A stretch of DNA of 33,941 nucleotides from an uncultured Mucispirillum sp. Lineage in GTDB: Bacteria; Chrysiogenota; Deferribacteres; Deferribacterales; Mucispirillaceae. Shown piece after piece: positions 1 to 33,941 of this stretch (positions within the stretch are counted from its first letter, which is position 1; each line of letters starts with the position of its first letter). The notes under the pieces are model-generated. The model worked only from the letters and a program-made list of their open reading frames with translations. It was not told the DNA's origin and searched no databases. Position numbers and translations under genes: made by a program. The stretch is taken from NCBI GenBank assembly GCA_944324495.1, contig CALUWN010000019.1:1-33941 (forward strand). Reading direction: 5' to 3'.

Positions 1-91
1 AGTGTTTGTATTTATTATATTTAAGATTTTTTGCCTAATGGCTCCGCATCAAGGTGACATAAGGTGTTGCAAAAAAATGGGGGTGAAGCAG
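1..91 (+). repeat. Dispersed repeat, copy A (inverted relative to copy B)
   Basis: This stretch is the reverse complement of 4319-4409 with one substitution (CCGCAT here against CCACAT in copy B read on the same strand) and one base difference in an A-run. It may continue left of the window, because homology runs to base 1. Inside it are a direct repeat AAGGTG (51-56 and 61-66), a small GCC-TAAT-GGC hairpin (33-42) and a long-range TTTTTTGC/GCAAAAAA pairing (27-34 with 69-76). The right end, TGGGGGTGAAGCAG, recurs at the far end of the window. No coding function is credible. It could be a MITE-like element or another dispersed intergenic repeat. Confidence 0.85.
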
Positions 92-104
92 TTCTGTTTA
101 ATAC

Positions 105-133
105 TTGCAATACAACCAATATATATGTATATT
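105..133 (+). promoter_or_regulatory. Putative sigma-70 promoter for the gene at 225
   Basis: TTGCAA (105-110), a 17-base spacer and TATATT (128-133). It lies just outside repeat copy A and would give a leader of about 85 bases. The region is very AT-rich, so chance matches are likely. Confidence 0.4.
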
Positions 134-224
134 AATATTAGTAGTAAGGTTGCTTATGTTATTTTATATTTAATATTTAGTAATAAATACCGATAAGTAT
201 ATTAATACAATTAAGGAGCCTGTT

Positions 225-521
225 ATGAGTTATGATGAATTTGTAGCAAGTATCCAAGAAGCCGTTTCAGCTCACTTGAGTACTGGTAATATTGTTTTTG
301 GAATTTTTCTTTTTATTGCAATTGTTGCAGGCATTGTGTTTTTTGCCCTTTATACAAGAAAAGAATATTACAGAAAACGTTCTGAAATAGATGATTTTAT
401 GCTGGAAGAACGCCATGAAAAAGAAATATTTATACCAGAACTAAGTGCAAAAAAACAACAAAAAATGAAAAAACCTACTTTTTTTGAAAAATTATATAAA
501 AAATTAAATCCTGATGATTAA
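225..521 (+). CDS. Small single-pass membrane protein, function unknown
   Basis: The product has 98 residues. A strong Shine-Dalgarno AAGGAG sits 7 bases before the ATG, so this is probably a real gene. Residues about 22-43 form one hydrophobic helix, followed by a basic stretch (TRKEYYRKR) and a highly charged, lysine-rich tail that should face the cytoplasm by the positive-inside rule. The shape (short N-terminus, one helix, charged tail) recalls small accessory subunits of respiratory complexes such as CcoQ, but no diagnostic motif is present and I do not assign it. It stands alone, converges on PFOR and shares a bidirectional terminator with it. It lies between two inverted repeat copies. 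Confidence 0.75.
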   Translation: MSYDEFVASIQEAVSAHLSTGNIVFGIFLFIAIVAGIVFFALYTRKEYYRKRSEIDDFMLEERHEKEIFIPELSAKKQQKMKKPTFFEKLYKKLNPDD

Positions 522-549
522 AGTATAAAATTTAAGTTTATAAGAATTA

Positions 550-568
550 GGGGAAGCTTTGCTTCCCC
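550..568. terminator. Bidirectional intrinsic terminator
   Basis: GGGGAAGC (550-557), loop TTT, GCTTCCCC (561-568), followed on the plus strand by CTTATTTTA. It lies between the convergent stops of the 225-521 gene and the PFOR gene and can serve both strands. Confidence 0.8.
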
Positions 569-577
569 CTTATTTTA

Positions 578-3500
578 CTACTCTTTATTTTCTGCTAAAT
601 GTTCTGCCATAAGACGCATAACTTTATTTCTACGGTTTAATTTTTCACCTGCAAGTTCCACAAGTTTATTATATTTTTCCGCATTAGTTTTTTTAGTGAG
701 TCTAAACCTGTTTTCTCCAGCCATAAACTCAGCTAAATCACCGCCCGGCTCCTTACTGTCTATAATTAATGGGCTTTTACCTTCTTCTATTAAATCAGGG
801 TTAAAACGCAGTAATGTCCAGTAGCCTGCATTGATTGCTTTTTTCTGCTCTTCTGAGCCTTTCATCATATCAATACCTTGAGCAATACAGTGAGAATATG
901 CAATAATAATAGATGGCCCGTTATAACGCTCTGCCTCAATAAATGCTTTAATACACTGAGCAGGGTTAGAAAGGGATACTTTTGCCACATAGATAGAACC
1001 ATAAGTCATAGATATCATAGCTAAATCTTTTTTCTCTCTTACTTTACCACTAGTTGCAAATTTTGCTGTTGCTCCAAGTGGGGTAGATTTAGATGCCTGA
1101 CCACCAGTATTAGAATAAACTTCTGTATCAAGCACTAATACATTTATGTTTTCACCACTTGCAAGCACATGGTCTAAACCACCATAGCCTATATCGTAAG
1201 CCCAGCCATCACCACCTAATATCCATACAGATTTTGGTGTTAAATAATCTGCTATGCTTATAAAATCTTCTTTTTTATCAATAGAAGAGCTTTGTACTAA
1301 TTTTTTAACTTCTTCCACTCTTGCTCTTTGAGCTTCTATTTCACCTTGGTTATGAGTGCCTTTGTTAGCGATTATTTCATCAATTAAAGTAGCATTTAAA
1401 GCTGATTTATTAGCTTCTAAGAATGATACTGCCTTACCTTGGAAATAATCAACAGCTAAACGCATACCATAGCCAAACTCTGCATTATCTTCAAATAATG
1501 AGTTACTCCATGCAGGGCCTTTACCGTCTGCTCTTGTGCAGTATGGAGTAGTTGGCAGGTTACCACCGTAAATTGATGAACAGCCTGTAGCATTAGCCAT
1601 TAAAAGCCTGTCACCAAAAAGCTGAGTTAAAAGTTTTATATATGGTGTTTCACCACAGCCTGCACAAGCTCCAGAAAATTCAAACATATGAGGGGCAAGC
1701 TGGCTGCCTTTGATTGTATTTTTATTATACTTATCAATACTTAATTCTGGCAGTTTTTCAAAATATGCAAAATTTTCTACTTCTTGAGCTCTTAATGGTA
1801 TTTGGTTTTCCATATTAATTGCTTTTTTAGAAGTGTCTGCTTTATTTACAGCTGGGCAGTCTATAACGCAGGCATTACAACCTGTACAGTCTTCTGGAGC
1901 AACTTGGATAGTTGCATAATAATCTGCATATTCTTTACCTTTTGCCTGAGTATATTTAAAAGCAGCAGGTGCATTTTTTAAAGCATCTTTTTCATAGTAT
2001 TTTAAGCGTATTGCAGAGTGTGGGCATACAAATGAGCAGATGCCACACTGAATACATACTTCTGGGTCCCATACTGGAATTTTTACAGCAATATTACGCT
2101 TTTCAAATCTGGCAGTACCAGTTGGCCATGTGCCATCTTCTGGCATTTGCGATACTTTAATTTTATCACCTTCCCCAGCTACTAATACACTTGTTACTTC
2201 TTTGACAAAGTCAGATGCTCTCTCATCTGTTAAACAGCCGTTAATAAGTGATGATGAAGCATAATCGTTATCTTTTAATGATTTATAGTCTACTTCATAA
2301 AGTTTATCAAAACCAGCATCAGCTGCTGCGTTATTTTTAGCAACAGTTTCTTCGCCATATTTACCATATGTTTTAGCAATTGCACCTTTTATGGCAGCAA
2401 GTGCTTTATCTTTTGGTATAATATTAGAAATTGCAAAAAATGCAGACTGTAATATAACGTTAATACGTGAGCCAAGCCCTAATTCCTGTGCTATTTTTAC
2501 AGCATCAACCACATATAATTTTGCATCTTTTTCTCTTATTTCTTTTTGTACCAAAGCAGGCAGTTTTTCCCATACTTCATCTTTAGAATACTGGCTGTTA
2601 ATTAAAAACACACCACCTTTTTTAAGTGGAGATAATAAATCGTATCTTTCTAAAAAGCTAAAGTTATGGCAGCCTATAAAATCTGCTTCTTGTATAAGGT
2701 ATGAGCTTTTTATCTGCTCTTTACCAAAACGTACATGGCTTGTAGTCATAGAGCCTGCTTTTTTTGAGTCATACACAAAGTAAGCTTGAGAGTTTTCGCC
2801 TGTTTCTGTAAATATAATTTTAGCAGTATTTTTATTTGCACCAACGGTACCGTCTGAGCCTAAACCATAAAACATAGCGTTATAGTTTTTTGAAGGTATA
2901 AGCCATGATTTATTAAGTGGTAATGATTTATGAGTAACATCATCTTCAATACCAACAGTAAAACCATAAATTGGCTCAGCAGCTGATAAGTTTTCAAATA
3001 CAGCTTTTACCATAGCAGGAGTAAAATCTTTAGAGCCTAAACCAAACCTGCCACCTATAATTCTTGGGTATTTTTGAAAATGAGTAGTTTTTGAAGCCAT
3101 TGCTTCACCAACAGCAGTACGCACAGCTAAATATAATGGCTCGCCAACTGCACCCGGCTCTTTAGTCCTATCAAGCACTGCAATATTTTCAACAGTAGAA
3201 GGTATAGCATCCACAAAAGCCTGCACTGGAAATGGCTGAAATAAACGTACTTTTACAACACCTAATTTTTCGCCGTTTGCATTAAGATAATCAATAGTTT
3301 CTTCCACAACATCGCAAGCTGAGCCCATAACAACTATTACGCTTTTTGCATCAGCTGCACCGTAATAATCTACTAAATGGTACTGCCTGCCTGTAAGAGA
3401 GGCAAATTTATCCATTTCAGACTGTAATATTTTTGGAAGTTCTTCCATATATTTGTTAACTGTTTCCCTGCCTTGGAAATATACATCAGGGTTTTGAGAT

Positions 3501-4153
3501 GTACCTTTAATACTTGGTTTATCTGGAGTTAAGCTTCTTGCCCTGTGGTTTCTAACAAGCTCATCATCTACCATATGAGCCATTTCTTCAAAAGTTAGTT
3601 CTTCCACAACAGAAAGTTCATGAGATGTTCTAAAACCATCAAAAAAATGTAAAAAAGGAATACGTGTTTTTAATGTAGAAGAATGGGCAATAAGTGCTAA
3701 ATCCATAACTTCCTGCGGGTTGTTTGAAGCAAGCATAGCCCAGCCACAACCACGGCAGGCCATAACATCTGAATGGTCCCCAAAAATAGAAAGACCTTGA
3801 GCAGCTAATGCTCTTGCACTAACATGGAAAACTGTAGGCGTAAGCTCACCTGCTATCTTATACATATTAGGTATCATTAATAAAAGCCCTTGAGAAGCTG
3901 TAAAAGTGGTAGTTAATGCACCTGCTGTTAAAGAACCATGAACCGTCCCCGCAGCACCCCCTTCTGATTGAAGTTCTACCACATGAGGCACAGAGCCCCA
4001 AATATTAACCTGACCTTTTGCACTTTTTTCATCAGAGATTTCACCCATAACTGATGACGGTGTTATAGGGTATATTGCTATCACTTCATTAACAGCATGA
4101 GCCACATGGGCTGCTGCCATATTACCATCCATAATAGTCTTTTTACGTGCCAT
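578..4153 (-). CDS. nifJ: Pyruvate:ferredoxin (flavodoxin) oxidoreductase, single-chain
   Basis: This enzyme oxidises pyruvate with CoA to acetyl-CoA and CO2, passing electrons to ferredoxin or flavodoxin. The 1191-residue length matches the usual single-chain homodimeric form. The N-terminal pyruvate-binding domain carries YPITPSS near residue 28. A ferredoxin-like domain holds two [4Fe-4S] motifs, CxxCxxCxxxCP near 699 and 755. The C-terminal thiamine diphosphate domain shows CAGCGE near 829, ATGCSS, and GDGWAYDIGYGG near 979; the CxxC, the later Cys and the Cys in HCIAQG fit the proximal-cluster ligands. The start is supported by GGAGG five bases before ATG and by a good promoter 50 bases upstream. 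It is monocistronic and convergent with a small membrane protein gene. The gene appears intact. Confidence 0.97.
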   Translation of the reverse strand: MARKKTIMDGNMAAAHVAHAVNEVIAIYPITPSSVMGEISDEKSAKGQVNIWGSVPHVVELQSEGGAAGTVHGSLTAGALTTTFTASQGLLLMIPNMYKIAGELTPTVFHVSARALAAQGLSIFGDHSDVMACRGCGWAMLASNNPQEVMDLALIAHSSTLKTRIPFLHFFDGFRTSHELSVVEELTFEEMAHMVDDELVRNHRARSLTPDKPSIKGTSQNPDVYFQGRETVNKYMEELPKILQSEMDKFASLTGRQYHLVDYYGAADAKSVIVVMGSACDVVEETIDYLNANGEKLGVVKVRLFQPFPVQAFVDAIPSTVENIAVLDRTKEPGAVGEPLYLAVRTAVGEAMASKTTHFQKYPRIIGGRFGLGSKDFTPAMVKAVFENLSAAEPIYGFTVGIEDDVTHKSLPLNKSWLIPSKNYNAMFYGLGSDGTVGANKNTAKIIFTETGENSQAYFVYDSKKAGSMTTSHVRFGKEQIKSSYLIQEADFIGCHNFSFLERYDLLSPLKKGGVFLINSQYSKDEVWEKLPALVQKEIREKDAKLYVVDAVKIAQELGLGSRINVILQSAFFAISNIIPKDKALAAIKGAIAKTYGKYGEETVAKNNAAADAGFDKLYEVDYKSLKDNDYASSSLINGCLTDERASDFVKEVTSVLVAGEGDKIKVSQMPEDGTWPTGTARFEKRNIAVKIPVWDPEVCIQCGICSFVCPHSAIRLKYYEKDALKNAPAAFKYTQAKGKEYADYYATIQVAPEDCTGCNACVIDCPAVNKADTSKKAINMENQIPLRAQEVENFAYFEKLPELSIDKYNKNTIKGSQLAPHMFEFSGACAGCGETPYIKLLTQLFGDRLLMANATGCSSIYGGNLPTTPYCTRADGKGPAWSNSLFEDNAEFGYGMRLAVDYFQGKAVSFLEANKSALNATLIDEIIANKGTHNQGEIEAQRARVEEVKKLVQSSSIDKKEDFISIADYLTPKSVWILGGDGWAYDIGYGGLDHVLASGENINVLVLDTEVYSNTGGQASKSTPLGATAKFATSGKVREKKDLAMISMTYGSIYVAKVSLSNPAQCIKAFIEAERYNGPSIIIAYSHCIAQGIDMMKGSEEQKKAINAGYWTLLRFNPDLIEEGKSPLIIDSKEPGGDLAEFMAGENRFRLTKKTNAEKYNKLVELAGEKLNRRNKVMRLMAEHLAENKE

Positions 4154-4202
4154 GGTTCCTCCACACTTTATGCAATTTTAGCACAAAAAATTTATTCGTT
4201 TT

Positions 4203-4231
4203 ATTTTACTAACTATTAAAATTTAAGTCAA
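4203..4231 (-). promoter_or_regulatory. Promoter of the PFOR gene
   Basis: On the minus strand: TTGACT (4226-4231), 17-base spacer, TAAAAT (4203-4208). Transcription would begin near 4196, leaving a leader of about 43 bases with a GGAGG ribosome site. Confidence 0.65.
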
Positions 4232-4318
4232 ACAAAAAAGAATATTTTTACAAAATTTTATTAAATAGATTTTTCATTAATACCCTATAAACTGCTAATA
4301 GTCAAGCTATGTAAATTT

Positions 4319-4409
4319 TGCTTCACCCCCATTTTTTTTGCAACACCTTATGTCACCTTGATGTGGAGCCATTAGGCAAAAAATCTTAAATATAATAAAT
4401 ACAAACACT
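4319..4409 (-). repeat. Dispersed repeat, copy B
   Basis: Near-perfect inverted copy of 1-91 (one substitution, one extra T in the T-run). Homology on its inner flank stops at TGCTTC; on the outer flank it stops after ACAAACACT or where copy A leaves the window. Together the copies bracket the small membrane gene and PFOR. Confidence 0.85.
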
Positions 4410-4534
4410 CATAATATTTTAAATAACTTTAGCAAAATAATATTTATAAATATTTATCCTTATTTTATGTACTAGTGTTATTTTACATATAAACGCTCTT
4501 CAAATGGTATGCGAAATTATTTTTTTGGAATGTT

Positions 4535-4573
4535 TTGCCAGCTACTTGAGAGCGAAGCGAGTTGTAGTGGCAA
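4535..4573. repeat. Imperfect hairpin with GCGAAGC core
   Basis: TTGCCA (4535-4540) pairs with TGGCAA (4568-4573), and CTAC with GTAG inside it. The centre has AGCGAAGCGAG, which contains the GCGAAGC mini-hairpin sequence. It is not next to a gene end, so it is more likely a relic of a mobile or repeated sequence than a terminator. Confidence 0.4.
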
Positions 4574-5025
4574 TGGAAAAACAATAATGAGTGATTATAC
4601 CTTTGGAGCTTTATAGGTAAAATAACAAAACACCCGTTTTTGAGATTTTCGGCGTAAAAATATGGAAAGGTAAAAATATGGCAGTAAGATATTAATAGAA
4701 GTAAATTCTAAAAACGATTGCGAAAAAATATATAAAAAAAGTGGTTGCTAACTCTCTTTAAATAAAATAATATTTTTTAGCTAAAATATAAATGAAATAA
4801 TGAGAATAATAAGCTAATAGATGAGTTTATTAAAAAGAAAACTGATATTAAACATTTTTCTAGTAGCTATATTAAAAAAATACAAGACTGGATGAATAAT
4901 TATGTATTAAAATTATTTAATTAAAATTAAGCTAATGATATTGTTTATGAGAACTTCTACGACTGCTTAATTTGTTGCAATGGTTTTTAGATTTTACAAA
5001 ATCTTATATTATTTTTTAAAATGTA

Positions 5026-5054
5026 TTGATATTAAAGTAAAAAAAGTGTAGTAT
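5026..5054 (+). promoter_or_regulatory. Promoter of the Mla-type operon (possibly leaderless)
   Basis: TTGATA (5026-5031), exactly 17 bases, TAGTAT (5049-5054). The expected transcription start (about 5061) falls on the ATG at 5060. The only purine-rich match, GGAG at 5055-5058, is one base from the ATG and too close to act as a ribosome site. Confidence 0.5.
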
Positions 5055-5059
5055 GGAGT

Positions 5060-5842
5060 ATGTATAAATTATTATATAGAATAGGCTCGCTAGTTATTGC
5101 TGTTGGGAATTTTTTTAAAGGTCACAGCCTTTTCTGCCTGCAAGTATCTTCAAAAGGTATTTTCAGCAGGTATTCTTATTCCCCTGCGGTACAAATGGCA
5201 GTTTTAAAGCAGATATATTATGCTGGTATTGAACTTATTGTTATTATGACTATCACCGCCTTAATACTTGGTATGACATTGGTTGGCATTATAACAAAAG
5301 TACTTTTTGCCCTTGATGCTGCACCAAACATCGGCCCTATTCTTACAACAGTAATTATACGTATTACAGGTCCGCTTGTAAGTGGTATATTAATAATACT
5401 TAGAACGTCCACCACTTTACTTGTGGATGTGGGGATGATGAAATCCAACAGGGAAATTAAAGCACTGGAAGTTATGAATATAGACCCCTATATTTACATA
5501 TATTTTCCACGTATTGCTGCAAGTGTTGTTTCTATGGTTGTATTATCCATATATTTTTCCACTGTGGCAATTATTGGGGGCTATACCCTTTTAAGTTTTC
5601 AGTCTAACACTTCCCTTGATTATGTTTTAAGCCAGATTGTTTCCACAATTGCATTTTCTGATGTGGCAACATTTACGTTTAAAACTGTACTTATTGGCTT
5701 CATTGCTGCATCTATCCCTATTTATATTGCACAAAATATGCAGAACTCAAGGACAGCACTTATTCAAGGGATGACAAGTGCTATGATTGGTATATTTTTT
5801 ACATTTATTATTATCATTATCCTTGGGGAAGTATTTATATGA
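5060..5842 (+). CDS. mlaE: MlaE-family lipid ABC transporter permease
   Basis: Inner-membrane permease of an MCE/Mla-type phospholipid transport system, which works with an ATPase (MlaF) and a periplasmic MCE protein (MlaD). At 260 residues it has normal family length. It has an N-terminal amphipathic segment (1-35), hydrophobic segments near 55-85, 92-120, 152-180, 205-225 and 240-260, and the conserved cytoplasmic stretch EIKALEVMNIDP (132-143), which is characteristic of MlaE. An in-frame stop at 5033 and the absence of another suitable upstream codon support the ATG at 5060, although no properly spaced Shine-Dalgarno exists. It is first in a five-gene operon and overlaps the next gene by ATGA (4 bases). 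Confidence 0.92.
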   Translation: MYKLLYRIGSLVIAVGNFFKGHSLFCLQVSSKGIFSRYSYSPAVQMAVLKQIYYAGIELIVIMTITALILGMTLVGIITKVLFALDAAPNIGPILTTVIIRITGPLVSGILIILRTSTTLLVDVGMMKSNREIKALEVMNIDPYIYIYFPRIAASVVSMVVLSIYFSTVAIIGGYTLLSFQSNTSLDYVLSQIVSTIAFSDVATFTFKTVLIGFIAASIPIYIAQNMQNSRTALIQGMTSAMIGIFFTFIIIIILGEVFI

Positions 5843-6375
5843 TAAATTATGCAAGAGATAAAAATATAGTAAGTGTTACTGCCAACTATATGGCAGATAC
5901 TATGCAAAGTGAACTGCTTAAAAAGACTATTTGGAGTAACGTGAGTATTGTTTCCTATAATATACCACTGCTTGCAACACTTTCTATATTTGAAAATATA
6001 ACACTGCCATTGCAGTATTTTGAAAATATTAAAAGAAAAGATGCTGAAACTATTGCATATCATTTACTTAAAAAGTATAATCTCACTAAGGCTATGTATT
6101 TAAGACCAAAAAGACTTAATGAGTTTGAACACTTAATAGTAAAGTACTTGCGGGCTTACATCAGGAAACCTGAGCATATATTTTTTTTTCTACCACACAG
6201 AATGCTTATTACTGATGACTACTCCCCCTTTATTGAATTTATAAAGGAAGTAAAACCAGAATGTCATATTACTGTGGTTGAAAATTACAGATATTTAATT
6301 GAATATAAAGAATTAGAATTTAAGGAGATACCATATAACTCATGGCAGACCCTCGTTTTAAAAACCTTGAGATAA
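5839..6375 (+). CDS. Degenerate MlaF-like protein lacking ATPase motifs
   Basis: The product has 178 residues, at the position where the MlaF ATPase gene is expected. The middle matches the region after the Q-loop in MlaF proteins: SIFENITLPLQ resembles the family's VFENVALPL. After it, LRPKRLNEFEHLIVKYLRA sits where the LSGG signature and following helix belong, and IRKPEHIFFFLPHRML where the Walker B DEP belongs. The roughly 60-residue N-terminal part with Walker A is absent. Walker A, LSGG, Walker B and the H-loop His (VVENYRYL instead of VTHD) are all missing. The frame is open, overlaps mlaE by 4 bases and mlaD by 34, and so looks maintained rather than a fresh pseudogene. It may be a non-catalytic scaffold replacing MlaF, with ATPase supplied from elsewhere. 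The assignment rests on pattern and position only. Confidence 0.7.
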   Translation: MINYARDKNIVSVTANYMADTMQSELLKKTIWSNVSIVSYNIPLLATLSIFENITLPLQYFENIKRKDAETIAYHLLKKYNLTKAMYLRPKRLNEFEHLIVKYLRAYIRKPEHIFFFLPHRMLITDDYSPFIEFIKEVKPECHITVVENYRYLIEYKELEFKEIPYNSWQTLVLKTLR

Positions 6376-7358
6376 AAGTAGGATTATTTGTAGTTATAGC
6401 TGTTGTTATTATTATAACATTAGTTATTGCTATTGGTATAAGCCGTGATATTTTCACTACAAAAGTATATATAGATGTATTTACTGATACTGGTGAAAAT
6501 CTGGCAAAAGGTATGCCTGTAAAATATGCAGGGTTTCAAATAGCACGTGTTAATGACTTATATCTTCAAGATGACGGCAGGGTTATTATGCAGATAGGTG
6601 TGCCTACAAAATATGTTAAATGGATTAGGCAGGATTCTGTATTTTCATTAAGCCTGCAAAATATTATAGGCAACAGTTATATTGATATTAAAACAAACTT
6701 ACAAAGTGAAGCACCTAATATAGAAACAGGCTCAATATTTAGCTTAAAACGTGACCAAGGGCTGCAAGGTATTGTAGAACAGGTTACACCAGTTGTGGCA
6801 GATTTAAGAGAGATTGTAACAAGTGTTAATACTATCTTAGTTCGTTTTGCTGATAAAGATGGCGACTTTAATAAACTTATGCGTGGGCTTGGTTCTCTTG
6901 GTTCTGATATTAGTAATAAAGAAGGCTCACTGGGTTATTTACGTTCTGATGTGGTACAAAATGAGATTGCAAGCTTCTTGGCTGATTTAAGAAGCTTCAG
7001 CGAATCAGCAGTTAGAATGGCACATAATGTGGAAAGTGGCTCTGTTACATTAAAACGTTCGCTTGAAATATTTGATGAACACTCAGAACCTATTGCCATA
7101 GGTACAAATGAAGTTGTAAATGAAGTGCAGAATATGGTACGTATTTTAGCCCCTATTGTAGCAAGGCTTGACCAAGTGGCAGCAAACTTAGAACGTGCTT
7201 CACAAAACGCAGCAGATGGTACGGAAAATTTAGACGAATTAAGAAGCGAAATACAGTCTATTGTTGAAAGCGGTAATGAGCTTATATTAAAAATACAAAA
7301 TACTTGGCCAATTAGTATTGGTAATGAAAAAACACCGGAGAAAGTTCCTTTAAAATGA
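6342..7358 (+). CDS. mlaD: MlaD-family MCE-domain lipid-binding protein
   Basis: Periplasmic, membrane-anchored substrate-binding component of the Mla-type lipid transporter. A cytoplasmic start and one transmembrane helix (about 14-34) precede the MCE domain (about 40-118), with the typical AKGMPVKYAGFQIARVNDL stretch and NIIGNSYIDIK. The rest (120-325) is largely helical and polar, as in longer MCE proteins that form coiled coils or tunnels. At 338 residues it is longer than E. coli MlaD. AAGGAG lies 14 bases before the ATG, an unusually long gap; an in-frame stop at 6336-6338 rules out an earlier start. The start lies inside the preceding gene, so translational coupling is likely. Confidence 0.93.
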   Translation: MADPRFKNLEIKVGLFVVIAVVIIITLVIAIGISRDIFTTKVYIDVFTDTGENLAKGMPVKYAGFQIARVNDLYLQDDGRVIMQIGVPTKYVKWIRQDSVFSLSLQNIIGNSYIDIKTNLQSEAPNIETGSIFSLKRDQGLQGIVEQVTPVVADLREIVTSVNTILVRFADKDGDFNKLMRGLGSLGSDISNKEGSLGYLRSDVVQNEIASFLADLRSFSESAVRMAHNVESGSVTLKRSLEIFDEHSEPIAIGTNEVVNEVQNMVRILAPIVARLDQVAANLERASQNAADGTENLDELRSEIQSIVESGNELILKIQNTWPISIGNEKTPEKVPLK

Positions 7359-8047
7359 TGAAAGGCTTTAAAATAATATCTTCTATACTTGTTTGTATAT
7401 TTGCCGTATCTTGTGCTAGCAAAGTGGAAGATAAAGATATAAACTTAGGTATGACATTAGTTGTAAGAGCTGTTGATTACCAGCTTCAAGGCAGGGAAAA
7501 AATGGCTTCTTACACATATAACCGTGCTGTATCTAAATTTAGAGATATGGGTGATTTCTGTAATATGAGCCGTACAGCAATAGCAATAGTTACAGTAGAC
7601 CCAGAAACAAGCCTTTCTCTTTTAGAAGATGCAAGGGCTTTTGCCACCCTTGGCAGATGCAGTGAAGAACTTAATATTGTTAATTTTTTAAGCCATAATG
7701 ATTATGAATATAAATTACTTCCAGAGCCTTATAAATCTATTTCAAAATTTTACACAACAGGTGATGTTAAACACCTTATAAGTATTGCTAAAAAAGGCTC
7801 AAACAGTGAACAGTTACGCAGTTATGCTTTTAGGCAGGCAGCTGCCCATATTGTGGATAACGACCCAAAATATGCTGTAGAGCTAATTGAAAAAGCTGAT
7901 GTTATTGATTCAAAAAACACTTGGACTCTAAACTTAGTAAAAAATGAAAAAATCCGCTTAAATGCACTGCGTGCAATGGGACTTCCTGATGACTTATCAT
8001 CTCAGCGTCTTAAAATATTGGAGCAGTCTTTAAATGATAAATATTAG
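7355..8047 (+). CDS. Helical-repeat (TPR-like) lipoprotein in the Mla-type operon
   Basis: The product has 230 residues with an N-terminal hydrophobic signal and a lipobox (AVSC, Cys at about 20), so it should be a processed lipoprotein. The mature part is helical, with repeated patterns of the tetratricopeptide or solenoid type (for example REKMASYTYNRAVSKF and DPKYAVELIEKADVI). The start codon overlaps the mlaD stop (ATGATGA); the second ATG, one codon later, is equally possible. By position it could link the inner-membrane transporter to the outer membrane, as auxiliary lipoproteins do in some MCE systems. It does not resemble the PqiC/MlaA families by eye, so the exact role is unassigned. 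Confidence 0.8.
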   Translation: MMKGFKIISSILVCIFAVSCASKVEDKDINLGMTLVVRAVDYQLQGREKMASYTYNRAVSKFRDMGDFCNMSRTAIAIVTVDPETSLSLLEDARAFATLGRCSEELNIVNFLSHNDYEYKLLPEPYKSISKFYTTGDVKHLISIAKKGSNSEQLRSYAFRQAAAHIVDNDPKYAVELIEKADVIDSKNTWTLNLVKNEKIRLNALRAMGLPDDLSSQRLKILEQSLNDKY

Positions 8048-8978
8048 AAACATTATCATAGCACTACTTTTTACATCATCTATATTTTTAATTTCCTGTG
8101 GAGCAGTTGGCGACGGCTCAGAATCTGTTACTGGTTATTTTGGGTATAACTCTAAATATCAAGGCTATACTCATCATGCTGCGTTCAGGAGCTACCAAGA
8201 TGCAGAAATAATGGCAAAAGCACTGGTGGATGGTATAAATAAAGGCAATAAAATATACTTAAAAGCTACAAATGCCATAATGCCACAGCTTTATTTAGAT
8301 AATGGAACAACATATATTCAAGAAAATGGCACTTGTATTCAAAACTATGGGTATAGGTCATACAACACTACAAGAACACCTACCACATCAGATAACAGAA
8401 CTATGACATCATATATTACATACAGCAATTACTGCTTACTTGATACATTATCACCATCACAATATAAAATTATAGTTGATAAAACTTCCCGTCTTGATGA
8501 AGCAGCTTATTTTGACGGCAACCAGTATAATGTATATTATTATGAACTTTTAGCAGATACTGGACTTGAATTAAAAATGCAGGAAAGTCCAATGAGCTGG
8601 GATAATATGACACTAAACGGGCTTTTTCTAAAAGACAGCAAATGTTATGCAACCCATAACCAAGAATGTGTCACCAATAATACAACTATTTCCATGGATA
8701 TGCCAGATAATGCCACAAAATACAGGTTTGATTTATATGCTGAAGAAACACGCAGTAACGGCACTATTCCACAAACATATAAACGAAGCATAAAATTTTA
8801 TCATGCAGATTACGGTTATGTTACAGCAGATATTATATTTTTAGGTAATAATATTACAGTTTCCACAGGTCAAAAAATTACAATGCAGTTCCAAGATAAA
8901 GACTGTAAATTTTCCATAGAAGAATTTGGTACAAATAACTTTAATTGTGATGACTATCAAGATGTTCCTGTTAATTAG
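8034..8978 (+). CDS. Lipoprotein of unknown function, last gene of the Mla-type operon
   Basis: The product has 314 residues. A signal segment ends in the lipobox FLISC|G (Cys about 22). The mature protein is rich in Tyr, Asn and Thr, with several cysteines (for instance around NGTCIQNYGYR, SNYCLLD, DSKCYATHNQECVT and DKDCKFSIEE), suggesting a disulfide-stabilised beta-rich fold in the periplasm or at the outer membrane. It starts 14 bases inside the previous gene, so it belongs to the same operon. No family recognised. Its stop overlaps the end of the opposite-strand gene by 8 bases. Confidence 0.75.
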   Translation: MINIRNIIIALLFTSSIFLISCGAVGDGSESVTGYFGYNSKYQGYTHHAAFRSYQDAEIMAKALVDGINKGNKIYLKATNAIMPQLYLDNGTTYIQENGTCIQNYGYRSYNTTRTPTTSDNRTMTSYITYSNYCLLDTLSPSQYKIIVDKTSRLDEAAYFDGNQYNVYYYELLADTGLELKMQESPMSWDNMTLNGLFLKDSKCYATHNQECVTNNTTISMDMPDNATKYRFDLYAEETRSNGTIPQTYKRSIKFYHADYGYVTADIIFLGNNITVSTGQKITMQFQDKDCKFSIEEFGTNNFNCDDYQDVPVN

Positions 8979-9939
8979 TCTTTACTAATTTATATTTAAA
9001 ATACCCTAAAATATAAAAAATAAGTGAAAATGGTAAAAGATATATGTGCATTGGAAGTGCTGATTTAAAACCGTCTGCCATATCAAATATACCTTTTTTC
9101 ATAATATGCAGCATATCTCGCTCAGCTGCAAAATATATATTTGCAAATTTCATTTCAGCAATAGAATGGATGTAGTATGCACGCCCCATTACTCTATACC
9201 CTTTTAAATAAAGCATAAACCACAAAGGAATATATGCCATATCTGGAAAAAAAGTGGCTGAATATATAATAAATGCTTTCTTTTTATCAGTAACTTTAGG
9301 AAGTTTATTATAAAGCTCTTTTAAATCTTTAATATTAATAATAAAATATTTTACTTTTACAAGTAATACTAAATTATCCTTATCATTTATAACATCAGTT
9401 TTTTTAATACTGCCCTTTATATCATAAAGCCCTTCACTTAAAGCATTTAATATATTTTTATCTAAATTATCACTGCTTTTTGAAAAATACTGCCAGTTTA
9501 AATCTTCACGGTGTTTAATAAAAAGACCATATATATGAAACAGCAGGTTAATAATGCTTACAGCTATTACAGTATAATCAATAGGAGAAAGTTTTGCTTT
9601 AAAAGACAGGTACATCCAAAATATTATATATATGGTAGAAATAATGTATGCCATACTTCTACCAGCTCTATAAGCCATAATTAAGCAGATATTAACAAGT
9701 GGTAAAAGATGTATTATAAAAATATTATCTGTTAGAAAATAAAGAATTAATACTGGGAAAAAAACAGAAAATACTTCAACTATGGCAGCCCATATACCAA
9801 GAGAAGAAAATAATGCAAAAGATACAAGCAGAAAAAATAAGGCTGGTGTAATATTATAATTAAAAACTATTACATAAAACACTACAGCATATATGAACCA
9901 TACTTTTATAAGCCGCCTGCATTCACTACAAATATTCAT
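8971..9939 (-). CDS. Polytopic membrane protein with CxxC N-terminus, unknown
   Basis: I place the start at 9939 rather than at an ATG 42 bases upstream, because AAGGAG lies 5 bases before the 9939 ATG. That gives 322 residues. It opens with MNICSECRRLIK, a short CxxC motif before the first membrane segment. About four to five hydrophobic segments follow (about 14-140). A soluble stretch (about 150-270) contains KKAFIIYSATFFPDMAY followed by a KGYRVMG strand, a layout reminiscent of flavodoxin-like folds, though the match is weak. A last membrane helix lies near the C-terminus. It is monocistronic and convergent with the Mla-type operon, overlapping its stop by 8 bases. Function unknown. Confidence 0.65.
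   Translation of the reverse strand: MNICSECRRLIKVWFIYAVVFYVIVFNYNITPALFFLLVSFALFSSLGIWAAIVEVFSVFFPVLILYFLTDNIFIIHLLPLVNICLIMAYRAGRSMAYIISTIYIIFWMYLSFKAKLSPIDYTVIAVSIINLLFHIYGLFIKHREDLNWQYFSKSSDNLDKNILNALSEGLYDIKGSIKKTDVINDKDNLVLLVKVKYFIINIKDLKELYNKLPKVTDKKKAFIIYSATFFPDMAYIPLWFMLYLKGYRVMGRAYYIHSIAEMKFANIYFAAERDMLHIMKKGIFDMADGFKSALPMHIYLLPFSLIFYILGYFKYKLVKTN
8973..8990. terminator. Weak hairpin at a convergent gene junction
   Basis: AATTAGT (8973-8979), loop CTTT, ACTAATT (8984-8990). The stem is AT-only apart from one G:C pair and the following T-run is poor, so it is at best a weak terminator for the Mla-type operon or the opposite gene. Confidence 0.3.
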
Positions 9940-10167
9940 TTTAACTCCTTGTATTTTTATATATATTACAAAAAATTTCATATGTAAAATATTTTATTAT
10001 ACTAAATATTATATAATAAAATATATCTTATTGACAAACAATATTTTTTTAGTATTTATATATATATTATTACTTAAATATATTTATTTAATTATAAATT
10101 CTATTATTTTATATAATTTTAATTTTTTTATTGCTTTTTTTTTAAGGTATGGTAGACTAAAGCTAAG

Positions 10168-10974
10168 ATGAAACGTATACTTGTAAATATAGAAAATAAA
10201 ACTTATTTAGAGCGGTTAGAATCTTTTTGTAATGAGGAAAAGATAATCCTTAAATCTGTATCAACTCCTGATGAGATAGACAGCGAACCTTTTATCGTCC
10301 TTATTACTGATAAAAAAGATGCGGTGGAAGCCTTTAGTGAAAAAGGCAGGGTGTGCATTATCACAAACGATAAACCTGTGAACCACATATACTTCCTGAA
10401 AGAAAATTTTACAAGTACACATCTGCGTTTACTGGTGGATATTATTTTCCACGGTATGCTTCTTACAAACTACTACCCTTCACTTATGCCTTATGACTTT
10501 CATAAGGAGTACACAATATCCAACGACTTTTTTAATATAGATAGAATAGTTTATGCAATGACTGCAGATTTTGTGTTGTTTTTTAAATTTACTGAGCTTG
10601 AAAAACTGCGTGTTGGTATTTCTGAAATGCTTACAAACTCCATAGAACATGGCAACCTTGGCATTACAGCTGAAGAAAAATTTAAGGCGACAGAAGCAGG
10701 CACATATTATGAACTTTTAAATGAAAGGCTTAGTGACCCTGAACTTTCAAAACGCACAACTCATATTAATATTGATTTAAAAGATAAAGTGCTTTCTGTT
10801 ACAATTACAGACCAAGGCCAAGGCTTTGATACAAGCAAACTGCCAGACCCAACAGATGAAGAACATCTGCTTAAGCTTCATGGCAGAGGTATTTTTATTA
10901 CGAAAATGTATTTTTCTAAGATTGAATATAACGAAAAAGGCAACCAAGTTACCCTTATTAAAGAGCTTCCATAA
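10168..10974 (+). CDS. HATPase_c domain protein, anti-sigma/serine-kinase (RsbW) type
   Basis: The product has 268 residues. Residues about 1-100 look like a degenerate receiver-type alpha/beta domain (KRILVNIENKTYLERL, FIVLITDKKDAVEAF, GRVCIITND). The C-terminal half (about 130-265) is a GHKL ATP-binding domain with N-box EMLTNSIEHGNLGI, G1-box ITDQGQGFD and G2-box LHGRGIFITKMY, as in RsbW/SpoIIAB-like anti-sigma kinases and stand-alone HATPase_c_2 proteins. No histidine-kinase dimerisation box is seen. It therefore probably regulates a partner-switching pathway rather than acting as a classical sensor kinase. No Shine-Dalgarno precedes the ATG; a TTGCTT / TAGACT promoter-like pair (10131-10158) ends 9 bases before it. 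Confidence 0.85.
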   Translation: MKRILVNIENKTYLERLESFCNEEKIILKSVSTPDEIDSEPFIVLITDKKDAVEAFSEKGRVCIITNDKPVNHIYFLKENFTSTHLRLLVDIIFHGMLLTNYYPSLMPYDFHKEYTISNDFFNIDRIVYAMTADFVLFFKFTELEKLRVGISEMLTNSIEHGNLGITAEEKFKATEAGTYYELLNERLSDPELSKRTTHINIDLKDKVLSVTITDQGQGFDTSKLPDPTDEEHLLKLHGRGIFITKMYFSKIEYNEKGNQVTLIKELP

Positions 10975-11003
10975 GATTAATCAACTAAAACTAGCAAAAT
11001 TAA

Positions 11004-11465
11004 TTAATCAATTATCTCCCTTAATTTTTCAAAAGTAGATATTATTTCGTTATTAGATAATTTTTCCTGTCTGCATTTTACATAGCCCATACTTTCATAA
11101 AAGGCAATATTTTTAGGCATAGAATTTGGCGACTGGATTTCGCATCTTATATTAGGGTATAAATGCTCCATAGCAAATACAAGCTTCCTGCCTATTCCCT
11201 TATTACGCCTTTCTTTCCTAACTATTACTGCTAAAATAGAAACAGTATTATTTGTTTCATATCCGCATATTATACCAGAAATTGAGCCATCATCTTCCAC
11301 TGCTTTTAAAAAATCATACTTTTCATAGCTTTTTTTCAAATCATCTAGAGTAATCACTTCTTTAAAATAAGCAAGATTAGTAAGCAGCGGCTCATCTTGA
11401 AAAACTGCACCCTGCAAATCAAAAATTATTTCTAAATCATATTCATCTACATTTGTAATAATCAT
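11004..11465 (-). CDS. GNAT-family N-acetyltransferase
   Basis: Likely acetyl-CoA-dependent acyltransferase of unknown substrate. The 153-residue form starting at 11465 is preferred over a 33-residue longer one, because AAGAAGG sits 5-6 bases before this ATG and the extra N-terminus is not family-like. Motif A is clear: ILAVIVRKERRNKGIGRKLV, containing the acetyl-CoA pyrophosphate-binding RxxGIG. The C-terminal NIAFYESMGYVKC stretch is the typical GNAT motif B, with the conserved Tyr. It is divergent from the dcuC-like gene and convergent with the HATPase gene; nothing nearby suggests the substrate. Confidence 0.88.
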   Translation of the reverse strand: MIITNVDEYDLEIIFDLQGAVFQDEPLLTNLAYFKEVITLDDLKKSYEKYDFLKAVEDDGSISGIICGYETNNTVSILAVIVRKERRNKGIGRKLVFAMEHLYPNIRCEIQSPNSMPKNIAFYESMGYVKCRQEKLSNNEIISTFEKLREIID

Positions 11466-11557
11466 ATTATACCTTCTTATTATTATCTGATGTATTGTAA
11501 CAGTTTTTTTAAATAATGAAAGTATTTTTTTATTATAGTTTATATGATTATGTTTTC

Positions 11558-11587
11558 TTGACATATCTTCTTTATAAATTATAATAT
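11558..11587 (+). promoter_or_regulatory. Promoter of the dcuC-abgA-like operon
   Basis: A perfect TTGACA (11558-11563), 18-base spacer, TAATAT (11582-11587). A second -10-like TATAAT lies at 11594-11599. The leader would be about 25 bases with GGAG before the start. Confidence 0.6.
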
Positions 11588-11618
11588 AACCTGTATAATG
11601 TATATAAATGGAGTATAT

Positions 11619-12902
11619 ATGAGTGGTATTTTAGGGTTAATATTTGGAGTGTTATGTATTATTTTTGCAATTGTACTGCTTGTTTTAAAAAAAGATACAA
11701 AAACTGTACTGCTTGGGGCTGGGGTTATTATGTGCCTTGCTGCTTTAAAGCCTCTTGATGCTTTTGATGCCTTTAAAGATAATATGATACAAACAGGGCT
11801 GATTACAAGTGTATGTTCTGTTATGGGGTTTTCATTTGTTATGAAAATTACGCAGGTAGATAAACACCTTGTACACGCTCTTGCTAAAGGGCTTGTAAAA
11901 ATAAGGCCCTTATTAATCCCTGGTGTTACTATTTCCACATTCATTGTAAATGTTTCATTAAACAGTGCTTCAGGTGTTACTGCTGCAGTTGGTGCTATTT
12001 TTATACCACTGCTTATATCTATGGGTGTAAAGCCTGCTATGGCTGCCTCCTCTGTTATACTTGGCACATGGGGCTCAATGCTTAGCCCAGGGCTTGACCA
12101 CCAGTCTATTATATCTCAGATTGCAAATGTGGAAATAATAGATGTGGTTAAAACTCATGCTTATACTGATATTATAACAATGCTTGCTGCTGCTTTATAT
12201 CTTATGATACTTGCAAAAATTTTAAAAGAAGATAAAGGGTATGTGGCAGAAAATAGAGAAAATGCAGAAGATAATTCATTTAAAGTAAACCCATTTTTTG
12301 CAATTTTGCCACTTGTGCCTGTTATAATGCTTTTAGTTTTTAATATTGAATTAGTACAAAAACATATTTCCTGGGCTACAAGAATAGGTGTGCCCCATGC
12401 AATGCTTATAGGTAGTATTATATGTATTTTTGCAACAGGTACAAACTTACAAAAAGCAGTAAATGAATTTTTTCATGGTATGGGTAAAGGTTATGCTGAT
12501 ATTATAGGCATTATTATATCTGCTGCTGTATTTGTTTCTGGTATGAAAGCTCTTGGTTTAATTGCCTTTTTTATTGATGCGCTTAAATCTGCCACACATC
12601 TTGTTCCACTTGCTGCCACTTATGGTCCATTTTTATTAGGTGTAATCACAGGCTCAGGAGATTCTTCTGCCATAGTATTTAACCAGTCTGTTACAATACA
12701 TGCAGAAAGTTTTGGCTATGAAATAGTAAATATGGGCTCTCTTGCTGCCCTTGGTGGTGCTTTAGGACGTGCTGCCTCCCCTATTGCAGGGGCTACAATT
12801 ATTGCAGCAGGTATAGCAAACATCAGCCCTTTTGAAATAGCAAAACGTACAGCACCCGGTGCTTTAATTGCATCAATTATAGCTATGATTATGTTACTGT
12901 AA
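11619..12902 (+). CDS. dcuC: DcuC-family anaerobic C4-dicarboxylate carrier
   Basis: Polytopic inner-membrane transporter of the DcuC group, which in anaerobes exchanges or exports C4-dicarboxylates such as succinate and fumarate. The start at 11619 is chosen because GGAG (11610-11613) lies 5 bases before it; an ATG 7 codons upstream lacks a ribosome site. The 427 residues are almost entirely hydrophobic helices, with glycine-rich reentrant stretches SSVILGTWGSMLSPGLDHQ near the middle and GVITGSGDSSAIVFNQS near the C-terminus, typical of this ion-transporter superfamily. It is followed after 17 bases by an AbgA-like amidohydrolase, so the natural substrate could instead be an amide-linked acidic compound or its product. 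Confidence 0.88.
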   Translation: MSGILGLIFGVLCIIFAIVLLVLKKDTKTVLLGAGVIMCLAALKPLDAFDAFKDNMIQTGLITSVCSVMGFSFVMKITQVDKHLVHALAKGLVKIRPLLIPGVTISTFIVNVSLNSASGVTAAVGAIFIPLLISMGVKPAMAASSVILGTWGSMLSPGLDHQSIISQIANVEIIDVVKTHAYTDIITMLAAALYLMILAKILKEDKGYVAENRENAEDNSFKVNPFFAILPLVPVIMLLVFNIELVQKHISWATRIGVPHAMLIGSIICIFATGTNLQKAVNEFFHGMGKGYADIIGIIISAAVFVSGMKALGLIAFFIDALKSATHLVPLAATYGPFLLGVITGSGDSSAIVFNQSVTIHAESFGYEIVNMGSLAALGGALGRAASPIAGATIIAAGIANISPFEIAKRTAPGALIASIIAMIMLL

Positions 12903-12919
12903 ACTCAAGGAGTAAATTT

Positions 12920-14224
12920 ATGATAAAAAAAATAAAAGAATTAGCTTCAAAACTAGAAGAAAAAACTATTGCTTACAGAAAAGACTTACACCATTTTCCA
13001 GAACCAAGGTGGCGTGAATTTCGTACATCATCTATTGCCATGAAAAAAATGCAGGAATTAGGCTACACCATTACCATGGGAAGTGATGCCATATCTAAAG
13101 AATATATGATGAGTGTACCTGATGAAAACACATTAAAACAAGCTCAAATAAATGCTGTAAATAATGGAGCAGATAAAGAACTGGTTGAGAAAATGACTGG
13201 CGGTTTTACAGGCTTTTGGGCTGATATGAAATTCAGCGATGATGAAACATTTCTTGCCCTGCGTTTTGATATGGACTCAAATATAATAACAGAAAGCAGT
13301 GATAATACACATATCCCATTTAAAGAAAACTTTTCATCATGTAATCATAATGCAATGCACGCCTGTGGTCATGACGGCCATGTTGCAATAGGATTAACAA
13401 TTGCTGAAATTATTGCAAATATAAAAGATAAATTAAAGGGAAGCATACGCTTTATATTCCAGCCAGCAGAAGAAGGCTCATGTGGTGCATTACCTATGGT
13501 AAAAGCTGGAGCCTGTAATAACATTACACATATTTTAGGGCTTCATATTGGCTTTCAAGCAGAAAATGATTCCACTATTATATGCGGCACATATGGTTTT
13601 CTTGCTTCTACTAAATTAAATGTAGAATATACAGGTAAACCAAGCCACGCAGGAGCATATCCTGAAGAAGGAAAAAACGCATTAATTGCAGCCTGTAATG
13701 CCTGCCTTAATTTACAAGCAATATCAAGACATTCAAAAGGTGCAACTAGAATAAATGTTGGTGTGTTAAATTCTGGTGATGCAAGAAATATTATACCAGC
13801 AAACGCCCATTTAGAGCTTGAAACAAGAGGAATAAACACAGAGCTTAATCAATATATGGAAGATAATGCCATTCGTATTATAAACGCCTCTGCTTTAATG
13901 GCAGACTGTGAAGTAGTAATTGAAAAACACGGAAGCTCCATGAGCGGATGCAGCAGTAAAGAAATGATTGCTATTATAAAAGAAGCAGCATCTTATGTGG
14001 AAGAATATACTATCATTATCGATGAAAAAGATTTCGGTGCAGGGGAAGATTTTACATATATGCTTGCAGAAGTACAAAAAAATGGTGGTATAGGCTCATA
14101 TATTCAAGCAGGAGTAAATAGATATGCTCCACACCACAATAACAAATTTAATTTTGATAATGAAGGGCTTCGCCCTGCTGTGGAAGTATGCTCTATTGCT
14201 GCTTATAATATACTAAAGAAATAA
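12920..14224 (+). CDS. M20-family amidohydrolase, AbgA-like
   Basis: Metal-dependent amidase of the M20 peptidase family, closest by eye to the AbgA subunit of p-aminobenzoyl-glutamate hydrolase. It has 434 residues, as does that subunit (about 436). Shared hallmarks are RKDLHHFPEPRWREFRT at the N-terminus, GGFTGFWA, SCNHNAMHACGHDGH (His147, Cys149, His151, Asp152) for the dinuclear metal site, FQPAEEGS (Glu184/Glu185), LHIGF, SHAGAYPEEGKNAL, and GHH-like APHHNNKFNFD near the end. A good AAGGAG is placed 7 bases before the ATG. No AbgB-like partner is present. Translated after the DcuC-like carrier, it probably hydrolyses an imported N-acyl amino acid or peptide-like compound. Confidence 0.9.
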   Translation: MIKKIKELASKLEEKTIAYRKDLHHFPEPRWREFRTSSIAMKKMQELGYTITMGSDAISKEYMMSVPDENTLKQAQINAVNNGADKELVEKMTGGFTGFWADMKFSDDETFLALRFDMDSNIITESSDNTHIPFKENFSSCNHNAMHACGHDGHVAIGLTIAEIIANIKDKLKGSIRFIFQPAEEGSCGALPMVKAGACNNITHILGLHIGFQAENDSTIICGTYGFLASTKLNVEYTGKPSHAGAYPEEGKNALIAACNACLNLQAISRHSKGATRINVGVLNSGDARNIIPANAHLELETRGINTELNQYMEDNAIRIINASALMADCEVVIEKHGSSMSGCSSKEMIAIIKEAASYVEEYTIIIDEKDFGAGEDFTYMLAEVQKNGGIGSYIQAGVNRYAPHHNNKFNFDNEGLRPAVEVCSIAAYNILKK

Positions 14225-14232
14225 TTATTTTG

Positions 14233-14261
14233 TTGATTTGTTATTTATTTAATACTAGAAT
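14233..14261 (+). promoter_or_regulatory. Promoter of the serine hydrolase gene
   Basis: TTGATT (14233-14238), 17-base spacer, TAGAAT (14256-14261). A 13-base palindrome ATGAATTATTCAT (14260-14272) covers the expected transcription start and could be an operator. Confidence 0.5.
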
Positions 14262-14285
14262 GAATTATTCATATAGGAGCAATAC

Positions 14286-15155
14286 ATGAAAGAATATACT
14301 CTCACATTAAGCGACGGATTAAATGCCAGTTGTGGCAGGCTTGACTCATCATCTCCTAAAGCTGCCATTCAAATTATACACGGCTTAAAAGAACATAAAA
14401 AAAGGTATTATGAAATAGCTGAGTTTTTAAATAAAAATGGCTATGCAGTTTTCACTTCAGATAACAGAGGCCATGGTTATTCTGTAAACGATGAATACCC
14501 ACTTGGGTATATGACAGATTTAGATAGAATGGTGCAGGACCAGTTTGAAATATCTTCATTTATTAAATCAGAATATCCTGACACACCACTTTATATGATA
14601 GGCCATTCTTTTGGTTCAATGCTTGCAAGGTGCTATTTACAAAAGCATGATGATAATATTTCAAAACTTGTGCTAAGTGGTACTGTTGGATATAATAATT
14701 TAGTTGGTATTGCTTTATTATTAGGCAAAGCAATTAATAATATTAAAGGCGAAATGGGTTACAGTGTAATACTGCAGGCTGCTGCTGATAATGGTGATAT
14801 TTCTTGGGTATGCTCCAACGAAGAAACTATGGAAAAATACAGGAACGACCCATTCTGCACAGGCTATAAATATATGAATAACTCAATTTACACTATATTT
14901 AACGCCATGAAAGAACTACATAATACAGAAGCTTATGAATGTAAAAACCATTCACTTCCAATTTTAAGTATGGCTGGAGAAAAAGACCCTGTTACTAAAG
15001 GCGAAAAAGGTATTCAAGATAGTATTGATACACTACAAAATATAGGCTATCAAAATGTTTCATCTATTGTATATAAAGATATGCTTCATGAAGTTTTTAA
15101 TGAAACAGGAAAAGAAAAAGTATATGCTGATTTATTAAATTTTTTAGATAAATAA
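14286..15155 (+). CDS. Alpha/beta hydrolase, S33 / monoacylglycerol-lipase-like
   Basis: Cytoplasmic serine hydrolase of the alpha/beta fold, Hydrolase_4 (serine aminopeptidase S33) type, often lysophospholipase or monoacylglycerol lipase. The catalytic triad is readable: Ser108 in GHSFGS, Asp234 in GEKDPV, His268 in MLHEVFNE. IQIIHGLKEHKKRY provides the oxyanion-hole HG, and SDNRGHGYS is the conserved strand-4 motif. There is no signal peptide. The 289-residue length is normal. AGGAG lies 6 bases before the ATG. It has its own promoter and a strong downstream hairpin, so it is probably transcribed alone. The substrate is not evident. Confidence 0.9.
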   Translation: MKEYTLTLSDGLNASCGRLDSSSPKAAIQIIHGLKEHKKRYYEIAEFLNKNGYAVFTSDNRGHGYSVNDEYPLGYMTDLDRMVQDQFEISSFIKSEYPDTPLYMIGHSFGSMLARCYLQKHDDNISKLVLSGTVGYNNLVGIALLLGKAINNIKGEMGYSVILQAAADNGDISWVCSNEETMEKYRNDPFCTGYKYMNNSIYTIFNAMKELHNTEAYECKNHSLPILSMAGEKDPVTKGEKGIQDSIDTLQNIGYQNVSSIVYKDMLHEVFNETGKEKVYADLLNFLDK

Positions 15156-15209
15156 GCAATCCAAAACCATATTAAATCACAACAAATTTCAATATTATAA
15201 AGATAATTA

Positions 15210-15231
15210 GGCTGGAGCAAACGCTCCAGCC
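15210..15231 (+). terminator. Terminator of the serine hydrolase gene
   Basis: GGCTGGAGC (15210-15218), loop AAAC, GCTCCAGCC (15223-15231), then CATTTTGATT. Strong GC stem, modest T-tract. Confidence 0.7.
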
Positions 15232-15407
15232 CATTTTGATTGGGAAAAGTGTAATTATAGACATACTAAATATTTAATATAATGAAGTTTTTTTTTATAA
15301 AATATACTAAGATTAATTAATGATATATATAAGACAAGTTATGTATATTTATTTATAGCTATACAGTAGTATTTATTTAGTAAAATATGCCAACAATAAT
15401 ATAAAAA

Positions 15408-15438
15408 AAGAGCCGAAAAAGTAACTTTTTCGGCTCTT
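15408..15438 (-). terminator. Terminator of the multihaem cytochrome gene
   Basis: AAGAGCCGAAAAAG (15408-15421), loop TAA, CTTTTTCGGCTCTT (15425-15438): a 14-bp perfect stem, followed on the minus strand by further T residues. It lies 41 bases beyond the cytochrome stop. Confidence 0.85.
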
Positions 15439-15445
15439 ATATACA

Positions 15446-15472
15446 AGCAGACTGCTCTGCTCTATTTTTTTT
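15446..15472 (+). terminator. Orphan plus-strand terminator-like hairpin
   Basis: AGCAGA (15446-15451), loop CTGC, TCTGCT (15456-15461), then CTA and T8 (15465-15472). It would stop transcription running into the opposite-strand cytochrome gene; no obvious gene in front of it ends here. Confidence 0.45.
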
Positions 15473-15479
15473 CACATTA

Positions 15480-16820
15480 TTAGTTTTGTTCGCCTGCAGG
15501 AACTGGTATTCCTAATCCATTTGCAAGCTCTGTACCTATTGCAGTTGCTTTTTCTGCAATACCTCTATAAAGCTCGTTATTATGTATGCCTTTTGATTTA
15601 TCATAAGCAAGTGCATCATAATATTCTTTAAATTGATTAAATTGTGCTTTTTGCTCAGCTGTCATTTTATTTAATGCTTTATAAAGCTCAGTATTTAAAG
15701 CATCAAGCGGAGCTTTTACAGTATCAAATTCATTTCTTATTTCATCAAACATAAACCCATAGTCCATTTCACCATGGCAGTTTGTACCACAAGTTGCAGC
15801 AGTTGGTTTATCAAAAGCATCAGCATGGCATGAAGAGCAGTTTTCAGCACCATATACACCCATATCAACCATCATTGATGGTGGAGTTGGTTCTGCACCC
15901 TCTTCTAATAATAATGTACCTTCATGAAGTGCAACTACTGATGTGTGGCATGCAGCACAATCATCATTTGCTGGAGCTGCTATATTTGGGTCTTGTGCTC
16001 TTCTTTCATCATGACATGCAAAACAAGTTTCCATTTTAGGTCTGTTTTTAAATTCACCACCGTGAGCTACACCACTGTGACAGTCAAGACAGCTTAAACC
16101 TAAACCGTTAACGTGGTTATCATGGCTGAAGCTTATATTTGGCATTTCATCATTATATATATCTAATAAACCATTTGACTGCCTAAATTCTGGGTTTTTA
16201 ACACCATCTACTTTACGCATTTCTACGCCAAAGAAACTCATAACAGTATTATCTCTAATACTTTTATTTGCATCATCAGAGTGGCAAATAAGGCAGTAAT
16301 CATTTGGTACAAGATTTTTAGCATATTCTAAATCAGTTGCACCTTTAGTTAAAATTTCCATTTTATGTTCTTTAGAATAGACGATTTCACCGTATAAGTC
16401 ATACATACCGCCAATTTTAGCTCTCATATATCCAAAAAAGCCCGGTCTGCCGTGGCAGTCTATACAGCCAACTTCAGCAAAAGAGTGTACGTTTTTACTC
16501 CAAGTATGAAATTCAGCACCGGGACCAACTTCTGTTTCCACGTGGCACTGTCCACAAAATTGTGGTGTACTTGTTAAATGAAGTGCTTCATATGTAACAA
16601 ATAGTAATACAACTATGATGGCTATAATAATACCAGCAAAAGCAGATGGTCTTCTTTTAGCAAATGCACCAACACGTGATAACCATTTTTTAAACCTGCC
16701 CGGTTCTTTTGCTTCACCATTTGTTTTACGAGCAATCTTTCTATCTGCTCTTTCCTGCATACGCGCTTTAAAATTAGCATAACGCTCAGCCAGATTTTCT
16801 TTAAAGTTTGAAAAACTCAT
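15480..16820 (-). CDS. NapC/NirT-like membrane-anchored multihaem c-type cytochrome
   Basis: Predicted inner-membrane quinol-oxidising or electron-relay cytochrome facing the periplasm. A basic N-terminus (1-58) is followed by one helix (about 60-77), then haem motifs with first Cys at 89, 119, 176, 244, 266, 288 and 328 (all CxxCH) and 344, which is CGTNCH, a CX3CH variant. That gives eight potential haem sites. The first motif directly after the helix (TSTPQFCGQCH) is typical of the NapC/NirT/NrfH group, but the 446-residue length and eight motifs exceed tetrahaem NapC. The C-terminal 90 residues are haem-free and helical. AAAGGAG supports the start; the gene has its own promoter and terminator. 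No reductase partner lies nearby, so the terminal acceptor is unknown. Confidence 0.9.
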   Translation of the reverse strand: MSFSNFKENLAERYANFKARMQERADRKIARKTNGEAKEPGRFKKWLSRVGAFAKRRPSAFAGIIIAIIVVLLFVTYEALHLTSTPQFCGQCHVETEVGPGAEFHTWSKNVHSFAEVGCIDCHGRPGFFGYMRAKIGGMYDLYGEIVYSKEHKMEILTKGATDLEYAKNLVPNDYCLICHSDDANKSIRDNTVMSFFGVEMRKVDGVKNPEFRQSNGLLDIYNDEMPNISFSHDNHVNGLGLSCLDCHSGVAHGGEFKNRPKMETCFACHDERRAQDPNIAAPANDDCAACHTSVVALHEGTLLLEEGAEPTPPSMMVDMGVYGAENCSSCHADAFDKPTAATCGTNCHGEMDYGFMFDEIRNEFDTVKAPLDALNTELYKALNKMTAEQKAQFNQFKEYYDALAYDKSKGIHNNELYRGIAEKATAIGTELANGLGIPVPAGEQN

Positions 16821-16884
16821 ACATACTCCTTTCCCATATTGGACTTACGTATTTTTTTATCAATATATTTTGTATATAAAATAC

Positions 16885-16914
16885 ATTATAAAATCAAGTA
16901 TTTTTTTAAGTCAA
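16885..16914 (-). promoter_or_regulatory. Promoter of the multihaem cytochrome gene
   Basis: On the minus strand TTGACT (16909-16914), 18-base spacer, TATAAT (16885-16890). It lies about 65 bases before the start codon. Confidence 0.65.
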
Positions 16915-16976
16915 ATAAAAAAATGTGTTTAAAATATGAATTTTATATATTTTATCAATACTTTATTATACAGAAA

Positions 16977-17002
16977 AAGTGGGAAATAGATATTTCCCAC
17001 TT
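16977..17002 (-). terminator. Terminator of the TolC-like gene
   Basis: AAGTGGGAAATA (16977-16988), 2-base loop, TATTTCCCACTT (16991-17002); on the minus strand the stem is followed by TTTC. It lies 10 bases after the stop. Confidence 0.8.
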
Positions 17003-17012
17003 AATTATCGTT

Positions 17013-18353
17013 TTATTGTGCCTGATTAGTATGTACTGGTAATTTTTCCTGAATAGTTCTTTCAAGCTGATAAACAGATGAAATAACACTGTATCTTGCA
17101 TTAGATTCTGCAACTTTTGCTTCGTTTAAAATAGATGAAGCATCTAAAAGCTCTGTCATTGTAGCAGCAGACTGGTCATATAAATTTTTTCTAACACGGT
17201 AGTTTTCTTCAGCGTGCTTAATACCTGTTAAAGCTTGAGCAAGCTGTGCTTTAGAAGTATAGTACATTTCTATATACGTTTGCAGTTCTAAAAGCATATT
17301 TTGCTTTGTATCAGCAATAGAATATGCAAGAGCCTGACGAGTTCTTTTATTTGCAATAGACTGCATTGAAGATGAAGCCACATTCAAAAGGTTCCATGAA
17401 GCAGTAATACCAACAGCCATATTATTATCTATTGTGTTACCACCACTAATAAAGCTGTTAGCACCGCCATCTGATTTTGGTGCACCTGTAAATGGGTTGC
17501 CCTCGTTACCATATGTAGTGTATGTAAAAGAAGCATCCACTTTAGGATATACACCGCTTAATGCAGTTAATTCATTTTTCTTAGCTACTTCATAAGACTG
17601 TTCTAAATATTTTAAATCACTTCTATTATTAAACATTTTTTCCTTTAATACTTCTTCACTTTCTAAAGTAATGTCTAATAATACTGGTTCTATAAGCTCT
17701 TCATTAGGGTCTAATTTTCTGTTTATTACTTTTTCAAGTTTTTGCACTGCTTGAGTTACCGCACTTTGTGCTGTGATTTTTTGAAGCTGTGCTGAAGCTA
17801 AATATGCTTCTGTTTGAAGTAAGTCATTACGGGCAATTAAACCATTATCAGCAGAAATCTGAGCATCTCTTTTTTGCATTTCTAAAAGTTTTAAGTTACT
17901 TTCTGCCACTTCTAAATCGCTTTTTGCTTTTAATAAGTTAATATATGCGTTTTGTGCTTCCAAAATAGTATCATATCCTGCCGCATCTAAATCAGAAGCT
18001 GCCATTTTAGAATTAAGCTTAGCAATTTGGAAATTAAACATATCAGATAAACCGTTGAAAAGGTTTAAATTAACGTATGTACTAAATGTTGCCACATTAC
18101 TTTCTGTTTTCCTTTGCAGAGCGTTTGTCATATCGCTCCAAGTGTATGAAAAATCATACTGAGCACCAATTGAAGGAAAGAATATAAGTATAGCATTATT
18201 TGATGCAAGCTCTTGTGATTTTAATGTGTATTCTTTGCTTTTAAGATTGTTGTTTGAGGCAAGAGCCAGTTGTACCGTTTCATCAATTGTTAATGCAAAG
18301 GCACTAATAGGCATTAAAACCGCAACAGCAAATATAATAAGATGTTTAAACAT
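17013..18353 (-). CDS. TolC-family outer-membrane efflux protein
   Basis: Outer-membrane channel component for type I secretion or tripartite efflux. A cleavable signal peptide (about 1-20, ending ISAFA) is followed by the typical start of the family, LTIDETVQLALASNNNLK. Two internally similar OEP halves follow, with long helical stretches (for example YINLLKAKSDLEVAESNLKL and LYDQSAATMTELLDASSILNEAK, the latter near the C-terminus). At 446 residues it is near family size. AGGAG lies 6 bases before the ATG. No membrane-fusion or RND/ABC partner gene is in this window, so it must pair with a system encoded elsewhere. A palindrome placed in its promoter suggests repression. Confidence 0.92.
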   Translation of the reverse strand: MFKHLIIFAVAVLMPISAFALTIDETVQLALASNNNLKSKEYTLKSQELASNNAILIFFPSIGAQYDFSYTWSDMTNALQRKTESNVATFSTYVNLNLFNGLSDMFNFQIAKLNSKMAASDLDAAGYDTILEAQNAYINLLKAKSDLEVAESNLKLLEMQKRDAQISADNGLIARNDLLQTEAYLASAQLQKITAQSAVTQAVQKLEKVINRKLDPNEELIEPVLLDITLESEEVLKEKMFNNRSDLKYLEQSYEVAKKNELTALSGVYPKVDASFTYTTYGNEGNPFTGAPKSDGGANSFISGGNTIDNNMAVGITASWNLLNVASSSMQSIANKRTRQALAYSIADTKQNMLLELQTYIEMYYTSKAQLAQALTGIKHAEENYRVRKNLYDQSAATMTELLDASSILNEAKVAESNARYSVISSVYQLERTIQEKLPVHTNQAQ

Positions 18354-18378
18354 ATTATCTCCTAAACAAAAACTAATA

Positions 18379-18408
18379 ATTATTTACACATTTAAAAATG
18401 TGTGTCAA
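18379..18408 (-). promoter_or_regulatory. Promoter of the TolC-like gene with embedded operator palindrome
   Basis: On the minus strand TTGACA (18403-18408) is followed by a -10-like AATAAT (18-base spacer, 18379-18384) or TAAATA (16-base spacer, 18381-18386). The spacer is occupied by a perfect inverted repeat ACACATTT-AA-AAATGTGT (18386-18403 on the plus strand). A repressor bound there would block RNA polymerase. Confidence 0.6.
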
Positions 18409-18565
18409 TAAGAATATAAGAAATAAACACCATGTCGCCATAATTTAGCAGCGATATTTTATAAAGACACTTTACAATATTGTTTTGTTCTATTATATTG
18501 TGAAAATGTTTTGCATTATAGTCTAAAGATATTAACATTTTCATTATATTTTGCAAGGGTTAATA

Positions 18566-18595
18566 TTGAAAAACTTAGTAACAAATCTATAAAAT
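18566..18595 (+). promoter_or_regulatory. Putative promoter of the thermonuclease gene
   Basis: TTGAAA (18566-18571) followed by TATAAA after 16 bases (18588-18593) or TAAAAT after 18 (18590-18595). It is divergent from the TolC-like promoter. Confidence 0.45.
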
Positions 18596-18618
18596 CTGTT
18601 AAGTATATAAGGTGATGT

Positions 18619-19206
18619 ATGGCAAGAAGATATCCAGCAGGTTATACAAAAGTATATAAAAGATTACCAAAATCTGTAAAATTATTTGTATTAGTTATTA
18701 TATTGCTTATTGCTCTTTTAAAAACTTTTTTTGGGGATATTGTAAATGATTATCTCCGTTTTAATATGCCTAATGCAAATCTATTAAGCTCACCACTTCA
18801 AAATGTAAAAAAGATAAACTCTATTCATGATGGTGATACAATAAACATTGTAAATGAAAATGGCAAAAAAGTAAAAATAAGGTTTTATGGTATTGATGCT
18901 CCTGAAGTTAAACAGGCTTACGGTGAAAAATCAAGGCAGTGTTTAGAAGATATGCTTTTAAATAAAAAAATATCATATGCCATAGAAGATAAAGATAAAT
19001 ACGGCAGAATAGTTGCCACCATATATGCAGATAATGTAAATGTAAACTATGAGATGATAAAAAAAGGCTGTGCTTGGAGCTATTTTCAATACAGCAAATC
19101 ACTTCGCAACGAATTTGCACAATTTAAAGCAAAATATGGACGTATTGGACTATGGGCTCAAGATAACCCCCAAGCCCCATGGGAATATAGAAAAGAAAAT
19201 AGATAG
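18619..19206 (+). CDS. Membrane-anchored thermonuclease (SNase-like)
   Basis: Staphylococcal-nuclease-type endonuclease, 195 residues. An N-terminal hydrophobic helix (about 22-40), preceded by a basic stretch, anchors it in the membrane or acts as a signal. The SNase/OB domain occupies about 62-190. Catalytic residues are all present: Asp71/Asp73 in HDGDT, Arg88, Asp93 and Glu96 in RFYGIDAPE, and Arg130 in KYGRIVA; the spacing between Glu96 and Arg130 is about ten residues shorter than in the S. aureus enzyme. AAGGTGAT precedes the ATG. It likely degrades extracytoplasmic nucleic acid for nutrition or DNA processing. It stands alone with its own promoter. Confidence 0.9.
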   Translation: MARRYPAGYTKVYKRLPKSVKLFVLVIILLIALLKTFFGDIVNDYLRFNMPNANLLSSPLQNVKKINSIHDGDTINIVNENGKKVKIRFYGIDAPEVKQAYGEKSRQCLEDMLLNKKISYAIEDKDKYGRIVATIYADNVNVNYEMIKKGCAWSYFQYSKSLRNEFAQFKAKYGRIGLWAQDNPQAPWEYRKENR

Positions 19207-19282
19207 CTGTATTTTAAACTTTTAATAATACATTATAAATCATATTCTCACTGCTTAAATTTAAAACAATTAAGTATACTCA

Positions 19283-19411
19283 TCTATATTTTTCACTGTA
19301 TAAAGTGTGATGTATATACACTTTTTCCCTGCAAAAAGTGTTATCTCTCACATTTATTCATTGTAAAAAATATAGTATTACTATATTTTTCCTTGTAAAA
19401 AGTGTAATAAT
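19283..19411 (+). repeat. Four-copy tandem repeat, period 32-33 bp
   Basis: Four degenerate units start near 19283, 19316, 19348 and 19380, with the central TG of each at 19297, 19330, 19362 and 19394 (spacings 33, 32, 32). The shared core is TTTTTC-NN-TG-Y-AAAAAGTGT. Unit 2 is a perfect inverted repeat, ACACTTTTT (19318-19326) against AAAAAGTGT (19333-19341), and units 3 and 4 meet in a second palindrome, AAAAATATAGT/ACTATATTTTT (19366-19390). The array ends 29 bases before the DUF4143 gene start and overlaps its putative promoter. Confidence 0.8.
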
Positions 19412-19421
19412 TTTATATATT
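19393..19421 (+). promoter_or_regulatory. Putative promoter of the DUF4143 ATPase gene, within the repeat array
   Basis: TTGTAA (19393-19398, in repeat unit 4), 17-base spacer, TATATT (19416-19421). A GGAG ribosome site follows at 19429-19432. Confidence 0.4.
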
Positions 19422-19440
19422 TATATATGGAGATATACAT

Positions 19441-20736
19441 ATGAAGCGATATGCAATAGAGAATTTAATACAATGGAAAAAAAACAAAAACAGGAAACCA
19501 TTAATTATTCAAGGAGCTAGGCAGGTTGGAAAAACTTGGCTAATGAAAGAATTTGGCAGGCTTTACTACAAAGAAACTATATATATTAATTTTGATAATA
19601 ATAAACAGCTTTCAAATGTATTTCAAGAAAATATAAATATACCTGATATTATTACTGCATTAGAAATTTTAAGCGGTAAAAAAATAACAGCAGAAAATTC
19701 TTTACTAATATTTGATGAAATACAAGAAATTCCAAATGCTTTGAAAGCTTTAAAATATTTTTATGAGGAACATCCAGAATATCACATTATTTGTGCTGGC
19801 TCTCTTTTAGGTATTTCTATAAGCCAAAATATTTCTTTTCCTGTTGGAAAGGTAGATTTTTTAAAACTTTATCCACTTTCATTTTCAGAATTTTTAGAAG
19901 CCTTAAATAAAGAAAAATTAATAGAAGTTATAAAAAATAAAAACACTATATTATTAAATACTTTTAAAGATGAACTTAATAATTTATTAAAGCAGTATTT
20001 GTATATAGGTGGTATGCCAGAAATCGTGCATAATTTTTCCACCAATAATGACTATAAAAAAGCAAGGCAGTTACAAAAAAATATTTTGCTGTCTTATGAA
20101 TATGATTTTGGAAAACATGCTCCAAATAATGAAGTGCCAAGAATAAGGCAGGTGTGGGAATCTATTCCATCACAGCTTGCAAAGGAAAACAAAAAATTTG
20201 TATATGGCACATTAAAAGAAGGTGCAAGAGCAAAGGAATATGAAACTGCTATTAAATGGCTGTGTGATACTGGGCTTATATATATGGTGCATAATATAAA
20301 TAACCCAGAAATACCATTAAGTGTATATAAAGACCTAAAAGCATTTAAAATATATATGCTTGATACTGGTCTGCTTGGTGCTATGGCTAATTTAGAAAGC
20401 CAGACGTTATTAAATGATGATATATTCATAAGCTTTAAAGGGATATATGCAGAGCAGTATGCAATGCAGCAGCTTATGCTACAGTATGATAAATTATATT
20501 ATTATACCAATAACAGAAATAGTGCTGAAATTGAATTTTTAATAGAGTATAATAATAAAATTATACCTATAGAAGTTAAAGCGGGTATTAATTTAAAAGC
20601 AAAAAGTTTGAAAACCTACATTGAAAAATATCATCCTGAAAAAGCCTTAAGGTTTTCTTTAGCTGATTATAAAACATCTGATATTTTAACAGATATTCCG
20701 CTTTATGCCATAAATTTTTTTGAAAAATATCTTTGA
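19441..20736 (+). CDS. AAA+ ATPase with DUF4143 domain
   Basis: The product has 431 residues in the common two-part family. The N-terminal AAA_14 domain has Walker A GARQVGKT (25-32), Walker B LLIFDE (Asp92, Glu93) and a sensor-like CAGSLLG stretch. The C-terminal DUF4143 part has a winged-helix-like middle (about 200-300) and ends with a restriction-enzyme-like core, SAEIEFLIEYNNKIIPIEVKAG, whose E-x10-ExK pattern resembles PD-(D/E)xK nucleases. These proteins are widespread in anaerobes, often in variable copy number. Their role is unproven; DNA or toxin-related functions have been proposed. GGAG lies 8 bases before the ATG. A tandem repeat array immediately upstream is unusual. Confidence 0.92.
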   Translation: MKRYAIENLIQWKKNKNRKPLIIQGARQVGKTWLMKEFGRLYYKETIYINFDNNKQLSNVFQENINIPDIITALEILSGKKITAENSLLIFDEIQEIPNALKALKYFYEEHPEYHIICAGSLLGISISQNISFPVGKVDFLKLYPLSFSEFLEALNKEKLIEVIKNKNTILLNTFKDELNNLLKQYLYIGGMPEIVHNFSTNNDYKKARQLQKNILLSYEYDFGKHAPNNEVPRIRQVWESIPSQLAKENKKFVYGTLKEGARAKEYETAIKWLCDTGLIYMVHNINNPEIPLSVYKDLKAFKIYMLDTGLLGAMANLESQTLLNDDIFISFKGIYAEQYAMQQLMLQYDKLYYYTNNRNSAEIEFLIEYNNKIIPIEVKAGINLKAKSLKTYIEKYHPEKALRFSLADYKTSDILTDIPLYAINFFEKYL

Positions 20737-20759
20737 TGTCTATAAAATTGTTCTATACT
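20733..20759 (+). promoter_or_regulatory. Putative promoter for the structured element
   Basis: TATACT (20754-20759), preceded by TTGATG (20733-20738, 15-base spacer). The predicted start near 20765 coincides with the first base of the long stem. Confidence 0.35.
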
Positions 20760-20763
20760 TATT

Positions 20764-20896
20764 AGCCTAATAAAATGCGGTGAGTGAATTTTGCAAGGAC
20801 ACTTTTTTCCGACTAAATAAGGAGGAATAATAACAAGTGGCTGGAAAGCATTATTAGGCTCATCAAAAGACTGCCGAAAAAAAGTATTTTTTCGGC
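20764..20896 (+). ncRNA. Candidate structured RNA (strand uncertain)
   Basis: A long imperfect stem joins AGCCTAATAAAATGC (20764-20778) to GCATTATTAGGCT (20848-20860). Nested inside are CACTT/AAGTG (20800-20804 with 20835-20839) and TTCC/GGAA (20807-20810 with 20824-20827). A hairpin GCCGAAAAAA/TTTTTTCGGC (20873-20896) follows. There is no open frame. It matches no riboswitch, SRP, 6S or tmRNA signature I recognise. It could also be an elaborate 3' end of the ATPase mRNA. Confidence 0.4.
20873..20896 (-). terminator. Distal terminator of htpG
   Basis: GCCGAAAAAA (20873-20882), 4-base loop, TTTTTTCGGC (20887-20896). On the minus strand it is followed by AGTCTTTTG, so it suits htpG best. Confidence 0.6.
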
Positions 20897-20898
20897 AA

Positions 20899-20930
20899 TA
20901 TAAGGGAAAAGTTAAAACTTTTCCCTTATA
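20899..20930. terminator. Strong hairpin beyond htpG, probably bidirectional
   Basis: TATAAGGGAAAAGTT (20899-20913), 2-base loop, AACTTTTCCCTTATA (20916-20930): 15 perfect pairs. On the plus strand TATTTATTATTC follows, so it can end plus-strand transcription; it also lies just after the htpG stop. Confidence 0.7.
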
Positions 20931-20936
20931 TATTTA

Positions 20937-22832
20937 TTATTCTAAGCCTTTAATCATTAAGTTTGCCACTCTTTTTGTAAAAAGTGAAGCATCTACTGGT
21001 TTTGCTCCTTCTAAGATTAATGCTTCATCGTAAAGTAAATCTACATATTCTTTTAAAACTTCACTTTCTTTATCTTTATTAAAAAGCTCGTTTATTTTTA
21101 CAAATAATGGGTGGTCCGCATTTACTTCCATTGTACGTTTTGAAGCCATAAATGACTGCCCCATAGCTTTCATAAGCTGTTCCATATGTGGGTCAAAATC
21201 GTTTTCCCCTCTTACTAAACATACTGGGCTGTCTGTAAGCCTGCTTGAAAGGCGTACATCTGCTATTTTATCTTTTAACTGCTCTTTAATGTATGTTAAT
21301 ATAGAGCTTAATTCTTCGCTTTTCTTTTCTTTTTCTGCCTTTTCTTCATCAGTTAAGTTTATATCGCCTTTTACTACTGATTTAAAAGTTTTGCCTTTAT
21401 ATTCCCTTAAAGCAGAAATTACAATATCATCTATATCATCAGTTAATATTAAAACTTCATAGCCTTTGTTTGTTAAGCCTTCCATATATGGGCTTGCCAT
21501 TGCTTCTGCTTTTGTTGGGGCTAGGATATAATAAATATCATTCTGCCCTTCTTTCATTCTTTCAACATATTCTGCAAATGTAGTATATTTGCCATCTTCT
21601 GTGGCAGTAGATTCTGCTAATACTAAATCTGCAATATTTTCTTTTTTCTCAAATTCAAAATGAAGCCTTTCTTTTAATATTCTGCCAAATTCTTTGAAAA
21701 ATGATACATATTTTTCATACTCTTTATTTTTCATATCTGTTAAGGCATCAAGCACTCTTTTTGTAATATTTTTACGCATTACTTCAATAAGCTTGTTGTT
21801 TTGTAATATTTCCCTTGAAATATTAAGCGGTAAATCGTTTGATTCAACCACACCTTTTACAAATCTTAAATAAGGTGGGAAAAGTTCTTCGCAGTGCTCC
21901 ATAATCTGCACTCTTTTTACATAAAGCATAGGGCCAGATTTATATTCTTTATATATAATATCAAAAGGCTTCATTTTTGGTATATATAAAAGCCCTGCAA
22001 ATTCATGAGTGCCTTCCACTTTAAAATGGATTGTTTTTAATGGGTCTGAATAATCATGAGTAATATGTTTATAAAACTCATTATATTCTTCTTCACTTAT
22101 TTCTGATTTATTTTTCAACCATATAGCTTTTTGAGAGTTTAAAACTTCCTCTTTAACTTCTTTTTCGCCAGTTTCTTTGCCTTCTTCGTCGCGTTTTGGT
22201 CTTTCAATATCCATAACTATTGGGTGCTCTATATAGTCTGAATATTTAGAAACTAAATCTCTAATAGTCCATTCATCAAGATAAGATTTATCATCTTCTT
22301 TTAAATGGAGAATAATATCTGTACCACGGCTTGGGCGAACTGCCTCATCTATATCAAATTTGCCATCAGCCTGACTTTCCCATTTTACGCCTTTTTCATG
22401 GCCTGCTTTTCTTGTTATAACAGTAACTTTATCTGCTACCATAAAAGCAGAATAAAAACCTACACCAAACTGACCAATAAGCTCAACTGCATCTTTTGCG
22501 TTTTTTTCTTCAAGCATTTTCATAAATTCTTTTGTACCACTGTTTGCAATAGTACCAAGTGTATTTATTACTTCATCATAGTCCATACCTATACCGTTAT
22601 CTGATATAGTTAATGTGCCTGCACTTTTATTTGGTGTTAGTTTTATTTTCCAGTTTGTATCGTTTTCATATTTGCTTTGGTCTGTAAGCCCTTCATAACG
22701 AACTTTATCTATTGCATCGCTGGCATTTGATATAAGCTCCCTTAAAAATATATCCTTGTTAGAATAAAGTGAGTGGATAACAATATCTAATAACTTAGAT
22801 ACTTCCGTTTTAAACTCCATAGTTTGTGCCAT
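20937..22832 (-). CDS. htpG: Hsp90-family chaperone HtpG
   Basis: Cytoplasmic ATP-dependent chaperone. The 631 residues are full length. The N-terminal GHKL ATPase domain shows FLRELISNASDAIDK (N-box), ISDNGIGM (G1) and GQFGVGFYSAFMVA (G2/lid); the middle domain has the conserved NLPLNISREILQ; and the C-terminal dimerisation region ends with ALILEGAKP and NLMIKGLE. The ATG follows AGGAG by 9 bases. It is monocistronic. A CIRCE operator sits directly downstream of its -10 box, so HrcA repression and heat induction are expected. Confidence 0.97.
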   Translation of the reverse strand: MAQTMEFKTEVSKLLDIVIHSLYSNKDIFLRELISNASDAIDKVRYEGLTDQSKYENDTNWKIKLTPNKSAGTLTISDNGIGMDYDEVINTLGTIANSGTKEFMKMLEEKNAKDAVELIGQFGVGFYSAFMVADKVTVITRKAGHEKGVKWESQADGKFDIDEAVRPSRGTDIILHLKEDDKSYLDEWTIRDLVSKYSDYIEHPIVMDIERPKRDEEGKETGEKEVKEEVLNSQKAIWLKNKSEISEEEYNEFYKHITHDYSDPLKTIHFKVEGTHEFAGLLYIPKMKPFDIIYKEYKSGPMLYVKRVQIMEHCEELFPPYLRFVKGVVESNDLPLNISREILQNNKLIEVMRKNITKRVLDALTDMKNKEYEKYVSFFKEFGRILKERLHFEFEKKENIADLVLAESTATEDGKYTTFAEYVERMKEGQNDIYYILAPTKAEAMASPYMEGLTNKGYEVLILTDDIDDIVISALREYKGKTFKSVVKGDINLTDEEKAEKEKKSEELSSILTYIKEQLKDKIADVRLSSRLTDSPVCLVRGENDFDPHMEQLMKAMGQSFMASKRTMEVNADHPLFVKINELFNKDKESEVLKEYVDLLYDEALILEGAKPVDASLFTKRVANLMIKGLE

Positions 22833-22868
22833 AAATATATCTCCTAAATAATGTGATTTATAAAATTA

Positions 22869-22895
22869 TTAGCACTCATCACTTGTGAGTGCCAA
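22869..22895 (-). promoter_or_regulatory. CIRCE operator (HrcA binding site) of htpG
   Basis: TTAGCACTC (22869-22877), nine bases, GAGTGCCAA (22887-22895). This equals the CIRCE consensus TTAGCACTC-N9-GAGTGCTAA with a single mismatch. It covers the expected transcription start of htpG. Confidence 0.9.
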
Positions 22896-22899
22896 AGAT

Positions 22900-22928
22900 A
22901 ATGTAATAACAATAGCCCATATTGTCAA
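22900..22928 (-). promoter_or_regulatory. Promoter of htpG
   Basis: On the minus strand TTGACA (22923-22928), 17-base spacer, TACATT (22900-22905), followed directly by the CIRCE element. Confidence 0.75.
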
Positions 22929-23017
22929 GAGATTATAATTAAATATTTTAAATATACTTGATTTATGGTGTGGATGTATGATAAAAATATAGACTATTAT
23001 ATAATTTGAGGCAATAA

Positions 23018-23872
23018 ATGAAAAGATTAGCACTATTGATACTTTTATTATTAATAAGCATAACAGGCTGTAAAAAAGAAAAAGTAAATATTATGAAAGT
23101 GCCTATTGTGGCAGAAGATTTTTATACTCTGCAAAATAATATTACATTAGTCTGCACTCAGATAAATTCTACTATATGTAATTATATTAAAGGGCCTATT
23201 ACTCTCTATTTAAAAGATTCTTTTAATCCGGGCTATATTTTAACTGATGATGAAACAATAATAGCAGAGCAGTTATATAAAAAATTAAACGGTAAAACTC
23301 CAGAGCAGATTATTGAAGAATATAAAAAAATGCTGAAACAAAAGCTTGATGATGATATAAAACGTGATAGAAATGTCACTAAAACTCTTGATAATATTGA
23401 AAAAACATATCAAAGCACTAGGCATTTTGCAAAAAATATTGCTGTAAAAGATATACATACAAGTGTTGGTGATGATAATATTATACAAATTGGATTTACC
23501 ATAGAAAACAATACACCATTTAACATATGGCAGTTTTCTGGTGAAGCAGAATTTTATACAGCAGGTGATACAATGCTTGCACGTTCTAAAGCATTTACAA
23601 AAAAAATAGAGCCATATATACCAAGGGGAGCAAGTACACGCGTTAATATTTATATTAACTCTATACCTGATGAAGATATTAGTTTGGTGCGTGCTGCAAA
23701 AGATTTAACTACGAAAGTTATTGTTACAAGCCTGCATACTGATTCTACTGATAATGCTACTTCTGCTTTAGTGCTTAGCCTGCCCTATTCTTATCATCAT
23801 TTAAGAGAGATGATTGAAGAAAGGGAAAGTATGTATAATGCTACACTTAAAAAAATTGATAATATTTATTAA
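23018..23872 (+). CDS. Lipoprotein of unknown function
   Basis: The product has 284 residues. A leucine-rich signal segment leads to the lipobox SITGC (Cys18), so this should be a membrane-attached lipoprotein. The middle (about 85-145) is highly charged and probably helical or coiled. The C-terminal part (about 150-260) is beta-rich, with IQIGFTIENNTPFNIWQFSGEA resembling domains that compare conserved stretches in FxLYD-like lipoproteins; this is only an impression. GAGG lies 6 bases before the ATG. It is followed after 14 bases by the M3 peptidase, so they may share a transcript. TATAAT at 23000-23005 could be its -10 box. Confidence 0.75.
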   Translation: MKRLALLILLLLISITGCKKEKVNIMKVPIVAEDFYTLQNNITLVCTQINSTICNYIKGPITLYLKDSFNPGYILTDDETIIAEQLYKKLNGKTPEQIIEEYKKMLKQKLDDDIKRDRNVTKTLDNIEKTYQSTRHFAKNIAVKDIHTSVGDDNIIQIGFTIENNTPFNIWQFSGEAEFYTAGDTMLARSKAFTKKIEPYIPRGASTRVNIYINSIPDEDISLVRAAKDLTTKVIVTSLHTDSTDNATSALVLSLPYSYHHLREMIEERESMYNATLKKIDNIY

Positions 23873-23886
23873 TGAGGAGATGAAAT

Positions 23887-25833
23887 ATGTTTGTAGATTT
23901 TCCACTGGATTGTACTAAAAATTCACTTGAAAAAGTAACAAATATAATTGAAGAAAATAAAAAAGAGATAGAAAGATTACTTAGCATAGAAAAGAAAACA
24001 TACCTTAACTTTATGCGTCCATTTATGGAGCTTGATAATAAGTTAAACGAATATTTTACGCCTGTTGCACATTTAAACTCAGTTTGTGACAGCAAAGAAA
24101 CTAGAGAATCTTTTTCCATATGCTTACCTGCTATAAGCGTATATTCTTCAGAACTTTCTCAAAATAAAGCTGTATATGATGCGGTATGCGAAATAGCAAA
24201 AGATGAAAGCTTAACTACTGAGCAGAAAAAAGTAGTTAGTGACAGCTTAATAATGTTTAAGCTTGGCGGTGTTAATTTAGAGGACAGCAAAAAACAAAGG
24301 TTAATAGAAATAAATACACGCCTTTCAGAGCTTTCTGATAATTTTAATAAAAACCTGCTTGATGCAACTAATGCTTTTGAGCTTGTATTAAAAGATGATG
24401 AATTTATTAAAGATATGCCAGAAAGTGATAAAGCAGCAGCAAAAGTTAAAGAAGGTTATAAATTTACACTGCAGGCTCCTTCATATATTGCATTTATGAC
24501 ATACTGCATAAATAGAGAACTTCGTGAAGAAGTGTATAAAGCTTATATGACACGTGCAGCAAATAACAGCAGTATAATAGAAGAAATATTAAAATTAAAA
24601 CATGAAAAAGCTCATATATTAGGCTATAAAAACTACAGGGAAATGCGTAATGAAACCATGAGCTGCCCTAGTGCAGATGATGCATTAAATTTTTTAGAAA
24701 ATTTAAGTAAAAAAGGCAGACCTTATGCTTTAAAAGAATTAAAAGAGTTGCAGGATTTTGCAAAAACTAAAGGTATAGATGATGTACAAAGTTATGATAC
24801 AGCATATCTTTCAAACCTGCTTAAAAAAGAAGTGCTTGATTTTGACAGCCAGCAGTTTATGCCTTATTTTGAAAAAAATAATGTGGTACAGGGGCTTTTC
24901 CTATTTTTACAAAAGCTTTTTAATATTAACTTTCAGGAAGTAAAAGATGTACCATTATGGCATGAAAGTGTGCAGTGCTATGATATATTAGATACTAATA
25001 ATAAACCTTTTGCAAGGCTTTATATTGATTTGGAAGCAAGGCCTGAAAAACGCGGCGGAGCATGGATGAATAACTGGCACACAAGACGAGTTGATGATAA
25101 AGGCGTTACCCATTTAAGCGATGCTTTTATTGTAGCAAACTTTCCACCAGCAAAAGACGGCAACCCTTCCCTTTTACGCCATGATGATGTGCATACACTT
25201 TTCCACGAAGCAGGGCATGCAATTCACCATTTATTTGCAAAATGCAGTGAAAACGATGTTTCAGGTATTAATGGTGTAGAGTGGGATGCTGTTGAGTTTC
25301 CTTCCCAGTTTTTAGAAAACTTTGCTTATGAAGAAAAGGTTTTAAAACTTTTTGCACGCCACTATAAAACTGGTGAAATTATACCTGAAGAATTGATTAA
25401 TAAATTAATAGAAAATAAAAACTTTCAGTCTGGTATGTTTTTAGTACGTCAGCTTGAGTTTGGTATATTTGATTTAAAAATATATGAAAAAGACTACACT
25501 TATGAAGAAGTGCATAATATTATAAAGGAAGTACGTAAAGAAACTGCTGTTATCACCCCACCTGATTATGTAATATTTGAAAATGGGTTCAGCCATATTT
25601 TTGGTGGTGGTTATTCTGCTGGCTATTACAGTTATAAATGGGCGGAAATGCTTTCAGCTGATGCTTATTTAGAGTTTAGCAAACACGGTGTATTTGATGA
25701 AAAAATTGCTAAAAGCTTTAAAGAAAATATTTTAGAAAAAGGCGGAAGCAGCACAATGCAGGAGCTTTTTATAAACTTTATGGGTAGAAAACCAGATGAA
25801 CAAAAACTTTTAGAACTTATGGGTATGAAATAA
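23887..25833 (+). CDS. prlC: M3A-family oligopeptidase, PrlC/OpdA-like
   Basis: Cytoplasmic zinc metallopeptidase that degrades oligopeptides, including cleaved signal peptides. At 648 residues it is slightly shorter than E. coli oligopeptidase A (about 680). The zinc site is clear: His440-Glu441-Ala-Gly-His444 in TLFHEAGHAIHHLF, with Glu470 as third ligand in VEFPSQFLENFAYE, at the same spacing as in PrlC. Upstream, GGAWMNNW and HLSDAFIVANFPP, and downstream HIFGGGYSAGYYSYKWAE, are family-typical. GAGG precedes the ATG closely. No signal peptide. Dcp or thimet-type relatives are alternatives, but the GVEWDAVEFPSQ stretch favours PrlC. Confidence 0.9.
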   Translation: MFVDFPLDCTKNSLEKVTNIIEENKKEIERLLSIEKKTYLNFMRPFMELDNKLNEYFTPVAHLNSVCDSKETRESFSICLPAISVYSSELSQNKAVYDAVCEIAKDESLTTEQKKVVSDSLIMFKLGGVNLEDSKKQRLIEINTRLSELSDNFNKNLLDATNAFELVLKDDEFIKDMPESDKAAAKVKEGYKFTLQAPSYIAFMTYCINRELREEVYKAYMTRAANNSSIIEEILKLKHEKAHILGYKNYREMRNETMSCPSADDALNFLENLSKKGRPYALKELKELQDFAKTKGIDDVQSYDTAYLSNLLKKEVLDFDSQQFMPYFEKNNVVQGLFLFLQKLFNINFQEVKDVPLWHESVQCYDILDTNNKPFARLYIDLEARPEKRGGAWMNNWHTRRVDDKGVTHLSDAFIVANFPPAKDGNPSLLRHDDVHTLFHEAGHAIHHLFAKCSENDVSGINGVEWDAVEFPSQFLENFAYEEKVLKLFARHYKTGEIIPEELINKLIENKNFQSGMFLVRQLEFGIFDLKIYEKDYTYEEVHNIIKEVRKETAVITPPDYVIFENGFSHIFGGGYSAGYYSYKWAEMLSADAYLEFSKHGVFDEKIAKSFKENILEKGGSSTMQELFINFMGRKPDEQKLLELMGMK

Positions 25834-25852
25834 TTAATATATAAATTTTAAA

Positions 25853-25869
25853 GCGTCATCTATTGACGC
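25853..25869 (+). terminator. Weak hairpin after the peptidase gene
   Basis: GCGTCA (25853-25858), loop TCTAT, TGACGC (25864-25869), then ATATATTATA. A short stem, probably only an attenuating terminator. Confidence 0.4.
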
Positions 25870-25916
25870 ATATATTATATATAAGATTATTAAATAACAT
25901 TTTATAAGGAAAATAT

Positions 25917-28547
25917 ATGATTTCATGCCAATATATTCCAGAAAATAAAACTGCTCTTGAATTTATTACAGAAAAAGCAAGAGAGGTTGATTTATATGAA
26001 AATAAAGTATGCCTTATTGTACCAACAGAACGGAACCTTAGGTATTTAGCAGGCTGTGGCTTTCGGTATGTGGATATATTTTCCCTTTCCAACTTTTATA
26101 ATGCAGCAATAGAGTATGAAAAAATACTGCTTCCAAAAGAACTGCGTCCCTACTATCTTTTAAAAGCTGTGCAAAAACTTAGTAAAGATGAAGTATATAC
26201 AGTATTTAAAAGTAATAATGAAGAATTTATAACAAGTTTTTTATCATTTGCTAAAAACTCTAAAAATATATTTGCTTTTTACAGGGAGCTTTTTTCTGAA
26301 AATGTATCAGTTGATGAACTTTCTAAAGCTGCCCTTTATTCTGATTATGAAGCCCAAATCACCATTCTTAATAAACTGTGGGATATATATGTTGAGCTTA
26401 TTCATAATGATAATTATATGGATAAGTGGGAGTCTTTTTCTTCTTTTCAACTAAATGATTTATTTATTGAAAGCTATAATGAATATATATTTTTAATAAA
26501 CGGTTTTCTTACTAAATATGAGCTTTCCTTTATTAAAAAAATTAGCCAAAAACAAAATGTATTAGTGGTATTTAACTATGCAGGAAATCTGCATACGCAG
26601 CATAAAGAGTATGAAAAGTTTTTTGAAACTTCTGCTTTAAAAGATAAAGAGATGCCAGTATTTAGTAATGGTAATACTCAGATTTATGAGTGTGAATCCA
26701 ATCTTTCCCAAATTGAATTAATAACAAAAAAAGCATTTGAAATAAATCAAAAGCATAATATCCCTTTTAATAAAATGGCAGTTGTTATGCCTGATACAAG
26801 CTGTAAACCATACTTTATTATGCTTGATGTCTATAAGCTGTTTGATGTTTCTGCTGGGGATGATATGGCAAACACAAGAACCTATGCTTTAATTGAAAAC
26901 CTTTTAAATATATACGAAGAAATATTAAGCACAAATATGGTTAATATAAAAAGCATTATTAATTTATTATCAGATAGTTTTCTTTTAATGATTGATGAAA
27001 TAAATATGCTGAAAAATAAACTTAATGAAATGCTTGAAGAAAATAAGCTCTATATTACAAAAGATGATTTATTAGAGTTACCATTTATTAAAAATTATTT
27101 TTATGAATTTTTAAATGCTTCTGAAAAAGCAACCATTAATTATGCCATAAATATATACAAATCACTTTTATTTAAGTTAAAAGATTTATTTTCATATGAG
27201 GCTACTAATATTCATAATATTATAATATTAATGGATAAACTGCTCTCCATATATAAAAACATACCAGATATGGTAGATTTTATAGAATCTTCTTATCTTA
27301 TACTTTCTGAGATTGCATCTTTATCCATAGACCTGCCAAAAAGAGAGATTGCTGTAACTGGTATATTAGAAACAAGAAATATGAATTATGATATAATATT
27401 TATGCCATATATGACGGAAGAACTTTTCCCGCCTAAAAGCAGTAAAGACTTATTTATTAATACAGAAATAAGAAACCAGCTTAACCTGCCTACATATATA
27501 GACAGGGAAAACTTAATGAAAAACTACTGTTTTCAGATAATGAGCCATGCACAATTAACTGTTTTTTCATATTCTGATGAATATTCTTCCATTCGCAGAA
27601 GCTCATTTCTTGAAGAACTTATCATTAAATACAACTTAAAAGTAGAATATTTTGCACCAAAAGAAATATCAATGCTAAAAACTGATACATACTATTATAA
27701 TGATAAAAGTGATTACATATCAGTGAAAAAAACTGATGAAATAATAGAAAAACTTAAAAACTTCACCTACTCTGCTTCAGCACTTAATATATATAAAAAA
27801 TGCTCCTTACAGTTTTATTTAAAATATCTTTTAAAAATTGATAAGGAAGTAGAAAGCACTGATATGCTTGATAACCAAATTTTTGGTATAGTTATACATA
27901 ATATATTTAAAGAGCTTGAAGATAATGGTATTACTTCCACTCATACATCGTATTTACAGGAGTTTCAAAAATTATTTTTAAAGCATATTAAAACATATGA
28001 TGCTTATAATTTTAGCAAGGTGGAGCAGTTTATAGCAGGTATCATATATAATAATATTGAAAAAATAGCAGCAGCTGAAAAAAAACATAGAGAAGAAGGC
28101 TTTGAACTTTTAGAGCGTGAAAAGAAAATAAGTGCAACATTTAACGGTTTTAAATTACTGGGCTATCTTGATAAAATAGAAATATGCGATAATAAAATAT
28201 ATGTAACAGACTACAAATATAAAGATGTGGAAAAAATAAAGCCTATTAAAGATAATAAGTTTGATACAAAAGATGATATTCAGCTTCCACTCTATGCTAT
28301 ACTTATAGAAAATGAAATGAAAAAATTGCCTGAAGATATTTTTTATTTCAGTATTAAAGAAGAATTTAAATATTTTTCTGGCTTTGATATGCAGTTTTAT
28401 GAAGAATATAAAAAATATATTTTATTGCTTTTAGAAAGTATCATATCAAAAGATGAAGATTTTATCCAGACAGATAAAACTTCTAATTGTGATTTTTGCC
28501 CATACAATAAAATATGCGGGAGGGATAATGGCTTCTTCGCTAAATAA
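25917..28547 (+). CDS. addB: AddB-like subunit of the AddAB helicase-nuclease
   Basis: Second subunit of a RecBCD-type double-strand-break repair enzyme. In its 876 residues the C-terminal PD-(D/E)xK nuclease is clear: LLGYLDKIEI, then Asp765-Tyr-Lys767 in VTDYKYKD. Four cysteines that form the iron-sulfur staple of AddB nucleases are present at 629 (KKCSLQFYLKYLL), 858, 861 and 867 (NCDFCPYNKIC). The N-terminal helicase-like half begins KVCLIVPTERNLRYL, and I see no Walker A GKT, so it is probably an inactivated helicase, as in other AddB/RexB-type subunits. AAGGA lies 7 bases before the ATG. It overlaps addA by 20 bases. Confidence 0.9.
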   Translation: MISCQYIPENKTALEFITEKAREVDLYENKVCLIVPTERNLRYLAGCGFRYVDIFSLSNFYNAAIEYEKILLPKELRPYYLLKAVQKLSKDEVYTVFKSNNEEFITSFLSFAKNSKNIFAFYRELFSENVSVDELSKAALYSDYEAQITILNKLWDIYVELIHNDNYMDKWESFSSFQLNDLFIESYNEYIFLINGFLTKYELSFIKKISQKQNVLVVFNYAGNLHTQHKEYEKFFETSALKDKEMPVFSNGNTQIYECESNLSQIELITKKAFEINQKHNIPFNKMAVVMPDTSCKPYFIMLDVYKLFDVSAGDDMANTRTYALIENLLNIYEEILSTNMVNIKSIINLLSDSFLLMIDEINMLKNKLNEMLEENKLYITKDDLLELPFIKNYFYEFLNASEKATINYAINIYKSLLFKLKDLFSYEATNIHNIIILMDKLLSIYKNIPDMVDFIESSYLILSEIASLSIDLPKREIAVTGILETRNMNYDIIFMPYMTEELFPPKSSKDLFINTEIRNQLNLPTYIDRENLMKNYCFQIMSHAQLTVFSYSDEYSSIRRSSFLEELIIKYNLKVEYFAPKEISMLKTDTYYYNDKSDYISVKKTDEIIEKLKNFTYSASALNIYKKCSLQFYLKYLLKIDKEVESTDMLDNQIFGIVIHNIFKELEDNGITSTHTSYLQEFQKLFLKHIKTYDAYNFSKVEQFIAGIIYNNIEKIAAAEKKHREEGFELLEREKKISATFNGFKLLGYLDKIEICDNKIYVTDYKYKDVEKIKPIKDNKFDTKDDIQLPLYAILIENEMKKLPEDIFYFSIKEEFKYFSGFDMQFYEEYKKYILLLLESIISKDEDFIQTDKTSNCDFCPYNKICGRDNGFFAK

Positions 28548-31500
28548 ATACAGTAATCTGGCACTAGAAGCATCAGCTGGAACTGGAAAAACATTTCAAC
28601 TTGCTATGCGTGTAGCTGGTATGCTTTTAACAGGTGTTGCTCCCCGTGATATCCTATGCCTTACATTTACTAAAAAAGCAACATCAGAAATGAAAGAGCG
28701 TATTATTAAGTTTATAAACTCTATGGCAGAAAACACAGCTGGTGAAAGTGAAATAGAATTTATTACTCCCCTTATGAAAAAATATGCTGATATGTTACAA
28801 GTTGAATTTTCACCTGCTTTTATTCAGCAAAAAGCAATTGAAGCAAGAAATAATTTATTTGCCCATTTTTCTGAGCTTAATATTAAAACAATTGATTCTT
28901 TTAATAATACAATACTTAGGATATTTCCATTTGAAGCAGGCTTCCGCCCTGATTTTAACTTGGAAAGTGATGAAGTAATTAAGCAAATAAAAAAAGATGC
29001 CTTCTATAATATAATATCAAACATACTAGATGATAATATTTGGAAAGAAATACTAGGTAAAATACACCCTGTATTAGAGATACAAACTCTTAAATTTATA
29101 AGCAAACTGCAAAAATATGCTGAATATACAGTGGATAATATATTAAAACTTGAAAAATCTATAAAGCATTCAAAAGATAAATATGAAATAAATCAAATGC
29201 TTGATGATGCTTTAAAACTGCAAAAAGATATACCTGCATTATGCCAAAGTTTTATGAAAACTTTTGAACCCTCAACTCTTAATGCAAACCAACTAAAAAC
29301 TTATGAAAAACTTAAATCTAATAAAATTATAGAGCTTGCAAAAAATAACTTAATAAAAGAAGAAAATCTCTTACTTGCATCATCATTTAAAAAATACGAA
29401 TTTAGCCCAAAACAATATGATTTGCAGGCAAATATAAGGCAGGAAATACAAAAATACTATTTATTAATAGGCCATATTATTACAAGCCTTGCACTTAATT
29501 TAGGCAGTATGCTTTATGAAAAAGTAAAAGAGATTAAAAAAGCAAAAAATATACTAACATACAGCGATATTAGTGAAGAAGTATATTATATGCTTTCCTA
29601 TGAGTTTTCTCATATTGATAGAAATTATCTATATTTTAGGCTTGATAGTAGAATAAACCACCTTTTAATAGATGAATTTCAAGATACTTCTATTTCCCAG
29701 TGGCTTTCATTAAAGCCACTGGCTGAAGAAGCTATGGCTGGTATTGGTCAGCATGATAAAATAGGCAGTTTTTTCTATGTTGGTGACCCAAAGCAAAACA
29801 TATACAGGTTTCGTGATGGAAGCTCCTCACTTTTTAGAACACTTTTAAATGAATATAAAGATAAACTTACTTCCCAAACATTGGATATAAACTACAGAAG
29901 TGGCAGTAATATTGTAGAATTTGTAAACAATATATCACAAAATATATATGCAACAAATAAAGAGCTTTTTTCCATATTTAATATACACCAAAAAGCAGCA
30001 GAAAAAAACGGTGAAGGTTATGTGGAAGTAACCTATGAAAGCGATGAAAAAGATGTAGAATACAAATATTACCAAACATACACACTATCAAAAATAGAAG
30101 AATGTTTAAAGGCTGGTTATAATTATAAAGATATTGCAGTTTTAACGGTTTCTAATGACCATGGTGGAGAATTAATTGACTATTTAGAAAGTAAAAATAT
30201 CCCCGTTCAAGTAGAAACTTCAGCAAGCCTAACAGATTCCAACGTATTTAAAATAATCACTGCTCTTGCATATTTTATTGAAACAGATGATTACTTTGCA
30301 TACTATACATATGCTTACTCATTTCCAAAAGCTCTTAACCTGTCTCAGTTAGAAGATGCACAAAACTTAAAAAGAGATATGGCAAGAATAAAAAACTACC
30401 TTGAAAATATAAAAGATTTTTCTATTTTTGAAAAAATATTATATTTAGTAGATAAGCTTGATTTACAAAATAGATTTCATTCAAGCCCAGATTTATACGC
30501 TGTAATAGATATTATGGAATCAGCTGCGTATGGTGAAAAAAATATTAATATGTTTTTAGAAAAAGTTTATAATACTGCTTATGATAAACAGTCACTTTCA
30601 ACTGATAATAAAAACGCTGTTACTGTTATGACAATACATAAATCAAAAGGATTACAGTTTCCTGTAGTAATTTTACCAAACCTTGCAAGGAGTATAAAGC
30701 TTGATGCTGGTAAAACCCCACTTTTTATATCTGATAATGAAGAATTTGGTGCTTCATTATTATGCTATTCATATAAAAAAGACATAAAAAACTTCCTGCA
30801 AAATACTAAGGCAGAAGAATATATGGATAAAGAAAATCAGCTTATACTGCAAGACAGCATTAATATGCTTTATGTGGCTATGACAAGAGCAGAACAATCA
30901 CTTTTTATCAACTGCAAACCTATTAAGCAGGAAATAAATAACTTATCCCAATATTTATCTCAATTTGTATTAGAAAACATAAAAAAAGGTACATTAAAAG
31001 CAGTGCAAAAAGAGGAAGTAAAAGTTAAAGAAAGCATAAAAATTAATGTGGAAATAGAGAAAGAAAAATCTTTTGGTATAGAACAGGCCTATTTTGATGA
31101 TGAAAATAAAGAAACACTAAGCTATGAAGCAACACTTTTTGGCTCATGTTTACACGCTGGGCTTAATATGCTTGATTATAACAATACTTCAAGCATACTT
31201 GCTGCTCAAAAACATATTAAAGCCCACTATGGTGCTTTACTTAGTGAAAACAATATGGAGCTAATTACAAAACATCTGCATAATGTATATAATAATAAAA
31301 AATGGCAGGAACTTTTTAAAGGCCGAGTATTTAAAGAAAGGCATATTGGTATAAATAACAGCCTTTATGCTGTAGATATATACAGTGAATTTGATGATAA
31401 AATAATATTAATGGACTATAAAACAGGCCATATTGATGAAAAACGTATGGAAGAATACAGCAAAAAAATGCGTAAATATTCATCAATATTAGAAAAAGTA

Positions 31501-31566
31501 TATAATAAAAAAGTTGAAACCTTTATTTTCCATATAGAAACTGGTGAAATAATATTAACAAAATAA
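28528..31566 (+). CDS. addA: AddA-like UvrD-family helicase-nuclease
   Basis: Motor and nuclease subunit of AddAB, active in recombinational repair. The start at 28528 is chosen because GGGAGG lies 4 bases before it; an open frame extends 25 codons further upstream, but only inside addB. In 1012 residues the superfamily-1 helicase motifs are in order: Walker A ASAGTGKT (15-22), IDEFQDTS, VGDPKQNIYRFRDGS, LDINYRSG, VTVMTIHKSKGLQFP and MLYVAMTRAEQSL. The C-terminal nuclease has GSCLHAGL and Asp963-Tyr-Lys965-Thr-Gly. It overlaps addB by 20 bases, implying coupled translation and 1:1 synthesis. Confidence 0.93.
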   Translation: MASSLNKYSNLALEASAGTGKTFQLAMRVAGMLLTGVAPRDILCLTFTKKATSEMKERIIKFINSMAENTAGESEIEFITPLMKKYADMLQVEFSPAFIQQKAIEARNNLFAHFSELNIKTIDSFNNTILRIFPFEAGFRPDFNLESDEVIKQIKKDAFYNIISNILDDNIWKEILGKIHPVLEIQTLKFISKLQKYAEYTVDNILKLEKSIKHSKDKYEINQMLDDALKLQKDIPALCQSFMKTFEPSTLNANQLKTYEKLKSNKIIELAKNNLIKEENLLLASSFKKYEFSPKQYDLQANIRQEIQKYYLLIGHIITSLALNLGSMLYEKVKEIKKAKNILTYSDISEEVYYMLSYEFSHIDRNYLYFRLDSRINHLLIDEFQDTSISQWLSLKPLAEEAMAGIGQHDKIGSFFYVGDPKQNIYRFRDGSSSLFRTLLNEYKDKLTSQTLDINYRSGSNIVEFVNNISQNIYATNKELFSIFNIHQKAAEKNGEGYVEVTYESDEKDVEYKYYQTYTLSKIEECLKAGYNYKDIAVLTVSNDHGGELIDYLESKNIPVQVETSASLTDSNVFKIITALAYFIETDDYFAYYTYAYSFPKALNLSQLEDAQNLKRDMARIKNYLENIKDFSIFEKILYLVDKLDLQNRFHSSPDLYAVIDIMESAAYGEKNINMFLEKVYNTAYDKQSLSTDNKNAVTVMTIHKSKGLQFPVVILPNLARSIKLDAGKTPLFISDNEEFGASLLCYSYKKDIKNFLQNTKAEEYMDKENQLILQDSINMLYVAMTRAEQSLFINCKPIKQEINNLSQYLSQFVLENIKKGTLKAVQKEEVKVKESIKINVEIEKEKSFGIEQAYFDDENKETLSYEATLFGSCLHAGLNMLDYNNTSSILAAQKHIKAHYGALLSENNMELITKHLHNVYNNKKWQELFKGRVFKERHIGINNSLYAVDIYSEFDDKIILMDYKTGHIDEKRMEEYSKKMRKYSSILEKVYNKKVETFIFHIETGEIILTK

Positions 31567-31609
31567 TTTATTTTGTCGTATTATTTTAAAGTTTAATTAT
31601 AAATTCATA

Positions 31610-31637
31610 TTGATTTTTCATTTTTTTTATATAATAT
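31610..31637 (+). promoter_or_regulatory. Promoter of the gene at 31645 (possibly leaderless)
   Basis: TTGATT (31610-31615), 16-base spacer, TAATAT (31632-31637). The predicted start (31644-31645) coincides with the ATG; no Shine-Dalgarno is present. Confidence 0.5.
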
Positions 31638-31644
31638 TTATCAT

Positions 31645-32394
31645 ATGAAGGTGTGCTTATCATTATTGATAATTATTACAGTTTGTTTATGTCTTTATAT
31701 ACCATGCTTTGCAGCAGATGATGATGTTATTAAAGGCAGTGTTGCTTTATCTCTTGATGATGAAGCAGAAGAAAGCATTGATACTGAGCTTGATGATGCA
31801 AATGCAGTATATTATTCTGCTGAAAAAAATTATGGTGAAGAAATTGTTGAGCGGTATGTTAATAAAAGTGACCTTTTAGGGTATCTTGACAGCCCATATG
31901 TTTCACCATTTAGTTCAATGATAGCAGGTAACACATTATCAACATACGCTCTTCCATATTACGGTAATATTACATACTATGGTGACCAAAACTCGCCTCT
32001 TTCACGTTTCAGCACTGGGCTTACTAGGTTTACTACTAAGAGTATGTATATTTTTGATAAGGTAGGTATAGAAAATACTCTTTTAGCTAACGATATATCA
32101 AATATACTGCTTAACTCGTTACTTAGTTATTTTACAGGCAACATATTTGGCTTAAATATATGGGGCTCATCTGATATATCTTATACTTCAGGTTTTGAAG
32201 CAATTATCAGACCTTTTAGAAATATGGCTTTTTCGTATTCTTATATGACAGAACAAAATATGAATATGACTACTTTTCAATTTAAGTTTGGATATAATAG
32301 AAATGGCAATCTAGCAGTAATCAACGCCCATTCTTTTGGTGATAACACCCCTGTAAATACCACAACTGGTGTTGAATGGCAGTTTTATTTCTAA
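31645..32394 (+). CDS. Exported protein, probable outer-membrane beta-barrel
   Basis: The product has 249 residues. A cleavable signal peptide (about 1-24, ending CFAAD) is followed by an acidic linker (DDEAEESIDTELDD) and a Gly/Tyr/Ser/Asn-rich part with alternating hydrophobic residues. The C-terminus reads TTTGVEWQFYF; a terminal aromatic Phe with alternating hydrophobics is the recognition signal for BAM-inserted barrels. An internal stretch (SDISYTSGFEAIIRPFRNMAFSY) looks like strand-turn-strand. There is no recognised family. No ribosome site; the promoter touches the ATG. It follows addA by 78 bases but appears to have its own promoter. Confidence 0.7.
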   Translation: MKVCLSLLIIITVCLCLYIPCFAADDDVIKGSVALSLDDEAEESIDTELDDANAVYYSAEKNYGEEIVERYVNKSDLLGYLDSPYVSPFSSMIAGNTLSTYALPYYGNITYYGDQNSPLSRFSTGLTRFTTKSMYIFDKVGIENTLLANDISNILLNSLLSYFTGNIFGLNIWGSSDISYTSGFEAIIRPFRNMAFSYSYMTEQNMNMTTFQFKFGYNRNGNLAVINAHSFGDNTPVNTTTGVEWQFYF

Positions 32395-32395
32395 G

Positions 32396-32908
32396 CTAAA
32401 TACGTGCAAACATCTCGCCTATCTGCCTGTGGTTAATTATCCTGTATGAAATTATACCCATTAAAACCCCTGTTATTACAGCAGATAAAAGCAGTATTCC
32501 TGTATAGTTTGTATAAAGCAGACCTTTTATATAAAAAATACTTACAATAACAATCTGGGTTGCCATATGTGCTACTGCCCCTATTACGCTTATTGTTACC
32601 ACACTTAAACTATTTTTAAAAAGTTTATAAGTTATATACATAAATAAAAATGATATTAATGTGGCAGGCACACTTAAAGAAAACTTAAAAACAATATTAG
32701 CAGAAAATATAGGAACTATAAATGCTTTTAATAATGCCAAAAGTAAGGCATAATTTGCCCCAGCAAGATATATCATTATAAGTATAGGCACATTTGAAAG
32801 CCCAAGACGGATTGCAGGCACAGGGCTTGGTATAAAGTTTTCTATTACACCTAATATTATACTAATAGAAGCCATTAACCCTGTTAAAATGTATATATTT
32901 ATTTTCAT
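32396..32908 (-). CDS. Gx transporter family membrane protein (Hpre_diP_synt_I)
   Basis: A 170-residue integral membrane protein of the family once named heptaprenyl diphosphate synthase component I and now called Gx transporter. The N-terminus GVIENFIPSPVPAIRLGLSN is the family hallmark, as is the AGANYALLLALLKAF helix; five to six helices follow. Members resemble S-components of ECF vitamin transporters, so a transport role in cofactor or isoprenoid metabolism is likely but unproven. The start overlaps the stop of the NusG-II gene (ATGA), as expected for this conserved pair. Confidence 0.85.
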   Translation of the reverse strand: MKINIYILTGLMASISIILGVIENFIPSPVPAIRLGLSNVPILIMIYLAGANYALLLALLKAFIVPIFSANIVFKFSLSVPATLISFLFMYITYKLFKNSLSVVTISVIGAVAHMATQIVIVSIFYIKGLLYTNYTGILLLSAVITGVLMGIISYRIINHRQIGEMFARI

Positions 32909-33282
32909 TTTGAACCCTTTAAAATATTTTGACAGTCTATAATAAATGCCACCTTGTTTGGTGCACAGATTACAGCTTCACCACATTTAGATATGGCAGG
33001 CGTATTTACACATACCTGATTGGCACAGTCTGAATGGATAACTCTTAATTTATTATCTTTAATAGTATAATCAATACTTTTATATGCTGGATGCTCTTTT
33101 CCATATAAATCTTTCACTTTAGAATAAAGATTATACTCACCCTCTTTATAAGGAATATAAAAAGAATCCTGCTCAATAACAAGCAGAATTTTTTTTGCTT
33201 CATATCCATATGGTTTAAATATTAAAACTATAGAGATAACTAAAAAAAATAAGATTACTAAAATATCTGCAATGCGAAACAT
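32905..33282 (-). CDS. NusG domain II-containing membrane-anchored protein
   Basis: The product has 125 residues from the start at 33282. One N-terminal helix (about 5-22) is followed by an extracytoplasmic NusG domain II. It carries the family's cysteine pattern: HSDCANQVC, KCGEAVICAPNKVAF. The longer frame reaching 33348 is rejected because a promoter lies inside it (33298-33326). Members of this family are regularly encoded next to Gx transporters and, in many genomes, flavin-transfer or Rnf-type genes; neither is present here. The ribosome site is weak (GGTG). Confidence 0.8.
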   Translation of the reverse strand: MFRIADILVILFFLVISIVLIFKPYGYEAKKILLVIEQDSFYIPYKEGEYNLYSKVKDLYGKEHPAYKSIDYTIKDNKLRVIHSDCANQVCVNTPAISKCGEAVICAPNKVAFIIDCQNILKGSK

Positions 33283-33297
33283 ATAACACCAGATATA

Positions 33298-33326
33298 AAG
33301 ATATAATATATTATAAAAATTGTCAA
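33298..33326 (-). promoter_or_regulatory. Promoter of the NusG-II/Gx-transporter operon
   Basis: On the minus strand TTGACA (33321-33326), 17-base spacer, TATCTT (33298-33303). The start of transcription would be about 9 bases before the ATG at 33282. Confidence 0.55.
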
Positions 33327-33405
33327 GAAAGGCGTGTATAAATACCAAGAAACATACGCACGAAAATATTTATATTATAAGAAAAAAATAAACTAAAAAT
33401 TTATA

Positions 33406-33516
33406 TATGGTGCTTTAAACATAAAAGATATTAAAATGAACTTAAAATAGAAAAACTTTTCAGATTATATTGTAAAGTTATACATATTTTAATACTAATA
33501 TACTAAAAGCACCATA
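33406..33516. repeat. Nested inverted repeat downstream of the cold-shock gene
   Basis: TATGGTGCTTT (33406-33416) pairs with AAAGCACCATA (33506-33516). Inside it are ATTAAAAT/ATTTTAAT (33430-33437 with 33486-33493) and AACTT/AAGTT (33439-33443 with 33475-33479). It lies in the gap after the cold-shock stop on that gene's strand. It could be a 3' structure of the csp mRNA, a separate RNA or a palindromic mobile relic. Confidence 0.45.
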
Positions 33517-33538
33517 CTATATGATAATACTTAAATAT

Positions 33539-33742
33539 CTACTGTTTTTTAACGTTTACAGCTTGAAGACCTTTTTCACCTTCAACTGATTCAAACTCTA
33601 CTTTGTCACCTTGTTTAAGAGTTTTATAGCCTTCACTTTGAATAGCTGAAAAATGGACAAATACATCTGCCCCGTTTTCATCAGTGAGAAAACCATAACC
33701 CTTAGAATTGTTAAACCATTTCACTACACCACTTTGACTCAT
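33539..33742 (-). CDS. Cold-shock domain protein (CspA family)
   Basis: A 67-residue RNA/ssDNA chaperone. A single cold-shock domain holds both nucleic-acid-binding motifs: KGYGFLT (RNP1-like) and VFVHFSAI (RNP2). The ATG at 33742 is chosen over a TTG two codons upstream because GAGG lies 7 bases before it. A strong promoter lies about 50 bases upstream, leaving a leader of about 40 bases, shorter than the long cold-sensing leaders of E. coli cspA. Probably constitutive or mildly regulated. Monocistronic. Confidence 0.95.
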
Positions 33743-33788
33743 TTCCAAACCTCAATATTTACATTTAGTACAACTTCCATATTACAGG

Positions 33789-33817
33789 TTTATATATAAT
33801 AAAAACTAGATTGTCAA
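33789..33817 (-). promoter_or_regulatory. Promoter of the cold-shock gene
   Basis: On the minus strand TTGACA (33812-33817), 17-base spacer, TATAAA (33789-33794). Confidence 0.7.
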
Positions 33818-33867
33818 GTTTTTTAATACCTAATGCATTTTTTTAGTCTTATTAAACTATATTATTC

Positions 33868-33897
33868 TGCTTCACCCCCATTTTTTATTAAAAAATG
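33868..33897 (-). repeat. Partial terminus of the dispersed repeat, copy C, with hairpin
   Basis: CTGCTTCACCCCCATTTTT (from 33868) matches the right terminus of copy A (72-91, reverse complement) exactly. Homology then stops, where copies A and B continue with GCAACACC. The end of the match runs into a perfect hairpin CATTTTTT-ATT-AAAAAATG (33879-33897). Confidence 0.5.
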
Positions 33898-33941
33898 CTA
33901 TAACTACTTGATAATATATGTAAAAATAGAAATAATTGTAA

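Follow-up and report, generated by a model that had tools for sequence, protein, structure and literature searches.

The window analysed here is a stretch of 33,941 nt from an uncultured Mucispirillum sp. with a genome of 2.43 Mb. Between positions 5060 and 8047 it carries four overlapping genes (Table 1), which encode an MlaE permease, a protein that we refer to as X, a long MlaD-type protein and a predicted lipoprotein. The order MlaE-X-MlaD, first proposed from a sequence-only reading, is borne out by profile searches: the permease belongs to the MlaE family, with the PF02405 domain matched at positions 2-205 of 212, while the product downstream of X combines a PF02470 (MlaD/MCE) domain with a hydrophobic stretch at residues 13-33 that, judged from its sequence, would act as an N-terminal membrane anchor. 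X, encoded between the two, holds the position of MlaF. Its reading frame is intact, as had been noted, and overlaps both neighbors, by 4 nt (ATGA) with mlaE and by 34 nt with mlaD.

Table 1. Features of the X operon in the window (+, forward strand).
Feature	Coordinates	Strand	Evidence
MlaE-family permease, X-associated subfamily, 260 aa	5060..5842	+	PF02405, 4.2e-34; X-linked permeases on one side of a branch with 100/99 support
X, pseudo-NBD ('pseudo-MlaF'), 178 aa, ATG start	5839..6375	+	ABC NBD fold predicted; Walker A, LSGG, Walker B DE and H-loop His missing
X residues 41-61 (NIPLLATLSIFENITLPLQYF), putative permease-docking segment	5959..6021	+	highest conservation in the family; hhalign mapping
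long MlaD-type MCE protein, 338 aa	6342..7358	+	PF02470, 1.6e-10; stays next to X
predicted lipoprotein, 230 aa, all-helical, fourth operon gene	7355..8047	+	operon conservation; AlphaFold2 model

The four-gene arrangement is conserved: at almost every X locus examined, MlaD is followed by a predicted lipoprotein. Its Cys20 is invariant in 21 aligned sequences, and the AlphaFold2 model (pLDDT 93.2) is helical throughout. A family search yielded no match to PqiC, and the window copy could not be assigned to a family. The gene is kept across Deferribacterota and Syntrophia; some relatives are TPR-like, one of them with a TPR_12 match at 1.5e-5. The operon lipoprotein gene shares 14 nt with a further gene (8034-8978) for a predicted lipoprotein of 314 aa without a Pfam match.

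Neither the Walker A motif (GxxxxGK[ST]), nor the LSGG[QM] signature, nor the catalytic glutamate is present in any of the 39 aligned X members. In the profile alignment to canonical MlaF, the window protein reads LNEFE in place of LSGGM and FL in place of the Walker B DE, where the proline alone is kept. The Walker B aspartate is found in 14 of the 16 Desulfobacterota-type members, and in only two of the 23 from Deferribacterota; in Syntrophia-type members, this strand reads VVLDRP, so that the aspartate survives while arginine replaces the catalytic glutamate. Likewise, Q85 of MlaF aligns with Y40 of the window protein, and a Q-loop glutamine occurs in just 2/39 members. With few exceptions, the members have Glu or Asp at the H-loop position (X148); seven of the 23 Deferribacterota members have a histidine one position further on, which the window protein lacks. 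These alignments agree with the earlier observation that Walker A, LSGG, the Walker B DE and the H-loop histidine are missing, and also with the retention of an 'ENITLPL' region, which aligns with 'ENVAFPL' of MlaF. X had further been estimated to be at least about 60 residues shorter than MlaF; compared with the canonical MlaF encoded in the same genome (248 aa), the difference is 70 aa.

A wrong start or a frameshift concealing Walker A was considered and rejected. The relatives all begin at about the same place, and the motif loss does not stem from a misplaced start, because no NBD-like sequence was found in the frame upstream of the ATG. As a separate observation on start codons, X in Syntrophia-type loci (L090-L104, L109; e.g. 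L101:9541) mostly has no ATG or GTG near the expected start; its overlap with the mlaE stop reads NTGA, which points to initiation at CTG or TTG.

In Pfam, X scores below every cut-off, and no X member lies above one among the matches listed. The NCBIfam LolD model matches X at 7.5e-8, in an alignment that begins just past the Q-loop. An AlphaFold2 model built from the alignment of 39 relatives (mean pLDDT 88.8, pTM 0.87) exhibits a RecA-like core and an ABC helical subdomain, and its leading matches in the PDB are all ABC nucleotide-binding domains (NBDs), with Escherichia coli MlaF in the MlaFEDB complex (6xbd_I) tied for first place (Z 16.2, rmsd 2.7, 164 residues). Foldseek matches the model to ABC NBDs at an E-value of 1e-9, and hhalign pairs X with 15 canonical MlaF sequences at 98% probability (E 1.2e-13) over residues 32-141. 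By its predicted structure, X has an ABC NBD fold, which upholds the MlaF-like helical layout proposed earlier and counters the objection that X might lack any similarity to ABC ATPases. The model places a strand at residues 8-13, a helix at 16-29 and a strand at 35-39; the P-loop and most of the β-subdomain insertion, some 26 residues, thus seem to be missing, while the strand and helix that flank the P-loop appear to be kept. Given these flanking elements, X would be a reduced core with a helical subdomain and not the product of a simple N-terminal truncation.

MlaF is the likely direct parent of X, as favored by gene position, the permease tree and structure. A LolD origin was rejected: the best sequence scores do come from LolD/MacB-type profiles, yet little weight can be placed on the scores of so degenerate a sequence. 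With 39 relatives, a permease group of 55 rows and a confident ABC NBD model, the observation is far beyond chance. X is a pseudo-ATPase, as the sequence-only reading had suggested, and its motif losses suggest that it would neither bind nor hydrolyze ATP. In the composite ATP site described for MlaF, Walker A is contributed by one subunit and LSGG by the other (PMC7367683). X has neither, and a known catalytic site could therefore be formed neither by two X subunits nor by X paired with MlaF.

Within the order, 36 of the 46 genomes contain X. The same 36 encode the X-type MlaE subfamily, and the other ten, one of which is only 57% complete, encode neither; X is thus an obligate partner of its permease. 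The same gene occupies the same place in 30 loci of the order; the loci compared include genus mates, recorded as Mucispirillum schaedleri and as uncultured Mucispirillum. Outside the order, X was found in another family of the same class (L180, L185) and in part of Desulfobacterota, the phylum of a Syntrophaceae genome, where 11 of the 345 genomes sampled have it. Profile scores set the family apart: X members reach at least 90 bits, partly decayed MlaF-like proteins and their kin do not exceed 80, and 73 is the maximum for other ABC ATPases. A plasmid search returned only generic ABC ATPases. Two loci of one lineage (f103; L178:2049-2603 and L179:2126-2554) are exceptions to the MlaE-X-MlaD order, with MlaE and X but no adjacent MlaD. 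In the second family of the class (f9; L180:2292-3077 and L185:2305-3291), MlaE is extremely divergent (35-40 bits to PF02405), and X and MlaD still follow downstream.

Within the genus, the dN/dS of X has a median of 0.089 (range 0.059-0.199, 36 pairs), next to medians of 0.061 for MlaE and 0.050 for MlaD; the overlaps of X and MlaD were left out of the computation, and the ratios are approximate because dS is near 1. Differences in X fall mainly on third codon positions. X is under strong purifying selection, in line with the earlier suspicion, and the same dead ATPase is kept by selection in two bacterial phyla. It had been conceded that relatives might carry a normal-length mlaF at this place; instead, the dead protein is found there too, and purifying selection acts on it. 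The dN/dS values and the conservation also rule out strain-specific decay, a pseudogene or an assembly error.

While the C-terminal part and the N-terminal strand of X are variable, residues 41-61, directly after the Q-loop equivalent, average 2.95 bits of conservation, compared with 1.5-2.5 elsewhere. In ABC transporters, the coupling helix of the permease is seated in a cleft of the NBD (PMC7367683, PMC7790496), and the conserved segment of X probably lines this cleft. On the side of the permease, residues 101-130 (reference numbering) are the segment that has most in common with canonical MlaE (0.34, compared with 0.20 overall); this stretch adjoins and enters the likely coupling-helix segment. 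Conserved synteny and the conservation of the docking segment thus suggest that X binds and scaffolds its MlaE.

X is too divergent for a phylogeny of its own, so we used the permeases instead. In a maximum-likelihood tree of 85 MlaE permeases, the 55 that are linked to X form one side of a branch with support of 100/99, and 28 canonical permeases form one side of another. The permeases of L176 and L177, which belong to a different phylum, branch between these groups, and the NBD proteins encoded with them have an intact Walker A (GKSGSGKS), with LSMGE for LSGGM, WDNP for DEP and SDD for THD. In the same phylum (L216-L237), some MlaF proteins have LSTGE or LSMGQ with the other motifs intact, and others lack the glutamate and the histidine; in four genomes, three of them from a single genus, the Walker B glutamate is replaced by asparagine and the histidine is lost, in some cases to aspartate. 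These variants are the NBDs nearest to X by profile (about 52-80 bits) but, unlike X, are of full length with an intact Walker A, and they represent a second, partial decay of the motor beside the X clade. A single ancient loss in the X clade is the simplest reading and not a proof, since the tree has no root and contains long branches (L089, L096, and the f9 rows on a stem of 6.07).

The sequence-only reading had also called for a search for a second mlaF. The window's genome contains exactly one clearly MlaF-like NBD (391 bits; the runner-up scores 218), and this is encoded in a second, canonical MCE operon with MlaE (279 aa), MlaF (248 aa) and MlaD (560 aa). A single top-scoring NBD was likewise found in six further near-complete Deferribacterales. 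Every X-bearing genome checked has a second MlaE, with an intact MlaF wherever its partner was examined, and in each of the 21 other genomes checked, X-bearing or partly decayed, a canonical MlaE lies beside an NBD with intact motifs. An ATPase is therefore available in trans. Complementation fails in E. coli when MlaF is mutated in Walker A or B (PMC7367683); canonical MCE transport hence needs ATP, and loss of the ATPase is not neutral there.

The closest known systems are MlaFEDB of E. coli and the three-gene MlaEFD of Veillonella, which likewise comprise MlaE, MlaD and an NBD-fold protein encoded between them; a long MlaD, as in the X operon, is found in Veillonella (PMC10665443). The X operon differs from them in its motif-free, 70-aa-shorter pseudo-NBD and its conserved helical lipoprotein. 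The chimeric Mla-Pqi system Mpc of Brucella comprises an ABC-type permease, an NBD protein, an elongated MCE needle and a lipoprotein (PMC12436622). Both systems have four genes, but MpcF is a real ATPase whereas X is dead, and MpcA is PqiC-like whereas the lipoprotein of the X operon is predicted to be all-helical. PqiABC and LetAB are MCE conduits with the inner-membrane proteins PqiA and LetA and without an ATPase (PMC12436622). The X system, known from its genes, may follow a comparable logic of an ATPase-free MCE conduit. However, PqiA and LetA are not known to be MlaE homologs, and neither system is known to have a pseudo-NBD. Loss of catalytic residues from an NBD is also seen in ABC transporters with one degenerate site. 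In these, Walker A is usually retained, and one of the two sites still works; in X, all motifs and a subdomain are gone, and the operon encodes no active partner. A description of a motif-free MlaF was not found in the open-licence literature.

We propose, with a probability of about 0.6, that X, a pseudo-ATPase, serves as a structural subunit in an MCE system of four genes, which would transport lipid with no ATP hydrolysis at its own permease. X would have arisen from an MlaF-type NBD by loss of the P-loop, the antiparallel β subdomain, the signature, the catalytic glutamate and the switch histidine, and it would have retained the RecA-like core and helical subdomain of its predicted fold together with a presumed grip on the coupling helix of the permease. 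Most likely, it would sit as a structural cap beneath a dimer of the MlaE-type permease, which it would keep fixed or passively gated. X, the permease, the long MlaD and the lipoprotein could then form a trans-envelope conduit, probably for lipid, that works without ATP hydrolysis, and the ATP-driven canonical MlaE-MlaF system, known from its genes, would operate alongside it in the same cell. The predicted fold, the homology to MlaF, the complete motif loss with no composite ATP site, the purifying selection, the conserved docking stretch and operon, the precedent of PqiA and LetA and the obligate partnership of X with its permease count for this model; against it count the ATPase available in trans, the ATP requirement of the canonical E. 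coli system, and the fact that binding of X to MlaE is deduced from synteny.

A possible but less likely alternative is that the canonical MlaF of the second operon drives the X-type permease as well, with X, be it an assembly factor, a placeholder or a brake, being displaced. The window's genome and the six further Deferribacterales each encode two MlaE permeases and a single MlaF-like NBD, X was never found without the canonical system in the genomes checked, and the coupling-helix region of the X-type permease resembles the canonical one; in mycobacteria, a single MceG serves several Mce permeases in an analogous manner. However, X-MlaF heterodimers would not contain any complete ATP site, MlaF is encoded together with its own permease, and X, with an NBD fold in the mlaF slot, should itself occupy the docking site. 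We consider a regulatory or adaptor function of X, with a small role in transport itself, improbable; X might then, for instance, link the permease to another cytoplasmic factor, as MlaB does for MlaF. Such a role would suit a fold kept after catalysis was lost and variable C-terminal and N-terminal parts with space for new contacts, but the most conserved stretch of X would face the permease, and X tracks its permease exactly. Finally, a pseudogene remnant held in place only by translational overlap with its neighbors, as the two overlaps and an in-frame TAG after 142 codons in Denitrovibrio BM701 (L082:9510-9938, also L050; the remainder is alignable, and the stop may reflect decay or a sequencing error) could suggest, is refuted for the family as a whole and deserves next to no credence, given a dN/dS of 0.09 outside the overlaps, changes concentrated at third positions and an alignable core retained in two phyla.

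Searches with MlaF or ABC_tran profiles will miss X-type subunits and report 'MlaDE without MlaF'. The ATPase is the defining part of ABC transporters, and a clade in which, as far as the genes show, both motor subunits are motif-free would be a natural experiment on the roles of NBDs besides hydrolysis. Both ATPase-containing and ATPase-free MCE systems are known; in the X clade, the ATPase decayed until it was lost, and relatives at an intermediate stage of decay stand between. These findings suggest that X-type lipid transporters either have no ATP motor of their own or borrow one. At roughly even odds, we would go further and regard them as a phylum-crossing clade of ABC-permease MCE systems that has permanently lost its ATP motor, in which the NBD has become a fixed structural subunit and lipid would move without hydrolysis. 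This bears on an open point of outer-membrane biology, namely the need of MCE systems for ATP and the direction of lipid flow.
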